Below are positions 1-64,000 of a DNA stretch of 64,000 bases, in pieces. Numbering within the stretch: position 1 is the first letter of the stretch; every line of letters begins with the position of its first letter. The stretch comes from Bacilli bacterium. GTDB taxonomy: Bacteria; Bacillota_I; Bacilli_A; RFN20; CAG-826. Location: the NCBI GenBank assembly GCA_017940265.1, contig JAGAYY010000020.1:1-64000 (forward strand). Direction: 5' to 3'. Below the pieces are notes generated by a model. It worked only from the letters and a program-made list of their open reading frames with translations, was not told the origin of the DNA and did no database searches. A program made the position numbers and the translations under genes.

Positions 1-590
1 AGACTCTTCTCATTGTCAAAAGCAATTAATGAGAATAAAGAATCTTCATGAGCACATTGCTAATCAAAGAAAAGACTTCCTCCACAAGGTTTCTAGAAAG
101 CTTGCTAATACTTATGATTATGTTTTTGTGGAAGATTTAGATTTACAAGAGATGAGCAAAAGAAAAGCTGATTTAAAACTTGGAATTACTATTTTTGATT
201 TAGGATATGGGACTTTTCTTAACTATCTTAAATACAAATTAGAATGGCTTAACAAAAAACTGGTTAAGGTAGACAAATTCTTCCCTTCTAGTCAATTATG
301 CTCGTGCTGTAATTATCGAAAAAGCGATTTAACGCTTAATCAAAGGAGTTGGACTTGTCCAGAATGTGGAACTAGACATAACCGCGATTTAAATGCCGCG
401 ATTAACATCAAAAAAGAAGGAATAAGAATGGTCCTTAATCCTTCTAATTAGTTCTAATCTAAACAAGTTGGATATCTTGTTAATAAATATCCTTAACCGA
501 GGGACTCTCGGGGATAGCCCATTGATACTGAATTCATTAGAGTTCTTGAGTGGGAAGCCCCCATCTTCTATAAGTGGGGGAGGATGTCAC
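1..590 (+). mobile_element. Right-hand part of an IS200/IS605-family element
   Basis: The window opens inside an insertion element. It holds the 3' part of tnpB and a structured right end whose last strong hairpin (CCCCCA at 558-563 with TGGGGG at 575-580) is followed by a short tail near 590. IS605-type elements have subterminal hairpins instead of inverted repeats and end a few bases after the hairpin, which fits. The left end, any tnpA and the target motif lie outside the window. The exact right boundary is an estimate. Confidence 0.6.
2..451 (+). CDS. tnpB: TnpB RNA-guided nuclease, C-terminal part (truncated by window edge)
   Basis: This is the C-terminal part of an IS605 OrfB/TnpB protein, the transposon-encoded RNA-guided DNA nuclease related to Cas12. 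Visible are the ANQRKDFLHK segment, the RuvC-II glutamate in VFVEDL, a four-cysteine zinc finger (CSCC then CPEC about 20 residues later) and the RuvC-III aspartate in NRDLNAAINI. These keep their catalytic and zinc-binding residues, so this part looks intact. The first RuvC aspartate and the N-terminal domain are outside the window. The frame is open to base 2, but the residues before the Met at 29 match the family less well, so an upstream frameshift cannot be excluded. Confidence 0.85.
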   Translation, partial: DSSHCQKQLMRIKNLHEHIANQRKDFLHKVSRKLANTYDYVFVEDLDLQEMSKRKADLKLGITIFDLGYGTFLNYLKYKLEWLNKKLVKVDKFFPSSQLCSCCNYRKSDLTLNQRSWTCPECGTRHNRDLNAAINIKKEGIRMVLNPSN

Positions 591-606
591 GCCCGAAAAT
601 ACTCGT
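452..606 (+). ncRNA. Candidate omega RNA (TnpB guide RNA) at the element's right end
   Basis: Directly after tnpB come three hairpins: GGATAT/ATATCC (470-475 with 487-492), CCGAG/CTCGG (497-501 with 507-511) and CCCCCA/TGGGGG (558-563 with 575-580). In IS200/IS605 elements the 3' end of tnpB and the right end are transcribed as the omega RNA, and the guide is the host DNA just past the element. If the element ends near 590, the guide would begin at about 591 and run into the rmuC promoter. The hairpins are visible; expression and exact ends are inferred. Confidence 0.5.
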
Positions 607-613
607 TTTTCAT

Positions 614-641
614 TTGACAACAAAAATATTTTTGTTATATT
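614..641 (+). promoter_or_regulatory. Sigma-A promoter of rmuC
   Basis: TTGACA (614-619), a 16-base spacer and TATATT (636-641) preceded by TGT (extended -10). The predicted start is near 648, giving a leader of about 45 bases before the rmuC start at 693. The promoter lies just outside the mobile element, so rmuC does not depend on it. Confidence 0.65.
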
Positions 642-692
642 AATCTCTCACTTAATTAAATGTGGTTTAATAAAAGTGGGGGATTAAAAACT

Positions 693-1913
693 ATGGAAAT
701 TGCCGCTATTATCATTTCTAGTCTTGCTTTAATTGCAATTATCGTTGCGATTATTTTAATCATCAAAAACTCTAATAAGAAGGGTGAAGTACCACAGGTT
801 GATTTAAAAGAAATTGGCATGCTTCAACAACAATTAAATTCTTTAACAGAGCAGTTAAAAACTAATATCAAACTATCTGTCAGTGAAGAAATAAATAAAG
901 TTTTAGAGCAAACCACAAAGAGTAACGAATTAAATAACGAAAAGTTAGAACGTTTCCAAAATGGTATTACTGAATCACTTAATAAAAGATTCGACGCTCT
1001 TAACAAACAAATTGACGATAAGTTAATTGAAATAAATAAGAAAGTGGATGAAAAACTCGCTGAAGGTTTTAAAACCACTGGTGAAACAATGGCCCAAGTT
1101 AGAGAAAGATTACAAGCTATTGATGCCGCACAAAAGAACATTGAAGAATTATCTAAAGATGTCGTTTCTTTAAGAGGTGTATTAGAAGGCAATCAAACAA
1201 GAGGCCAATATGGTGAATATCAATTATCCATGGTCTTACATAACGTTTTTGGGGACACAACTGGTTGTTATCAAGAACAATACACCATGAAAAAGGTCAA
1301 GGATGGTGATGATGTACGCGCTGATGCAGTGGTCTTTATGCCAGAACCAAATAAGATGATTTGTATCGACTCAAAATTCCCATTCCAAGATTATCAACGT
1401 ATCTTTGAAACCGAGTCCCAAGAAGAAAAAGAAAGATTAACTAAAGAATTTGGTAATGCTGTTAAAAAACACATTACTGTTATCAAAGATAAATATATCG
1501 TTGAAGGAAAAACCGCTCCTGAAGCTTTAATGTTTATTCCTAATGATGGCGTCTTCGCTTTCATTCATCAAAACTTAGATGACGTTATTGAATACGCTAG
1601 AAGTAAGAAAGTTATCTTAACTTCCCCATCAACATTACCTGCTATTTTAGTCACCATTAATATGGTGAGAATTGAAGTGGAAAGAAGCAAAAACGCGGGA
1701 GAAATCAACCGTCACTTACAACGTCTCGCTAAAGACTTTGAGATGTTTGGTCGTGAATGGGAAAGTTTCTCCAATGCTTTAGATAGAACAACCAAAACAA
1801 GAGAATCCTTAGATCATCGTGTTGGTAAGATTACTAACAAGTTCCAAGCTATCAGCACTAGTAATGATCTAGAGGAAGATATCAAACAGATTGAAGGAGA
1901 CAACAATGGTTAA
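693..1913 (+). CDS. rmuC: RmuC family DNA recombination protein
   Basis: RmuC-family proteins are predicted nucleases that limit inversions at short inverted repeats. The protein (406 residues) starts with one hydrophobic segment (MEIAAIIISSLALIAIIVAI), followed by a long coiled coil to about residue 165 and then the RmuC domain. The conserved stretch GQYGE, then RADAVVFMP and CIDSKFPF, identifies the family. I chose the ATG at 693 because GGGGG lies about 10 bases upstream and the membrane segment begins there; an earlier in-frame ATG at 660 lacks such a site. The gene overlaps the next one by 8 bases, so the two are probably co-transcribed. Confidence 0.9.
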   Translation: MEIAAIIISSLALIAIIVAIILIIKNSNKKGEVPQVDLKEIGMLQQQLNSLTEQLKTNIKLSVSEEINKVLEQTTKSNELNNEKLERFQNGITESLNKRFDALNKQIDDKLIEINKKVDEKLAEGFKTTGETMAQVRERLQAIDAAQKNIEELSKDVVSLRGVLEGNQTRGQYGEYQLSMVLHNVFGDTTGCYQEQYTMKKVKDGDDVRADAVVFMPEPNKMICIDSKFPFQDYQRIFETESQEEKERLTKEFGNAVKKHITVIKDKYIVEGKTAPEALMFIPNDGVFAFIHQNLDDVIEYARSKKVILTSPSTLPAILVTINMVRIEVERSKNAGEINRHLQRLAKDFEMFGREWESFSNALDRTTKTRESLDHRVGKITNKFQAISTSNDLEEDIKQIEGDNNG

Positions 1914-3012
1914 TTATAACGATCATAACCTCATCACATTTTCTAACAGCCTTTTAAAACATTTCGGTGTGAAAACTTTTCACCAAACTGAGCCAGAAGT
2001 AGATAAAATCTTAAAAGGCCATAAGAAAGTCGTGGTCATGCTATTTGATGGCATGGGTCAAAATATCGTTAGATTACATTTAAAAGATAAGGACTATATT
2101 AGAAGTCATTATCTATGCACAATTAATTCCACATTCCCTCCAACCACAACCGCAGCGACATTAGGTTTTTTAACTGGTAAATATCCAATTGAAACAGGCT
2201 GGATGTCGTGGACGCAATATTTTGAAGAATATAAAAGAAACATCATTTTATTTAAAAATACTGACTATAACACTGATGAAAAACTAGAACCAAAAAATAT
2301 CGCCGAGACATTATTACCAACTAAGTCCATTTTAGAGTTGGTTAAGGAAAATAATAAGGACGTCACTGTTTTTGATGTGAAAAGATACCCAATTGACCCT
2401 AATGGCCCAAAGAACTTTAGAGACTTTGAAAGAATTGTTAATCAATCCATTAAAGGTGTTGATAAATGCTTAGGCTATTTCTATTTTGATTCACCAGATT
2501 ATGAAATGCATGAAACTGGTATTGATTCATTTAAAGTGCACCGCATAGTTAAAAGAATTAATCGAATCGTTAGGCGTTTAGCAAAAGCCAATCCGGATAC
2601 ATTATTCTTATCTTTCGCGGACCATGGTCATATCAACGTAGAATTCTTAGACTTATGCGAACATGAAGACTTATATGCTTTATTGGATAAACCAATGTCT
2701 TTTGAAAAAAGAACACCAACTTTCTTCATCAAGAAAGGCACTAACAAGGAATTTGAAGAATTATTCAAAAAATACTATGGTGAACATTTCTTATTATTGA
2801 GCAAAGAAGAGGTTTTAGAATCTAAAATCTTTGGTGAAGGTGAAGTTAATCCTAAAGCAGTAGCCTTTATTGGTGATTATGTGGCCACAAGCATCGATAA
2901 ATACTGTCTATATGCCTCAAAAGAGATGGTGGACTTCGTTGCTTTTAAAGGACATCATGCTGGAAATACCAAAGAAGAAATGAAAATTGATATCTCCGCA
3001 TACAATGTTTGA
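1906..3012 (+). CDS. Alkaline phosphatase superfamily hydrolase (type I phosphodiesterase/nucleotide pyrophosphatase-like)
   Basis: A 368-residue protein with the metal-site layout of the alkaline phosphatase superfamily. VVVMLFDGMGQ carries the first metal-binding Asp; NSTFPPTTTAAT carries the likely Thr nucleophile; FADHGHIN and KGHHAGN give the later Asp/His ligands. No signal peptide is visible, so it probably acts in the cytoplasm. The substrate cannot be told; nucleotide or phosphodiester substrates are usual in PF01663. The start at 1906 is preferred over 1891 because AAGGAG sits directly before it. It overlaps rmuC by 8 bases and ends in TGA just before the tRNA gene. Confidence 0.8.
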   Translation: MVNYNDHNLITFSNSLLKHFGVKTFHQTEPEVDKILKGHKKVVVMLFDGMGQNIVRLHLKDKDYIRSHYLCTINSTFPPTTTAATLGFLTGKYPIETGWMSWTQYFEEYKRNIILFKNTDYNTDEKLEPKNIAETLLPTKSILELVKENNKDVTVFDVKRYPIDPNGPKNFRDFERIVNQSIKGVDKCLGYFYFDSPDYEMHETGIDSFKVHRIVKRINRIVRRLAKANPDTLFLSFADHGHINVEFLDLCEHEDLYALLDKPMSFEKRTPTFFIKKGTNKEFEELFKKYYGEHFLLLSKEEVLESKIFGEGEVNPKAVAFIGDYVATSIDKYCLYASKEMVDFVAFKGHHAGNTKEEMKIDISAYNV

Positions 3013-3053
3013 TTGATTTTTTAGCGAATTATATTTATTATAAGAAACGCTAT

Positions 3054-3129
3054 GGGTCCGTAGCTCACCTGGGAGAGCGCATCGTTCGCAACGATGAGGT
3101 AGCGAGTTCGATCCTCGTCGGATCCACCA
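3054..3129 (+). tRNA. tRNA-Ala (anticodon CGC)
   Basis: A full cloverleaf can be folded: 7-bp acceptor GGGTCCG/CGGATCC, D stem GCTC/GAGC, anticodon stem CATCG/CGATG with loop TTCGCAA, T arm with TTCGATC, and an encoded CCA (3127-3129). The anticodon is CGC, reading GCG. The acceptor has the G3:U70 wobble that marks alanine tRNAs, which supports the assignment independently of the anticodon. Confidence 0.95.
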
Positions 3130-3145
3130 TATGTATACTATTAAG

Positions 3146-3172
3146 AGAGTGCGCATGTCGCGCTCTTTTTTA
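3146..3172 (+). terminator. Rho-independent terminator after tRNA-Ala
   Basis: Stem AGAGTGCG/CGCGCTCT (3146-3153 with 3159-3166; one T-G pair), loop CATGT, then a run of T. It ends the tRNA transcript and perhaps the rmuC unit. Confidence 0.85.
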
Positions 3173-3422
3173 ATTTTTTTGATATTGTTAGACACACGCG
3201 TTCACATGTAAAAAGTAACGATTATTAGTAAAAAACATATAAAAAGGTTGAATATGTAACCTATCTTGTGTTATTTTTCGGTTTCAAAAAAATTATAGCA
3301 AATGCAAAAAATGGTCGTATAATGGAGCCATAAAACTTCCGGTCGTAATACTTAACTCAATATTTTTATTTAGTGTAGTTTTAATGACCCCTAAGTACAT
3401 ATTTTTAAAAGGAGACAATTCA
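3173..3422 (+). promoter_or_regulatory. Intergenic region with -10 box for the collagen-like lipoprotein gene
   Basis: An AT-rich 250-base gap. A perfect TATAAT lies at 3318-3323 with no convincing -35, which would give a leader of about 93 bases. GGAG at 3411-3414 is the ribosome-binding site for the gene at 3423. I see no further gene or stable RNA. Confidence 0.45.
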
Positions 3423-4982
3423 ATGAAAAAAAGAAGTTTATCTTTAATGATCACAGCGTTAAGCCTTTCTGGTATGTTGCTCGCTGGTTGTAACATCCAG
3501 GGCCCAAATGCCGCGATTAACAGCAAAGCCGGTACTTATGAAAAGCAACAATTATATCAATTGTATGCAGCTGCCGGCGGCACAATGTCTTATGACGAAT
3601 GGTTAAATTCCGTTAAAGGCGCCGACGGTGCGTCACTCTTAGCGGACAGAAGAAACCCAACTGATGCAGATGGCAAGAATGGTGACGTCTTCATCAACAT
3701 CGAAACATGGGATGTATTCCTTAAAGTCGGTGGTTCTTGGAGCCCAGCCGGTAACATCAAAGGCGCTCAAGGTGAAAAGGGCGAAAAAGGTGACAAAGGT
3801 GACAAAGGTGACACCGGTGCCCAAGGCCCTCAAGGTGAACAAGGTGTTCAAGGCGAACAAGGCCCTCAAGGTGAACAAGGCCCACAAGGTGAGCAAGGTG
3901 TTCAAGGCGAAAAAGGCGAACAAGGTGTTGGCATCAAAGAAATTAAGAAAACAGGTAATGACGGATATTGTGATATCTATACAATCTTTCTAACCGATGA
4001 TTCTGAATATGAATTCAAAGTTCCAAACCGCGCCGTTTCTATGGAAGTGGAAGACACTAGATTGGATAACGATGACAATCCATATCCATACTTTGCTAAC
4101 ACATCCGCTCCATTAGGCGTTGAAATAACTGTTGAATTTGCTGACGGAAGTGAAGAGGTCCTTGATGATGATGCTTATGTAGTCACAGGCTTTGATCTCT
4201 CAGCTGCAGGTAATGGTGAAGCCACAATTACATTTGGTCCATTATCTGAAACACTCGCCTATCAAGTTGCTGATATTTCAGATTATATCTATGCAGACTT
4301 ACTTCTCGAAGATGATACACTTGTCGACAAGGTTCCTGGATTAAGCTCAGGCGTTGAAGACTATCAATACGAAGGTGGCCAATTATTTGTTATCTTCGAA
4401 GAAGACCTCGAAGCAGACGCTGTTATTGCTCAATATGGCACAGAATTATTAGCTGCTAACTGGACAGAAAATGGTGCTGACTCTTATGGTGACATGCATT
4501 ATAAATCACCAAATGGTGAATTAGATATTTGCCCATGGAGCTATTATGGTATTGCAGTTGTTGTTGATATTAAGAATATTAAACCATTACCAACACCAGA
4601 AAATTCCACCTTACAATCAATCATGTGGGGCGTCTTAGAACCATTCTATAGCCCAACTTATGCATGGGATGATTTAGTTGGATATAGCGTTATTCAATCT
4701 ATTGATGAAGATGAAGATGACGTTATTGATGGATATTATGCCTACATTGGATTCGGCTCTGGTAGTGCAAGCTATCTTGGTGCTGTTCTTGATACAGTCG
4801 ATGGTAAACTACCAAGATATTTCGTGAGTGATGGTAATAACTATCAAATTACATACCAAGGCTCAACCGCTCTATTGAGACAGTATTACACATCTGATAA
4901 TGCTTTCACTGTCCAAGTCATTGCTAACGTCTACAATAGCAAACTATACGCTGATATCTACGTTGTTTATAACAACGCATAG
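3423..4982 (+). CDS. Collagen-like lipoprotein A
   Basis: A 519-residue lipoprotein. The signal peptide ends in the lipobox LLAGC (Cys23). Residues 24-113 form a conserved stalk-base module (GPNAAINS, YEKQQLYQLY, SYDEWLNSVKG). Residues 114-170 are uninterrupted Gly-X-Y collagen triplets rich in GEQ, GPQ and GEK. The C-terminal region is acidic and contains one copy of the 'AANW' module also found, as 'AGW/AGF', in the proteins at 8598-11360 and 17809-20376. It probably forms a trimeric stalk on the outer membrane face and displays the C-terminal region; the ligand is unknown. The start at 3423 has GGAG 8 bases upstream. The N-terminal module is nearly identical to the opposite-strand gene at 8598-11360. 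Confidence 0.85.
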   Translation: MKKRSLSLMITALSLSGMLLAGCNIQGPNAAINSKAGTYEKQQLYQLYAAAGGTMSYDEWLNSVKGADGASLLADRRNPTDADGKNGDVFINIETWDVFLKVGGSWSPAGNIKGAQGEKGEKGDKGDKGDTGAQGPQGEQGVQGEQGPQGEQGPQGEQGVQGEKGEQGVGIKEIKKTGNDGYCDIYTIFLTDDSEYEFKVPNRAVSMEVEDTRLDNDDNPYPYFANTSAPLGVEITVEFADGSEEVLDDDAYVVTGFDLSAAGNGEATITFGPLSETLAYQVADISDYIYADLLLEDDTLVDKVPGLSSGVEDYQYEGGQLFVIFEEDLEADAVIAQYGTELLAANWTENGADSYGDMHYKSPNGELDICPWSYYGIAVVVDIKNIKPLPTPENSTLQSIMWGVLEPFYSPTYAWDDLVGYSVIQSIDEDEDDVIDGYYAYIGFGSGSASYLGAVLDTVDGKLPRYFVSDGNNYQITYQGSTALLRQYYTSDNAFTVQVIANVYNSKLYADIYVVYNNA

Positions 4983-5009
4983 GTATATCAATTAGACAAG
5001 CAAAACAAA

Positions 5010-5036
5010 GGTCACGCTTCACGGCGTGATCTTTTT
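5010..5036 (+). terminator. Rho-independent terminator of lipoprotein A
   Basis: Stem GGTCACGC/GCGTGATC (5010-5017 with 5024-5031; one G-T pair), six-base loop, then TTTTT. Confidence 0.9.
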
Positions 5037-5201
5037 CTTATACTTTTTACCAATACACAAAAATACGATTATAGACAACTTTGTCCATATGAATATGTCA
5101 ACTTTGCGGTCTTTTTATATCCTTGTTACTTATTAAATATATTTAGTAATATTGTCAATTTTTTGAATTGTTGAAATTATTATGTATTTTTATGAATTTT
5201 C

Positions 5202-5230
5202 TTGAATATTAAATTATTTATTCGTATTAT
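5202..5230 (+). promoter_or_regulatory. Promoter of the flotillin operon
   Basis: TTGAAT (5202-5207), 17-base spacer, TATTAT (5225-5230). Predicted start near 5237; the ribosome-binding site AGGAGG follows just before the ATG at 5253. Upstream, CAACTTTG occurs twice (5076-5083 and 5099-5106), 23 bases apart, a spacing of about two helix turns that could suit an activator or repressor. Confidence 0.6.
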
Positions 5231-5252
5231 ATTAGTGTCAGGAGGTAAATAA

Positions 5253-5618
5253 ATGGCAATAGAATGGTTTAGCTCAGATGCAAAAAATGGCGCTGCCTCT
5301 TTCTACAGCACAAATATCACATTAAATACCATCGCTTCAGTGCCACTTGAGAGTGCGTATCGGATACAAGTGGGACTCGATGAAAACAAAAATGTTGTTA
5401 TTCAGCCGGTAAGTAAAGAGCGAATGCGCGATGGGGATATAAACGGCTATGCAATTTATCAAATCTCCATCAAAAAGACTTATGCAAGGATATCTTCCGC
5501 AGACTTAATGAGGAAGGTAGCCAAAGCACTAGGTATCGTACTTGATGAAAAGCCAATCAAATACGGTACAACGTGGGATGTAAAAGAAAACATGCTCACG
5601 ATCCATACCGGAATATAA
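5253..5618 (+). CDS. Small protein of unknown function, flotillin operon partner
   Basis: A 121-residue soluble protein with no signal peptide or membrane segment. I do not recognise a family. The N-terminal half reads as beta-rich (YRIQVGLDENKNVVIQPVS); the C-terminal half has a helical segment (SSADLMRKVAKALGI) and a final beta hairpin (TTWDVKENMLTIHTG). It has a strong ribosome-binding site (AGGAGG) and is 13 bases upstream of the flotillin gene, with one promoter before both, so they are very likely co-expressed. The usual flotillin partner is an NfeD-family membrane protein, which this is not. A cytosolic adaptor or regulator is conceivable but not shown. Confidence 0.75.
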   Translation: MAIEWFSSDAKNGAASFYSTNITLNTIASVPLESAYRIQVGLDENKNVVIQPVSKERMRDGDINGYAIYQISIKKTYARISSADLMRKVAKALGIVLDEKPIKYGTTWDVKENMLTIHTGI

Positions 5619-5631
5619 GGAGGAAACGAAA

Positions 5632-7113
5632 ATGGAATGGTTATTTATTTTATTAGGTGTAGCGTTAGTGATTCTTATCGTAATTTTCATTCTCTGCTCT
5701 TACACCAAAGCGGGACCAGATGAAGCAATCATGATTTCTGGTTTAGGCAAAAGAAAGATTTTAAGAGGAAAAGCTGGCTGGAAAATTCCTTTCTTACAAA
5801 GAAAAGACAGATTATCACTCAAGGTCTTCCAAGTTGACATCAAAACACGTGAATCAATTCCAACAAATGAATTCATTAACATCAACGTTGATGGTGTTGC
5901 TAACTTAAAGATCTCCAGTGATCCAGAATTACTCGAAAGAGCGTTTGAAGCAACGTTAGGCATGAACCAAGATGACTTAATTGAACAAGTCAAACAAGTT
6001 CTTGAAGGCAATATGCGTGAAATCATTGGTACAGTTGGCATTCGTCAATTAGTCCAAGATAGAAAAGGTGTTGCGGAAGCCGTTAAAGAAAATGTTATTC
6101 CAGACATGAGCAAATTAGGTTTGGAATTAGTGAACTTCAACATTCAAAACTTCTCAGATGGCAACCATGTGATTGAAAACTTGGGTATTGATAACATCTC
6201 CCAAATCAGTAAAGAAGCTGCTATTGCTAAAGCAAATGCCGATAGAGATGTTAGCATCGCCAGAGCTAAAGCGGCTCAAGAAGCCAACGAAGCAGAAGTC
6301 AATTCCAAAACCGTTATCGTCCAAAAGAATACAGAATACTCTTTAAAAGAAGCGGAATTAAAGATCAAAACAGATACCGCAAGAGCGAATGCGGATGCCG
6401 CTTACAAGATCCAAGAACAAAAGAGACAAGAAGAAATCAACACCGCGACAGTTAACGCTGAAATTTCCAAGAGAGAAAGAGAAGTCGAACTTGGTAATAA
6501 AGAAGTCGAATTAACTGAAAAGAAATTAACCGCGGAAATCAACAAGAAAGCCGAAGCGGAAAAATACGCCGCTGAAAGACTCGCTGAAGCAGAACTCTAT
6601 AAGAGACAAAAAGCTGCAGAAGCAGAACTTCTTGAAGCTCAAAGAAAAGCTGAAAAGGTCAAAGTGGAAGCCGAAGCTCAAAGAATTGCTAGAGAAAAAG
6701 CTGCTGAAGCTGTCAAATTAGAAGCTGAAGCCAACAAACAAGCTGCCTTCGCAGAAGCTGCGGGTATTGAAGCCAAAGGTAATGCGGAAGCTAAAGCCAC
6801 AAGAGAAAAAGCAGAAGCTATGAAAGCCTTCAACGATGCTGCTACCTTAAAGTTAGTCTTAGATAGTGGTGTCTTACCAGAAACAGTCAGAGCATATAGC
6901 GAACCAATCGCTGCTGCATTAGGCCAAATCGATGGCATTACAATGTACGGTTCTGGCAACGAAGCCAAATTAGTGGAAGAAATTCAACAACATGGCGATC
7001 AAATCTTCGCTGGTATCAATAAGACACTCGGCATCGATTTGAAATCAGTCCTTCTTGGCTACTTAGGCCCAAAAGTCTTAAAAGATATTAAAAATTCAAA
7101 GGAAGACAAGTAA
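5632..7113 (+). CDS. Flotillin-like SPFH domain protein
   Basis: A 493-residue flotillin (YuaG/FloT type), a scaffold of membrane microdomains. One N-terminal membrane segment (residues 4-23) is followed by the SPFH/Band 7 domain (about 30-190, with KVFQVDIKTRESIPTNEFI) and a long Ala/Glu/Lys-rich coiled coil (about 190-400) of the type that builds flotillin oligomers. The C-terminal part (TLKLVLDSGVLPETVRAYSEPIAAALGQ) resembles the flotillin oligomerisation region. It has AAGGAGG 8-10 bases before the ATG. No NfeD gene is adjacent; the only partner is the small protein upstream. Confidence 0.93.
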   Translation: MEWLFILLGVALVILIVIFILCSYTKAGPDEAIMISGLGKRKILRGKAGWKIPFLQRKDRLSLKVFQVDIKTRESIPTNEFININVDGVANLKISSDPELLERAFEATLGMNQDDLIEQVKQVLEGNMREIIGTVGIRQLVQDRKGVAEAVKENVIPDMSKLGLELVNFNIQNFSDGNHVIENLGIDNISQISKEAAIAKANADRDVSIARAKAAQEANEAEVNSKTVIVQKNTEYSLKEAELKIKTDTARANADAAYKIQEQKRQEEINTATVNAEISKREREVELGNKEVELTEKKLTAEINKKAEAEKYAAERLAEAELYKRQKAAEAELLEAQRKAEKVKVEAEAQRIAREKAAEAVKLEAEANKQAAFAEAAGIEAKGNAEAKATREKAEAMKAFNDAATLKLVLDSGVLPETVRAYSEPIAAALGQIDGITMYGSGNEAKLVEEIQQHGDQIFAGINKTLGIDLKSVLLGYLGPKVLKDIKNSKEDK

Positions 7114-7127
7114 ATAAATTTCTCCGG

Positions 7128-7161
7128 GATACCCTCACAAAGTAGTGGGGGTATCTTTTTT
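7128..7161 (+). terminator. Rho-independent terminator of the flotillin operon
   Basis: An 11-bp stem, GATACCCTCAC/GTGGGGGTATC (7128-7138 with 7145-7155; one T-G pair), loop of six, then TTTTTT. The next gene's -10 box begins five bases further on. Confidence 0.92.
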
Positions 7162-7165
7162 GGTG

Positions 7166-7171
7166 TATAAT
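7166..7171 (+). promoter_or_regulatory. -10 box giving a leaderless or near-leaderless mRNA
   Basis: Perfect TATAAT whose last base is 11 bases before the ATG at 7183. Transcription should start near 7178, leaving about five leader bases and no room for a ribosome-binding site. No -35 is evident because the preceding bases are the terminator stem. Confidence 0.6.
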
Positions 7172-7182
7172 GAATCCTAGCT

Positions 7183-7845
7183 ATGACGTATAAAGAATTA
7201 GAAAAATATTTAGAAGATAACGGAAATAAGAAGTTCTCAGAGTTCTCTAAAACCATATCCAATAGTGAATACCTTGTTTTTGGCGTTAAGAACCCCGTTT
7301 TACGCCAAATCGTAAAAGAACACGTTAAAGATGAAGAATTAGTCTTAAATGACTTTAAAACAGGTAAATATCTAGAAATTGACTTCATTTATTTCGGTCT
7401 AGGTCTTTCTAGAATCAAAAATATTGATGAACAACTAGAATTCCTAAAACAAAATATCAAGAAGGCTAAATCATGGGCAATCACAGATACCGCTTCTACT
7501 TTTTTAAAGAAACTAACATTTGATAAATACTGGTCATTCTTCCTTCCACTTGTTAAATCTCCTTTTACATACGATAGACGTATGGCCTATGTTCTTGGAT
7601 TAAAGCTCGCAAAAGACAAAAAGATATTAAATGTCACTAAATACATCAAAAAAGATGATAAATATATGGTGATGATGGCAGAAGCTTGGTTATTAGCGAC
7701 AGTGGCTATCTATTATCCGAATGAAATATATGAATATCTCCTTAAATGTGAAGATATAATTTTAAAAAGAAAGGTCATATCCAAAATGGTGGATTCCTTT
7801 AGAATAAATAATGAGACAAAAGAGAGATTTAAAGGACTTAGATAG
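7183..7845 (+). CDS. AlkD-like DNA alkylation repair protein
   Basis: A 220-residue all-helical protein of the DNA alkylation repair family (PF08713), HEAT-like-repeat glycosylases that remove positively charged alkylated bases. Visible hallmarks are FGVKNPVLRQIVKEH near the N-terminus, KSWAITDTAS in the middle, and the aromatic and Asp positions around DRRMAYVLGLKLAKD. Length matches the family. It has no Shine-Dalgarno sequence; the start fits a leaderless transcript. The following lipoprotein gene begins one base after its stop, so the two are probably co-transcribed. Confidence 0.85.
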   Translation: MTYKELEKYLEDNGNKKFSEFSKTISNSEYLVFGVKNPVLRQIVKEHVKDEELVLNDFKTGKYLEIDFIYFGLGLSRIKNIDEQLEFLKQNIKKAKSWAITDTASTFLKKLTFDKYWSFFLPLVKSPFTYDRRMAYVLGLKLAKDKKILNVTKYIKKDDKYMVMMAEAWLLATVAIYYPNEIYEYLLKCEDIILKRKVISKMVDSFRINNETKERFKGLR

Positions 7846-7846
7846 T

Positions 7847-8440
7847 ATGAAAAAACCAATTATTGCAACATTAATGATGATACCATTCCTCACTCTAGGG
7901 GGATGTGCGACTAAAACTAATAATGATGTCAACCAATATGAGACTTTATTAAAACAATCAATTGATAATTCCGACTTTCATAGTGAACTCTATGTTTTTC
8001 CTAGCAAAATAAACACTGAAAACGCTATTGCGTTCTCTTATAAAACTAGAGAAGACCTATTTAATGGTTCATATCTTTTATATTTGGTTATGAAATATGA
8101 CCAAAACCAATTTAACGCCGAACTAGAAAGACTAGACGCCATAAAAGCGGATATCGAAATACCAAACAATGTCTTTAAAACCAAAAACATCATAAAAGAC
8201 ACTAATACATCACAATATGTCACTATCACTCAAAATTCCCGTTATGAATATGTGAAATATAATAGTGAAACATTAGAAATAGCTTATGTCTCTAATCAAT
8301 TATTCACTTGGAGAGAAACTGACATAAAAAACGAGTGCTTATATAAAGATATAAAAGTCCCAACAGAACTAGATGATGGTGATAATTCATACAACATGTA
8401 TTATTACCGCGTAGATGATATCGGCTATTACGTAAAATAA
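7847..8440 (+). CDS. Lipoprotein of unknown function
   Basis: A 197-residue protein with a signal peptide and lipobox LTLGGC, so it should be lipid-anchored outside the membrane. The rest is mixed alpha/beta with many Tyr and Asn and no recognised motif. The start at 7847 is chosen because the signal peptide begins there; an upstream in-frame start at 7811 would add 12 charged residues. It follows the AlkD-like gene immediately and ends at a strong terminator. Function unknown. Confidence 0.75.
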   Translation: MKKPIIATLMMIPFLTLGGCATKTNNDVNQYETLLKQSIDNSDFHSELYVFPSKINTENAIAFSYKTREDLFNGSYLLYLVMKYDQNQFNAELERLDAIKADIEIPNNVFKTKNIIKDTNTSQYVTITQNSRYEYVKYNSETLEIAYVSNQLFTWRETDIKNECLYKDIKVPTELDDGDNSYNMYYYRVDDIGYYVK

Positions 8441-8449
8441 TAAAGGAAA

Positions 8450-8480
8450 CCTCCCAGTGGACAGGACTAGGAGGCTTTTT
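8450..8480 (+). terminator. Rho-independent terminator
   Basis: CCTCC (8450-8454) pairs with GGAGG (8470-8474); AGT/ACT extends the stem after one mismatch. TTTTT follows. Confidence 0.85.
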
Positions 8481-8486
8481 ATTTAT

Positions 8487-8510
8487 GTGGTTATTTACCG
8501 CGATAACCAC
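8487..8510. repeat. Inverted repeat between two terminators
   Basis: GTGGTTAT (8487-8494) and ATAACCAC (8503-8510) form a perfect 8-bp inverted repeat with an 8-base loop. It has no T run and lies in the convergent gap between two terminators. It could be an RNA 3' structure or a protein site; role unknown. Confidence 0.5.
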
Positions 8511-8548
8511 TTCCACTAATAAGACGTAAAAGCAGTAGTGATTTTGCT

Positions 8549-8576
8549 AAAAAAGGATCAGAATTTCTTCTGACCC
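8549..8576 (-). terminator. Rho-independent terminator of collagen-like lipoprotein B
   Basis: On the minus strand: GGGTCAGAA, tetraloop GAAA, TTCTGATCC (arms at 8576-8568 and 8563-8555), then TTTTTT. A 9-bp stem with a GNRA loop. Confidence 0.92.
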
Positions 8577-8597
8577 TATTTTATTCCATCTCGAATA

Positions 8598-11360
8598 TTA
8601 TTCGAAGAAGAGAATTTCTGTTGTGTTGCTATCTGAGTAGAAACGAATGGAGACTTGGTGGTCAACAGCGTTAGAGTAGTATGGTTCACCACTAGTAGAA
8701 TCTGTTTTTTCTGCGTAACCAGCAGCAAGAAGGATTGGTTCAAGGATAGCTGTGATAGCAGCAGATTGATCGCCACTAACGATAACGAGGAAGTAGTGGT
8801 AACCACTTGCAACGTCAGATTGCATTGAGTAGCCAAGACCAGCAGCATCTGGTAATGGTTCAGCAAGTGTAAATCCTAAATCGTATTGTGTTAAGAATGC
8901 GTTGAGTTCTGTTAATGGGAATTCAGCGAGATCAAATGTAACTGGAGCAGTATAGCTTGGTTGGAAGAGGATGTAGCTTGTGTAATCGCCAACATACAAT
9001 TTAGCGCCTGAAGCACCAAATGCTAATGTGTGGTTACCATAGCTATCAACTGTATCGGTCCAACCATAATCAGCCATAGCGGCAGCGAATGCATCCATTT
9101 CGTCTTTGTCGGAACCATAGAGTTTAGCTTTGACACCATCAAGGATGAAGTATGCATCTGGGTTAGCAGCAGCGTATTCAGCAGCGACGACAGCGACATC
9201 GACACTAGCGAATGTGCTAGTAATGTATGCATCGATTTCAGAAACAGCGTATTTAACGACTGGTGCTGGAGCAGCTTCGATTAAGCAAGAGATCTTAACA
9301 TAGCTGTAGTAGTCTTCGACTTTTAAGCAGACATTGTCATCACCGATGTAAGCTTTGAAGTCATCTTCGAAGTAGTCACTGTAGTAGTTGATTTGCCAAC
9401 CAGCAGCTTCTAAAGCGGCAGCGAAGTCACCCATTTCTGCGGTGTTGGAACCATAGATTTTGTAGACTGCGCCTTCATCAGCGGATTCGTAGTATGCATT
9501 AGCAGAAGCAGCAACGTATTCTGGAACTGCGACTGCAATGTTTTGACCAGCATAGTATTCAGCGATTTTATCGTTGACTTCATCAACGCCTGGGAGATCG
9601 ATAACTTCACCTGTTGGGATGTAAGAACCATAGAATCTAATGGATGTATAACCACGTTTGTATGTGACATACAAATATGTCATACCATCGTTTGGTAATT
9701 CATAGTCTTCATAGTAGTCTTCCCAAATGAAGCCAGCGGCTAAAATGTTTTCAATCATTTCTTCTGTAACGTCACCAGCGGTTAAGATTTCACCGTTGAT
9801 TTTGTATGTACCGATGTGAGCACCGCTTGTGTATTCTGTCTTTGTTGATTTAACGTACCAATCAGCATCAACGTTAACGCCTTCGAATCTATTTTCTTCG
9901 AAGAATGCTTCAGCGATGAGTTCTTCTGGGAAGCCAGCGTTCTTTGTATAGCCGTTTTCTTCGAAGTATTCTTCTGTGAATGGAAGTGTTTCGCCAAAGA
10001 ATCTAGCGTATGTCCAACCATCTTTTTCTTGCATTACGAGGTATGCATCGTTATCTGGATCGAATACAGCTTCAGCATCACCCTTGGCATCGAAGTAGAC
10101 TTTGTATTCTTCTTCATATAAGAAGCCAGCGGCTAAGGCTTGTGCGCCTAAAGCTTCAGCATATAAACCTTCAGTAGCGAGTAAGTCGTAGTAGTATTCA
10201 CCACCGTTGATACCAAATTTTTCATACCATGTGCCATCATTGTTGACACCAGCGAATCTATCAGCGCCAACTGTTAAGGCAACGTGGTCTGCTGGCCAAC
10301 CATCAACAGCTTCAAAGCCTTGTTCTAAGAAGTAATCGGCTGAGAATGGTGGGACATATTTTGGCATATAGACGTTGATAACGTTACCGGCATCAAAGCC
10401 AAAGCCAACTTCAATATCAATACCACTTGCGGTTGTTTTAATGTAGTTAGTGGTGGATGTTGTATAAATGCCACCTAATTCGAAGCCTGCGGCTAATAAT
10501 TTATCACCATAGTCTTCGAGGACGAAGTTTTCACTTGAGTCCCAAAGGTACCATAAGCCGATGCCATAAGAGGATTCGTAGCCATTATAGTAACCGAATT
10601 CAATTGTTTCTTCTTCGTAGTCAGCGAATGGAAGTGTTTCGCCGAGGTATTTGATCATATCGGCGGAAACTTCAGCATTCCATTGAAGTTCACCATTGAG
10701 GTTGGCAACTTTCTTCCAGAAGCCATTGGTCTTTTGATAGAAGTCTTTATTAACGAAGTCGAAGTATGTATCGCCATCATTACCTAAAGAGTTGGCTGGA
10801 CGACCATTACCAGAGAGGAAGGATGTGCCATCTTTACCATCGACGCCATCTTTACCGTCTTTGCCGTCTTTGCCGTCAAGACCATCTTTACCGTCTTTAC
10901 CATCAGCGCCATCTTTACCGTCTTTACCATCGACGCCGTCTTTACCGGCAGGACCTTGAGGACCTTGTTCACCTTGTGGGCCTTGAGGACCGATGTCACC
11001 TTTTTCACCTTTTTCACCTTGGGCACCTTTGATGTTGCCAGCTGGTTGCCATGCGCCACCAACTTTAATAAAGAGGTCCCAAGTTGAGATATTGACGAAA
11101 ACGTCACCATTTTTACCATCTGCATCAGAAGGGTTTCTTGTGTCCGCTAAGAGTGACGCACCGTCGGCGCCTTTAACAGAGTCTAACCATTCATCATAGG
11201 ACATTGTGCCGCCGGCAGCTTTGTACAATTGATAAATTTGTTGTTTTTCATAAGTGCCAGCTTGACTGTTGATTGCAGCGTTTGGACCTTGGAAGTTGCA
11301 GCCCGTTAAGAGCATGCCAGCTAATGCCAAACCTACAAACATTTTTGAAGTTTTTTTCAT
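8598..11360 (-). CDS. Collagen-like lipoprotein B with repeated 'AGW' modules
   Basis: A 920-residue lipoprotein: lipobox LLTGC (Cys21), a conserved base module (about 22-111), collagen-like Gly-X-Y triplets (about 112-178, ending in runs of DGKDG), then about 740 residues of acidic, Tyr-rich sequence. This region holds at least six copies of a module centred on LxxAG(W/F), for example LEAAGWQINYYSD and AMADYGWTDTVDSYG, each followed by a beta hairpin such as YVTYKRGYTSIRFYG. The base module differs from lipoprotein A at about 12 of 97 residues, while the C-terminal regions are unrelated beyond the module. GGAG lies 12 bases before the ATG. Probably a surface stalk carrying tandem binding domains; ligand unknown. 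Confidence 0.85.
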   Translation of the reverse strand: MKKTSKMFVGLALAGMLLTGCNFQGPNAAINSQAGTYEKQQIYQLYKAAGGTMSYDEWLDSVKGADGASLLADTRNPSDADGKNGDVFVNISTWDLFIKVGGAWQPAGNIKGAQGEKGEKGDIGPQGPQGEQGPQGPAGKDGVDGKDGKDGADGKDGKDGLDGKDGKDGKDGVDGKDGTSFLSGNGRPANSLGNDGDTYFDFVNKDFYQKTNGFWKKVANLNGELQWNAEVSADMIKYLGETLPFADYEEETIEFGYYNGYESSYGIGLWYLWDSSENFVLEDYGDKLLAAGFELGGIYTTSTTNYIKTTASGIDIEVGFGFDAGNVINVYMPKYVPPFSADYFLEQGFEAVDGWPADHVALTVGADRFAGVNNDGTWYEKFGINGGEYYYDLLATEGLYAEALGAQALAAGFLYEEEYKVYFDAKGDAEAVFDPDNDAYLVMQEKDGWTYARFFGETLPFTEEYFEENGYTKNAGFPEELIAEAFFEENRFEGVNVDADWYVKSTKTEYTSGAHIGTYKINGEILTAGDVTEEMIENILAAGFIWEDYYEDYELPNDGMTYLYVTYKRGYTSIRFYGSYIPTGEVIDLPGVDEVNDKIAEYYAGQNIAVAVPEYVAASANAYYESADEGAVYKIYGSNTAEMGDFAAALEAAGWQINYYSDYFEDDFKAYIGDDNVCLKVEDYYSYVKISCLIEAAPAPVVKYAVSEIDAYITSTFASVDVAVVAAEYAAANPDAYFILDGVKAKLYGSDKDEMDAFAAAMADYGWTDTVDSYGNHTLAFGASGAKLYVGDYTSYILFQPSYTAPVTFDLAEFPLTELNAFLTQYDLGFTLAEPLPDAAGLGYSMQSDVASGYHYFLVIVSGDQSAAITAILEPILLAAGYAEKTDSTSGEPYYSNAVDHQVSIRFYSDSNTTEILFFE

Positions 11361-11748
11361 AAACTGTCTTTTCTCCTTTTAAAGATATAAATTTGTCTAC
11401 AATCATATTTCAATGTGTAACGCATGACAACAAAAAATATTTATAGATTTATACAATGAAAAGTAGTGATTTTTATGACAATTTTGATAATGAAAAAAAG
11501 ACAATCGTGATAAAAAACGATTCCTATTTATTTATAAATATATAATCAAAATTACTATCAAAGTGATAGAAGATTTTAGATGTCAAGAATGACAAAAATC
11601 AATGATACAAAAAATAAAAAAGTGTAAACAAATGATAGTCACACTCTCAATTTAATATTTATCAAAATATTCGTTTAAATGCTTTAATCGCAAGATTTTA
11701 TAATATACGCATCAAAAAACGATTGCAAGAAAATAATGCAAAATGAGG
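11361..11748. other. AT-rich intergenic region between two minus-strand genes
   Basis: This 388-base gap should hold the promoter of lipoprotein B, but no single -35/-10 pair stands out. The 11-mer AAAAAACGATT occurs at 11512-11522 and 11714-11724 and again at 13876-13886 beyond the EAL gene. No convincing terminator follows the EAL gene. I see no coding region. Confidence 0.4.
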
Positions 11749-13698
11749 TTAATTATTTTTATTGCTGTTTAAGAATTCTAACAATTCTTTTTCTCTTAAA
11801 GGCTTGGTGAAGTAGTAACCTTGGACGAAATCGATCTTCTTATTTTTAGACATTGCTAATTGTTCTTCATTTTCAACGCCTTCGATGACGATAGGGATTT
11901 CCAAACTTCTAAATAAGTTAACAGCAGCGTCAAAGAAGACCTTTACGTTTGCAGCTTCTCCTAATAATGATTTATCTAGTTTAGCAACACTAAATGGTAA
12001 TGTGATAAATCTCGCCATATTGGAATAGCCACTGCCGAAGTCATCCATCGCAAACTTGATACCGTGTTGGCCTAAATCGTTCATAAACTCTCTGGTCTTA
12101 GTTGGATATTTCACCGCGATTGTTTCAGTAATTTCGAGGCAAAGTCTATTTGGATCAATTCCATATTGATTGATTGTCTTAAGGAATCTTTCGCTTGGAT
12201 TATTAAAGAATTCCGCACAGGAGATATTAACTTCTAGGCTTTCGATTTCTGGATGTCTTTGTAAGAACGCACATGTTTCATTTAAAACAAAGAAGTCAAT
12301 TTGATTAGCTAAACCAAAGCTTTCGGCAATTGGAATAAATTCACCTGGACCGACATAACCTAATTCATCATTATCAAGTCTAATCAATGCTTCGCAATGA
12401 TTAAAACACTTTTTATTCATGTCAAAGATTGGCTGATAAACCATATATAAACCGGTCTTTGTTTTTAAGCAGTTTTCTAAGATATCTCTAATTTTTCTAT
12501 CTCTATTAACACGGTCCATGAATTCTTGACCTAATTCCACACAGTTGGAATCTTTAAAGTTAATCGCAGATAGTGTTCTAGCCACAAAGTTGTTATATAA
12601 ATCTGAATTATAGAAAGCCATATTATTAACAAAATAGAAAAGATTAATAGTGAGGACTACTTCGTTACCTTTAACACGTACTGGCTTATCAAATCTCTCT
12701 TTGATTGCGTTAACCATTTCTAATTGTTCTTTTTCGTTTCTTAATAAAACAACGAAACGTGAAGAAGTGGTTCTAAAGATGAATGATTTCTTATTAACAC
12801 CTTCGATGAACTTTCTAACGATAGAAACAAGTTCGTTAGAGGCGACAACACCGAACTTCTCGGAGAACATACCAAAGCTTTCTATATCAAAGATGATGTA
12901 GTGCTTTCTTTGCTTTTCAAATCTTTGGACGTTGATATATTCGATAAAGGCTTCGTTATTAAAAGCTTTAGAGAAACGGTCAACCTTAACGTCAGGATCA
13001 CAAACAGAAACAACGGCAAGCATGACAGATAAGGTAAACGAAACGCCAGAAAGAATAACTTGTGGATTTAATGTTTGAATAACCGCAGCGGTAGCGACAA
13101 TACCCATAATGCATAACAAAGTGAATAGAATTTGTTTGGGTAAAGATTTTCTAAACGCAATTGTATAAACAAGAGTGGCCACTGTATTAAAGCCCCAGTT
13201 AATGACATACATCGAAATAAAACCGGGTCCTGGAAGCATATCATAGACACCGGTTTCAGAATTTAAGACAAATGAAAAGTTCAAATGGTGAAGGCAGTTG
13301 GTAAACATGAAAATTGCCCCTACGGCTGATGGAAGAATAGTTAAAAGATAAATAGGGGAATATCTTAATGATTTACCAATGGAATAAAGCACATACGCAA
13401 AGAGGAGATAAGATTCCACAAATTGCATAAAGAAATATAACTCCGCAACAACTTCAACCAAACCAATTGGAACGACATTGGAATTATCTAATAAAACACA
13501 GAATAAGATACTTAATGATACGTTAACGACAAGCGTGATAAGTGCGACACCAAAGAGGCGATAAGTAGATACAGGGAACTTCTTTCTACCATAGTAAGCA
13601 ATCGTAATTGCCACAAGGAACACTAACGAACAAACTTCGAAATAATAGTTAACGTGTAAATTACTTGGGAGAGCGCCGCTTGATGATAATAACGTCAT
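11749..13698 (-). CDS. Membrane c-di-GMP phosphodiesterase (degenerate GGDEF plus EAL)
   Basis: A 649-residue protein with about seven N-terminal membrane helices (to about residue 230), a degenerate GGDEF-type domain (about 245-375) and an EAL domain (about 400-640). The GGDEF motif is replaced by SSRF, so cyclase activity is unlikely; the domain may be regulatory. The EAL domain keeps the catalytic set: EALIRL, VNIS, LEITET, DDFGSGYSN, KLDKS, VIEGVE and QGYYFTKP. It should therefore hydrolyse c-di-GMP at the membrane. I chose the ATG at 13698 over the TTG at 13719: a TTGATA-N16-TAAAAT promoter ends 11 bases before it and overlaps the TTG. No Shine-Dalgarno sequence is present. Confidence 0.9.
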   Translation of the reverse strand: MTLLSSSGALPSNLHVNYYFEVCSLVFLVAITIAYYGRKKFPVSTYRLFGVALITLVVNVSLSILFCVLLDNSNVVPIGLVEVVAELYFFMQFVESYLLFAYVLYSIGKSLRYSPIYLLTILPSAVGAIFMFTNCLHHLNFSFVLNSETGVYDMLPGPGFISMYVINWGFNTVATLVYTIAFRKSLPKQILFTLLCIMGIVATAAVIQTLNPQVILSGVSFTLSVMLAVVSVCDPDVKVDRFSKAFNNEAFIEYINVQRFEKQRKHYIIFDIESFGMFSEKFGVVASNELVSIVRKFIEGVNKKSFIFRTTSSRFVVLLRNEKEQLEMVNAIKERFDKPVRVKGNEVVLTINLFYFVNNMAFYNSDLYNNFVARTLSAINFKDSNCVELGQEFMDRVNRDRKIRDILENCLKTKTGLYMVYQPIFDMNKKCFNHCEALIRLDNDELGYVGPGEFIPIAESFGLANQIDFFVLNETCAFLQRHPEIESLEVNISCAEFFNNPSERFLKTINQYGIDPNRLCLEITETIAVKYPTKTREFMNDLGQHGIKFAMDDFGSGYSNMARFITLPFSVAKLDKSLLGEAANVKVFFDAAVNLFRSLEIPIVIEGVENEEQLAMSKNKKIDFVQGYYFTKPLREKELLEFLNSNKNN

Positions 13699-13709
13699 AA
13701 TACTTTTGT

Positions 13710-13737
13710 ATTTTAACAAATAAATTTCTTATATCAA
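13710..13737 (-). promoter_or_regulatory. Promoter of the EAL gene, leaderless
   Basis: Reading the minus strand: TTGATA (13737-13732), 16-base spacer, TAAAAT (13715-13710) with an upstream TGT. The last -10 base is 11 bases before the ATG at 13698, predicting a leader of about five bases. Confidence 0.6.
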
Positions 13738-14088
13738 TGCCAAACTATTTTGTTTACTTTTTCTAATTAATTTTTACTTTTGTGGCGATATAATTTATGT
13801 CTTGATATAGTCGAATCTTTTTGCATAAAAATCGACAACGAAATATTTTTAAAAAGTTGAGAAAATTTGATTAAGAAAAAACGATTGAAATAGTACCAAT
13901 TTTCATTGACTATTTTTTATAATTTGTAACATTTAGTTTTCTTGTCTTTTTATTAGTGGTTTTTACCAAAACAGCTAACATGGAATGTAAAATTCCAAGA
14001 AATTATTTTTATAAAACTTTTTAAGAATAAATGAGAAAAAAATCACATAACACGCTTAAAACTCTTGAAAAAAATTATGTAAAAATGT
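13738..14088. other. AT-rich divergent intergenic region
   Basis: About 350 bases between the EAL gene and the M13 peptidase gene. It is rich in A/T tracts and has no open frame worth calling, no stable hairpin with a T run and no recognised RNA. One AAAAAACGATT copy lies at 13876-13886. A regulatory role is likely only because both neighbours are transcribed away from it. Confidence 0.4.
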
Positions 14089-14116
14089 TTGTCATGCACG
14101 CGTTTTCGTGTATGAT
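14089..14116 (+). promoter_or_regulatory. Promoter of the M13 peptidase gene
   Basis: TTGTCA (14089-14094), 16-base spacer, TATGAT (14111-14116). Predicted start near 14123, then AGGGGAAAAGGG as ribosome-binding site before the ATG at 14141. Confidence 0.6.
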
Positions 14117-14140
14117 TTATAGCCAATAGGGGAAAAGGGT

Positions 14141-17026
14141 ATGAAAAGGCTAAATAAATTAACTATTACTCTAGGCGTCTTCTCTTTGTTATTAACTGCA
14201 TGTCAAGGTACTACTGTTACGAGTTCAAGCTCGAGCTCTAGCACTAGCCAAGCACCGAAAGAGTATACGGTTACTTGGAAAAACTTTGACGGAACTATTT
14301 TAGAAGTTGATGAAAAAGTCCAAGAAGGAACTAATCCAAATTATAACGGACTAGATCCTGTTAAGGCTGCTGACGAACAATATGACTACACATTTGCTGG
14401 TTGGACTCCAAGTCTAGCACCAGTCACAAGCAACATAGATTATGTCGCTACATTTAAAGAAACACTTAAGAAATACGAAATCGTTTGGAAAAACTACGAT
14501 GGCAACGTTTTACGTGTCGATGAAGTCGAATATGGTAAAACTCCTACCTATAGTGGTGCCACCCCAACAAAACCACAAACAGATCGTTTTTCGTATGAAT
14601 TTACTGGCTGGTCTCCGGAAGTCGTGCCAGTTACTGGCCCAGCGCAATATACCGCCACTTTTGAAGAAGGTCCAAGAAAATATACAGTCACTTGGATGAA
14701 CTATAATGGTGTCATCTTAGAGACAGATAACAATGTACCGTATGGCACGGTTCCTACTTATGATGGTGCTGAACCACAAAGAATTGGTGATGGTCGTTTT
14801 GACTACGCTTTCAAAGGTTGGTCCCCAGAAGTTGGCCCAGTGACAGGTGATATTACTTATGTCGCAACATTCACTTCAAACATCAAAAGATATACAGTCA
14901 CTTGGTTAAACTATGATGGTTCAACATTAGAAGTCGATGAAAATGTCGCTTATGGTTCTATTCCAACATACGATGGTGATAGACCAACAAAACCAACAGT
15001 GGGTGGTTTCAAGCAAACATTCTCTGGCTGGTCTCCAGAAGTGACCGCTGTGACGGGCAATCAATCATATACCGCTCAATTTGTTAATGGTGATCCAGTA
15101 TTTAGTTTTGATTTACTCGACTATGAATTACAACCAGGTGCTAAAAAATCCGATCTTCAAGGCGCGCCTTGGATTAACTCAAACCTCAATGGTCAAATTA
15201 ACAAGATTAAAAAGCCATCCTTGAAAGATGACTTCTATGCCTCTGTTAACTATGAAAACATTCTTTCTGGTGATGATGGTGCATTCGGTAGATCTGATCA
15301 ATTAGTCAATCAAGCCATCAATGATATTTTCTATGGTGATGAAACCATCAATAACGATATTCTTTGGACTTTTGGTAATTTAGCAACTGAAGGCGATGCT
15401 ACAGGTGCCGCTAGTTATATATCTTCTTTCAATTTAGATAATTATTTAAGTAGCAAAGATGCATTTACATCAGTTGCGCCACTTTTCACAATCAATAAAG
15501 ATGGCGATAGTTATGAAATTGGTATTGATGATGGCTACTTCAATGGTAACTACGATAGTTTATCTATGATTTGGCTTTATAGCAAATATCAAGGTGGTGA
15601 AGTCTTCACTCAAGAATTATTCAAAGTCCTTGATATCTTAGATAACGCTTTTGGTGTTTCTACAAGCGAAGCTGAAAGAAATGCAGCTGGTGATATTGAA
15701 TATGATTTCATTAGCACTGCCTATTCCCACTACAATGGAGGTTCAACTGGTTATGAAACCAATGAAATTCCATGGGCTTCTCTTAAGAGTGCTTTATTAG
15801 ATTTAGGCGTCGCCGAAGATGCTACGATTTGGATTCCAAATCACTATGATTCTGTCTTCTATAACATCTATGAAAATTATGCTGTTAATAAACGCGCAGC
15901 ATTAGAAAACCTTATTAGAATAAGAATTGAATTTGCTTGCCGCTTCCTCGCTGGTATTTACAATTACAAAAACCTCAATGTGAGCCTAACAACAATGAAT
16001 AGATATTCTAATGGCGCCATGTTTGGTGATGAAGCTTATATTTGTTATACAGATGGTGATCGTGCTTTAATCAAGTTAGCATCCGCAGCATTCCCAATTC
16101 TTTATGAACAATCATATCTTGCCACTCAAGGCAGTGAAGTAATTAAAGAGAAAGTTGCACAATTAATAACTGAAATCTTAGGTGGCTTTGAAGAAATCTT
16201 CGCGGAAGAAACATGGCTTAGCTATTCCACAAGACAAAGAGCGATTAGAAAAATCCAAATGATGAAATTTGAATCATGCTATCCAGATTTCTATAAAAAC
16301 TTCGTTGAAATTCAAGATGATGATTTAGAAACAGTTTCTGGCGCTACCTTGCTAAATCGCTACCGTGCCGCCTATATTGACACTATTTTCAGTGGTATTT
16401 CATTGCCAAGCGATGAATGGAGTGCGATGCCAACATACACAAATAACGCTTTCTATAGTCCAACAACTAACTCATTCGTTATCCTTAATGGTCTTGTTAG
16501 AGGATTCTTATATAGTGAAGATACCGAAGTGTTATATGGCACATTAGGTACTGTTATCGGTCATGAAATTACACACGGTTTTGATAGCAGTGGTTCACAA
16601 TTTGATGAATATGGTAGACAATCAAGCTGGTGGGAAAATGCTGACTGGAACAAATTCCAAGCCAAAGTGCAAAAGATGGTCAACTTCTATAACAGCATTA
16701 CTCTTTATGGTGATACTAAAGCTATTGGTGAAAAGAATAATACCGAAGCGACCGCTGATATGGGCGGTATGAGAGTCATGTTACATTTAGCCAAGAAGAT
16801 TCCTAACTTCAACTATGACTTATTCTTCAGATCATACGCTTATGTCTGGTGCAACGCTCCATTTGGTATGGATTATGCTCAAACCCTTAGAGAAGATGAA
16901 CACCCATTCCATTATTTAAGAGCAAATGTCACCTTAGCTCAATTCGATGAATTTGTTGAAACATACAACATCCAACCAGGCGATGGTATGTACATTCCAG
17001 AAAACCAAAGAGTTAAGATTTGGTAA
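14141..17026 (+). CDS. M13 (neprilysin-type) metallopeptidase lipoprotein with InlB-like repeats
   Basis: A 961-residue lipoprotein: lipobox LLTAC (Cys21), a Ser-rich linker, four tandem repeats of about 70 residues (about 41-322) starting YTVTW.N(F/Y)DG and ending GW(S/T)P...YTATF, which match the Listeria-Bacteroides (InlB B) repeat, then an M13 peptidase domain. Zinc motif HEITH (His808, Glu809, His812) and EATAD (Glu869, Asp873) are intact, as is the C-terminal signature QFDEF...GDGMY...RVKIW. It should cut peptides at the cell surface, with the repeats as adhesive or spacer stalk. GGDGMY-type endings are typical of full-length M13 enzymes, so the gene looks complete. Together with the subtilase and Opp it suits peptide feeding. 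Confidence 0.93.
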   Translation: MKRLNKLTITLGVFSLLLTACQGTTVTSSSSSSSTSQAPKEYTVTWKNFDGTILEVDEKVQEGTNPNYNGLDPVKAADEQYDYTFAGWTPSLAPVTSNIDYVATFKETLKKYEIVWKNYDGNVLRVDEVEYGKTPTYSGATPTKPQTDRFSYEFTGWSPEVVPVTGPAQYTATFEEGPRKYTVTWMNYNGVILETDNNVPYGTVPTYDGAEPQRIGDGRFDYAFKGWSPEVGPVTGDITYVATFTSNIKRYTVTWLNYDGSTLEVDENVAYGSIPTYDGDRPTKPTVGGFKQTFSGWSPEVTAVTGNQSYTAQFVNGDPVFSFDLLDYELQPGAKKSDLQGAPWINSNLNGQINKIKKPSLKDDFYASVNYENILSGDDGAFGRSDQLVNQAINDIFYGDETINNDILWTFGNLATEGDATGAASYISSFNLDNYLSSKDAFTSVAPLFTINKDGDSYEIGIDDGYFNGNYDSLSMIWLYSKYQGGEVFTQELFKVLDILDNAFGVSTSEAERNAAGDIEYDFISTAYSHYNGGSTGYETNEIPWASLKSALLDLGVAEDATIWIPNHYDSVFYNIYENYAVNKRAALENLIRIRIEFACRFLAGIYNYKNLNVSLTTMNRYSNGAMFGDEAYICYTDGDRALIKLASAAFPILYEQSYLATQGSEVIKEKVAQLITEILGGFEEIFAEETWLSYSTRQRAIRKIQMMKFESCYPDFYKNFVEIQDDDLETVSGATLLNRYRAAYIDTIFSGISLPSDEWSAMPTYTNNAFYSPTTNSFVILNGLVRGFLYSEDTEVLYGTLGTVIGHEITHGFDSSGSQFDEYGRQSSWWENADWNKFQAKVQKMVNFYNSITLYGDTKAIGEKNNTEATADMGGMRVMLHLAKKIPNFNYDLFFRSYAYVWCNAPFGMDYAQTLREDEHPFHYLRANVTLAQFDEFVETYNIQPGDGMYIPENQRVKIW

Positions 17027-17051
17027 TTATAAATATATATAATAAGATAAG

Positions 17052-17075
17052 AGAGCGCTCACCCGAGCGTTCTTT
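17052..17075 (+). terminator. Rho-independent terminator of the M13 peptidase gene
   Basis: AGAGCGCTC/GAGCGTTCT (17052-17060 with 17065-17073; one G-T pair), loop ACCC, then a short T run. Confidence 0.75.
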
Positions 17076-17087
17076 CTATAAAGATTT

Positions 17088-17606
17088 ATGCTAAAAAGAA
17101 AAGAAGTATTGACCACAAAAAACCTCCTCTTAAAACCAATTGAAAAAAGTGATAGAAATGATGTCTTTTCTGTGTTTGAAAATACCCTTGTTGGCAAGAC
17201 ATACATGTTGCCAGTTTTCACTGATGATGAGGCAAGAGAAAAGTTCTTAATTAGACTCATTGAAAACACACAAAAAAGCGAGAGATTCTGCTATGGGATT
17301 TATTATAATAAATCATTTATTGGTCTTCTCAATGATGTAAATGTGGAAAATGATGAGATAGAAGTTGGGTATTGTTTGCATCCAAATTATTGGAATAAAG
17401 GATATGCTACTGAGGCGTTAGAAATCGCAATAAAAGAGCTATTCAGAATAGGCTATAAAACAGTGGTGGCAGCGCACTTTGTTGAGAATCATGCCAGTGG
17501 TCGAGTGATGCAAAAATGTGGTATGAAAAAAATCGATAAAACTGAGGTAATTGAGTACCAAGGAACTAAGCATCAGTGTATTTACTACGCTATCAATAAC
17601 AAATAA
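17088..17606 (+). CDS. GNAT family N-acetyltransferase (RimJ/RimL-like)
   Basis: A 172-residue GNAT acetyltransferase of the RimJ/RimL-like group (PF13302), which transfers acetyl from acetyl-CoA to an amino group of a protein or small molecule. Motifs are LTTKNLLLKPIEKSDRNDVF at the start, EVGYCLHPNYWNKGYATEAL with the acetyl-CoA loop, and NHASGRVMQKCGM near the end. Length is typical. It has no Shine-Dalgarno sequence; TATAAA lies at 17077-17082, five bases before the ATG, on the tail of the previous terminator. Substrate unknown. Confidence 0.85.
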   Translation: MLKRKEVLTTKNLLLKPIEKSDRNDVFSVFENTLVGKTYMLPVFTDDEAREKFLIRLIENTQKSERFCYGIYYNKSFIGLLNDVNVENDEIEVGYCLHPNYWNKGYATEALEIAIKELFRIGYKTVVAAHFVENHASGRVMQKCGMKKIDKTEVIEYQGTKHQCIYYAINNK

Positions 17607-17750
17607 TTTACTAATTAATTCATTTGTAAACTTTATGAAAAATTGCTCTTTTTCGGGGGCGTTTTTATTTTTTACTGCAATTTTGGGCAAAAAATGTCAA
17701 TCTGATTTCCCTTGAGCCGTCTTACACAATGCGCATATATGCAAACACTC

Positions 17751-17779
17751 TTTACATATGAAATTTATAAATGTAAAAT
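17751..17779 (+). promoter_or_regulatory. Promoter of the Ser-rich/Ig-like lipoprotein gene
   Basis: TTTACA (17751-17756), 17-base spacer, TAAAAT (17774-17779). Predicted start near 17786; GGAGG follows before the ATG at 17809. A 10-bp palindrome GCATATATGC lies just upstream (17732-17741). Confidence 0.55.
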
Positions 17780-17808
17780 ATTACCAATTTTTTAATGGAG
17801 GCATTTTT

Positions 17809-20376
17809 ATGAAAGTTAAGAAATTACTTACATTGTTACTTGCCACCTCTATGTTAGTTGCTTGCGGTACTCAAACCAATAGCAGCAGTGATAAGGGCAG
17901 TTCCGAATCTGCTCCAAGCACAACAAGTAGCGATGTTCCTAGCACATCTAGTAGTAGTCCAGACACTAGTAGTTCAAGTACTTCTTCCAGCGCTCCAGCG
18001 CCAAGTTCTTCCAGCGCAGATCCAAGTACTTCTTCCAGCGCTCCAGTCGTGGTTACATTAGTTTCCATCTCTGTTACCGCTCCTACTAAGTTAGCCTACA
18101 CAACCGCTGACACCGCCTTAGATTTAACAGGCATGGTCGTCACAGCAAACTATAGTGATGCAACACAAAAGGTCATCACTGAAGGTTACACAGTCAGCAC
18201 AGTTGACTTCTCAACTGCTGGTGACAAAACAGTTACTGTTACATTTGAAGGTAAAAAAGACTCCTTCACAATTACAGTTGCTCAAGCAAAACCAACCGCT
18301 TGGGATGCTGATTTAACAGCTAAGTTCCAAGCTAATCTCTATGGTTACGTTCCACCTTTCTTCTATTCCCCAGACTTTGGCCTCGGCACATTAGAATGGC
18401 ATGAAGATACCGAAGATAAAGCTCTCTGGGCATTAGGTGGTACTCTCGCCGCTCAAAAAGAAGGTGAAGACAGCCCATTAAAACCAATTGGTGATTTATT
18501 CATCGCTGATGGCTTCGTTGCTTCTACAGTTCCAAATTTGGAAGAAGAAGAATATTACTACATCATGGAAAAGGCTGTTACATCCGAAGGCAAACAACGC
18601 TATATCGAAGCTAGAGTTGCAACAATTAATACCCAAGGTCAATTCTCCAACGGTGGTCAATTCTACATCGAAATCGGTGATTCCTACTTCTATGATTGGG
18701 CAGCATCTGGATTTGAAGCCGCTATTAAAGGCGCAATGAACTTCTCTGAAGATATTCCAGATTTACCAGAAGGTTTAAGATATCTTAAACGTTATCTCAC
18801 AATCTTTGAACAACAAGCACAAAACGGCTATGTTGGATTCGAAGTTGCAGGCGCTACTGTCGCTCTCGTTAATGAATACTTAGACGCTTTAGAAAATGCT
18901 GGTTGGACATTCAAGAGATCTACAAGAGAAGACATTATGTATGACGTCTTCTCACCAGAATGTGGCATTAGACTCGGTTTAGGTTATGATCAAACAAATC
19001 AAATCATGACACTCCGTTTCGATGTTCCACCAACAGTCCCAGAATATGTCAACTATGTTGCTAACTTATACAATATCCCAGGTAAAGGTTATGTCTTCAA
19101 TTACAGTTCCGATAGCGATAGCTATTTCTACACATTCAATGAAACATTAGCCGATGGCCAAACTTTAGGCGATTTACTCGATAAGTATAGTCCAGCATTA
19201 TTAAACGACACAGAAGGTGCCTTTGCTTTAAAGGGTACAAGACAAGAACGTGAAGGTCTCGCATATGAAACATATGTCAGCACAGCCAAGAACATTTCTG
19301 TTACTATCTTTGCTTTCTCTGATGAAGATGGTACAGGTGTCCAAATCTCTGTTGAAAAATACAATGCAGTTCCAGAACAATTCATTCCTGCTATTAACTT
19401 ATTAGGTATTAACGTTGACAATGTTAACGTCACAGCTGCTACACCAACAGCCAGTGCTTATGCTTATACACAAGTTAGAAGTGCTGCCAGTGTTGCTTAT
19501 GCTGACGCTCTCAAAGTCTTCACTGATATCTTAGATGCCGATACAACATTAGGCTTCAAAGTTATTGTTCCATTAAACGATACAACAATGAGTAGTGGTG
19601 AAGCTGCCAAACACATTGAATACGCTAACGACAACGTTAGAATTCAATTCCTTGCTTGGACAACAACATCTGCCACAATCGTTCAAATTGTCTTCTATGA
19701 TTACGAAGCTGCTCCAGAATCTGATTTAATTGAAAAGATTAATGCTGCTCTTCCATCAGAATATCAACTCACATGGGATGATGAAGATAAGACATTCTCT
19801 TACGCTAACTACCGTACTTTAGGTAAAGGCGAAACAGTTAAGAGTGTTGCTAGTGAAATCGCTGACGGATTATTAAATGCTGAATCTCTTGATTTAGAAT
19901 TATTAGTCTCCAACGTTTCCGATACTAAAGAAGCTAAGATCATCTTATATTGTGAAGAAGGCTCAGTTGAAATTCTTTACTCACAATACCATGGTAATAC
20001 CCCAGTCTTATTCATCACAGCTAGATTATTTGATACAACAGTCGATCCAGTTGTTAACGCTCTTGGTGCTGTCTTAGGTGTCAACTTACAATTAGTCCAA
20101 GAAGGCGTGTATGGTGCTTCTGGTAGATTTGGCTTCTCAAGCACATATTCATTACAACAATATGGTAGTGCGATCTTAAGAGGCTATATTGCTGCCGACT
20201 TACTCGCTTGTACAGCTTTAGGCTTCACATTAAAGAGCAGTGGTATGAATGGTAATGACTTTGTCGGTCAATTCAAAAACTCTGACGGTTATACCGTCCA
20301 AATCACATTATTAGGTGATGCTGATAAGAACTACAGTAACTACTATCAAGTTCTTGTTATTCTTCCACAAGCCTAA
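17809..20376 (+). CDS. Large lipoprotein with Ser-rich linker, Ig-like domain and 'AGW'-type modules
   Basis: An 855-residue lipoprotein: lipobox LVAC (Cys19), a Ser/Thr/Pro linker (about 22-79), one bacterial Ig-like domain of the Big_3 type (about 84-158, VSISVTAPTKLAY to DSFTITV), then about 690 residues related to the C-terminal part of lipoproteins A and B. Module copies include LENAGWTFKRST and IADGFVASTV, each followed by beta strands. The linker and Ig-like domain act as a stalk; the C-terminal region is probably ligand-binding. The start at 17809 has GGAGG eight bases upstream; an upstream in-frame ATG at 17758 would place 17 residues before the signal peptide. Function unknown. Confidence 0.85.
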   Translation: MKVKKLLTLLLATSMLVACGTQTNSSSDKGSSESAPSTTSSDVPSTSSSSPDTSSSSTSSSAPAPSSSSADPSTSSSAPVVVTLVSISVTAPTKLAYTTADTALDLTGMVVTANYSDATQKVITEGYTVSTVDFSTAGDKTVTVTFEGKKDSFTITVAQAKPTAWDADLTAKFQANLYGYVPPFFYSPDFGLGTLEWHEDTEDKALWALGGTLAAQKEGEDSPLKPIGDLFIADGFVASTVPNLEEEEYYYIMEKAVTSEGKQRYIEARVATINTQGQFSNGGQFYIEIGDSYFYDWAASGFEAAIKGAMNFSEDIPDLPEGLRYLKRYLTIFEQQAQNGYVGFEVAGATVALVNEYLDALENAGWTFKRSTREDIMYDVFSPECGIRLGLGYDQTNQIMTLRFDVPPTVPEYVNYVANLYNIPGKGYVFNYSSDSDSYFYTFNETLADGQTLGDLLDKYSPALLNDTEGAFALKGTRQEREGLAYETYVSTAKNISVTIFAFSDEDGTGVQISVEKYNAVPEQFIPAINLLGINVDNVNVTAATPTASAYAYTQVRSAASVAYADALKVFTDILDADTTLGFKVIVPLNDTTMSSGEAAKHIEYANDNVRIQFLAWTTTSATIVQIVFYDYEAAPESDLIEKINAALPSEYQLTWDDEDKTFSYANYRTLGKGETVKSVASEIADGLLNAESLDLELLVSNVSDTKEAKIILYCEEGSVEILYSQYHGNTPVLFITARLFDTTVDPVVNALGAVLGVNLQLVQEGVYGASGRFGFSSTYSLQQYGSAILRGYIAADLLACTALGFTLKSSGMNGNDFVGQFKNSDGYTVQITLLGDADKNYSNYYQVLVILPQA

Positions 20377-20400
20377 TCTTAGTTGAAAAACTAAAACAAT

Positions 20401-20431
20401 GGTGGTGTCTCATTAGAGATACCACCTTTTT
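20401..20431 (+). terminator. Rho-independent terminator
   Basis: An 11-bp stem GGTGGTGTCTC/GAGATACCACC (20401-20411 with 20416-20426), loop ATTA, then TTTTT. Confidence 0.93.
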
Positions 20432-20455
20432 CTTTTTCCGTGTATAATAGGAATG

Positions 20456-20533
20456 ATGTTTTTAAATCCGCTTAAAAACTTCACACGTATAAAACATAAA
20501 AAATTAGATTATATAAAGAAAAAATATGAATAA
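20456..20533 (+). CDS. Possible leaderless 25-residue leader peptide
   Basis: A perfect TATAAT (20443-20448) lies seven bases before an ATG at 20456 (another ATG directly precedes it). The frame encodes a basic 25-residue peptide (MFLNPLKNFTRIKHKKLDY and on) whose stop overlaps the next gene's start by eight bases. This layout suits a leaderless leader peptide translationally coupled to the DUF3899 gene, which has no good ribosome-binding site of its own. It may equally be untranslated leader. Low confidence. Confidence 0.3.
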   Translation: MFLNPLKNFTRIKHKKLDYIKKKYE

Positions 20534-20939
20534 AGTATTCTCACAAATTAAAAAATATTGGCTTACAAATCTGATCACATTTTTAGTCTCATTAGCGGTC
20601 GGTGCAGGCATCTTCTGTATCGTATTTTTTACTCGTTCAAGAAGCATGATTGATGCGATTGATGGCGCCACTCTAGGTGGGTTAATTGTCTTACTATTTG
20701 GTCTACTTATGATGGTCGCTCATTTCGGCACTTTTGACTTTCTTGTGTTCGGTTTTAAACAGCTAATTGCCCTCATGTTTGCTAAGGATCCAAAGAAGCA
20801 CGGTCAGTTCACAGATTATCGTGATGAAATGACACAAAAAAGAGACGCGTCATCTTACAATTTTATCGTTGTGATTTTTGCCGGTTTATTACTTTCAATT
20901 GCCATAATTGTCCTCGAAATCATTTATCATTTAGGCTAA
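20526..20939 (+). CDS. DUF3899-like small membrane protein
   Basis: A 137-residue protein with three predicted membrane helices (about 15-35, 47-68 and 113-133) and a cytosolic loop between the second and third (KDPKKHGQFTDYRDEMTQKRD). The segment GTFDFLVFGFKQL resembles the DUF3899 family of Bacilli. Function unknown. The bases before the ATG are A-rich without a Shine-Dalgarno sequence; translation may be coupled to the short frame overlapping its start. It sits between two surface-protein genes with its own upstream terminator. Confidence 0.65.
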   Translation: MNKVFSQIKKYWLTNLITFLVSLAVGAGIFCIVFFTRSRSMIDAIDGATLGGLIVLLFGLLMMVAHFGTFDFLVFGFKQLIALMFAKDPKKHGQFTDYRDEMTQKRDASSYNFIVVIFAGLLLSIAIIVLEIIYHLG

Positions 20940-20999
20940 AAAAATAGTTACAAAATTAGTATATTCTATACTATTTTCGCCTCTTTAAGTACGTTTGAC

Positions 21000-21028
21000 T
21001 TTACATGTCTAGCGCGCTCGTGTATTAT
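21000..21028 (+). promoter_or_regulatory. Promoter of the subtilase-opp unit
   Basis: TTTACA (21000-21005), 17-base spacer, TATTAT (21023-21028). Predicted start near 21035; AAAAGGAGG follows about 10 bases before the ATG at 21071. The same TTTACA-N17 pattern precedes the gene at 17809. A second TATAAT (21035-21040) lacks a -35. Confidence 0.6.
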
Positions 21029-21070
21029 TACAATTATAATTTTTGTAATTATGCAAAAAGGAGGTAGACT

Positions 21071-24000
21071 ATGAAAAAACTTGGATTCATTCTAGGCGCC
21101 ACATGTGCAGCAGTCATTGCTGTCGGTGGTTTAACAGCGTCTCGTCTTGCTAAACAGCCAGAAAGAGATGCGAGAATTATTGTTGAAGTGAATCGCAATG
21201 TGAAGTCTCTCAGTAAGCAAGGCATTAGAAATTCCCAAGATGCTGTCCTTGACAACATCATGGAATATGCCACAACAAACGTTAGACGCACAAAATGCTA
21301 CAACGAGTTGAATAACGCCTTTGTTCTTGAAGTGAATAGTAACGATATCGAACGTATTCGTGAAGTTCCAGGTGTTGCCAGCGTCACTCTTGATGAGATG
21401 CACTGGAAACGCACTTACAATAACGATGGCTTTATTGCTCTCGATGCAGAAGCTCAAGGAAGTGAAGGCTCTGTTGAAGAAAACATTTCCGCAGCCACAA
21501 TGCATAAACCAAATGATACCAATGATGGTGAAGGTACAATCGTTGCAATTCTTGATAACGAATTCCACCTCAGAGGTAAAACAAAGGACTCCGAAGAATG
21601 GCACCATGAAGTTTACGATGCCTTAGATAGTGATGTCGGTGTTAGATACACATTCAAATCTATCAAAAACATCGTTGGCTTAAATGCTAGCACCAGAAAA
21701 TTCGGTTCCAAAGAAGGTGAAGAAGGTTCTGAATACTTAAATAGTAAAGTTCCATTCTACTTCGACTACGGCGGTGAAAGCTTATCCTATGGTAAAGCTG
21801 GCGATCCAAAATACGATGTCCACAGCGACCTCTCATATCACGGTTCCCACGTTTCTTCCATTACCGCCGCTAATGCTCCAACTTACAAGGGCATTGCTCC
21901 AAAAGCTCAATTGGCATTAATGAAAGTCTTCACAGACTACAATGCTGATAAAGGTATTGGTAAAACAATCGGCTTAAGTAATTCTACTGGTGCATACGAT
22001 ACAGTTATCTTATCCGCACTTGAAGACTGCATTAAGTTAAAAGTTGATGGTATCAACATGTCATTAGGTAGTGACTTAGATGACTTCGATGGTGATTCCA
22101 TCACATTAAAAACATTAAAGAAACTTGCCGATGAAGGTATCTTATCCGCCATTTCCGCTGGTAATAGTGGTAAGTCCTCATTCAGTTCCACCGGTGCTTA
22201 TGCCAACTGGACAACAAGCATGGCGGAAACAGGCATTATGTCAAGCTATGCCAATAACGCTAACACAATGACCATTGCTTCTGGTCACCCAACCAGAATC
22301 TTCTATGAAAACGCTTTCACAGTTCCAGATGAAAAAGAAGGACAAAAGAATATCGCTTTCGAAGATCAAATCGTCAATAGACCTGGTATGGAAGATGACT
22401 ACAGAGACGAATTCCGTGTTAGTGACTTATTCACAAATGTTCAATCTTACGATTATCAATATGTTCCAGGTTTCGGTACGTTCGCCGATTATGGCACATT
22501 AGATTGCCAAGGCAAAATTGTCGTCGTCAATCGTGGTAGTACATCATTCGCTGATAAATACGCCACAGCCGTTGGTCAAGGCGCTAAAGCCTTAGTTATT
22601 ATCAATAACGACCCAACCGCTTCCGACTTCAACTTCCGTTGTAGTTTCGGTGATGGCTTCAATCCAACAATGCCATGCGCTCTTGTCTTATTCAAAGATA
22701 AAGAATACTTCGTCAATCACCCAAGTGGTCAATTCGGTATCATTCACAAACAAGTTAGTGATAACCCAAATGCTTATACAACAAGCTCATTCTCCACTGA
22801 TGGCGCAACATTCGACTTAGATCTCAAACCAGAAATCACTGCTCCTGGTGATAACATCAAAGGTGCTGTCCCAGAACACGCGATGACAAACTTAAAACAA
22901 GACGAAATTCACTCAGCTGAATACTGGCACAGATGTTACCAATATTTAAGTGGTACATCCATGTCCGCTCCTAACTATGCTGGTGCACAATCTGTCGTTC
23001 TTTCTAAAGTTGCTGGTCCTATCTACCACGATGCAAAAGCTGCTAGTAGATCAGTTACCGATGAAGAAGTAGAACAAATTGCTGCGTTCAGAAGAACAGT
23101 TGATATGAGATTAATGTCAACCGCTGATCCAATGACAGATGGTGAAGGTAATGAAAACCCAGAAACCAACGTCAGAAGCCTTATCTCACCAAGAATTCAA
23201 GGTGCTGGTATGGCCGACTTAGCGGGCGCATTAAGCACAGATGTCTATCTTGAAGGTTTAGATTTAAAGGGCAATAAGATTGGCAAAGCCAAAGTTGCTT
23301 TAAGAAATAATCCAGACATCGCTAAAGGTGATATCAAATTATCATTCTTAGCTCATAACGAAAGCACAGAAACTAGAAATTATGACGTCACATTAACCGT
23401 CATGAGACCAGCTCTTGCTCAACCAAATAACATCGTTACAAAAGACTACAACTTCAAAGGTGAAATTGATGACATCAAGAACCTTTCCGGTATGGCTTAC
23501 TTTGATACTGATGTTAGAAGAATGGAAATTGCTTCTGGTTCTATCGCTTATAAAGATGCCGTTAAGGCCTCTAAAGATATTGAATACTACGCTACAGAAG
23601 AAGCTTGGAAAGCTGACCAAGCCGATATCGAAGCTGGTAAACAACCAACTAGAAAAACAGTTATCAAACAAGGTTACTACTACAATGCCGCTAATGAAGG
23701 CGTTGATTGGCAACCTCTTCCAAGCTTCACAGCTCAATCCACTAAGGATGTTGTTATCGCCGAAGTTAAAGGTCAAACAGTGGCCGTTGCTCCAGGTGAA
23801 AGCACAATCACAATTAATCCTTATTCCTTAACTGCTGATGCTAAGAAGAAAATCTTAGATAATTATGAATATGGCTGTATGATTGAAGGTTTCGTTACTT
23901 TAAAGAGTAAAGATAACAAAGCCGATCTCTCCATCCCATATTTAGGCTTCTACTCAGGTGCTGATAAGAATGCTGATGCAACTTATGACAACGCTCCTGT

Positions 24001-25216
24001 TACTGAACCATTCAGTTTTGAAAAAGATATTACTAAAGTTTATCCATCAGACTTAGTTAATGACATTACTAAATCCTTAATTGGTAAAGATAACGTTAAC
24101 TTTGAATCTATGATCGTTGCTGGTTATGCTGAAAAGCCAGAAAAGATTAATACAGATTCCATTCTCACAAACGATCAATCATTCGACCGTTTAGCAGGCT
24201 TCTACAAAGTCGGTACAAGACCAAATGATGGTGAATATACCGCTACCCCAAGTAACGATATCTATCTTGGTAATGCTAAACAATCCAACACCATGATTAT
24301 TCAACAATTTATGTTGAGATCCGTGAAGGAAAACTACTTCACCATTACAAGAAAAGACAATAACCAACAAGTCTATGCTTCTGCCTTAGCAGATAGCTTA
24401 TTCGGTGATACCGCTGGCAAATGGGCCTTATATAAATCCCACGTTGATGCTGGTTACTTATCTGCCGGTTATGTCGCTCATAGAGCCTTTGCCGTTGTCC
24501 CATTATTTAATGAAGTTACAGGCGAAGCGTTCGCAAGTGGTGAATATGAACTTAAGTTCAATTACCAATTAGCCGGTACAGGCAATTGGGTCAGTAAATC
24601 TTACACCATCCACATTGATGGCGAGGCTCCAGTTGTTGAAACAATCACTGAATACAAAGATGCTAGTGGTGTCAATCAAGTGAGAGTTTACTTCAAAGAA
24701 GAAAAGATGTCCCACGCCTTCATCGGTAACTACATCGTCGATGTCAACTTCGATGCTGACAAGAACATGTATTACGCTGAAGCTACAAAAGAATTCGTTG
24801 ATAACGCTATCAATGAAATGAGTAGTGGTAGTGACAAACGTTTATTCATCGGTGGTGTTGACTACGCTAGAGGTACTTCTGGCTGTGTCGTCCACTTCAA
24901 CAACTACGATAACTTCTTATTAGGTTATCAAATGATTCAAGGTGCTGACTTAGATACATTCATTGACTTCACAGTCGGTGAAGATAACAAAGTTACATTT
25001 GTGAACGTTAACACAGGCGAAAACGTTCAAATCGATTCCAGATATGTGAAGGCTAACTTCAACGCTGTGATCGATTATGATCCAGATCAAAAGCCAGTTG
25101 AGCCAACAAAGAAAGGCTGTAACGGCGCAATCGCTTCATTATCACTCATTATTGGCGCTCCTGCCTTATTGGGTGCCTCATTACTATTCTTTAAAAAGAA
25201 AAAAGGAGGTAAATAG
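21071..25216 (+). CDS. Cell-surface subtilisin-like (S8) protease with PA domain and C-terminal membrane anchor
   Basis: A 1381-residue protease of the lactocepin/C5a-peptidase type. In order: signal segment (1-25), inhibitor I9-like propeptide (about 35-115), S8 domain with catalytic Asp162 (VAILDNEF), His257 (HGSHVSS) and Ser630 (GTSMSAP) and the oxyanion SAGNSG, a PA insert (about 440-560, GKIVVVNRGSTSFADK), then Fn3-like beta domains. The C-terminus has KKGCNGAIAS, a hydrophobic helix and a KKKK tail, like a sorting signal without LPXTG. All catalytic residues are present. It likely degrades proteins outside the cell. The next gene's ribosome-binding site lies within its last codons, so the protease and the peptide-binding protein are one unit. 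Confidence 0.93.
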   Translation: MKKLGFILGATCAAVIAVGGLTASRLAKQPERDARIIVEVNRNVKSLSKQGIRNSQDAVLDNIMEYATTNVRRTKCYNELNNAFVLEVNSNDIERIREVPGVASVTLDEMHWKRTYNNDGFIALDAEAQGSEGSVEENISAATMHKPNDTNDGEGTIVAILDNEFHLRGKTKDSEEWHHEVYDALDSDVGVRYTFKSIKNIVGLNASTRKFGSKEGEEGSEYLNSKVPFYFDYGGESLSYGKAGDPKYDVHSDLSYHGSHVSSITAANAPTYKGIAPKAQLALMKVFTDYNADKGIGKTIGLSNSTGAYDTVILSALEDCIKLKVDGINMSLGSDLDDFDGDSITLKTLKKLADEGILSAISAGNSGKSSFSSTGAYANWTTSMAETGIMSSYANNANTMTIASGHPTRIFYENAFTVPDEKEGQKNIAFEDQIVNRPGMEDDYRDEFRVSDLFTNVQSYDYQYVPGFGTFADYGTLDCQGKIVVVNRGSTSFADKYATAVGQGAKALVIINNDPTASDFNFRCSFGDGFNPTMPCALVLFKDKEYFVNHPSGQFGIIHKQVSDNPNAYTTSSFSTDGATFDLDLKPEITAPGDNIKGAVPEHAMTNLKQDEIHSAEYWHRCYQYLSGTSMSAPNYAGAQSVVLSKVAGPIYHDAKAASRSVTDEEVEQIAAFRRTVDMRLMSTADPMTDGEGNENPETNVRSLISPRIQGAGMADLAGALSTDVYLEGLDLKGNKIGKAKVALRNNPDIAKGDIKLSFLAHNESTETRNYDVTLTVMRPALAQPNNIVTKDYNFKGEIDDIKNLSGMAYFDTDVRRMEIASGSIAYKDAVKASKDIEYYATEEAWKADQADIEAGKQPTRKTVIKQGYYYNAANEGVDWQPLPSFTAQSTKDVVIAEVKGQTVAVAPGESTITINPYSLTADAKKKILDNYEYGCMIEGFVTLKSKDNKADLSIPYLGFYSGADKNADATYDNAPVTEPFSFEKDITKVYPSDLVNDITKSLIGKDNVNFESMIVAGYAEKPEKINTDSILTNDQSFDRLAGFYKVGTRPNDGEYTATPSNDIYLGNAKQSNTMIIQQFMLRSVKENYFTITRKDNNQQVYASALADSLFGDTAGKWALYKSHVDAGYLSAGYVAHRAFAVVPLFNEVTGEAFASGEYELKFNYQLAGTGNWVSKSYTIHIDGEAPVVETITEYKDASGVNQVRVYFKEEKMSHAFIGNYIVDVNFDADKNMYYAEATKEFVDNAINEMSSGSDKRLFIGGVDYARGTSGCVVHFNNYDNFLLGYQMIQGADLDTFIDFTVGEDNKVTFVNVNTGENVQIDSRYVKANFNAVIDYDPDQKPVEPTKKGCNGAIASLSLIIGAPALLGASLLFFKKKKGGK

Positions 25217-25220
25217 TAAG

Positions 25221-28208
25221 ATGAAAAAATTTACATTAGGACTTTTAGCAGTTAGCTTCCTTTCATTAGGTGCTGTCGTTGCTTGTGATGGTGGCCACGG
25301 CTCTAGTGTTGTTGCTTATGACTTCTCCGTCTCTTTAAGTAATGGCTCAACTGTCATGAACAAAGGTGAAGAAGCTCACGTTAACATCGATGAAATCGGT
25401 GGCAATCCAGAAGATGTTAGAGAATTCACATATACTTCTTTAACACCATCAGTTGCGGCTGTTAATGCAAACGGTACAGTTACCGCTTTGGCAAAAGGTG
25501 AAACAATTATCACCGTTAGTGAAAGTAAATCTGAAAAGACACACTCCTTAAAGGTAACGGTTATCGATGCTTCACCAGCAGATGGTGGCTTCAACTATGC
25601 TTCCGCTTCTGGTAAATCCGCTATCGAAAAGAGAACCGAAATCCTCGGTGCTCTTGAAAAGAATGCGATGGATAATCACTTAACAGGTATCACCTTATTC
25701 TAAAATGGTGGCTATGTTAAATACAAATCACGTGTCAATTTACCAACAACCACATACATCACTGGTTATGGTTTCGGCTTATTAAGTGAAGGTTCTTTAA
25801 AAGAACCAATGGCCGCTGAAACAGAATCAGCTTATAAGAATTATTTACACACTGCCTCTTCCTCTGACCCACACATGGTCAACGCTAGAGACAATGATGG
25901 TAGCCAAGTCTCTGACTTAGAAGGCTATATTACCTCTTCATATTGGGGTACCAAGATGAACGATACCAAAGACGGCTATGTCTGGTATCCAGTTCTTGCT
26001 AAAGACACAGTTAAATTTAACGGTGTCGATCGTGCAAACGATAGACCAATCCCAGTTTATAATGGCACTGAAGTCAAACCAGACGAAGATCCAAACCCAT
26101 TAGGTCTCTATAGCACATGGAGAATCTATGTTAAAACTGGTGCGGATGGTCTCAAATACCGCTATAGCGGCACACCATGGGATGGTGTTGATTACGATCA
26201 TAGACCAGTTGCTATTGAAGACTACGAATTTGCATTCCGTAACCTTCTTACTGGTTCTCACGGTTTATCCCGTGGTTCCCAAATCGCTTCTGACCAAACA
26301 TATGGTATCGTCGGTGCACAAAGATACTATAACAACACAAATGTTAAAGATATGTCCGACGAAAAGGCCTTAAATGTTTGGAATAACATGAAGAGCAAAG
26401 GCGAATTAGGCCTTCAAACAGGTCATGATGATACAAATGGTGATTTCATTCAATTAACATTATTAAATCCTATTGATAGATTTACCGCGATGTACACATT
26501 ATCTTCTAGCTTATATTCTCCAATCCCAGAAGACTTCATCCGTGCTCTTGGCTATAAAGCTGGTGTATCTGAAGATCAAATCGGTTTCGTTAGAGATGGT
26601 TCCAAGAGATATGGTACATTCAACGATAACAGTAGTGTTCCTGCCGCCCATCAAAACAAGATTTGTGACTCAGTTCTCTCTGTTGGCCCATATATGCTTG
26701 AAAGATGGGACAAAGATATGAGCATCTTCTACAAGAAGAATACTGAATGGAATGAACCAGGTAGATACAACATCGAAGGTATCAAGATTCTCATCATCAG
26801 AGCCGCTCAACAATCCCCAACAGCCATCTATGACCGCTTCAAACAAGTTGGTGACTTAGATAGCTGCGGTATTCCATCTCAATATATTGATGTTGAAGTC
26901 GGTCAACCAGACGTTTTCCAAACAAAAGGTAACTCTACCTTCAAACTCAACGTTAACTCTTGTACACAAGAAATGTGGGATACATTAAATAAAAAATTAT
27001 GGAAGCACACAGATTCTGATAGATACATCTGCAAACCATGGATGAGTAACGATAACTTCTTAAATGGCTTATTCTACTCCATTGATAGAAAGACTTTTGC
27101 TACAAAACAAGGTTCGCAACCATCTATCAACTACTTCTCTGATTCTTACTTAAGTGACCCAGAAAATGGTGTTTCTTATAACGATACAGAAGCCCACAAG
27201 AACGCTGTTGCGGCATATCAAACATATGACGCCGATGGCAATCCAACTTATGGTTATTCCAAAGACAGAGCTGTTTCTTGCTTCAAAGCTGCGGTTAGAG
27301 AATTAGTCGCTCAAGGCAAGCTCAAATATGGCTCAGTCGATAAGCCAAACAAGATTAGCATCAACATTTGGTGGATGTATCAAAGCGATATCAAACAATA
27401 TGGCGAAGATATTGAAAAATACTTCACAGATGCCTTCAATGATCCAGACGTTTCTGGTGGTACAATCAAACTTGAACTCGATCAACAAGCCGTTACAGTT
27501 TGGGATAAAGTCTATACTGACCACTTACAAGTTGGTAAATTCGACTTAGGCTTCGGTGCTATTTCCGGCAACACTTATAACCCACTTAACTTCTTAGAAG
27601 TTTTAAAGAGTGATAACTCTTCATCATTTACACTTAACTGGGGCACAGATACATCTGTCATTTCCAAGACAAAGCCATTAATCTATGATGACAAGATGTG
27701 GTCATTCGATGCTTTATGGTCAGTCGCTGACCACGGCGGCATCGTCAAGAATGGTTCTGTTGCTAAGACAGTTGAAATCAGCTACGTCGATTCCTTAAGA
27801 AATGACTTCTATAACGGTTTAGACTTCTCCGTCTGCACTAAGTTCATTGAAGCTGAAGCGGCGGCAATTGACCTCACACGTGTCCAAATCTATGTTGTTG
27901 GCTACGGTGGTGTCGATGTTGAATTCACAAAGAGCGTTAACGAAAAAGGCGAATTGGTTGCAAATGTTCACTTATCTCCAGAATTGGCGGCTCAAATCAA
28001 TGCTGATATGAGACATGCTAACCACATGGACGACATGGATAAATATCCAAAATTATGGAACGAAACACCATTCACCTATGCTAACTACAATAAGTATTGG
28101 AACATTGACGTGTTCTATAGTTTAGCCATCACTTCCGAAGGCAAACAAGGCACACCAACCGAAGCTTATGTTACTGCTGCAAAGAACGCTGACGACTGGA
28201 AAGATTAA
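25221..28208 (+). pseudogene. oppA: Oligopeptide-binding lipoprotein OppA interrupted by an in-frame TAA
   Basis: Start at 25221 (GGAGG upstream); lipobox VVAC (Cys22); Ig-like Big_2 domain (about 32-115); then an SBP_bac_5 peptide-binding domain. Codon 161 (25701-25703) is TAA. Reading continues in the same frame from 25704 to the proper stop at 28208, with good family sequence on both sides (ITLF before, NGGYVKYKSRVNLP after). A single base change from GAA or CAA would explain it. The first ATG after the stop (25809) has no clear ribosome-binding site and would make a protein without signal peptide. Upstream protease and downstream opp genes are intact. It may be a recent nonsense mutation, a sequencing or assembly error, or a read-through site. 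Confidence 0.85.
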
Positions 28209-28224
28209 TAAGGAGGATTAAACC

Positions 28225-29505
28225 ATGAAAAACAAAAAAGTTTTATTCCTCACTTCATTATTAGCCGTTGCTACATTGGCTGGATGTGGTACAAAAACCT
28301 CATCCAAAGCCGATGACGGCGTTCCAACATCAATGATTCTTCCAGAAGCTTCTGAAGTCCAAGGCTACGATAACGATAATGTCAAGTTCCCAGAAGAACT
28401 CCTCGTTAATCATAGAGTGGCCGCATTGATGGTTAATGAAACACTTCAATTAGAAGCCACAGAGCAATTCGGATATGCCGCGAACAACGTCAAATACGAA
28501 GTTAAAGATGCAACTGTTGCTACTGTTAGTGAAAACGGTCTCATTACTGGCTTAAAAGCTGGCGAAACAGAAATCGTCGTTACTGACAAGAACAATCCAG
28601 AGTTCAAAAGAACAGTCCCAGTGGCTGTTTATGGTCAAGTTGCTTCCGCCGATGTTCTCGGCATCACAAGTGCTCTAAAGGCTTATGAAAATGAACATCC
28701 AGTAAATGAAGTAGTTCAACGCAAGAGAATTACTAGAACATTCGCTAAACGTCCATATGTTGAACCTGTTGAAGGTGAACCAGAAAACGATACACCATAT
28801 ACCGTCTTTTCCGCAGATTATTCTGATGAAATGATGGTCTTCAGTGTTGAAGATGCCTACCTCAGAATGTTAGAAACAGACTCTGAAGTCAGAGTTACTG
28901 ATGGCGCTGTTGACTTCACAACATATGACTGGATTTTCCACACAAATAGATATTACGATACACTCGTTTATCACCAACAAGGTGACGCTAAGACCTTCTA
29001 TGCAGCAGCTACCCAAGACTATATGGATGCTGGTGTAAGAAGTGCGCCATTATATGACGTCTTAGATAACTTATTCACTGTTGGCCACACATTCTTTGAA
29101 AATCAATTAGAAAATGCCAGTTTCGCAGATATCGCTGATATCGCTGAAAATGACTACAACAACGTTGAAGATAAGAAAGTTGGCTCAATGGGTGATGGTT
29201 CGTTGTTTGTCCATGGTATTCTCACATTCAAAGACAGCACCGCTGACAATGATGATGAAAGAAACTATGGTATCCCAGTTGGTACACCAACTCCAACAAC
29301 CCAAGATTCAACTTGGATTGTTAAGGATAACAAAGTGGAAGCTATCTACTTCTACCTTGTCCAAGATTACATTATTGATGATTACGAATATCAAATGATC
29401 ATGGATATTGATATCAAAATTGATGAACTCAGTGCGGACAGAAGCGAAATCTATGTCCCTGCTAGAGATGGATATCAAACTGTTGATTACTTATTCGCTA
29501 TCTAA
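28225..29505 (+). CDS. Ig-like lipoprotein of the opp locus, function unknown
   Basis: A 426-residue lipoprotein: lipobox LAGC (Cys21), a Big_2-type Ig-like domain (about 60-135, VNETLQLEATEQF to FKRTVPVAVYG), then about 290 residues without a recognised family. It starts 16 bases after oppA with AAGGAGG upstream and ends at a terminator, so it is expressed with the protease and oppA. A role presenting or capturing peptides for Opp is an inference from position only. If oppA is truly broken, this is the only intact exported lipoprotein in the locus. Confidence 0.85.
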   Translation: MKNKKVLFLTSLLAVATLAGCGTKTSSKADDGVPTSMILPEASEVQGYDNDNVKFPEELLVNHRVAALMVNETLQLEATEQFGYAANNVKYEVKDATVATVSENGLITGLKAGETEIVVTDKNNPEFKRTVPVAVYGQVASADVLGITSALKAYENEHPVNEVVQRKRITRTFAKRPYVEPVEGEPENDTPYTVFSADYSDEMMVFSVEDAYLRMLETDSEVRVTDGAVDFTTYDWIFHTNRYYDTLVYHQQGDAKTFYAAATQDYMDAGVRSAPLYDVLDNLFTVGHTFFENQLENASFADIADIAENDYNNVEDKKVGSMGDGSLFVHGILTFKDSTADNDDERNYGIPVGTPTPTTQDSTWIVKDNKVEAIYFYLVQDYIIDDYEYQMIMDIDIKIDELSADRSEIYVPARDGYQTVDYLFAI

Positions 29506-29523
29506 TCGTAATAGCAAAACACA

Positions 29524-29552
29524 AAAGGACTGCTTAAAGCGGTCCTTTTATT
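29524..29552 (+). terminator. Internal terminator between lipoprotein and oppB
   Basis: A 10-bp stem AAAGGACTGC/GCGGTCCTTT (29524-29533 with 29539-29548), loop TTAAA, then a T-rich tract. It separates the highly translated protease/binding-protein unit from the permease and ATPase genes. Confidence 0.9.
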
Positions 29553-29564
29553 TTATTTTTTATC

Positions 29565-29593
29565 TTGATATTATCTTGTCTTTTTTATAGGAT
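29565..29593 (+). promoter_or_regulatory. Possible promoter of oppBCDF
   Basis: TTGATA (29565-29570), 17-base spacer, TAGGAT (29588-29593), a moderate match. If used, transcripts would start near 29600, at the edge of the inverted repeats that follow. Confidence 0.4.
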
Positions 29594-29600
29594 ATTTGTA

Positions 29601-29642
29601 ATACCATTTGCCATTCTTGAAGAATGGCTTGTTTTGTGGTAT
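29601..29642 (+). promoter_or_regulatory. Nested inverted repeat upstream of oppB
   Basis: GCCATTC/GAATGGC (29610-29616 with 29622-29628, core GCCATTCTTGAAGAATGGC) sits inside a weaker outer pair ATACCA/TGGTAT (29601-29606 with 29637-29642). No T run follows, so it is not a terminator. It is either an RNA hairpin in the oppB leader or a protein-binding operator. Confidence 0.5.
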
Positions 29643-29651
29643 ATTTAGGAG

Positions 29652-29668
29652 CCACTTAATTTAAGTGG
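29652..29668 (+). promoter_or_regulatory. Palindromic operator-like site before oppB
   Basis: CCACTTAATTTAAGTGG is a perfect 8-1-8 palindrome ending three bases before the ribosome-binding site AAAGGAG. A dimeric regulator bound here could block oppBCDF expression, or the RNA hairpin could limit ribosome access. No regulator gene is in the window. Confidence 0.5.
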
Positions 29669-29684
29669 AGAAAGGAGAAAACTA

Positions 29685-30740
29685 ATGTTAAGGTATTCAT
29701 TAAAAAGACTCTTACTTGCATTTGTAACCGCCTTTATTATTCTTACACTTACTTTTATCTTGGTTAAGGCTCTTCCTGTAACACTCAAGATTTCAACCAG
29801 TGCTGGCGAAAGAATGGGTTTCTATGACAAACAAGTTGCTCTTGGCTATTTTAGTGTCATTATTAAACCTGAAACTGAACATTACAAACCAACATTTAAA
29901 ATCATAGAAAGCTTTGTGGTTGATAAAAAAGAGTATTTCTATTATCCTAGACCAATTCTCGAACAATATTTTTCATGGCTTGGTAACATTTTCACTAAAT
30001 GGGATTGGGGCACATCCACATCCTTAGAATTAAATGCTTCTGCGATTAGACTTATTGGTAGACGTTTGCCAGTGTCAATGTCCATCAATATTATCGTTGT
30101 TTTAGTCTCTGTTCCATTAGGTATCCTTCTTGGTATCTATGCTGGTTTAAAGAAAAACACATGGATTGACCATACTATCTCCACATTAATCATGATCTTC
30201 GTTTCCATTCCTGGATTCGTCGTCATCACCTTCTTAATTTTCTTCTTCTCTTATCAAACAGGTTGGCTCCCACCTTCATGGCCGAGCTCTACCGCTCCTT
30301 TAGGCACAAGAATCTTAGGCTATATCATTCCTGTCTTATCTCTATCTTTCGGTTCTATCTGTGGCTATGGTAGAGGTGTTAGAGCGGAACTTTGTGAAGT
30401 TATGTCTAGTGAATACTTATTACTTGCTAGAACAAAAGGCTTAACAAAGAACCAAGCAATCATTCGTCATGCTTTAAGAAATGCCTTCGTGCCAATTCTT
30501 CCAAGTATTCTTGCTGAATTTATTGGTATTTTAGGTGGTTCCATCGTTTTGGAAAGATTATATGGTATTCCAGGCGTTGGTAACATTTACTTTGAAGCCT
30601 TAAACAATACACCAAGAGACTATAACGTCTTAATGGTTGACATGGCTGTTTTTACCATCATTGGTTTATTAGCCGGCATCCTTTTTGACTTATCATATGG
30701 ATTCATTGATCCAAGAATTAGAATGGGGGCGAAGAAATAG
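29685..30740 (+). CDS. oppB: Oligopeptide ABC transporter permease OppB
   Basis: A 351-residue inner-membrane permease of the OppB/DppB family. The N-terminal segment MLRYSLKRLLLAFVTAFIIL is the family signature helix. Residues about 35-100 form an external loop before the BPD_transp_1 core, and the EAA-type coupling loop (LLLARTKGLTKNQAIIRHALRN) and C-terminal GLLFDLSYGFIDPRIR-like ending are present (here GILFDLSYGFIDPRI). It has AAAGGAG seven to nine bases before the start and is followed two bases later by oppC. It forms half of the channel for peptides. Confidence 0.93.
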   Translation: MLRYSLKRLLLAFVTAFIILTLTFILVKALPVTLKISTSAGERMGFYDKQVALGYFSVIIKPETEHYKPTFKIIESFVVDKKEYFYYPRPILEQYFSWLGNIFTKWDWGTSTSLELNASAIRLIGRRLPVSMSINIIVVLVSVPLGILLGIYAGLKKNTWIDHTISTLIMIFVSIPGFVVITFLIFFFSYQTGWLPPSWPSSTAPLGTRILGYIIPVLSLSFGSICGYGRGVRAELCEVMSSEYLLLARTKGLTKNQAIIRHALRNAFVPILPSILAEFIGILGGSIVLERLYGIPGVGNIYFEALNNTPRDYNVLMVDMAVFTIIGLLAGILFDLSYGFIDPRIRMGAKK

Positions 30741-30742
30741 TT

Positions 30743-32887
30743 ATGTTAGAAGATAAAGATTTCGAATTCGTAGAAGAAACCCCTGTTACTAATGAAGAAG
30801 TTCCAGCCGAAGATGAGATTACCGCTGATGATTTCACTTTAACGGAAGTTGATTCTTCAATTCACGAACAAAAGTTCCAAACAAAACCAACAACATTTAC
30901 TAAAGACGCTTTCAGAAGATTTAAAAAGAATAAATCGTCTGTGGCCGCGACTTACATTTTGGGCACTTTAGTGCTTTTATCAATTGTTATTCCACTTGTT
31001 GATAGAAGCGATATTCAAAATTCTCACCCAGAAGAAATTTTCCTTTCACCAAAATTATTTAATGCTGGTACAGGCTTTTGGGATGGCACAGAAAGATATT
31101 CAAACATCGCTGTTGATATTTCTGAAATGCCAAACGCTACCACCGAAGAAGAAAAACAAGAACACTGGTGGCCAAGTCCAGATGTTTATACTCAACGTTC
31201 TGCGATTTCCAAAAAGAAATTCACTGATTTGACATATGTTAACAGCCTTTCTAACTTAGGTACATTCGGTAAAGAAGGCTATGTGCAATTTGGCTTTGAT
31301 AGAAACGAACTCAAAGGCAATGACTTCGTTGAATTCTCTTCTCAAGAGATTCCAGAATTAGAATTAGCTGCCAATAGCTTATATCTCAGTGCCTTTGATA
31401 CATATGACGCTGAAAAAATCCAAGCAAAAGAAGGCAAGGAAGATTTTGGTCTTCCAACCAATTATGTCCTTGGTGATGTCGCTTTATTCTTCTCTTATTA
31501 TGAAGGGGAGACAAAACAAGAAGTTCAATTAGTGGACTACGCTAAAGTACACAATATCGGTAGTGCACTTGCCTCTTATAAAAAAGACAAAGTCGATATC
31601 GCTAATGTCATTACTACACAAACTGGTAAAACAACATTTGAAAAAGCACGTTTTGCCATCAAAATGGCGACAGCCGGTGAAGACCGTCTTGTTTGTAACT
31701 TAATCGGCGCTCTTGCTTTCGAAAGCAACTTTGCTGAAGAAGAAACAAACGCTATCTTTGCTGATATGTCTTTCACTGATGCCACTAAAGCATTAACTAA
31801 AACAGCAGATGATAGATTTGCCTATTGGAGTAGTACTGGTCTTAGAGCCATCTACCTCTCCAAAGCATATTTCTGTTCATTTGTTTATGATACATATGAA
31901 GCTAAATATGGCGTTGCCGTTGATCCAAACTTCTCCATCAAAGACCTTTTAAGATATCAAAAGAATGGTTGGATTTCTTTCAAAACTCCACTTGGTGATT
32001 CTACACTTCGTGACCTCGAAGACTTAGGATTCTATCTTAATGTTAATGAATTCACCTGCGAGATTTTAGATAAAGAAAAATGTCCTATCACCAAGCCATT
32101 AACCATTGATGATTTTGTTTATCCAACACCAAGCGATGGTATTGCGGTCGGTGAAATCGTTTGTAAGGCAGAGGTTTGCCGCTATAAAAAGTTTGGTTAT
32201 TCATCAATGCCAAGATTCCTCTTAGGCACAGATGAATCAGGTAGAGATATGCTTAAGTATGTTTTTGAAGGTTTAAGAACATCCTTAATCGTCGCCACCC
32301 TTACATTCCTCATCTGCTTCACATTTGGTGTTATTTGGGGTTCCATCTCTGGTTATTTCGGTGGTAACGTCGACTTAATCATGGAAAGAATTACCGATAT
32401 CTTAGGTCGTATCCCATTCATGGTTTTAATGACATTGCTCATCCTCCACTGGGGTTCATCATTACCAATGTTTGTTATGGCGTTATGTATGACCGGTTGG
32501 ATTGGCACTGCTTCCTTAACCAGAACGCAGTTCTATAGATTTAGAGGTCGAGAATATGTTCTTGCCTCACGTACATTAGGCGCAAGTGATGCTAGATTAA
32601 TTGCTAAGCACATCTTCCCTAATGGCTTAGGTACAATCATTACTGCTGAAGTTTTGTTAATCCCAAGCGTTATCTTTAGCGAAGCCAATATCGCCTACTT
32701 AGGCTTAGGCTTACAAAACGTTTCATCATTAGGTGTTATCTTATCCGATAACCAAAAGTGGTTGAGTGTTCACCCATACTTACTATTATTCCCATCCATT
32801 ATCATCGCCTTATTAATGATTTCATTTAACTTGTTCGGTAATGGCTTGAGAGACGCTGTTAACCCAAGCTTGAAAGGAGAAGACTAA
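30743..32887 (+). CDS. oppC: Oligopeptide ABC transporter permease OppC with large external insertion
   Basis: OppC permease of 714 residues, more than twice the usual 290-340. An acidic cytosolic N-terminus (about 1-50) is followed by helix 1 (about 68-88), then about 390 residues before the conserved FLLGTDESGRDML, where most OppC proteins have about 40. The core is otherwise normal, with the EAA loop EYVLASRTLGASDARLI. The added sequence faces outward and reads as a folded, soluble domain (few long hydrophobic runs). It may help receive peptide from OppA. Similar enlargements occur in mycoplasma Opp permeases. One base separates it from oppD. Confidence 0.92.
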   Translation: MLEDKDFEFVEETPVTNEEVPAEDEITADDFTLTEVDSSIHEQKFQTKPTTFTKDAFRRFKKNKSSVAATYILGTLVLLSIVIPLVDRSDIQNSHPEEIFLSPKLFNAGTGFWDGTERYSNIAVDISEMPNATTEEEKQEHWWPSPDVYTQRSAISKKKFTDLTYVNSLSNLGTFGKEGYVQFGFDRNELKGNDFVEFSSQEIPELELAANSLYLSAFDTYDAEKIQAKEGKEDFGLPTNYVLGDVALFFSYYEGETKQEVQLVDYAKVHNIGSALASYKKDKVDIANVITTQTGKTTFEKARFAIKMATAGEDRLVCNLIGALAFESNFAEEETNAIFADMSFTDATKALTKTADDRFAYWSSTGLRAIYLSKAYFCSFVYDTYEAKYGVAVDPNFSIKDLLRYQKNGWISFKTPLGDSTLRDLEDLGFYLNVNEFTCEILDKEKCPITKPLTIDDFVYPTPSDGIAVGEIVCKAEVCRYKKFGYSSMPRFLLGTDESGRDMLKYVFEGLRTSLIVATLTFLICFTFGVIWGSISGYFGGNVDLIMERITDILGRIPFMVLMTLLILHWGSSLPMFVMALCMTGWIGTASLTRTQFYRFRGREYVLASRTLGASDARLIAKHIFPNGLGTIITAEVLLIPSVIFSEANIAYLGLGLQNVSSLGVILSDNQKWLSVHPYLLLFPSIIIALLMISFNLFGNGLRDAVNPSLKGED

Positions 32888-32888
32888 T

Positions 32889-34682
32889 ATGGAAAATAAA
32901 CAAATTGTATTATCCGTTAAAGACTTACGTGTCAACTTCTCCACAGACCATGGTTATGTCCAAGCGGTTAGAGGCGTTTCGTTCGATTTATATAAAGGTG
33001 AAACATTATGTATCGTTGGTGAATCTGGTTCAGGCAAATCTGTTACCAGTAAAACCATCATGGGTATTTTAGCCGCAAACGGTCGTATCGTTGATGGTTC
33101 CATCATGTATGAAGGTGAAGATTTAACCAAGGTTTCTGAAGATGAGTTCCATCGTATCAGAGGCCGTAAGATTGGTATGATCTTCCAAGACCCATTATCA
33201 TCTTTAAACCCAATCATGCGTATCGGTAAACAAATTACCGAAGCCATGTTATTAAATGGTAATCACTTAAAGAAGATGAAAGAAGAACTCGTTGCCGAGG
33301 AATTCGTTGCTTATAAGAACGCTATTACTGCTTATCAAAGCGAACTCAACAAAGGCAAAGAAACTGTCAAATTCTTAAAGAGTGAAAAGAAAAAAGAAAT
33401 TGAAAGAATCAAAGCCATTGTTAAAAACGAAACCGATGGTGCAGTTTATGCTTTGAAATTAGACTATGGTCTAGAAAAAGTTCACATTAAGCATAACTAT
33501 GATGAATTACTCGCTAAAGAAAACGAAAAACTTGCCGCTTTCAAAAACGGTCAACAAATCGAAAATAGCGAAGAAACTATCGAAGATGTTAACAATAAGA
33601 TTGCTTCCTTAAAAGAACAAAAAATAGCTGAATTAAAAGCCGCTGATGAAAAGTATGCCGCTAAGAAAGCAGAAATTCTTAAAGAAGCAGAAGAAAAGAA
33701 AGCTGTTAATAAAGAAGAATTAGCGAAAGTTAAAGCGGACTTCGATAAGAAGATTGCCGAAGCTCAAGCTCACAAGAACGCTAATAGTAAAGAATTAACA
33801 GCGAAATATAAACCAATCATCGCGGAAGCTAAAGCTAAATATTTAGCGAAGAATAAAGAAGCTAACGTTAAAGTCGCGGAAGTTAAAAAACAATACCGCG
33901 CTGAATACGAACAAGACCTTAGAAATGGCGTTGATAAAAAGGCCGCTAAGGATAAGTACATCGCCAAGATTAAAATTACCAAAGCCGAAGCTAAACGCAG
34001 AGCGCTTAAGGTTATGGAAGAAGTCGGTATCCCATTCCCAGAAAGAAGATTCAGACAATATCCATTTGAATTCTCTGGTGGTATGAGACAACGTATCGTT
34101 ATCGCGATTGCGTTAACCGCTAACCCAGATATCTTAATCTGTGACGAACCAACTACAGCCTTAGACGTGACCATTCAAGCTCAAATCCTTGAATTAATTA
34201 ACCGTTTAAAAGCGGAAAGAAACATCTCTGTTATCTTTATTACTCACGACTTAGGTGTTGTCGCCAATATGGCGGACCGTGTCGCAGTTATGTATGCTGG
34301 TAAAATCGTTGAATATGGTAAAGAAGAAGAGATCTTCTATGATCCAAAGCATCCATATACATGGGCGCTATTAGCCTCTATCCCTGACGTTGATAGTAAG
34401 GAAAGATTGGAAGCCATCCCTGGCACTCCACCAAACCTTGTCTTCCCACCTAAGGGTGATGCCTTCGCCTTACGTAGTAAATATGCGATGAAGATTGATT
34501 TCAAGAAAGAACCTCCATATTTCAAGGTTAGTGATACTCACTATGCCGCTACTTGGTTATTAGACCCAAGAGCGCCAAAAGTGGAAATGCCTGCTATTGT
34601 TAAGACTCGTATTGAGGCCTCATTAGCAGCACATAAAGCTAGAGAAGCTAAAAAAACAAAAGCTAAGAAGGAGGACAAATAA
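32889..34682 (+). CDS. oppD: Oligopeptide ABC transporter ATPase OppD with coiled-coil insertion
   Basis: An ATPase of 597 residues (usual about 330). Walker A GESGSGKS (44-51), Q-loop Gln100, signature FSGGMRQR (395-402) and Walker B ILICDEP (Asp419, Glu420) are intact. Between Q-loop and signature, about 235 extra residues (about 128-365) rich in Lys, Glu and Ala are predicted as a long coiled coil. The C-terminal oligo_HPY region (AFALRSKYAM...HYAATWLLD) lacks the Cys residues that bind an iron-sulfur cluster in many OppD/DppD proteins. It should still hydrolyse ATP to drive import. Tightly packed with oppC and oppF. Confidence 0.93.
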   Translation: MENKQIVLSVKDLRVNFSTDHGYVQAVRGVSFDLYKGETLCIVGESGSGKSVTSKTIMGILAANGRIVDGSIMYEGEDLTKVSEDEFHRIRGRKIGMIFQDPLSSLNPIMRIGKQITEAMLLNGNHLKKMKEELVAEEFVAYKNAITAYQSELNKGKETVKFLKSEKKKEIERIKAIVKNETDGAVYALKLDYGLEKVHIKHNYDELLAKENEKLAAFKNGQQIENSEETIEDVNNKIASLKEQKIAELKAADEKYAAKKAEILKEAEEKKAVNKEELAKVKADFDKKIAEAQAHKNANSKELTAKYKPIIAEAKAKYLAKNKEANVKVAEVKKQYRAEYEQDLRNGVDKKAAKDKYIAKIKITKAEAKRRALKVMEEVGIPFPERRFRQYPFEFSGGMRQRIVIAIALTANPDILICDEPTTALDVTIQAQILELINRLKAERNISVIFITHDLGVVANMADRVAVMYAGKIVEYGKEEEIFYDPKHPYTWALLASIPDVDSKERLEAIPGTPPNLVFPPKGDAFALRSKYAMKIDFKKEPPYFKVSDTHYAATWLLDPRAPKVEMPAIVKTRIEASLAAHKAREAKKTKAKKEDK

Positions 34683-34684
34683 CT

Positions 34685-35914
34685 ATGGCAAATAGAAAAG
34701 TTACTTATCTTCCCGAATTAGTGGATAACAATATTGAATTATCAGTCAGACACTTAAAGCAATTCTTTAAGTTCGGACATGGTAAAAATGCTTTCGTTAC
34801 CAAAGCCGTTCACGATATCAGTTTTGATATCAAAAAAGGTGAATGCTTCGGTGTCGTTGGTGAATCTGGCTGTGGCAAAACCACAACTGGTAGAACTTTA
34901 ATCAGATTATATAAGGCTACTTCCGGTTCTGTTTATTTCAAAGGTTACCGTATTGTTGCGGGTAATAGATGGAATGAAAAAGAAATCAAATGGAAGAGAA
35001 TTAAAACAAATCGCAAGATCAGAGACTTAAAGAACGAAATGAATGAAAAGATTCGCGTTCTTTCTGACGAACAAGGTAACAAAGAATTTGTTGAAAGTGA
35101 AAGTGCTAAGATTAGAGATCAATATAACGCTCAAATCGAAAAATTAAAAACCGATTTAGCGGCTTTAATCAAGGAACAAAAAGAAAAGATTGCCCAACAT
35201 AACTACGACAACAAACATGTTGATAAGAAGTTAATGAGCAAGATGCAAATGATCTTCCAAGATCCAGTTGACTCTCTTGACCCACGTATGACCGTTGAAG
35301 ACATCATTCAAGAAGGTTTACACATCCAAGGTCAATATAATGCGTTTGAAAACTCACAAAAGGTGAGAGAAGCCTTAATCAAGGTTGGCTTATTACCAGA
35401 ATACGCTTCTCGTTACCCACACGAATTCTCTGGTGGTCAACGTCAACGTATTGGTATCGCAAGAGCGTTAATTATGAATCCAGACTTCTTAATCTGTGAT
35501 GAACCAATTTCCGCCCTTGACGTCTCTATTAGAGCCCAAATCATCAACTTATTAAATAACTTAAAAGATGAAATGGGTTTAACCATTATGTTCATTGCTC
35601 ACGACTTATCCGTTGTTAAATACTTCTGTGATAGAATTGCCGTTATGTACTTTGGCAATATCGTTGAGTTAGCAAGTAGTGATGAATTATTTGCTCACCC
35701 ATTACACCCATACACCAGAGCGTTACTCTCAGCAATTCCAAAGCCAGACCCATTAAGTGAAAAGGAAAGAAAGAGATACATCTATGTTCCTGCTAATGAG
35801 CATGATTATTCTAAAGAAGCTCCAAGCCTCGTAGAAATCACTCCTGGACACTTCGTTATGGCTAACAGCGAAGAACTTGAGAAATATCGTAAAGTTCTAA
35901 ACGAAACGAAATAA
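34685..35914 (+). CDS. oppF: Oligopeptide ABC transporter ATPase OppF with helical insertion
   Basis: An ATPase of 409 residues (usual about 310-330). Walker A GESGCGKT (59-66), Q-loop Gln192, signature FSGGQRQRIGIARAL and Walker B FLICDEP are intact. An insertion of about 85 charged residues (about 95-180, for example EMNEKIRVLSDEQ) lies between Walker A and the Q-loop, and is probably coiled coil. It is two bases after oppD, whose ribosome-binding site AAGGAGG is in the 3' end of oppD. It pairs with OppD in the transporter; the two insertions may contact each other. Confidence 0.93.
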   Translation: MANRKVTYLPELVDNNIELSVRHLKQFFKFGHGKNAFVTKAVHDISFDIKKGECFGVVGESGCGKTTTGRTLIRLYKATSGSVYFKGYRIVAGNRWNEKEIKWKRIKTNRKIRDLKNEMNEKIRVLSDEQGNKEFVESESAKIRDQYNAQIEKLKTDLAALIKEQKEKIAQHNYDNKHVDKKLMSKMQMIFQDPVDSLDPRMTVEDIIQEGLHIQGQYNAFENSQKVREALIKVGLLPEYASRYPHEFSGGQRQRIGIARALIMNPDFLICDEPISALDVSIRAQIINLLNNLKDEMGLTIMFIAHDLSVVKYFCDRIAVMYFGNIVELASSDELFAHPLHPYTRALLSAIPKPDPLSEKERKRYIYVPANEHDYSKEAPSLVEITPGHFVMANSEELEKYRKVLNETK

Positions 35915-35920
35915 AAAAAT

Positions 35921-35948
35921 AAAGGCAGATTTATTGTCTGCCTTTTTT
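35921..35948 (+). terminator. Rho-independent terminator of the opp operon
   Basis: AAAGGCAGA/TCTGCCTTT (35921-35929 with 35937-35945), seven-base loop, then TTT. Confidence 0.92.
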
Positions 35949-35962
35949 CTTTCAGTCATAAT
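35934..35962 (+). promoter_or_regulatory. Promoter of the carboxylesterase gene, fully leaderless, inside the opp terminator
   Basis: TTGTCT (35934-35939), 17-base spacer, CATAAT (35957-35962). The last -10 base is six bases before the ATG at 35969, so transcription should begin at the start codon itself. The -35 overlaps the terminator stem of opp. Confidence 0.55.
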
Positions 35963-35968
35963 GAATCT

Positions 35969-37792
35969 ATGAAAAAGAAGAATCATTTATTATTCTGGAT
36001 TTTATTCCCCATCGGGTGGACATTAATTACCGCCTTATTGGTGTTCTATTTTGACCTCGCTAATGGTCCATTAGTGTTTTTCATCTTAGAACTAGTTCTA
36101 TTAGTGGCGTTTTTTATCGTTAGAACGCTCTTTAGGGACCGAAAATTCCTATTTAGATTATTTACATGGATTGGCTTTTTAGGCCTTACAGTGGCCTTTA
36201 TTTCATTTAGCCAACCAACAGTTACTAAGAAAAGTGCAGCATACTATTCTAATCCAACAGTTATAGCAGAGCCTTTAAACCTTAACGAAGGTAAGGTTCA
36301 AGGCATTTATAACAAGGATAAAACAGTGGAAATCTACGCTGGTATACCATACGCAAAAGCGGAAAGATGGAAATTCCCTAAAACCTATAGTTGGGAAGGA
36401 ATTAGAGACGGCAGATATTTCGGTCCAAGAAGTATGCAACCAGATAATAGCCCAGTAGTCGGTTCACTTGTTGATATCTATTCTGAAAAAGGTTGGTATC
36501 CAAATTATCAAATGCAACCACTGCAAGAGAAAAGTGAAGATAGCTTATATCTTAATATTTGGAAACCAAACACTGATGAAACTAATTTACCAATCTTAGT
36601 TTATATTCATGGTGGCTCTTTAACTACTGGCACTAGTGCGAGTGAAAGTTATAATGGTGAATCAATCGCTAAAACTGGTGTCATCATGATCACTATTCAA
36701 TACCGTCTTAATGTATTTGGCTATTTTGCCCATCCTGACTTAAAAGCGGAAGCTTTAGAAGAAGAAGGGCACGCAACCACAGGTAACTATGGCTTATTAG
36801 ATCAAATATTCGCTCTTAAATGGATTAATGAAAACGCCTCTAACTTTGGTGGTGATAAGAATAATATTACAATCGCTGGTGAAAGCGCTGGTAGTTCCAG
36901 TGTTTCCGTGATATGCGCCTCCCCATTAGCAAAGAATCTATTTAAAAGAGCAATAGGGGAATCTTCCTCTTTAGTCATTAAACGTCCTCCTCATACATAT
37001 CGCACAACGGATGATGCTTATAAAATCAGTAACAACATCTTAAAAGAATTTAATTGTTCTTCTATTGAAGAATTAAGAAAAGTTCCCGCTAGTAAATTAG
37101 TTAATACTAGATATAAGAACCAAGAGATGATTCTCGATGGCTATGCTTTAACTAAAAACCCATATCAAGTCTATCTTGATGGTGAAAACAACGAAGAAGC
37201 TTTATTAAACGGTTACAACGTTAAAGAAGCAGATGCCTTTGTGGTGCCTACTTTCTTATTCTCACCAACGAATAAGAACAACGCTAAAGAGCGTTTAATT
37301 AATTATTTTGATCAAGAATTTGGTGAAAAAATCTATAACCTTTATAAAGACAAAATTGAAGAGAACGCTTTTGAAGCCTTTAATGAAATTATTTCTGTTT
37401 ATTGGTTTATTCAACCACATCATTCTTGGTCTAATGCTGCGCTCAGTAGTGGAATAGATGTATATAGATATCAATTCACTAAAGAAAACGGCTTCCATGG
37501 CACATATCATTCAGGTGAAATGCCTTATTGCTATGGCAATTTAGAAAGACAAAATAAATCATTCGCTTATGATGAAAGCGATTATCAATTAGAAAAGACG
37601 ATGGTTAGTTACTGGTCTAACTTCGCTAAAACTGGTAATCCGAATGGTGAAGGTTTACCAACTTGGGATAAATATGTTTCTAATGGTGATGTTATGGAAC
37701 TTGGTAGTCACGTTGGACCATTAGAAGATAAATATTTAGCGTTATATGATTTACTTGATGGCTTTATCGATAAGAAAATAGCCAATATGTAA
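35969..37792 (+). CDS. Membrane-anchored type B carboxylesterase
   Basis: A 607-residue protein with about three N-terminal membrane helices (to about residue 85) and a carboxylesterase domain (PF00135, alpha/beta hydrolase). The nucleophile is Ser306 in GESAGSSS; the oxyanion loop is YIHGGSL; the catalytic His is in HSGEMPYCYGN, matching the family HxxELPYVFGN pattern. The N-terminal PTVI..PLNLNEGKVQGIY segment is the usual family start. It should hydrolyse ester bonds outside the membrane; the substrate is not evident. No Shine-Dalgarno sequence; see the leaderless promoter. Confidence 0.9.
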   Translation: MKKKNHLLFWILFPIGWTLITALLVFYFDLANGPLVFFILELVLLVAFFIVRTLFRDRKFLFRLFTWIGFLGLTVAFISFSQPTVTKKSAAYYSNPTVIAEPLNLNEGKVQGIYNKDKTVEIYAGIPYAKAERWKFPKTYSWEGIRDGRYFGPRSMQPDNSPVVGSLVDIYSEKGWYPNYQMQPLQEKSEDSLYLNIWKPNTDETNLPILVYIHGGSLTTGTSASESYNGESIAKTGVIMITIQYRLNVFGYFAHPDLKAEALEEEGHATTGNYGLLDQIFALKWINENASNFGGDKNNITIAGESAGSSSVSVICASPLAKNLFKRAIGESSSLVIKRPPHTYRTTDDAYKISNNILKEFNCSSIEELRKVPASKLVNTRYKNQEMILDGYALTKNPYQVYLDGENNEEALLNGYNVKEADAFVVPTFLFSPTNKNNAKERLINYFDQEFGEKIYNLYKDKIEENAFEAFNEIISVYWFIQPHHSWSNAALSSGIDVYRYQFTKENGFHGTYHSGEMPYCYGNLERQNKSFAYDESDYQLEKTMVSYWSNFAKTGNPNGEGLPTWDKYVSNGDVMELGSHVGPLEDKYLALYDLLDGFIDKKIANM

Positions 37793-39835
37793 TTATTCTT
37801 CTATCAAAGTAGCAGGTTTCATTAACTTCTTACGATAAATATATCCAAATACGCCACCAGAGGCTAATAAGAACGCACCGATATAGAATAACGGTATGGT
37901 GATTTGATATGCCTTACATGGTTTAAATGATAGGGCAATATCATAAGTACCTTCTTTTAAGGTAAAGGCAATTAAGCCATCAACGTTTTGGACTTTACTG
38001 ATGGTTTTACCATCTTGCTTAACTTCATAAGTATCATAGTAGAACTGTGGGAACTGCACTAAAGCGGTTTCACTAGTAATATTGACATGGAATTTATTAT
38101 TAGGAGTATTGTACTCATAAATATCAACTTCACCTGTACCTTCTAAGACAGCTGGTTTGATATAACTTTCTAAATCATAGATGAAATCTCTTTGAGATAA
38201 TACGCGACTTCTGACAGTGCTATATAAAGAATTAGTGTATGTCACAGCATATCCGTCTTCATAGAATACTTGTGGCATCATTTCATTTTGCGCACCAGAA
38301 TATTTAATATCTTTAGCGAATTGTTCACCATCTTGAGTGATAATCGCGGTTGGATTATGTTCAAATATTACTCTCTTTTCAAGAGTGCCCATTGTCATAG
38401 TCATTAAGCCACAGGCAATCACAGAAGTAATAGTGAGGGCAATCTTATTTGTTTTAAGATGTGAGAAGATAAGAGACGCTAACATTGCAATAAGGAATGA
38501 GAGCATGCTATACATTCTCCAAGGGAATTGGCCATTATACATAATTGGAGGCACTAGTTTCCATGCCCATGGAACAAAAATAAGCGCGAGGGTAATGATA
38601 GAGGCCACAATTAAGAAGTATAAATCGACACTCTTATATAAAGGAACGTATTGTTCAGTAGAATCAGGTAACTTATTAGCTAAGAAAGAAATAAAGAAAT
38701 AAAGAATTAAGGAAATTAGGATTGCTAAATAGATTTCCACTCTCACTTGGAAAATAAGCGGGAAAACAAACGCAGCGATACAAGCAGCAGCATGCTTATA
38801 GTACTTACTATATTTTAAGTTGGTTAAAAGCTTATCAATTAAGATGGCTAATACCATCGAGATAACATAAACAATAATACTGAATACCAAGGTTGTAATG
38901 GTGTCTTTAACCCAAACTAGATCACCTTGACGACCATTAATAAATATAAAGTTAATAAAGCCACTGAATTGGAATGATCTACTTGTGTCTTCTGAAATGA
39001 ATTCATAGGTAGTCCATTGTCTTTCCGCATCTGAAATATTATAGATACCTGAAGATTCGTAGTGGTGGCTATTCAAGACATAGAATAAAACACAGAAGAT
39101 AATGATGATAATCGCTGAACCCAATGAAATAAGAGCGCGTTTATCACGTATCTTAGCAATCACACCTTTGATGTTGAATAAGACATACAAAACGCCAAAG
39201 ATTACGGTGATCAAAGCGGTAAATGGGTGAGATAAGACAATAAGAATCGCGCCACTAGCGAATACGACATATGGTTCGACACGGTATTCTTTATCATGAA
39301 TAAAGCTATATACACCATAGAAAACCATTGGAATAAGTGACATGGCAATACTTTCAGCATAAGCACATCTCGCTAAAGCGCAGAATATACGATAAGGAAG
39401 TAATAAGAAGATGATAGAGCAGATAACCGCAATAGCGGGACGACCATTTGACATCTTAAGGGCTAATTTATACATATAAATGCCACCTAAAATAGCGCTC
39501 GCAAATATCATGAATTTTAAGCCATCACTAGGAGTGGCGCCCATCCATCTAAATAAATATGTAAAAATAGCCGCACCATAATGAGTAACTGGACCGTAAT
39601 ATGTATAATTATAAATAGCAAAGCCGCCGATGAATAAGTGATTCGTGGAATAACCAAAATAACCATGGTCAAAGCCGTAGATTAAATCGTTAACCATGCC
39701 TAAATGGAAACCAATATCGTCCCCACCAGCAACACCATTACAAAGATAAACAAAGCACGAAAGAATAGATGCAATAACAATAACTGCATATGGGAAGTAC
39801 TTTTTAAAGATATTAACGAACTTGTCTTTCTTCAT
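37793..39835 (-). CDS. Multi-spanning GT-C-like membrane protein (PTPS_related type)
   Basis: A 680-residue protein with about 12 membrane helices and a C-terminal external beta domain (about 510-640). The start GGDDIGFHLGMVNDLIYG followed by YGPVTHYGAAIF resembles the PF10131 (PTPS_related) / GT-C glycosyltransferase layout, in which an acidic pair in the first external loop binds a lipid-linked sugar. A membrane glycosyltransferase acting on wall or surface glycans is the best guess, not proven. I chose the ATG at 39835 over 39853: TGATAAGAT (an extended -10 with TAAGAT at 39849-39844) ends eight bases before it. No Shine-Dalgarno sequence is present. Confidence 0.75.
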   Translation of the reverse strand: MKKDKFVNIFKKYFPYAVIVIASILSCFVYLCNGVAGGDDIGFHLGMVNDLIYGFDHGYFGYSTNHLFIGGFAIYNYTYYGPVTHYGAAIFTYLFRWMGATPSDGLKFMIFASAILGGIYMYKLALKMSNGRPAIAVICSIIFLLLPYRIFCALARCAYAESIAMSLIPMVFYGVYSFIHDKEYRVEPYVVFASGAILIVLSHPFTALITVIFGVLYVLFNIKGVIAKIRDKRALISLGSAIIIIIFCVLFYVLNSHHYESSGIYNISDAERQWTTYEFISEDTSRSFQFSGFINFIFINGRQGDLVWVKDTITTLVFSIIVYVISMVLAILIDKLLTNLKYSKYYKHAAACIAAFVFPLIFQVRVEIYLAILISLILYFFISFLANKLPDSTEQYVPLYKSVDLYFLIVASIITLALIFVPWAWKLVPPIMYNGQFPWRMYSMLSFLIAMLASLIFSHLKTNKIALTITSVIACGLMTMTMGTLEKRVIFEHNPTAIITQDGEQFAKDIKYSGAQNEMMPQVFYEDGYAVTYTNSLYSTVRSRVLSQRDFIYDLESYIKPAVLEGTGEVDIYEYNTPNNKFHVNITSETALVQFPQFYYDTYEVKQDGKTISKVQNVDGLIAFTLKEGTYDIALSFKPCKAYQITIPLFYIGAFLLASGGVFGYIYRKKLMKPATLIEE

Positions 39836-39843
39836 GCTTACAT

Positions 39844-39849
39844 ATCTTA
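39844..39849 (-). promoter_or_regulatory. Extended -10 box, leaderless gene
   Basis: TGATAAGAT on the minus strand; TAAGAT at 39849-39844 ends eight bases before the ATG at 39835, so the leader would be one or two bases. Confidence 0.5.
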
Positions 39850-39994
39850 TCACTTGCTTTATTTTTATAAAAGTGCCAGATAACCTCTGCTAATAAGACG
39901 ATTAAATATCAATAATCTGTTACAAAAGTATCAGCGTGTTATCAACTTCTTTATTTTTTCTTTTGATATATGCTATTCTTCTTACCAGATAAAT

Positions 39995-40858
39995 ATGAAA
40001 AGAGTCATTGGGTTATCTGCTTTATTAATCATCTACGCCACAGCATTTGTCACAGGCATTTTCTTATTTATGCTCTTTGAAAGATTAGGCATAAATGAAT
40101 ATATCGCTATTCTTTTAGCGGATGTTATTGCTACAGTGATAGTGTGGGCCAGTGGTGTGATTTTAAGAACTGCTTCCGCTTATGACCCATATTGGTCACT
40201 TCAAACCTTAGCGATTTATCTTTGCTTATTATTTAAATATCAAAACTGGCATGTAGGCACTATTCTCTTATTAGTGGTCATATCCTTATACTCATTAAGA
40301 TTAACTTTGAACTTTATCTTAGGCTTCCATTCATTAAAGTATGTTGACTGGCGTTATAAGATGCTCAAAGAGAAAACTGGTAAGTTCTATCAAGTTGTTA
40401 ACTTATTAGGTATTTGTATGTTCCCAACACTCGTGGTCTACGCTGCAACTTTACCAGTCATCGCCTATGCTTCAATTACCACATTTTCCGCGTTAGATGT
40501 GATTGGCTTGTCAGTTATTATCTTAGGCGTTTTACTTGAATTAGTTGCCGATATCCAAATGAAGAAATTTGTGAAAACTAGAATAGACCGTTCACAAGTC
40601 TTAGATAAAGGATTATGGAGATATTCAAGACATCCTAATTATTTAGGTGAAATTGCCATTTGGTTCGGCATTGCTCTTACATTAATTATTTCTCATTTCA
40701 ATTATTGGTATTTCCTCGCTGGAGCGGTTGTTAACTTATTAATGTTCTTATTCATTTCTATCCCAATGGAAGAAAGACATTTCAAAGGTTATAAACCTGA
40801 TTACGAACAATATAAAAAAGATACACATATGTTACTAATTCTTCCAAAGAAGAAGTAA
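39995..40858 (+). CDS. DUF1295 family membrane protein (steroid 5-alpha-reductase-like)
   Basis: A 287-residue protein with about seven membrane helices, family PF06966 (DUF1295). The hallmark WRYSRHPNYLGEIAIWFGIAL and the C-terminal MEERHFKGYKPDYEQYKKDT are both present; they form the NADPH and substrate region in related reductases and methyltransferases. The actual substrate is unknown. A TGCTATTCT extended -10 (TATTCT 39974-39979) lies 15 bases before the ATG, and there is no Shine-Dalgarno sequence. Confidence 0.88.
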   Translation: MKRVIGLSALLIIYATAFVTGIFLFMLFERLGINEYIAILLADVIATVIVWASGVILRTASAYDPYWSLQTLAIYLCLLFKYQNWHVGTILLLVVISLYSLRLTLNFILGFHSLKYVDWRYKMLKEKTGKFYQVVNLLGICMFPTLVVYAATLPVIAYASITTFSALDVIGLSVIILGVLLELVADIQMKKFVKTRIDRSQVLDKGLWRYSRHPNYLGEIAIWFGIALTLIISHFNYWYFLAGAVVNLLMFLFISIPMEERHFKGYKPDYEQYKKDTHMLLILPKKK

Positions 40859-40862
40859 ATGA

Positions 40863-40887
40863 AAAGAGTGGTACGAGACCACTCTTT
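40863..40887. terminator. Bidirectional terminator
   Basis: A perfect 10-bp stem AAAGAGTGGT/ACCACTCTTT (40863-40872 with 40878-40887) with loop ACGAG. Its A and T flanks serve both the plus-strand DUF1295 gene and the minus-strand transporter gene. Confidence 0.85.
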
Positions 40888-40904
40888 CAAATTGTAAGGA
40901 TTGA

Positions 40905-42890
40905 TTACTCAGCAACTGGTTGTCTGCCGACTCTTTGTCTGATGACATTGAGTTCTTCTAAGGCAGCAGCATCCTTTTCATCTTGTTTTGCTTTACGAGC
41001 TTTGGCTTTTTCTTCCATAGCGATCTTTTGATCAGCGCTCATGGCATCAAGCTTGGCTTGTTTCTTGGCTTCAGCTTCAGCCTTCTTATCCGCGGCTTTC
41101 TTATCCGCTTCAGCTTTTTGCGCTAAGAACTTAGCGTTTTCTTCTTCGAAGTTTAAGCCTTTCTTTTCACAATTTTCTTTTAATTGTGCCACTCTAGCTT
41201 CTTCGACTAAACGAGCATTTTCTTCTTCTTCTTGTTTGGCTCTGACATCTGGTTCAACCCATTGACCACCAGCGGCTAAAACTTCAGCCTTTTGGTCAGC
41301 AACGATAGCTTTGTTATCAGAATTAGTGAATTTTTCAACGTTCATAAAAATGAACATAACAGCAATGATTAAGTAGCAGATACCTTCAACACCGAAGGAT
41401 AAGAGGGTGTGGAGGACTCTTCTAGCAGCGATATCTGGGAATGCAGCGTTGAGACCAACGATGATACCATTACAGATACCACTCATAGCGACCATGATAG
41501 AACCATAGACTGCCATGGTGAAACCGTCAGTACGGACACCATAAACTGCTTCTTGGTGATCTAAGATGTTAGCCATTAAAGCAATAGAGATGTACATCGC
41601 AGGAGCGGTACCTAAAGCTTTAATACAGAAGGAAGCAACGGAGATACCAGTAATAGCACCAGTGTTACCGATGAAACCTAAACAGGCGAATGATGCAGCG
41701 GCTGCTAAAGCGGCAACAACACCACCTAATGAGATTGTTTTTGCTTTTGTTAATTTCGCGGCTAATGGCCAGACAATGACCATACCTAAGGCTGTTGGAA
41801 CAGCGCCGACAGTATTAATAACGGATGAAACAGAGTTTGTACCGGTTAAGGCTTGTGAGAAGAAGGACATACCGTTGTTCTTCATCATGCCACCGAATTG
41901 GTATAAGAACCAGAAAATCATAATCATCCACCAGTATTTATCTTTCAAGCAAATACTGATTTGTTTGCCCATTGTGACTTTCTTTGGTTGACCTTTAACG
42001 TCACCATTTGTCGCAGCGGCTTCAGCGTTCTTAATATTTTCTTCAGTAATACGTTCACGTGTGAAGAAGTATTCAAGCAAGCAACCAAGGACTAAGGCAA
42101 CAATCATAACAATCATCAAGATTGTCCATTTTTGGTTAGCTTCAGCACGGGAGATAACAGTGTTATAAACAGCACCAGCTTCACCAAGGTCGTTTGTGAC
42201 CATCTTGACCATTTCGCCCTTGTCATTTAAAGCCATATATTCATATTTTGGTAATAAACCTAATAAGTCGACTAATAAACCACCGAACATACCGGAGACA
42301 CCAGCAGCACCTAATTGTGCAGCCATGATAGCGGTACCTAATAAGCCACGTTTTCCACTGTCACGAGTGGATAAGTTAACTAACGCACTGTGTGATGTGT
42401 AGTACATTGGCCATGCGATTGCATAGTATAAGTTATAGCCAACAGCGATGAAGATGGAAACTAATAATCCATTGTCAACAGCGTTTGGATCAGGAATTTC
42501 TGCAGCGGCAGATGGGAATGGTACTAAGAACAAGACAAGCATAGCCACTAAAATTACAGGCATACCTAATAAGATAAGTGGTCTTGCTTTACCAGCAAGG
42601 CTTGGTTTTCTTTCCATTAATCTTCCGACGAAGATGTTACCAATAATAATGATTATTGATGAGATAATTGGAAGAAGTGTTTCAAAAAGTGGATTCCATG
42701 TGCCCAAGCCTAAAACTTTATCCCAATATTGAATGAGCCAGATGTTGATAACACCATTACCCATTAACGCTAGGATAGGTCCTAATAAGTAGCCAAGGCC
42801 AGCTTCAGGAAAAAGAGAAACAGTTCTACTTTTGATTTTCGAACGCATCAAACGCGTCTCGAAAAAACTCTTTTTTGTTTTTTCAGCCAT
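40905..42890 (-). CDS. GPH-family (MelB-like) sugar:cation symporter with long charged C-terminal tail
   Basis: A 661-residue major facilitator of the glycoside-pentoside-hexuronide type. The 12 helices span about residues 30-545; an unusual large extracytoplasmic or cytosolic loop near residues 215-260 and the segment GKARPLILLGMPV match the family (GRFRPYIL-like loop after helix 2-3). The last about 115 residues are Lys/Ala/Glu-rich coiled coil, which is unusual and could bind a regulatory partner, as the IIA domain does in some GPH carriers; here no IIA domain is seen. AGGAGG lies just before the ATG. Substrate unknown, a sugar or glycoside is likely. Confidence 0.85.
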   Translation of the reverse strand: MAEKTKKSFFETRLMRSKIKSRTVSLFPEAGLGYLLGPILALMGNGVINIWLIQYWDKVLGLGTWNPLFETLLPIISSIIIIIGNIFVGRLMERKPSLAGKARPLILLGMPVILVAMLVLFLVPFPSAAAEIPDPNAVDNGLLVSIFIAVGYNLYYAIAWPMYYTSHSALVNLSTRDSGKRGLLGTAIMAAQLGAAGVSGMFGGLLVDLLGLLPKYEYMALNDKGEMVKMVTNDLGEAGAVYNTVISRAEANQKWTILMIVMIVALVLGCLLEYFFTRERITEENIKNAEAAATNGDVKGQPKKVTMGKQISICLKDKYWWMIMIFWFLYQFGGMMKNNGMSFFSQALTGTNSVSSVINTVGAVPTALGMVIVWPLAAKLTKAKTISLGGVVAALAAAASFACLGFIGNTGAITGISVASFCIKALGTAPAMYISIALMANILDHQEAVYGVRTDGFTMAVYGSIMVAMSGICNGIIVGLNAAFPDIAARRVLHTLLSFGVEGICYLIIAVMFIFMNVEKFTNSDNKAIVADQKAEVLAAGGQWVEPDVRAKQEEEENARLVEEARVAQLKENCEKKGLNFEEENAKFLAQKAEADKKAADKKAEAEAKKQAKLDAMSADQKIAMEEKAKARKAKQDEKDAAALEELNVIRQRVGRQPVAE

Positions 42891-43054
42891 AATGACCTCC
42901 TAATGATATGTATCGTTCAAATACTCTTTAATCATAAATGATTGATACCTATTATTCAAAGAGTTTTTAAGCCACTTTTTTGTTTCTTTTTGATTTAGTC
43001 GCAACAATTTAATGAAAATAGCAGCAAAATATTATATATTTTTTGTGTATCTTT

Positions 43055-45481
43055 ATGCGTAACGACGAATTTAATAAGATAGAAATAACAAACGAAAAGC
43101 AAACAATGGGTTTTGAATTTGGCAAAACTCAGAAGTTAGAAGCTACTTTTCAAAAAGATAATAAGTTACCAGAGGGTGAACTAAACGAAAAGTATATCGG
43201 TAAGACTATCCGTAAGAAAACGGAAGTCAATGTTCAATATGAAAATAAAGCAGTTGCTCCTGTACATGGTTCCACAACAGTAACAAGCGCTACAACAGCG
43301 AGTAATGTTGCTGCCACAACCGCCACAGTAGTAACAGCTGCTTCAGTTGTAGCGGTAACCGCTGTTGCAGTGGGTGCTGGTATTTCAGTTGCGCTCCATA
43401 ACTATGATTATAGATTTAATAGTTTTAAGGTGACTTCAGATGCATTGTATTATGAACTATTTGTTGTTGACCTTAATGATGAAAAAAGAGCGGATGGTGA
43501 ATCATATGAGGAATATGATCGACCAAATGAAGAAGATAGAGAAGATGAAAAGAATGCACCTTTTACTTTAAGGGTCTATAACGAATACTATGATTATTCA
43601 GTTCCGACATACTATGACTTTAACTGGGGTGAATTCACTAGTTTAAAACCAGAACAACAATATCACATTGTTTTAAGCGAGAATCGTTTTGGTGGTGAAA
43701 CTATCTTTGATGAACAGTTCACAACATTAAAAGAAGAGACACGGGTATCAGAATTCAGAGGAATTTCATGGGATAAAACATGCAATTTCTTAACGATGAT
43801 GATGAATGTCAAACTTGATTACCAAGATGACTATGATCGTTTCTTTGATTTCAAATTTAATCTTAAGTCTGAAGTTGTTACTGCAGATGGGGCAAATGAG
43901 ATTTCTTATGATTTGGTCAAAACCACTGAAGAACAACAAATTCAATTAAATAGCAATCAATTCTTCAACCTAGTGGAAACTTATGAATACACATTTACCT
44001 ATATGGATGAAGGTGTTGAAGTAACAGCTGAAAGTGGTTCAGTCCATTTTGAAGATAATAGTGGTGCTAAATCTGAATGGAATAAATTTATCTTTGATAA
44101 AACCGCCAACTTTATCAATAGAACATTTGAAGTACAACTAGACTTTGTTGATGACTTCGATGTCTTTGATAATTTTGTTTTGTCTATGTTCCGTACATAT
44201 GAGCAAGAAGGCGCGACACTTATTGATGATATGAGTGTTGATATTCCACTTCAAAAAACCGCAGAAGTTCAAACAGTGGATTTAGATGGTTATGAAGTAA
44301 TGCTATCTGACTCCTATCACTATAAGCTCACATGCAATTATTACGATGAATTAAAAGTGTTAGATGAAGGTGATGTAACATTCACCGATACTAGCGGTGC
44401 CATCACTGAGTTCCGTGAACTTATCTTTGATAAGAAAGCCAACTTTGACACTAGAACATTTGAAGTGCAATTAGATTACACTAATGACTTAGGTTACTTA
44501 TATGGTTTCCAACTCACTCTAACTGATTTAACCACAAGTAATGAAAGAACATATTATTTAGAAGAAACAACAGATGTTCAAACCATCACTGTTGATGAGG
44601 TTCAAGAATATATCGACGAAGAATCTGTTTATTACATTGATATCGTTAACCATAGACTCTCTTATTCCTTTAAATATATGAATCAAGATATGGAATATGT
44701 CGTCGTGGAAGGTGAAGAATTCAAGTTCAAGAATTCATTAGTTAGTACATTCCAAGGCATCGATACATCATATGACTTTGTTTCCGAATTAACGGATGGC
44801 CCTTTCCATCTTCCAATGAGATTCTTATTTGATGACGCCGCACATATCTATCAAAGCTTTAGTGTCTCAGTAATCGCCGATGAACTGGAAGTTGGTCACT
44901 TCATGTTTGAAGGTGAAACAGTTACACATGATTGGATGTATATCACTCTATACGGAAATAGTGGTAATTCTCTCAATCCTAATGACTTAAGTGGCTCTAA
45001 TATCCAAATTAAAGTAACGGCTTCAATGTTAAACGTTGACGCTGAAGAAACTGGTGGACCAGATGTCATTGAACAAGAAGTATGGGTCAAAGATAATGTG
45101 ACATTTACCTTAAACCAAAATCAAACAATTTATGGTGTAAATGTTATTGGTCAAGATGTTTATGCTGATGAATACCTAATTGGTATGAAACCTATCTATT
45201 CAGGTGATGCTGATGCCTATAGTGTCTATTTCGTCTTTGAGTGTTCAACAGGTAAGAAATATACATGTTCATACACTATGCCAACACAAGGCAATTATTC
45301 ATATGTTTCATTAGCGGAATGTGAAGAAGGATTTGATGAAACAGCTGTCTGGAATGACTTTGAAAACCCAGTGAAGATTTCGATGAAATTCGCTAAAGTA
45401 CAAGAAGGCATTACACCTTCTGAATCTGACTATACAACTATGGTTGTTTCCGAGAGTTATAAATTCAATCTCTCGGCTTAA
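43055..45481 (+). CDS. Single-pass membrane protein with about 110-residue external repeats
   Basis: An 808-residue protein I do not recognise. It has a charged cytosolic N-terminus (about 1-80), one membrane segment (about 84-114, Ala/Val/Thr-rich), an Fn3-like region (about 120-225), then three clear repeats (about 231-340, 341-450, 451-560), each starting with E(F/W)xxxxxDKxxNF and continuing FEVQLD(F/Y). A fourth, diverged copy follows. There is no signal peptide or lipobox. The start at 43055 has no Shine-Dalgarno sequence; TATATT (43035-43040) lies 14 bases upstream. The MscS channel gene follows 25 bases later, so the two are probably one unit. Confidence 0.8.
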   Translation: MRNDEFNKIEITNEKQTMGFEFGKTQKLEATFQKDNKLPEGELNEKYIGKTIRKKTEVNVQYENKAVAPVHGSTTVTSATTASNVAATTATVVTAASVVAVTAVAVGAGISVALHNYDYRFNSFKVTSDALYYELFVVDLNDEKRADGESYEEYDRPNEEDREDEKNAPFTLRVYNEYYDYSVPTYYDFNWGEFTSLKPEQQYHIVLSENRFGGETIFDEQFTTLKEETRVSEFRGISWDKTCNFLTMMMNVKLDYQDDYDRFFDFKFNLKSEVVTADGANEISYDLVKTTEEQQIQLNSNQFFNLVETYEYTFTYMDEGVEVTAESGSVHFEDNSGAKSEWNKFIFDKTANFINRTFEVQLDFVDDFDVFDNFVLSMFRTYEQEGATLIDDMSVDIPLQKTAEVQTVDLDGYEVMLSDSYHYKLTCNYYDELKVLDEGDVTFTDTSGAITEFRELIFDKKANFDTRTFEVQLDYTNDLGYLYGFQLTLTDLTTSNERTYYLEETTDVQTITVDEVQEYIDEESVYYIDIVNHRLSYSFKYMNQDMEYVVVEGEEFKFKNSLVSTFQGIDTSYDFVSELTDGPFHLPMRFLFDDAAHIYQSFSVSVIADELEVGHFMFEGETVTHDWMYITLYGNSGNSLNPNDLSGSNIQIKVTASMLNVDAEETGGPDVIEQEVWVKDNVTFTLNQNQTIYGVNVIGQDVYADEYLIGMKPIYSGDADAYSVYFVFECSTGKKYTCSYTMPTQGNYSYVSLAECEEGFDETAVWNDFENPVKISMKFAKVQEGITPSESDYTTMVVSESYKFNLSA

Positions 45482-45506
45482 TATATAATATTTGGAGGTA
45501 ATTATT

Positions 45507-46592
45507 ATGAAGAAAGAAACAAGAAACACAATTATCAAGTGGTCGCTATATGCACTTTTAGTGATAGCGACAATTGTCATTACTGTATTCAGCAGCCAAA
45601 TTTTTGGTCAAAACTACCACAAAGTTCTAGACGAATTCGGTGATTGGAATGGTAAAGACTATGCCTGGGATATTGAACCTATGTTCTACCAAATTAAAAC
45701 AGGCAGTGCCTTTGGCGATTATTTCCTAGAACACGCTATTCCTAATACTTTAAGAACAATCCAAGTTGCTGGCGTTGCAATTACATTTGCAATTGCCTTA
45801 CATTACTTAGCAAAGATTGTCTTTAGAAGTAAGAAAGGCAAAACAATTTCTCGCTTATTAGTGTCGTTTATCAAATGGGCTATTGCCTTAACCGCTGTAT
45901 TCTTTATTTTAGATGCTTGGGGCGTACCTGCTACTGCAACATTAACTGGTGCTGGCGTACTTGCTCTTATCATAGGTCTTGGTTCCCAATCCTTAGTGGC
46001 CGATATCTTAGCCGGTATCTTCATCGTCTTTGAAGGTGAATTCCAAGTTGGCGACATCGTTATCATCGATGGTTGGAGAGGTGAAGTTAAAGAAATAGGT
46101 ATGAGAACCACTAAGTTATTAGATGCCGGTGGTAACGTTAAAATCGTTAACAATAGTGAAATCAAAACGATCATTAACCAAACTCAAGAGCTCTCTTTAG
46201 CAAAAGCTAATGTCTCTGTTTCCTATAACGTTAGAATTGAAAAAGTTGAAGCGGTTATCGCTGATAACATCGCGAAGATTAAAGAAAAGATTCCTGCTAT
46301 TGAAGAAGGTCCATTCTATAAGGGTGTTACCGAATTAGGGGAATCTGGTGTTGGATTGCTCTTTGTTGCCAAGTGTAAAGAAGATGATATTTATCAAGTT
46401 CAAAGAGATCTTAACCGTGAAATCAAAATCATGTTTGATGATAACAACATTGAAATACCATTCAATCAACTCGTTGTGCATATGGGTGAAGATGCTGATC
46501 AACAACAAGTCAGCAAACAAGATATTAGAAAAGCTGATAGATTTAACGAAGAACAAAAAGAGTTATCTCAAGATATCTCCGTTGAAAAATAA
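45507..46592 (+). CDS. MscS family mechanosensitive ion channel
   Basis: A 361-residue small-conductance mechanosensitive channel, which opens under membrane tension during osmotic down-shock. Three to four membrane helices precede the pore-lining and beta-domain signature GLGSQSLVADILAGIFIVFE, then QVGDIVIIDGWRGEVKEIGMRTTKL. The C-terminal mixed domain is present; a 35-residue charged tail follows. The start at 45507 has GGAGG upstream; an earlier in-frame TTG at 45492 overlaps that site. A strong terminator follows. The upstream repeat protein may be a partner. Confidence 0.95.
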   Translation: MKKETRNTIIKWSLYALLVIATIVITVFSSQIFGQNYHKVLDEFGDWNGKDYAWDIEPMFYQIKTGSAFGDYFLEHAIPNTLRTIQVAGVAITFAIALHYLAKIVFRSKKGKTISRLLVSFIKWAIALTAVFFILDAWGVPATATLTGAGVLALIIGLGSQSLVADILAGIFIVFEGEFQVGDIVIIDGWRGEVKEIGMRTTKLLDAGGNVKIVNNSEIKTIINQTQELSLAKANVSVSYNVRIEKVEAVIADNIAKIKEKIPAIEEGPFYKGVTELGESGVGLLFVAKCKEDDIYQVQRDLNREIKIMFDDNNIEIPFNQLVVHMGEDADQQQVSKQDIRKADRFNEEQKELSQDISVEK

Positions 46593-46614
46593 TTACCTCT
46601 TAACTTATAAATAT

Positions 46615-46646
46615 AGCCCATCAAATTGAAATGATGGGCTTTTCTT
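46615..46646 (+). terminator. Rho-independent terminator of the MscS unit
   Basis: AGCCCATCA/TGATGGGCT (46615-46623 with 46632-46640), eight-base loop, then TTTCTTTT. Confidence 0.9.
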
Positions 46647-46946
46647 TTAAAATTTAAAGACAAATATTAATAATATCATTAAGGTGATATGGACCGCTAA
46701 ACCCAACCAGTTAACCGCGGTGAAGTACCAGTGTTCACCTTTTGTCTTATGACGGAAGATTAACATCGCTGGATAACCACCGAAGGCCCCGCCTAAGAAT
46801 GATAATAGCAATAGTGTTTTCTCTTTAGTTCTCCATTTGCCTGATTTGGCTTTCTTCTTATCTACGCCATAGGCGATAAAAGTAATAAGAGAAAGAAGAA
46901 CTAGATATGAAGCATAGGCTATAATTACAATTTGTTTTGTGGTCAT
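46647..46946 (-). CDS. DUF1294 family small membrane protein
   Basis: A 99-residue protein with two or three membrane helices, family PF06961 (DUF1294). The signature YGVDKKKAKSGKWRTKEKTL then SFLGGAFGGYPAMLIFRHKTKGEH is clear. Function unknown in the family. It is last in the tarI-tarJ unit: its start, six bases after the tarJ stop, uses GGTG from the tarJ end as a weak ribosome-binding site. Confidence 0.85.
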   Translation of the reverse strand: MTTKQIVIIAYASYLVLLSLITFIAYGVDKKKAKSGKWRTKEKTLLLLSFLGGAFGGYPAMLIFRHKTKGEHWYFTAVNWLGLAVHITLMILLIFVFKF

Positions 46947-46951
46947 AAGTT

Positions 46952-47992
46952 TCACCAATGCATTAAGTTTTTACCAATTTCTTTTTTGTTATTAATATCG
47001 GCTTCAAAACATCTATAAATATCACCAACATTATTAATCTTATTTTCTGATAAGACCATAATGGATAAGGCTTCTTGCACTTTCTTATCGTTTAATGCTT
47101 TAGCGACATGTTCAAAGTCTTGTTTTGTACTTCTTGTAACACCTTTAAGCGACAAGCCTTTTTCTAACACTAATCTGGTATTAATAGGGGATTTCTCTTC
47201 GTTAACACCCATTAAGATTAAATCAGCGCCTGGGATTGATAAATCAATCATGTTATTAATCGCATCCGCGGAGAACTTGCCACCCACTGCTTCAATTAAA
47301 GTATCAAACTTCTCGCCCTTATACTCTTCAAACTTCGCAGTTTTAGCGTCCCTAAAAGCCTCTAACTTATGGTCATCAATACCAAAGACTGTTAAATCTA
47401 AATCAGGATGATCGAATCTCAACATGATATAAACGATATATGCCATAATGCCATCACCGAATAACGCTAATTTTTCGACTTCGTCAAAGTTAATTCTACG
47501 TAATGCCGCAGTTGCAACACTTAATAATTCAGAGAAAACAGCGATACTTGGAGCAATGGATTCATCATACTTAACTAGTAAATCCGGGCTACACGTGTAG
47601 TAGTTTCTTAAAAAACCATCCGCTGTTGAGCTTCTAAAAACAGCCTTAGGATAATAGTTATCGCCTAAGTCTTTTCTATGACATCTACGGTTGGAGTTAT
47701 CGCTATAGAATTTATCATCAAATGAGTTAGGTACTAAGATAACTTTATCACCTTTTTTATATGTGCCTGTTGGATCTTTAACCACTTCACCAACAGCTTC
47801 ATGGATTGGGGCTAATGGATATTTATGGTTTAAAACGTTGATATCACGATTACCTAAAAAGTAACGGATATCCGCTTTACAGATGGCCATCGTATCAACT
47901 TTTACTAAGACTTTATTATCCATGTCTTCCACAGTGTCGATGAACTTTTCAATAACACCAGGAGAGGTAACTTTAAAAATATTATTAAACAT
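46952..47992 (-). CDS. tarJ: TarJ-like ribulose-5-phosphate reductase
   Basis: A 346-residue zinc-dependent medium-chain dehydrogenase that reduces D-ribulose 5-phosphate to D-ribitol 5-phosphate with NADPH. The alcohol-dehydrogenase fold is seen in the Zn-binding pattern (AICKADIRYFLGNRD, HEAVGEVV) and the Rossmann core (LALFGDGIMAYIVYIML). Adjacency to the cytidylyltransferase gene is typical of the tarI-tarJ pair. It overlaps tarI by the four-base pattern TAATG-type junction. The gene should serve synthesis of CDP-ribitol for a ribitol-phosphate wall polymer. Confidence 0.88.
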   Translation of the reverse strand: MFNNIFKVTSPGVIEKFIDTVEDMDNKVLVKVDTMAICKADIRYFLGNRDINVLNHKYPLAPIHEAVGEVVKDPTGTYKKGDKVILVPNSFDDKFYSDNSNRRCHRKDLGDNYYPKAVFRSSTADGFLRNYYTCSPDLLVKYDESIAPSIAVFSELLSVATAALRRINFDEVEKLALFGDGIMAYIVYIMLRFDHPDLDLTVFGIDDHKLEAFRDAKTAKFEEYKGEKFDTLIEAVGGKFSADAINNMIDLSIPGADLILMGVNEEKSPINTRLVLEKGLSLKGVTRSTKQDFEHVAKALNDKKVQEALSIMVLSENKINNVGDIYRCFEADINNKKEIGKNLMHW

Positions 47993-48708
47993 TAAAGGAC
48001 AACCTCAGTCTTTCCAATCTTTAATAAGGCTTTAAGCATCATCAAATCATCAAATGTGGTGATTTTAAAGTTTTGAGCGCTACCTTCCACTAAATGGACA
48101 TCAATACCAAAAGATAATACTAACTTCGCGTCATCAGTGACATTAGGAATATCTTCTTTTAAAGCCTTTTCATGGGCATCTTTAATAATCTTGAATTTGA
48201 ATGTTTGAGGAGTTTGTCCTTGATATAATTCGTTTCTATTTGGAATATCAGAAATGATTTCATTATCTTTACTTCTAATAATCGTATCGCTTGCTTTAAT
48301 AACAGTATCAACCGCACCAAACTTCTTACAAACAGCAATATTATCGTTGATAATCTTTTGACTAATTAATGGTCTAGCGGCATCGTGGATGACGATAATA
48401 TCATCTGGAGAAGAGACTAATTCTTCAACGGCTTTTAAACCGTTATAAACAGAGATTTGTCTGGAGTTACCACCCGCTACAACACCTCTAACTTTACTTA
48501 AGTCATATTGTTTGCACCAAACTTTAACTTGATCTATATATTGTTCATTAGTGACAATCACAATCTTATCGACATCATCGTTGATTTCAAAAGCTTCAAT
48601 GGTGTGGATCATTAATGGCTTTCCATAGATTGGAAGGAATTGTTTTGGTTTATCTGCATTACCCATGCGAGTACCGCTTCCTGCGGCAAGAATAAGAGCA
48701 ATATTCAT
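47992..48708 (-). CDS. tarI: TarI/IspD family cytidylyltransferase (CDP-ribitol synthesis)
   Basis: A 238-residue nucleotidyltransferase. LILAAGSGTRMGNADKPKQF is the CTP-binding loop; IIVIHDAARPL, GQTPQTFKF and VTDDAKLV match TarI/IspD. Sequence alone does not separate TarI from IspD (isoprenoid pathway), but linkage to tarJ strongly favours transfer of CMP to ribitol 5-phosphate to make CDP-ribitol. It has AAAGGAG nine bases before the ATG, and starts 17 bases after licD. Confidence 0.88.
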   Translation of the reverse strand: MNIALILAAGSGTRMGNADKPKQFLPIYGKPLMIHTIEAFEINDDVDKIVIVTNEQYIDQVKVWCKQYDLSKVRGVVAGGNSRQISVYNGLKAVEELVSSPDDIIVIHDAARPLISQKIINDNIAVCKKFGAVDTVIKASDTIIRSKDNEIISDIPNRNELYQGQTPQTFKFKIIKDAHEKALKEDIPNVTDDAKLVLSFGIDVHLVEGSAQNFKITTFDDLMMLKALLKIGKTEVVL

Positions 48709-48725
48709 ATTGGATAACTCCTTTA

Positions 48726-49574
48726 CTATATTTTATGTTCTTTTAAGTAATCTTCATATCCCTGTTCTAAAGAAAATCCAGAGTTGTAGTGGTGACCAAC
48801 TTGTTTATCCGCTGGTGGGAACTTCATGTAATCACCATAAAGATTTCTTAAATATGTGTCATAGTCTTTAGGGACATAGGCTTCGATATCTTCAAATGGA
48901 ACTTTGATGAATTCTCTAAAGATATTGGAGTCCATCGCCTCTCTTTTCATATTAAAACCAAAGAAGTTACCCGCCATAACGGATTCTTCTAACGGGATTT
49001 TTCTTACTAACTTTTCAACGTGTTTATTACGCCAGTGGGCAATATCAAAGACATAGAAAAGACCAGCAACAATGTTAAGAAGAATATCTTTGAAGAATGT
49101 TCTAGCGTGAACTTTTCTTCTAAGCGCTGGCAAATAGCTTAAGTAGACCTGCCACCAGATGTGGTTGATTTTCTTTTTAAATGTTTCTCTTGGTTTGATT
49201 TCTCTAGAAAAACCATCAATTGGGAAGATATCAATCCAAACACCGTGATTAATACGATGTTGCTTGTATGTATTTTCAATGAAGGTAGTGGATGAATCTC
49301 TCAACTTACCATAGTTATAGATGTAGCAAGGATCAGTTTTGAATGTTTGAATAAAATATGGTGTACCTTCAAACTCTGATTGAAGTTCGACGAACTTATC
49401 ATAGTCTTTTCTTGGCATCCCGACATCAATATCGTCATCCCAAGGGATGAAGCCTTTATGTCTAATAGCCCCTAATGTTGAACCACCAACGAGGAAATAT
49501 TGAAGATTGTGCTTTTCACAAACTTTTATGAAGTATTTCAAAATGTTTAATTGTTTTTCTTGTAAAGCATTCAT
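48726..49574 (-). CDS. LicD family phosphotransferase
   Basis: A 282-residue LicD protein (PF04991), a family that transfers phosphocholine or other phospho-groups from CDP-activated donors to surface glycans. Hallmarks: FLVGGSTLGAIRHKGFIPWDDDIDV and MPRKDY near the N-terminus; a membrane-associated helix LNIVAGLFYVFDIAHW in the middle; Tyr/Phe-rich C-terminal part. It is upstream of tarI and tarJ, so the donor may be CDP-ribitol instead of CDP-choline; no choline kinase or licC is in the window. No Shine-Dalgarno sequence is seen; weak -10-like TATTCT and TATAT elements precede the ATG. Confidence 0.9.
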   Translation of the reverse strand: MNALQEKQLNILKYFIKVCEKHNLQYFLVGGSTLGAIRHKGFIPWDDDIDVGMPRKDYDKFVELQSEFEGTPYFIQTFKTDPCYIYNYGKLRDSSTTFIENTYKQHRINHGVWIDIFPIDGFSREIKPRETFKKKINHIWWQVYLSYLPALRRKVHARTFFKDILLNIVAGLFYVFDIAHWRNKHVEKLVRKIPLEESVMAGNFFGFNMKREAMDSNIFREFIKVPFEDIEAYVPKDYDTYLRNLYGDYMKFPPADKQVGHHYNSGFSLEQGYEDYLKEHKI

Positions 49575-49629
49575 AGCGATATAGAAAGAATAAACTTTAA
49601 TTGCCTTTTTTGCAACGCAAAGAGAACTA

Positions 49630-50244
49630 TTACTTCATCAAATAGGGCAACTTATTGACCTTTTTGATATCAATTTCGTACTCTTCATTTCCCTCTCTTG
49701 TAATAGATACGATATGTTTATCATAGATAAATGACTTACATTGGTAGTCTTTACCTTTGAATGTTTTTAATCCATTAAGTGGTAAGCCTGGTATTTCTCT
49801 AACCTTACCAACAGTTAAACCCATACATTTAATCAAACTTTCTTTAGCGCACCATAAGTAGTAGAAGTCACTGTGCTCTTTAATCATCTTAGCTTCCGCT
49901 TCATTAAAGATTCTCACTAGTGAAGACATATCTTTGCTTTTAATTTCTTCAATGTCCACACCGATTTCAGCAGTGGAAACAACCATCAAAACATATTTAC
50001 CAGAATGAGAAATATTAAAATAAGGTCCATTAGCGAAATATGGCTTACCGTTTTCATTTTTAAGTAACTCTTCTCTAGATAATTGGTTCTTCAAGTATGA
50101 AGAAAGTAGTGACCTAATTTGATCAATTTCATTCGCATATCTCAAAGCTTTTTCTTTTTGACCAATGGAAACATTTTCTAAAAGAAAACGGAAATGTTTC
50201 TTCCCTAATTCCGTATCAGCGACATATAGTTTGACTGTTTGCAT
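49630..50244 (-). CDS. Sfp-type 4'-phosphopantetheinyl transferase
   Basis: A 204-residue enzyme that moves 4'-phosphopantetheine from CoA to a serine of an acyl carrier or peptidyl carrier protein. Motifs are NISHSGKYVLMV (P2-like), GVDIE and FYYLWCAKESLIKCMG (the W..KE(S/A)..K motif with Mg ligand Glu). Its length is slightly shorter than Sfp. The window has no carrier protein or synthase gene, so the target is not seen. It may be the general carrier-protein activator. It starts leaderless from the promoter at 50251-50278. Confidence 0.9.
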   Translation of the reverse strand: MQTVKLYVADTELGKKHFRFLLENVSIGQKEKALRYANEIDQIRSLLSSYLKNQLSREELLKNENGKPYFANGPYFNISHSGKYVLMVVSTAEIGVDIEEIKSKDMSSLVRIFNEAEAKMIKEHSDFYYLWCAKESLIKCMGLTVGKVREIPGLPLNGLKTFKGKDYQCKSFIYDKHIVSITREGNEEYEIDIKKVNKLPYLMK

Positions 50245-50250
50245 ACCTCT

Positions 50251-50278
50251 ATTATATAGCCCAAAAGTTTGTTAGCAA
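50251..50278 (-). promoter_or_regulatory. Leaderless promoter of the PPTase gene
   Basis: Minus strand: TTGCTA (50278-50273), 16-base spacer, TATAAT (50256-50251). The -10 ends six bases before the ATG at 50244, so the mRNA should begin at the start codon. Confidence 0.55.
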
Positions 50279-50325
50279 GCAGTTACCCCTTTTTTCTTTT
50301 CTTAGAAAAGGGTAGACTAATTTCT

Positions 50326-51696
50326 ATGAAAAAAAGAAATGTCGGTGTCTTACTTCCAGTATTCTCATTACCAGGTAACCATGGAATAGGTGACTTTTCT
50401 AACTATGCCTTTGCTTTTATTGATTGGTTAAAAAATCATAAATATCATTACTGGCAGATCTTACCACTTAATCCAATTGGTCCCGCTAATTCACCATACA
50501 TCACAGTGTGCTCAGAAGCCTTTGATATCCGTTACATTTCTTTGGACAAATTAGTGGATCAAGGCTTATTAGATAAAGCCCCAAAACATCACCCTGAAGT
50601 AGGTAGAGTTGACTATCAAGATGTTTTAACGTTTAAAGAAAAATACTTAAGAAGTGCATATAAAAACTCTAAAATTTCACTTAAAAAATTCATTAAAGAA
50701 AACCCATGGGTGAATGAATACGCTAAATATTTAGTGCTTAAAAGCATCAACGATAACAAGCCTTGGAATGAATGGATTATTAAAAAGATTCCAAGCTTTG
50801 CAGAAGATGAAATCAACTTCCATATTTGGTGTCAATTTATTGCATTGAATCAATGGAATGACATTAAGAAATACGCTAATAAGAATGGTGTAAAGATTAT
50901 CGCGGACTGCCCATTCTATGTCGGTCTTGATAGTGTAGATTGTTATTTAAATAAAGATGAGTTCATGATGGACGAACACTATAATCCAACTGTTGTTTCT
51001 GGTTGTCCTCCTGATGCCTTCTCTGATGATGGACAATTATGGGGTACACCAATCTATAACTTTGAAAAGATGAAAGAGAATAACTATAGATTCTTAATTA
51101 ATCGTATTGCTTGTTTAGCCAGTCGAGCGGACATTCTCCGTTTAGACCATTTCCGCGCTTTTGACACATATTGTGTCATCCCGGCGGGAGATGAAAACGC
51201 AAGACGCGGGGAATGGAAGATTGGCCCTCGTAATGATTTCTTTGATAAATTATTTGAACAATATCCAAATATTCAAATCATCGCCGAAGACTTAGGTATC
51301 CTCTTCGATAGTGTGCACGAATTAAGAGATTACTATAAACTTCCAGGTATGAGAGTCATTCAGTTCGTAGCCTTTGAAGAATTAAAGGAAAACGATAACA
51401 TCATCGTTTATCCAGGTACACATGATAACCAAACATTATATGGTTGGCTTAAGTCCTTAGATAAAGAACATAAAGCGATTTTAAGAAAAGAATATAAAGG
51501 TTCAAAAGATATATATGGTTCCTTATTTAAAGAAGTTTGGAATATGACAAGCCGCATCACAATATTCCCAATGCAAGACCTAATAAAATTAGATGATAAA
51601 GCCAGGATTAATCATCCAGGAACTGTGGGTGAACATAACTGGACATTCAAATTTAAAAACATGAAGTTCTTAGAAACTGTCAAATATGGCAACTAG
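50326..51696 (+). CDS. malQ: 4-alpha-glucanotransferase (amylomaltase, GH77)
   Basis: A 456-residue GH77 enzyme that moves alpha-1,4-glucan segments between maltodextrins. Signature regions: NVGVLLPVFSLPGNHGIGDF, YWQILPLNPIG, nucleophile Asp in ILRLDHFRAF, acid/base Glu in IIAEDLGI, and stabilising Asp in YPGTHDNQTLYGW. All three catalytic residues are present. The start at 50326 is chosen because the family begins there (MKKRNVGVLLP); an upstream in-frame ATG at 50269 would add an unrelated hydrophobic stretch. AAAAGGG lies about 13 bases upstream. Single-gene unit ending in a terminator that overlaps its stop. Confidence 0.95.
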   Translation: MKKRNVGVLLPVFSLPGNHGIGDFSNYAFAFIDWLKNHKYHYWQILPLNPIGPANSPYITVCSEAFDIRYISLDKLVDQGLLDKAPKHHPEVGRVDYQDVLTFKEKYLRSAYKNSKISLKKFIKENPWVNEYAKYLVLKSINDNKPWNEWIIKKIPSFAEDEINFHIWCQFIALNQWNDIKKYANKNGVKIIADCPFYVGLDSVDCYLNKDEFMMDEHYNPTVVSGCPPDAFSDDGQLWGTPIYNFEKMKENNYRFLINRIACLASRADILRLDHFRAFDTYCVIPAGDENARRGEWKIGPRNDFFDKLFEQYPNIQIIAEDLGILFDSVHELRDYYKLPGMRVIQFVAFEELKENDNIIVYPGTHDNQTLYGWLKSLDKEHKAILRKEYKGSKDIYGSLFKEVWNMTSRITIFPMQDLIKLDDKARINHPGTVGEHNWTFKFKNMKFLETVKYGN

Positions 51697-51711
51697 TTTG
51701 ACAGTTTTTTT
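51676..51711 (+). terminator. Terminator overlapping the malQ stop codon
   Basis: ACTGTCAAA/TTTGACAGT (51676-51684 with 51697-51705), then TTTTTT. The stop TAG (51694-51696) lies in the loop, so the upstream stem arm is coding. Confidence 0.85.
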
Positions 51712-51758
51712 GTTTTGTATCGTTTAGCCTGGCGATTAGTTTTATCTAACTTTTGATA

Positions 51759-51767
51759 TGTTATAAT
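51759..51767 (+). promoter_or_regulatory. Extended -10 box, leaderless gene
   Basis: TGTTATAAT at 51759-51767 ends nine bases before the ATG at 51777. An identical TGTTATAAT occurs at 54208-54216 before another gene. Confidence 0.6.
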
Positions 51768-51776
51768 TTGGGCACT

Positions 51777-52745
51777 ATGAAAAACAAACTAACTGCATTG
51801 GCGTTTATTTCTTTGTTGGCTTTAAGTGCCTGCGGGACAAGGGAGTACAAGCCTCAAGATTACATCCTTACGATGAATTACAAGGATGATTTCCGCATTT
51901 TACAACTAACAGACATCCATCTTTCTGATAAGGATGATCAACAAACACAGTTCAAGTTCATGGATTTGCTCTATAAAGACGCTAATAGTCCTGATCTTGT
52001 CGTGGTCACTGGCGACTTATTCACTTTCGCAAGTAAAGGCACTGCGAAAAGCTTATTGAACTATCTCGATGGTAAAGGTGTCCCATGGACTGTTTGTTTT
52101 GGTAACCATGATGAACAATGCTACTTCTCAGTGGATTGGTTAACTGAAACTCTTACCAAGTTTGGCTCAAACTGTATGTTCAAAGATTTACAAGATGACG
52201 CAGTGAATGGCAATTGTAACTTCGCTATTAACTTAATGAAGGATGGTAAAGTTCATGACCAATTATTCGTAATGGACTCTAACCGTTATAACTTCAACTT
52301 AAGTCAATTAGGTTATGACTGCTTCAAACAAGACCAAATCGATTGGTATGAAAGTATTGTTAAATACACTAAGGAACAAAATGGTGGTGAAACCGTTAAT
52401 TCTTTAATGTTCTATCACATTCCATTACCAGAAATTAATAATGCCTGGGAAGAAGGCACCAAGATTTATGGTGAAAAAAGAGAAGCTTCTTGCCCACCAG
52501 ATCATGACTATGGATTTTTCAATAAAATTAAAGAATTAGGTTCCACAAAGGCGATGTTCTTTGGCCATGACCATATCAATAACTTTGAAGCCGATTATCA
52601 AGGTGTGAAGTTCTGCTACGGCATTAAATCTACTGACCGTATTTATCACGATGAAGATATGATGGGTTGCCAAACAATCACCATTCATAGTGACCATTCA
52701 TTACAAATTGATAGATACTATCACACATATGCGGAGGTGAAGTAA
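51777..52745 (+). CDS. Calcineurin-like metallophosphoesterase lipoprotein
   Basis: A 322-residue lipoprotein with lipobox LSAC (Cys19) and a calcineurin-like phosphoesterase fold. Metal ligands appear in order: LTDIHLS, VVTGDLF, CFGNHDEQ, FYHIPLP and FFGHDHINNF, all intact. It should hydrolyse phosphoesters outside the membrane, as a purple-acid or Icc-like enzyme would. I chose the ATG at 51777, where the signal peptide begins; an upstream ATG at 51753 would precede the -10 box. Its ribosome-binding site is absent. The next gene starts one base after its stop with GGAGG inside this gene's last codons, so the two are coupled. Confidence 0.92.
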   Translation: MKNKLTALAFISLLALSACGTREYKPQDYILTMNYKDDFRILQLTDIHLSDKDDQQTQFKFMDLLYKDANSPDLVVVTGDLFTFASKGTAKSLLNYLDGKGVPWTVCFGNHDEQCYFSVDWLTETLTKFGSNCMFKDLQDDAVNGNCNFAINLMKDGKVHDQLFVMDSNRYNFNLSQLGYDCFKQDQIDWYESIVKYTKEQNGGETVNSLMFYHIPLPEINNAWEEGTKIYGEKREASCPPDHDYGFFNKIKELGSTKAMFFGHDHINNFEADYQGVKFCYGIKSTDRIYHDEDMMGCQTITIHSDHSLQIDRYYHTYAEVK

Positions 52746-52746
52746 T

Positions 52747-53628
52747 ATGAGTAAGAAATTTTCTTTGATTGCTTTAGCAATTATTGCCGTCCTCGGCTCA
52801 TTAATGGCTTTCGCCGCTTCTAACTTGTTCTTTACTGACGTTCCATATTTTGGACCAGATATTATGAATACCGCAATCTTCACAAGTTTCAGTGCTTTAT
52901 TATTCGGTGCTTACTTTGTGATGGGTGCGATGTATATTGTCCGCTCTTATTTAAAACCAAACATCTGTAAGAGATTATCTAAGACATACTTAAAGATTAC
53001 CTTCGTTTTAGCGGGTTTAGGTTTAGTATTCGCGATTCTCTCTGGTGTGATTACTTATAATGGTAATTTATTAGCCCCATATCCATTCCCAGGATTCTTA
53101 ATCCTCATGTTAGTGGGCCACGCTCTTGTTTTAGGTGGTGCAATCTTTGCTTACTTAAAACCTGTTAAAGCTATGCCAGAAGATACAGAACAATTTAAAG
53201 TTGGCGCTAAGCACGTCTTCTTCACCATGGGCTGGTTCTTATTCACCGCTTTAGCGTTCAACCGTTTCGGTGCATTCTTAACCATGCCACTTTATGTGGA
53301 ACTTAGAAACTTCCACCTTACATTCTTATTCTATTTATTCTTATTAGTGCCAATGGCCATCTTAGTCAAAAAGGTCTTTGACGTTTATGAAATCAAATTA
53401 AATAAGTTTGTTTATGTAATCGCGTTATTCGCTATTAACTTAGTTTTATTCCTCACAGTGGCGATTATTGGTATGAACGATACAACATTCGTTTCATCCT
53501 TATCACCAGCAATGCCACTTGAAAGATTGGCCGCTAAGCCAGTGGAAATCATCATCCACTTTGCTTCTCAATTCGGCATCTTACTCGCTTGGTTAATTAG
53601 AGAAATCAAAGCTAAAAAAGCTAAATAG
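52747..53628 (+). CDS. Multi-pass membrane protein of unknown function
   Basis: A 293-residue protein with about eight predicted membrane helices and short loops; no recognised family. The middle has two Pro/Gly-rich helix breaks (APYPFPGFLILMLVG). It is translated from GGAGG directly after the metallophosphoesterase gene, so it probably acts with it. Its 3' end overlaps the convergent bioY gene by eight bases, and no terminator is visible between them. Confidence 0.75.
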   Translation: MSKKFSLIALAIIAVLGSLMAFAASNLFFTDVPYFGPDIMNTAIFTSFSALLFGAYFVMGAMYIVRSYLKPNICKRLSKTYLKITFVLAGLGLVFAILSGVITYNGNLLAPYPFPGFLILMLVGHALVLGGAIFAYLKPVKAMPEDTEQFKVGAKHVFFTMGWFLFTALAFNRFGAFLTMPLYVELRNFHLTFLFYLFLLVPMAILVKKVFDVYEIKLNKFVYVIALFAINLVLFLTVAIIGMNDTTFVSSLSPAMPLERLAAKPVEIIIHFASQFGILLAWLIREIKAKKAK

Positions 53629-54142
53629 TACGTTTGTTTAAAATTGAAACAACTAAAACCGCAATTACGATTTTAGCAATATCAAAAGGTACATAAGGCA
53701 CTACGGCAATAAGTAGTGCTTTTTGTATATCAAAATGTAAATACAATGCCAAGAATAAAGCGCCAATAAAATAACAAATAATTAAGGAAACTACACACGC
53801 GATAGACATTCTTAAAAATTGATTCTTAATTGGTAATTTATTTAAGAAATATAAGATAGGCGTAATAATCACGAACGAGATTACAAAGCCAAACGTTGGA
53901 GTAATACCAGCATTAAAACCAGCGTAGACGGGTGCGAATAAACCGATTAATAAATATAGTCCAGTAATAATAATGCCATCATAAAAAGTAGAAACAGTTA
54001 AACCAATGATGAAGACCATCAATAGTTGTAATGAGACTTTAATATTATCCCCTAAAGGAATAGAGAACATGCCAATCACACAGAGCATGGCGAGCATGAT
54101 GGCGTTTTTAGTAATGCGCTTAATAGTGTTAGTGTTTTTCAT
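53621..54142 (-). CDS. bioY: BioY-type biotin transporter substrate-binding component (ECF S component)
   Basis: A 173-residue S component of an energy-coupling factor transporter. The BioY pattern is seen in IPLGDNIKVSLQLLMVFIIGL, DGIIITGLYLLIGLFAPVY, GITPTFGFVISFV and VPYVPFDIAKIVIAVLV. Six membrane helices are expected. It should bind biotin at the membrane, with the energising EcfA/EcfT module encoded elsewhere. No biotin synthesis gene is nearby, which suits a biotin auxotroph. TATAAT (54158-54153) lies 10 bases before the ATG and there is no Shine-Dalgarno sequence. Confidence 0.85.
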   Translation of the reverse strand: MKNTNTIKRITKNAIMLAMLCVIGMFSIPLGDNIKVSLQLLMVFIIGLTVSTFYDGIIITGLYLLIGLFAPVYAGFNAGITPTFGFVISFVIITPILYFLNKLPIKNQFLRMSIACVVSLIICYFIGALFLALYLHFDIQKALLIAVVPYVPFDIAKIVIAVLVVSILNKRTI

Positions 54143-54152
54143 AACCCGAACT

Positions 54153-54158
54153 ATTATA
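54153..54158 (-). promoter_or_regulatory. -10 box, leaderless bioY
   Basis: TATAAT on the minus strand ends 10 bases before the ATG at 54142, giving a leader of about four bases. A weak TTCAAT -35 lies 16 bases upstream. No BirA operator or riboswitch is recognisable. Confidence 0.55.
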
Positions 54159-54207
54159 GAACAAATTTAAATTCATTGAAGATTTTATATTCAGTTTTTT
54201 GATGTTT

Positions 54208-54216
54208 TGTTATAAT
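54208..54216 (+). promoter_or_regulatory. Extended -10 box, leaderless SWIM-SNF2 operon
   Basis: TGTTATAAT with TATAAT at 54211-54216; the last base is 11 bases before the ATG at 54228. No -35 is convincing, which extended -10 promoters tolerate. Confidence 0.6.
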
Positions 54217-54227
54217 AAGGGTTAGGT

Positions 54228-55598
54228 ATGGCAGTTCGTTATCTAATCCTTAAGCACGTTTCGCTAGGATATGGAATTTTACTTAAAAGAGAACCAAACG
54301 ACATCGGGCGTGTCTTTTTCGCTGATGATAGAAATGTGAAAAACATTGTTTTATCGCATCCTCTATTATCTGTCGCGGAAAACATTTCCCTTTCTAAGTT
54401 TGTTTCTTTAGGTTTGTTCGAAGGCTTATTTGATGCGAACACAAAGATCAAGGCTAATGACTATCTAGATGGTGCAATTAAAAACATGCATTTAAGTGAA
54501 AATGAATGCTATGGCACAATCATGGGCCAAAAGGAATATTCTTTCAGAATATCAATTGATACAAATTCATTTGTAACATTATCTTGTTCTTGTCCAGTCA
54601 GTGAACCTTGTAAGCATCTATACGCTGCTTTCTTAACAATTAAAAAGTTAATCGATCCAAAAGGCGAAAAAGTAGTGGCCTCAATTAACTCTAATGAAAA
54701 GACATTTAAAGATTTATTAGAAAGATACCTCTATTTAAGAGGTGGAGATAATCTTCCACTTATTAGCAAGATTTCTTATCAAATCAAAGGTCTAGAAGCC
54801 GCGACCACATTTATTAATGAACTTTTAGCGTATTATCAACGCGGTCAATATAAAGCTCGTGTGATTAACGATATTCTTTCTCCATTATTCTTTAATCAAC
54901 ATAACGTTGAGAACTTCCAAAAGATTATGGAAAGCGCAGATGAGAGTGTTAAAACAATGCTCACTGAGGCTAAAAATAATTATGAAGTCTTAAGAGATGA
55001 ATTAGAAAAGAGAAAGAGTGTTACTAGAAAAGCTAATTTATATAACATCTTGATTGCCCCTAACTGTGATGCTTTAGTGGAACTTCTTAAGCACGCTGAA
55101 GAGAACTTCAGTGAAGAAAGATTAGCAAGCCAAGTAATGATGGAATTCATTAAATATCAAGATTTAACAATCGAGCAAATCGCTGCGCTTAAAGATTGCT
55201 ATTTATTCCAAATGAATCATAGATATTATATGCAAGACTTATTCTCTTCCCCAGCGAAGAATCGTTTAAGTATCTATTTATTGTTATTTGATGAATTGCC
55301 ACTTGATGATAACAAAATTAAACAAATTCCTTTGGAATATTTCTTAAAAGTTGCACCTTATAGCAATGATAAGAGCAGATATATTCAAATTGTTCACGCC
55401 AATATCAATAGTTTAAAAGAAGAAGACTATCCATTAGTCGCGGAACTTCTCGTTGGTGTTGCGTTGCAACATGAATATATTGACGAAAGAACAATTCGTT
55501 TATCAATTGAATTAAGTAAAAAGATTCCAAATGGTGCCTTTATTGGTGAACTAGTGGATCAAAATATCAGAAGACCAAAGAAGAGTAGGATGCGTTAA
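54228..55598 (+). CDS. SWIM zinc-finger protein (YwqB-like)
   Basis: A 456-residue protein with a SWIM zinc finger near residues 120-140: SCSCPVSEPCKHLYAAF gives the CxC...CxH ligands. The rest is alpha-helical. In Bacillus subtilis a SWIM protein (YwqB) is encoded next to a SNF2-type helicase (YwqA), the same pairing as here. SWIM domains bind DNA or protein. The gene starts from a leaderless promoter and ends two bases before the helicase gene. Confidence 0.85.
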   Translation: MAVRYLILKHVSLGYGILLKREPNDIGRVFFADDRNVKNIVLSHPLLSVAENISLSKFVSLGLFEGLFDANTKIKANDYLDGAIKNMHLSENECYGTIMGQKEYSFRISIDTNSFVTLSCSCPVSEPCKHLYAAFLTIKKLIDPKGEKVVASINSNEKTFKDLLERYLYLRGGDNLPLISKISYQIKGLEAATTFINELLAYYQRGQYKARVINDILSPLFFNQHNVENFQKIMESADESVKTMLTEAKNNYEVLRDELEKRKSVTRKANLYNILIAPNCDALVELLKHAEENFSEERLASQVMMEFIKYQDLTIEQIAALKDCYLFQMNHRYYMQDLFSSPAKNRLSIYLLLFDELPLDDNKIKQIPLEYFLKVAPYSNDKSRYIQIVHANINSLKEEDYPLVAELLVGVALQHEYIDERTIRLSIELSKKIPNGAFIGELVDQNIRRPKKSRMR

Positions 55599-55600
55599 AA

Positions 55601-58600
55601 ATGAACGTCGTGGAATTATTAGAACATTATCGTTTAGAAAAGTTAACTCCTGAGGATTTAGAACTTTTCACATACTTCTCTTATAAGTACGGCATTGATT
55701 ATGATGAGGCTAATCATCCATTTTTCTATGTTCAATTATTTACTAAGATAAATCGCATTCAAATTCTTGAATTTGTTTTAGATTATAAAGGTAGACTTAA
55801 CTATACATGTCAAATCTGTCGAGAAAAGGAACCTTGTAGACACTTCTCCATCTTAGCGAGCAAACTCTTAAAAGATGAATATGAACAAATTAAAGAAGTC
55901 AGCACAAAGTTTGCCTTTGAAATATCTGATGTTGATAGAAGAGAACAACAATCTGCTTTTGATTTAGAAATTGGTGAGGTCTTTAAAGAAATTAGAAAAG
56001 AAGAAATCGCTAATGCATCCACAAAAGCAAGAATCAAAGTTTATTTAGAAGATACAAGATTCTCCTATAGTGTGAATCTTACCATCGCTAAAGGTAGAGA
56101 ATATAAAATAGCCTCTATCGACCGCTTCCTAGCGAGATTCATTAACGAAGAAGAATTTAGATATGGTAAAGACCTTACATTAGTGCACGTGTTGTCTTCT
56201 TTTGATGAAACAAGCCAAAGAATCATTAAGATTTTAGAGAAATATAATCCTGATTTCTTCATTGATTTAAATAACGATAAATCTCTCATTTTCTTTGATG
56301 AATTATTAAATGCCTTAAAGGGTGACTACTTATATATCAATAATGAAGTCTATCGTGTCAGTGAAGAAGCGATGGACATCAAGATTCGCGTTAATGATAA
56401 TTATTCCTTAATTCCAGAAGGCATTATCAAAGGTTATATTCCTTTAACAAGAAATTATTATTACTGCAAATCCGCGAACGATATTAAACCATTAACTAAT
56501 AATGCTTATATCAATAGCCTTATTGATTCTGCAAGAAACTATCCATTAAGCACAATTCAAAATAACTTTGATAACTTCAAATATTCCTTCTTTGAAAAAT
56601 ATCCTGATTTCTTTGAAATCGCTGACAAAATTAAAGAAGAACTTAATGAATCCGCTTTAGTGATTAAAGCCTATTTTGATTATGAAAAAGATAATGTCTA
56701 TGAAAAGACTAGATATTTTAAAAATGAGCAAGAAATTGACGCTAGAGACATTAAGAACTTCTATGAAGTTTCGCAAGTTAAACATTATCAAGAAATCTTA
56801 TCTAGTTATGGTTTCTTTGATCATGTTCTAAGTGATGGTGGTCAAGTCTGGGATTTCTTAAATAGCACTTTAGAAAACTTACAAAAAGTCGCAGAAATCT
56901 ATTTCTCTAAAGATTTAGATTCTAGAAAGACCAGTTCATTTACTTCACCTAATATCACCATTAAGAAAGATGGTTCAATGCTTGAAGTACTTGTCGATGG
57001 GTCCATTTATAGTGATGAAGAACTTAAGACAATTTTGATTGGCTTAAAGAGAAAGAAGAAATTCGTTAAGATTGGTGATAACTTCATCAACTTAATGAGT
57101 GATGACACAAAAGAATTCTATAGTCTCGCTAAAGACTTAGATTTAATTAGTGAAAACTCATTACATAGTAAAAAAGAACTTCCTTTATACTATGCTTTCA
57201 AAGCCTATGGCAAAGACAATAGTTTCTTATCAATGGATAGTTATTTAGATGACGTCTTCAATGAATTAAAGAATTTCTCTGATTCTAATATTGAGATTCC
57301 TAAGATTAACGGTGAACTTAGAAGTTACCAAGTCGATGGTGTTAAATGGCTCAATGTTTTATATAAATACTCTTTAGGCGGCATTCTCGCTGATGATATG
57401 GGCTTAGGCAAAACCATTGAAACTATTGCCTTTATTAATTCCATTAAACAAGATAAACCAATCTTAATCGTTTCCCCTAAATCCTTAGTGTTTAACTGGG
57501 TCAGTGAATTTAATAAATTCGCTAGTGACATTCCAGTCTACGCGATTATCGGTACAGTGGAAGAACGTAAAAAAATTATTAAGAAAATTAAGAACGATAA
57601 ATTTGGTGTCTATTTCATCTCTTATGATTCTTTAAGAAATGAATTTGAAAATTTAACGGATATTACTTTTGATATGTGCATCCTTGATGAAGCGCAGTTC
57701 ATTAAGAATATGCACGCGAAGAAAACAGGCGCAGTTAAACAAATCAATGCTTTACACACAATCGCCTTAACCGGTACCCCAATTGAAAACAATATCTATG
57801 ACCTTTGGTCAATATTTGATTTCTTAATGCCTCATTATCTTTTAGATTATGAAGATTTCAAAGATTCTTACGAGCACAATGAAGAATACTATGAAATCGT
57901 GAGAGACAAAGTCGCTCCATTCATTTTAAGAAGAAGAAAAGAAGATGTCTTAAAAGACTTACCAGAAAAATATGAAGTCATTATTACCACTGAAATGAGC
58001 CAAGAACAAAGAAAGCTTTATGATGCTTTCCGCTTACAAGCCAAAGAACAACTCAAATCATCCGATGGTGGTTCTAAGATCATGGAAGTCTTATCCATTA
58101 TTACAAGACTTAGACAAATATGCGTTGATCCTTCAACATTTGTTGATAACTTCACAGGTGAATCAGGAAAGATTACCGCTTTAAAAGACATTATCAAAGA
58201 TAAGATGCAAGAAGGACATAGATTCTTGATCTTCTCTCAATTTGTCTCCGCTCTTAACATTGTTAAGGATGAAATCGAAAAGATGGGTATCAAGTACTAT
58301 ATGATTACTGGTGATACAAGCGCGAAAGAAAGACTTAGAATCTGTAATGATTTCAATAAAGATGAGGATTATAAGATTGTGCTTATTTCCTTAAAAGCAG
58401 GCGGCACGGGTCTCAATTTAGTGGGTGCTGATGTGGTTATCCATCTTGATCCATGGTGGAATTATTCCGCGGAATCTCAAGCGAGTGATAGAGCCCATCG
58501 TATTGGCCAAACTAGAACAGTGGAAGTCATTAAACTCATTGCTGAAAATAGTATCGAAGAAAAAGTTGTTAATCTTCAAAATGAGAAGAAAGAACTTGTT

Positions 58601-58678
58601 GATAAAGTCATCAGTGATAACGATTCTTCAATCAAATCACTCTCCATCAAGGATTTGAAGTCAATCCTCAGCATGTAA
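55601..58678 (+). CDS. SNF2-family helicase with N-terminal SWIM-like finger (YwqA-like)
   Basis: A 1025-residue SNF2/SWI2 ATPase. An N-terminal SWIM-like finger (YTCQICREKEPCRHFSIL) precedes a long helical region (about 120-550), then the two-lobed ATPase: Walker A with Lys604 (GLGKTIETIAF), DEAQ box (ILDEAQFIK), ALTGTPIEN, LRQICVDP, KAGGTGLNLVGAD and DRAHRIGQ motif VI. All motor motifs are intact. It probably remodels protein-DNA complexes, perhaps in RNA polymerase recycling or repair. It follows the SWIM gene by two bases; the only ribosome-binding candidate is a weak AGGA, so translation may be coupled. Confidence 0.93.
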   Translation: MNVVELLEHYRLEKLTPEDLELFTYFSYKYGIDYDEANHPFFYVQLFTKINRIQILEFVLDYKGRLNYTCQICREKEPCRHFSILASKLLKDEYEQIKEVSTKFAFEISDVDRREQQSAFDLEIGEVFKEIRKEEIANASTKARIKVYLEDTRFSYSVNLTIAKGREYKIASIDRFLARFINEEEFRYGKDLTLVHVLSSFDETSQRIIKILEKYNPDFFIDLNNDKSLIFFDELLNALKGDYLYINNEVYRVSEEAMDIKIRVNDNYSLIPEGIIKGYIPLTRNYYYCKSANDIKPLTNNAYINSLIDSARNYPLSTIQNNFDNFKYSFFEKYPDFFEIADKIKEELNESALVIKAYFDYEKDNVYEKTRYFKNEQEIDARDIKNFYEVSQVKHYQEILSSYGFFDHVLSDGGQVWDFLNSTLENLQKVAEIYFSKDLDSRKTSSFTSPNITIKKDGSMLEVLVDGSIYSDEELKTILIGLKRKKKFVKIGDNFINLMSDDTKEFYSLAKDLDLISENSLHSKKELPLYYAFKAYGKDNSFLSMDSYLDDVFNELKNFSDSNIEIPKINGELRSYQVDGVKWLNVLYKYSLGGILADDMGLGKTIETIAFINSIKQDKPILIVSPKSLVFNWVSEFNKFASDIPVYAIIGTVEERKKIIKKIKNDKFGVYFISYDSLRNEFENLTDITFDMCILDEAQFIKNMHAKKTGAVKQINALHTIALTGTPIENNIYDLWSIFDFLMPHYLLDYEDFKDSYEHNEEYYEIVRDKVAPFILRRRKEDVLKDLPEKYEVIITTEMSQEQRKLYDAFRLQAKEQLKSSDGGSKIMEVLSIITRLRQICVDPSTFVDNFTGESGKITALKDIIKDKMQEGHRFLIFSQFVSALNIVKDEIEKMGIKYYMITGDTSAKERLRICNDFNKDEDYKIVLISLKAGGTGLNLVGADVVIHLDPWWNYSAESQASDRAHRIGQTRTVEVIKLIAENSIEEKVVNLQNEKKELVDKVISDNDSSIKSLSIKDLKSILSM

Positions 58679-58785
58679 AAATCGCAACAATAACGGACAT
58701 GAATTTGTGTTTTGTCATATATTAAATGTCGCCGTTCTTGTATAAAGAAGGTGAATCATTTCATATATAATCATGGAGGCTCAAT

Positions 58786-60366
58786 ATGATTTTAGAAAAA
58801 TGTGTCATTGGTATTGAATTCGGTTCTACCAATATTAAAGCTGTCATGCTTGATGAAAATCATGAAATTATTGCATCAAATGAATATGCTTGGGAATCAA
58901 CTTTAAAAAACGGCATTTGGATCTATACTTTAGAACAAGCCAAAATCGGTTTAGCGGATTGCTATGCTGGATTAAAACAAAAATTCGAAACTAAATATCG
59001 TCGCCCATTAGCGAAAGTCGGTGCGATTGGTATTTCAGGTATGATGCATGGTTATCTTGTCTTTGATAAGAATGGTAATCAACTTGCAGAATTCCGTACA
59101 TGGAAAAACACCATCTGCCCACAAGCACAAGATCAATTATCTAAATTATTCAATTTCAACGTCCCACAACGTTGGAGTGTCTCTCATATTTATCAAGCCA
59201 TGCTTAATGGTGAAAAGGAAGTTAAAGACATTGTCTTTGCTACAACCTTAGCAGGCTACTTCCATTATTTATTAACTGGTGAAAAAGTCATTGGCGCCAA
59301 CGATGCTAGTGGTATGTTCCCATTAGACCCAAGCACCAAAGATTACGATGCTAAGATGGTTTCTAAATTCAACGAAGTCATTAAAGATAAAGTTGATTGG
59401 AGAATCTTAGACATCTTGCCAAAGTGTATGTTAGCGGGCCAAAATGCAGGCTACTTAACAAAAGAAGGTGCTAAATTAATCGACCCATCTGGTGTTTTGC
59501 AACCAGGTATCCCATTCTGTCCACCAGAAGGCGATATGGGTACAGGTATGATTGCCACTAACTCAGTTAGAGTTGGTTATGGTAACTCCTCCCTCGGTAC
59601 ATCTGGCAATATTACTCTTGTTACTGATAAGAGCATTGCCATGAATAAGGAAATCGATGTTATCGCTTCCCCAAGTGGCTATCCAGCCGTTCTTGTTCAC
59701 GCGAATAACTGTACAACTGATATCAATGCTTGGGTTGAATTATTACATCAAGCAATCGTTTTAGCGGGTGGTTCCATCCAACGTGGCGAATTATTCGTGA
59801 GATTGTTCAATAAATCTCTTGAAGGTGAACCAGATGCCGGTGGTCTTGTCTCGTTTAACTACTTCTCTGGTGAAGCCGCAGTTGGTGTTCAAGAAGGTAG
59901 GCCATTATTCGTGAGAGAACCAGACGCTAAGATGTCATTAGCCAACTTCATGAAATCTCATATCTTAGCCGTTCTTGCAGTCTTAAGAATCGGTGTTGAT
60001 ATCTTAAAGAAACAAGGTGTCGAAGTTAATAAAATATATGGCCATGGTGGTTTCTTCAAAACACCAGTGGTTGGCGCTAAAGCATTAAGTGCTGCTTTAG
60101 ATGCTCCTGTTGCTACATTAAGTAGTGCGGGTGAAGGTGGCCCATATGGTGAAGCCTTATTAGCCGCTTATATGTTAGAAAAAGGAAAAGGTGAAACCTT
60201 AGAAGACTATTTACAAAATAAGATCTTCGCTAACGCTAAAGAAGATGTTGCTATTGCTTCTAAAGAAGAAGTTAAGGGCTTCAATAAATTCTTAGAAAGA
60301 TATAAAGCCGCTGTCCCAGTGGAAGCAAAAGCCGTTGAATGCGTTGAAGGTCAACACAATAAGTAA
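58786..60366 (+). CDS. FGGY family carbohydrate kinase (xylulokinase-like)
   Basis: A 526-residue sugar kinase of the FGGY family. Signs are IGIEFGSTNIKAVMLD (phosphate loop 1), GISGMMHGYLVFD (substrate region), GTSGNITLV, and the C-terminal IYGHGGFFKTPVVGAKALSAALDAPV (ADP-binding). The HGYLVFD pattern resembles xylulokinase and ribulokinase but does not settle the sugar. GGAGG lies seven bases before the ATG. It is followed two bases later by an oxidoreductase, so the pair may convert a sugar or polyol into a phosphorylated ketose. Confidence 0.88.
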   Translation: MILEKCVIGIEFGSTNIKAVMLDENHEIIASNEYAWESTLKNGIWIYTLEQAKIGLADCYAGLKQKFETKYRRPLAKVGAIGISGMMHGYLVFDKNGNQLAEFRTWKNTICPQAQDQLSKLFNFNVPQRWSVSHIYQAMLNGEKEVKDIVFATTLAGYFHYLLTGEKVIGANDASGMFPLDPSTKDYDAKMVSKFNEVIKDKVDWRILDILPKCMLAGQNAGYLTKEGAKLIDPSGVLQPGIPFCPPEGDMGTGMIATNSVRVGYGNSSLGTSGNITLVTDKSIAMNKEIDVIASPSGYPAVLVHANNCTTDINAWVELLHQAIVLAGGSIQRGELFVRLFNKSLEGEPDAGGLVSFNYFSGEAAVGVQEGRPLFVREPDAKMSLANFMKSHILAVLAVLRIGVDILKKQGVEVNKIYGHGGFFKTPVVGAKALSAALDAPVATLSSAGEGGPYGEALLAAYMLEKGKGETLEDYLQNKIFANAKEDVAIASKEEVKGFNKFLERYKAAVPVEAKAVECVEGQHNK

Positions 60367-60368
60367 TT

Positions 60369-61325
60369 ATGTTTAATTGGTGTTTTATTGGAACTGGTCA
60401 AATCGCTAAGAAAGTTGCTAAAGAATTAGTAACTAATCCTGGGCATCAAATTGTCTCTGTTTTCAATCGCACCAAAGCTAAAGCGGAAAAATTCGCTAAA
60501 ATTTATCATTCCACAGTTTATGAAAGTGCGTTAGAAGCAATAAATGATCCTCGTGTTGATGGTGTCTATATTGCGACTACTAATGAAACGCACTTTTCAT
60601 TTTGCAAACTATGTTTGGAAAACCATAAACCAGTCTTATGTGAAAAACCAATTACTGGTAACACAAAAGAACTTAAAGAATTAATTAAATTAAGTGAAGA
60701 AAATAACACTCTTCTAAAAGAAGCGATGTGGACTTGGTTTAATCCTGTCGCTAATAAGGTGAAGCAGTGGATTAAAGAAGAAAGAATTGGAAAAATCCTT
60801 TCTGTTGACTGCATCTTCAATATGCCAATATTTGGTTATAACAAAGCCAAAGGTAGATACATCAATCCAAGTAGATATGGTGGTGCGCTTCTTGACTTAG
60901 GTGTCTATTCCGTTAGATACGTGTATGAGTTATTTGGTAGACCAAACGCTATTACCGCGAAAGGTAAACTATATAACGGCATTGACTTATTCAATGATTC
61001 AATATTTGAATATGATGGTTTTAAAGCCCATGTTAGTAGTCAGATCAATGCTTTGGTGGGCGAACACTGTATCATCAAAGGTGAAAAAGGCATTATTAAA
61101 GTTCCTTTATTCCATATGGCTAGTAAAGCCGTCTTAAAAACTAAAGAAGGTAAAGAAGTCTTTAGAGATAAGAAAAAGAAATTTGCCACCCAGTTTAGAG
61201 TGGTCGCCGAATATATCAAAAATGAAAAACCTAATGAACTAGTCTCTTTAAATTCATCCGTGGATGTTATGGAATTAATGGATGAAATCAGAAGGCAAAT
61301 CGGTGTCATCTTCCCTTGTGATTGA
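60369..61325 (+). CDS. Gfo/Idh/MocA family oxidoreductase
   Basis: A 318-residue NAD(P)-dependent dehydrogenase. The N-terminal Rossmann motif is FIGTGQIAKKVAKEL; the catalytic EKP motif is LCEKPITGN. The C-terminal domain has the usual beta sheet (ALLDLGVYSVRYVYELFGRP). The substrate is a sugar or polyol, likely linked to the FGGY kinase immediately upstream; the start is two bases after its stop, with no separate ribosome-binding site visible. Confidence 0.9.
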   Translation: MFNWCFIGTGQIAKKVAKELVTNPGHQIVSVFNRTKAKAEKFAKIYHSTVYESALEAINDPRVDGVYIATTNETHFSFCKLCLENHKPVLCEKPITGNTKELKELIKLSEENNTLLKEAMWTWFNPVANKVKQWIKEERIGKILSVDCIFNMPIFGYNKAKGRYINPSRYGGALLDLGVYSVRYVYELFGRPNAITAKGKLYNGIDLFNDSIFEYDGFKAHVSSQINALVGEHCIIKGEKGIIKVPLFHMASKAVLKTKEGKEVFRDKKKKFATQFRVVAEYIKNEKPNELVSLNSSVDVMELMDEIRRQIGVIFPCD

Positions 61326-61332
61326 TACTTTT

Positions 61333-61362
61333 TTGACAATAATAAAACTTTATTTTTATAAT
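61333..61362 (+). promoter_or_regulatory. Consensus sigma-A promoter
   Basis: TTGACA (61333-61338), 18-base spacer, TATAAT (61357-61362): both hexamers match consensus exactly. Predicted start near 61369; AAGGGGA follows before the ATG at 61389. This is the strongest promoter match in the window. Confidence 0.8.
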
Positions 61363-61388
61363 AAATATAAATAAGGGGAAATATTATC

Positions 61389-61736
61389 ATGCCAGCAAAA
61401 AAACCAGCTGCCAAGCCAGCACCAAAGAAACCAGCACCAGCTAAAAAGCCTGCTGCTAAACCAGCTCCAAAGAAAGCTGAACCAGCTAAAAAGCCAGCTC
61501 CAAAGAAGCCTGAACCAAAGAAAGCCGCTCCAAGCGCTAACGCTTCTTACCACCTCTCCAAGAGAGAAGATGGCAAATGGCAACTCTTCATCACAGGTAG
61601 TGACAAAGTCATTAAGACATTCGCCACAAAAGCTGAAGGTGAAGCCTATGCTAAAGAAAAAGCAGAAAACACTGGTCGTGCAATTTTAAAGCACAACTCC
61701 AAAGGTGCTAATAAAGGCAAAATCGCTAAGAAATAG
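61389..61736 (+). CDS. Histone H1-like tail fused to a DUF2188 domain
   Basis: A 115-residue protein. Residues 1-50 are almost only Lys, Ala and Pro in repeats such as KKPAAKPAPKK, like a histone H1 tail. Residues 53-115 match DUF2188 (PF10954): YHLSKREDGKWQLFITG, then FATKAEGEAYAKEKAENTGRAILKHNSKG. H1-like tails bind DNA through charge, so a nucleoid-associated role is plausible; the DUF2188 role is unknown. It has a consensus promoter and a good ribosome-binding site, both pointing to high expression. The HAD gene follows 11 bases later. Confidence 0.85.
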   Translation: MPAKKPAAKPAPKKPAPAKKPAAKPAPKKAEPAKKPAPKKPEPKKAAPSANASYHLSKREDGKWQLFITGSDKVIKTFATKAEGEAYAKEKAENTGRAILKHNSKGANKGKIAKK

Positions 61737-61747
61737 TTGATTCATAA

Positions 61748-62536
61748 ATGAAAAAACTTATATGCCTTGACATGGACGGCACCGTCTATCTCGGTGAGCG
61801 TTTATTTAAAGGCGCAAAAGAAACATTCGAATATTTTAAACAAAACGAAATATCGCTTGTTTTTTTGACTAACAATTCTTCCCACTCCTTAGCGTTCTAT
61901 GTTGATAAAATCAAAAGGATGGGTATCGACTGTAATGAAGATAATTTTTATTCATCTATTGATACCACAATTAAGTATCTAAAAGATCAACAAGTTAAAA
62001 CTCTTTATGTGTTGGGCGTGAAATCATTTAAAGAGGAATTAAAGAAACATTTCCAGCTTATTGAAACTTATCAAGAAGAAATACCTGATGTCGTCTTAGC
62101 GTCATTTGATACTGAACTAGTTTATGACGAATTAAAGACTGCATGTTTATATATACAAAAAGGTAGCAAATTCATTGCCACTAATATGGATTATCGCTGT
62201 CCAATCGAAGACGGATTCTATATCCCAGATTGTGGTGGACTTTGCAAATGGATTGAGATGTGCACTGATAAAGCACCTATTTTCTTAGGAAAACCAGAAC
62301 CCACAATGATTTATCAAGTCATGGAAAAGTTTGGTGTTACTAAGGAAGAAACCATGATGGTAGGAGACCGCTACTATACAGATATTGTCGCAGGTCTTAA
62401 CGCTGGTGTAGATACAGTTGCCGTATTAAGTGGTGAAACCACTTTAGAGGAATTTAAAAAGGCTGACCGTAAGCCAACCTTTATAATTGATTCAATTGCA
62501 GATTTAATTAAACTACTTAAATCTTATTCAGAATAA
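61748..62536 (+). CDS. HAD-IIA family phosphatase (NagD-like)
   Basis: A 262-residue hydrolase of the haloacid dehalogenase superfamily, subfamily IIA. Motif I CLDMDGTVYLG, motif II FLTNNSS, motif III Lys in FLGKPEPTM and motif IV MVGDRYYTDIVAG are all present. Such enzymes remove phosphate from small molecules (nucleotides, p-nitrophenyl phosphate, sugar phosphates). The specific substrate is not evident. It has no Shine-Dalgarno sequence and starts 11 bases after the DUF2188 gene. Confidence 0.9.
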   Translation: MKKLICLDMDGTVYLGERLFKGAKETFEYFKQNEISLVFLTNNSSHSLAFYVDKIKRMGIDCNEDNFYSSIDTTIKYLKDQQVKTLYVLGVKSFKEELKKHFQLIETYQEEIPDVVLASFDTELVYDELKTACLYIQKGSKFIATNMDYRCPIEDGFYIPDCGGLCKWIEMCTDKAPIFLGKPEPTMIYQVMEKFGVTKEETMMVGDRYYTDIVAGLNAGVDTVAVLSGETTLEEFKKADRKPTFIIDSIADLIKLLKSYSE

Positions 62537-62569
62537 GTATAGTTAATTTTCTTTTCAGTTGTTTTAAGA

Positions 62570-63271
62570 TTAATCTTTTTGTTGGAAGACGTTAGTGGTG
62601 ATGTAATCAACACCCATGTCCTCTAATTTTCTAAGCATCTTCTCATCATCCACTGTCCAGACATTAACTTTAAGGTTCTTTTTATGGAATATATCAACGA
62701 GATCTTGTGTTAATAATCTATCTTCAATATCGATATCCATTTTGAAAAACTTCGCCCATTTATAGAGCATCTTGTAGTGCCCTTCTTCTAAAAGAAGTTG
62801 GAGATGCACTCTTTTGTGGTATTTATTTCTTAGCTTAATGAGTGGCCAAGGATAGAAAGCAATGAATGTAACATTCTCTAAACCCATATATTCATCAATA
62901 TATTTGGCGAGCTTCTTTAAATACTTACCTTTTGGGTTTTTAGGTTTGAATTCAATGATAGGGCGTTTGCCACTTTCCTTACAAATCTTTAAATAATCTT
63001 CAAAAAGCGGAATATAAGCCTCTTTATCATCTTGCTCGTTATCTAAATGCAATTTGATAACTTCGTCTTTTGTCATGTCTGCAATGACGTATTTTTGCCC
63101 ATTGCTTAAGAAGTCTGGGTCATGATGAACAACCCAATAGTTATCTTTGGTTAAATGAATATCTGTTTCAATACCAAAGAATTCACCTTTTCCCGCTTCT
63201 TTAAAGGCATTTAATGTATTTTCAAAGTATTTATCGTGCTTACCACGATGCGCGATACATAATGGTTTCAT
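62570..63271 (-). CDS. Glycerophosphodiester phosphodiesterase (GDPD family)
   Basis: A 233-residue protein of the GDPD family (TIM barrel). AHRGKHDKYFENTLNAF holds the catalytic His and Asn/Glu; GIETDIHLTKDNYWVVHHDP adds the metal-binding Glu-x-Asp and the second His. The C-terminal VNVWTVDDEKMLRKLEDMGVDYITTN is typical. It splits glycerophosphodiesters into glycerol 3-phosphate and an alcohol, in the cytoplasm (no signal peptide). It follows the MFS transporter gene by six bases, so the transporter may bring in a glycerophosphodiester or related compound. Confidence 0.92.
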   Translation of the reverse strand: MKPLCIAHRGKHDKYFENTLNAFKEAGKGEFFGIETDIHLTKDNYWVVHHDPDFLSNGQKYVIADMTKDEVIKLHLDNEQDDKEAYIPLFEDYLKICKESGKRPIIEFKPKNPKGKYLKKLAKYIDEYMGLENVTFIAFYPWPLIKLRNKYHKRVHLQLLLEEGHYKMLYKWAKFFKMDIDIEDRLLTQDLVDIFHKKNLKVNVWTVDDEKMLRKLEDMGVDYITTNVFQQKD

Positions 63272-63277
63272 ATTTAA

Positions 63278-64000
63278 TTAATCTTCGGCTTCTCCTAAAG
63301 CTTCTAAACCTTTTGTAAATGTTGTCTTTGTGGTTTTAACGTTCTTCACAAAGAAGAAAACCACTAAGGAGATAACAATACAGACACCAGCATACACTGG
63401 TAAGAATCTCCAGTCAAAGCCATCAATGAATAATAATGAACCCAAAGCAATTGGGGTGATTGTTTGAGCGGCCATACTAGCGGCGTAGTAGTAGCCTGTG
63501 AATCTACCAATCTTCTTACTGTTACATAATTCAACAACCATTGGGAAGGAGTTAACGTGGACTAAGGACATACCAAAGCCTTTGATTAACCAAATAATAT
63601 ATAACCAAACTGGAATTGAACCATGTGGTAAACCAGCGGTAAATGTTAATAATGCCCAAATGAAATAGCTACCTAAGGTTAACGCTAAACCACCAAATAG
63701 TGTCCACTTACGACCAATCTTACTAGCGATAATGCCACCGACCGCGAAACCAGCGACGCTACCGACACCACCTAAGATGGTTAAGATCATCGTGCTTGTA
63801 CTTTCGGAGTGGGTACCATAAATAACGTAGTTATTAAGGAATGTGGATATACCATTATCCGCCATAAACCAGAAGAACTCAGCGCCTAAGATAAGGAATA
63901 ACATAATCTTATTAGCCTTACTTAATGGCTTATCATCATCAACTTTGTCCGCAGTTTCACTAACGGCTTCGCCTCTCGCCAATTCATCTTTCATTTCATC
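63278..64000 (-). CDS. MFS transporter, C-terminal half (cut by window edge)
   Basis: About 240 residues are inside the window. A charged cytosolic loop (KDELARGEAVSETADKVDDDK) precedes six membrane helices, so this is the second half of a 12-helix major facilitator. The motif GGIIASKIGRKWTLFGG is the family's A-like loop between helices. The frame is open to the window edge; the first ATG inside (63994) is within the central loop and is not the true start. Substrate unknown; co-transcription with the GDPD gene suggests a glycerophosphodiester or sugar. Confidence 0.85.
   Translation of the reverse strand, partial: DEMKDELARGEAVSETADKVDDDKPLSKANKIMLFLILGAEFFWFMADNGISTFLNNYVIYGTHSESTSTMILTILGGVGSVAGFAVGGIIASKIGRKWTLFGGLALTLGSYFIWALLTFTAGLPHGSIPVWLYIIWLIKGFGMSLVHVNSFPMVVELCNSKKIGRFTGYYYAASMAAQTITPIALGSLLFIDGFDWRFLPVYAGVCIVISLVVFFFVKNVKTTKTTFTKGLEALGEAED

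What the first reader, a model, noticed from the sequence alone, without database searches (positions are those of the whole stretch)
25221..28208. Single in-frame TAA splits an otherwise perfect oppA in a highly expressed locus
Codon 161 (25701-25703) is TAA, but family sequence continues in the same frame on both sides with no other damage over about 835 codons. The neighbours (protease, lipoprotein, oppBCDF) are intact. A very recent GAA-to-TAA or CAA-to-TAA change, a sequencing or consensus error, a mixed population, or true read-through are all open. If real, it would disable peptide capture unless another binding protein substitutes.
Basis: partly seen in the sequence, partly recalled or inferred. 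Interest (0 to 1): 0.55.

Follow-up and report, generated by a model that had tools for sequence, protein, structure and literature searches.

The report
Lone stop codon interrupts peptide-binding gene
In one assembled genome of an uncultured gut-type bacterium, a gene for a peptide-capturing surface protein has a single premature stop that its close relatives lack; it is most likely a very recent, ordinary knock-out mutation (or an assembly error), with a second intact peptide-uptake system elsewhere in the same genome.

Summary
Codon 161 (25701-25703) of a 995-codon oppA-like lipoprotein gene is TAA. The frame is otherwise intact, with 160 codons before the stop and 834 after it.

None of 17 relatives aligned across the site has a stop there, and 15 of 17 encode Glu. 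In a family-wide search, 108 of 224 genomes match. Only one other genome has an in-frame stop; it is at another place, in a gene that is also truncated.

The post-stop part still looks fully constrained: dN/dS is 0.055 against the nearest relative, with 7 amino-acid-changing codon changes on each branch. The stop is therefore very young, or not real. It is the only genuine in-frame stop found in about 53 kb compared with relatives.

TAA ends 28 of 39 window ORFs, and no UAA-reading tRNA was found among 43 tRNA matches. This argues against suppression or recoding. A second opp operon with an intact OppA lies on another contig.

Verdict: an ordinary private nonsense mutation, or a consensus error in a metagenome assembly. 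Only reads or another genome of the species can separate the two. Interest is low.

The parts
25221..28208 (+). oppA-like lipoprotein gene (signal and lipobox, Big_2 Ig domain, SBP_bac_5 domain), 995 codons with one in-frame stop
25205..25209 (+). GGAGG ribosome-binding site of oppA
   Evidence: sequence shown; also
25701..25703 (+). premature in-frame TAA, codon 161; Glu in 15 of 17 aligned relatives
25221..25703 (+). predicted translated part: 160-residue stub (signal, Ig domain, first about 40 residues after it; no SBP core)
25809..28208 (+). first in-frame restart ORF (799 aa); no signal peptide and no GGAGG-type site well placed before the ATG
21071..25216 (+). subtilase (Peptidase_S8 with PA domain), intact, 4 bases before oppA
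28225..29505 (+). Ig-domain (Big_2) lipoprotein, intact
29523..29549 (+). terminator-like hairpin (12 pairs) that may separate protease-oppA-lipoprotein from oppBCDF
   Evidence: consensus match only
29685..30740 (+). oppB permease, intact
30743..32887 (+). oppC permease with a long insert, intact
32889..34682 (+). oppD ATPase, intact
34685..35914 (+). oppF ATPase, intact

Best explanation
A very recent nonsense mutation, private to the sampled strain, ends translation of oppA after 160 residues. The stub would be an exported lipoprotein carrying the Ig domain but almost none of the peptide-binding domain, so this opp locus would capture no peptide through its own OppA. The permease and ATPase genes stay intact, and the second opp operon, with an intact OppA, may cover part of the need. 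Shown: the stop, its absence in relatives, the intact and constrained remainder, and the second operon. Inferred: that the base is really in the cell's DNA, loss of function, and compensation.
For: The stop is single and clean. It is absent in 17 of 17 aligned relatives, three of them 88-95% identical. There are no frameshifts and no other genuine in-frame stop in about 53 kb compared with relatives, so the assembly is not generally poor here. On the own branch, post-stop changes are 7 amino-acid-changing and 52 silent codons, against 7 and 49 on the sister branch. If unconstrained for the whole branch about 214 amino-acid-changing changes would be expected, so at most about 6% of the branch can have been unconstrained. 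Codon bias is kept. A second opp operon with an intact OppA lies on C5. PMC5797395 (passages seen) reports a like situation in Mycoplasma synoviae: an oppA with a premature stop in one strain, beside an intact second opp operon.
Against: Lack of any decay fits a sequencing or consensus error equally well. The genome is a fragmented assembly (63 contigs, 88.2% complete), and no reads or second genome of the species were available. A gene with such strong codon bias and constraint is expected to be costly to lose.
Confidence: 0.6

Rival explanations
1. Consensus or sequencing error, or a minority variant written into the consensus of a mixed population; the real gene is intact in most or all cells.
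For: No sign of relaxed selection; private to one assembly of 63 contigs; a single substitution is enough.
Against: No other genuine in-frame stop and no frameshift in the compared part of the window; 43 ABC_tran matches in the same genome have no stop inside. So errors of this kind are not common here, though one cannot be excluded.
Confidence: 0.32
2. Translational read-through: the stop is decoded often enough, by a suppressor tRNA or by context, to make full-length OppA.
For: The post-stop part is constrained and keeps its codon bias. PMC7918605 (abstract and parts of Results and Discussion seen) argues that many in-frame bacterial stops keep dN/dS under 1.
Against: The stop is not shared by any aligned relative (0 of 17), whereas that paper's large-scale part restricts itself to stops shared by two or more species to reduce artefacts. 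TAA ends 28 of 39 window ORFs. No UAA-reading tRNA among 43 tRNA matches; in one degenerate match the anticodon could not be assigned. The tRNA set may be incomplete because the assembly is.
Confidence: 0.05
3. The gene has been split into two working products: an Ig-domain lipoprotein and a separately started 799-residue protein.
For: An in-frame ATG at 25809 opens a 799-aa ORF.
Against: No GGAGG-type site well placed before it; the nearest purine run, GAAGG, ends 16 bases before the ATG. No signal peptide, so it would stay in the cytoplasm. It lacks the conserved first stretch of the domain, around the stop, that relatives keep.
Confidence: 0.02

Closest known systems
Nonsense-disrupted oppA in Mycoplasma synoviae WVU-1853 opp-I (PMC5797395; passages seen)
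   Same: Premature stop in oppA of one of two opp systems; the other system is intact.
   Different: There the stop lies close to the 3' end; here it lies at codon 161 of 995 and removes nearly the whole binding domain.
In-frame stop codons in bacterial genes under purifying selection (Belinky et al. 2021, PMC7918605; abstract and parts of sections 4 and 7 seen)
   Same: A single in-frame stop in a gene that keeps dN/dS well under 1. The paper finds most such stops short-lived, on the scale of population polymorphism.
   Different: Its large-scale set is limited to stops shared by two or more species; this one is shared by none of the relatives tested.
SBP_bac_5 oligopeptide-binding lipoproteins (OppA) with an oppBCDF operon
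   Same: SBP_bac_5 and Big_2 domains score over Pfam's cut-off; oppB, C, D and F neighbours are present.
   Different: No NCBIfam match for this protein and no solved structure found by sequence, so its substrate is inferred from the neighbours.

Membership tests
OppA-type solute-binding lipoprotein (SBP_bac_5) | SBP_bac_5 domain over the curated cut-off | tested here: met
   46.6 bits against a cut-off of 32.4, on the read-through protein
OppA-type solute-binding lipoprotein (SBP_bac_5) | Signal peptide with lipobox cysteine | tested here: met
   N-terminus MKK...VVAC, Cys22, by eye; no signal-peptide program was available
OppA-type solute-binding lipoprotein (SBP_bac_5) | Encoded beside oppB, C, D and F | tested here: met
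OppA-type solute-binding lipoprotein (SBP_bac_5) | Binds oligopeptides | not testable with these tools
   no NCBIfam match; needs a binding assay
Recent pseudogene by nonsense mutation | Disabling stop absent from orthologues | tested here: met
   0 of 17 aligned relatives have it
Recent pseudogene by nonsense mutation | Little or no decay if very recent | tested here: met
Recent pseudogene by nonsense mutation | The stop is really in the DNA of the cells | not testable with these tools
   no reads and no second genome of the species
Conserved stop-codon read-through or recoding | Stop shared by orthologues | tested here: not met
Conserved stop-codon read-through or recoding | A tRNA that reads UAA, or TAA avoided as terminator | tested here: not met
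   limited by assembly completeness and one unreadable tRNA-like match

The most novel reading that the evidence does not exclude
A strain-level phase of peptide uptake: the stop is a real, segregating variant that lowers or switches off OppA (perhaps with slight leaky read-through), as short-lived adaptive loss of function, for instance to escape a toxic peptide or phage that uses this protein, while the second opp system carries growth.
Probability: 0.07. Interest if true: 0.35.

Novelty: already known. Interest (0 to 1): 0.1.

Why it matters
It matters little beyond annotation. A gene-calling pipeline would report a short lipoprotein and a 799-residue orphan ORF, and a metabolic reconstruction would score this peptide-uptake locus as lacking its binding protein, on the strength of one base that may be strain-specific or wrong. 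If real, it is a plain case of one of two opp systems losing its receptor very recently.

Tried and rejected
Recoding of TAA: rejected, since TAA ends 28 of 39 non-overlapping window ORFs of at least 150 codons, and 43 ABC_tran matches in the own genome show no stop inside.

Suppressor tRNA: none found. 43 Rfam tRNA matches in the own genome. ARAGORN named the anticodon for 40 of them (which was given 31 loci or stretches that together cover all 43). The other three were read by hand: C57:600 reads CAU, C18:97048 reads GUU, and C18:58938 is degenerate with a 4-base loop in the Rfam alignment, so its anticodon cannot be assigned.

Stop shared with another family member: G115:C162 also has one TAA, but it lies between the Ig and binding domains and the gene is broken off at query residue 436. 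It is an independent pseudogene.

Second copy of the same gene in the own genome: none. One search gives one full match and one weak Ig-domain match.

Two further stops flagged by the window scan (17873 and 58768) were dismissed: the first comes from a chance ORF on the strand opposite the gene at 17758-20376, the second lies before the start (58786) of its gene.

Structure model: the AlphaFold2 model from a 5-row alignment had mean pLDDT 33.3 and was not used.

Papers: a search for metagenome assembly, premature stop codons, consensus and strain heterogeneity gave nothing. The searches gave the two papers cited; one search was read as a listing only.

The first alignment attempt was wrong because minus-strand loci were not reversed; it was replaced. 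A frame-change check at the end was void (its query file had been overwritten) and was redone.

Full report
Observation. The window gene at 25221-28208 reads as one frame of 995 codons with a single TAA at codon 161, positions 25701-25703. Upstream are GGAGG and an ATG. The N-terminus looks like a lipoprotein signal with Cys22 (by eye). Pfam finds Big_2 at 37-107 and SBP_bac_5 at 437-800 in the read-through protein. The stub therefore holds the signal and the Ig domain but not the binding core.

Surroundings. A subtilase gene ends 4 bases before oppA. After oppA come an Ig-domain lipoprotein and oppB, oppC, oppD and oppF, all open. A 12-pair terminator-like hairpin at 29523-29549 may separate the first three genes from oppBCDF (consensus match only); if so, an effect of the stop on the downstream transport genes would be limited. 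This last point is inference.

Source. The window is contig C13 of an assembly of 1,734,249 bases in 63 contigs, 88.2% complete. That it is a metagenome assembly is inferred from this and from its relatives: the four nearest loci in genome contigs come from assembled genomes of uncultured bacteria, titled Erysipelotrichaceae or Bacillales.

Relatives. In a search of 59 related genomes 29 had some match. I aligned 17 relatives whose match was one stretch with E of 6e-97 or better. I left out G014, whose gene is split over two contigs with no stop in either piece, G034, and the weak or Ig-only matches. None of the 17 has a stop at the aligned position; 15 have Glu, one Ser and one Asp. A wider search of the family found matches at E 1e-60 or better in 108 of 224 genomes; stops inside were reported for this genome and for G115 only. 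Some of those matches do not reach codon 161, so they say nothing about it. G115's stop is elsewhere, and its gene is truncated as well.

Selection. Against G008, dN/dS is 0.299 before the stop and 0.055 after it; eight intact neighbours give 0.047-0.199, and the gene at 17758, the highest in the call, gives 0.343. Against G011 the two parts give 0.255 and 0.122. The higher value before the stop is seen against both relatives and fits the faster Ig and linker region. With G011 as outgroup, post-stop changed codons are 7 amino-acid-changing and 52 silent on the own branch, 7 and 49 on G008's; 18 were ambiguous. With G001 as outgroup they are 7 and 52 against 7 and 43, with 24 ambiguous. A neutral branch would give about 214 amino-acid-changing changes; the one-sided 95% bound from 7 observed allows at most 6.1% of the branch without constraint (a rough estimate). 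In the pre-stop part the own branch has 8 amino-acid-changing codons against 2 on G008's (G011 outgroup; 11 against 7 with G001), which is few and not explained.

Error background. Proteins of G008 and G011 laid on the window covered 52,926 bases at 70% identity or more. Four stop reports came back: two are this stop, and the other two are explained by an opposite-strand ORF and by a stop before a gene start. No frame change was found in the 64 of 99 relatives' ORFs that match at 60% or more. ABC_tran gives 43 matches in the genome, none with a stop inside.

Decoding. TAA ends 28 of 39 window ORFs. No tRNA reading UAA was found among 43 matches, with one degenerate match unassigned and an incomplete assembly.

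Expression hint. With codon weights from a ribosomal-protein region of the same contig (3,990 codons, including a few non-ribosomal genes such as secY-like and adenylate-kinase-like ones, named by eye), the 799-codon ORF has CAI 0.789, the highest of 39 window ORFs.

Redundancy. The genome holds two SBP_bac_5 proteins over the cut-off: this one and one on C5. The C5 gene follows two permease and two ATPase genes, is open (626 codons), and its best NCBIfam hit is an OppA model, below that model's cut-off. Among 16 relatives searched plus the own genome, 13 of 17 have at least one SBP_bac_5 match.

Conclusion. This is a private, very young or unreal nonsense change. Real mutation and consensus error cannot be told apart here; I lean to a real strain-level mutation because the rest of the compared sequence is clean. 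Published parallels exist (PMC5797395, passages; PMC7918605, abstract and parts of sections 4 and 7). I make no claim that anything here is absent from print.

Noticed in passing
window 30743-32887: OppC is 714 residues: about 400 residues are inserted between the OppC_N segment (51-91) and the permease domain (529-711). The function of the insert is unknown.
   Followed up: no
window 32889-34682 and 34685-35914; L084 3235-5001: OppD and OppF have long charged inserts inside the ATPase domain; OppD's best NCBIfam match is the MMSYN1_0167 OppD model (below its cut-off). The OppD-like ATPase of the second operon (588 residues) has a similar insert.
   Followed up: no
L078 1039-1108 (G000:C18:58938-59007): A tRNA-like match with a 4-base anticodon loop in the Rfam alignment; perhaps a degenerate tRNA.
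   Followed up: partly
L085 (G115:C162): An independent broken oppA relative: one TAA between Ig and binding domains, and the 3' half lost.
   Followed up: partly
window 21071-25216: A membrane-anchored-looking subtilase directly precedes oppA here and at the same place in G008 and G011, suggesting a joint protein-cutting and peptide-uptake locus.
   Followed up: no
same-genus genomes G003, G009, G010, G012: Four of 15 same-genus genomes show no match at all to this oppA; whether lost or unassembled was not tested.
   Followed up: no
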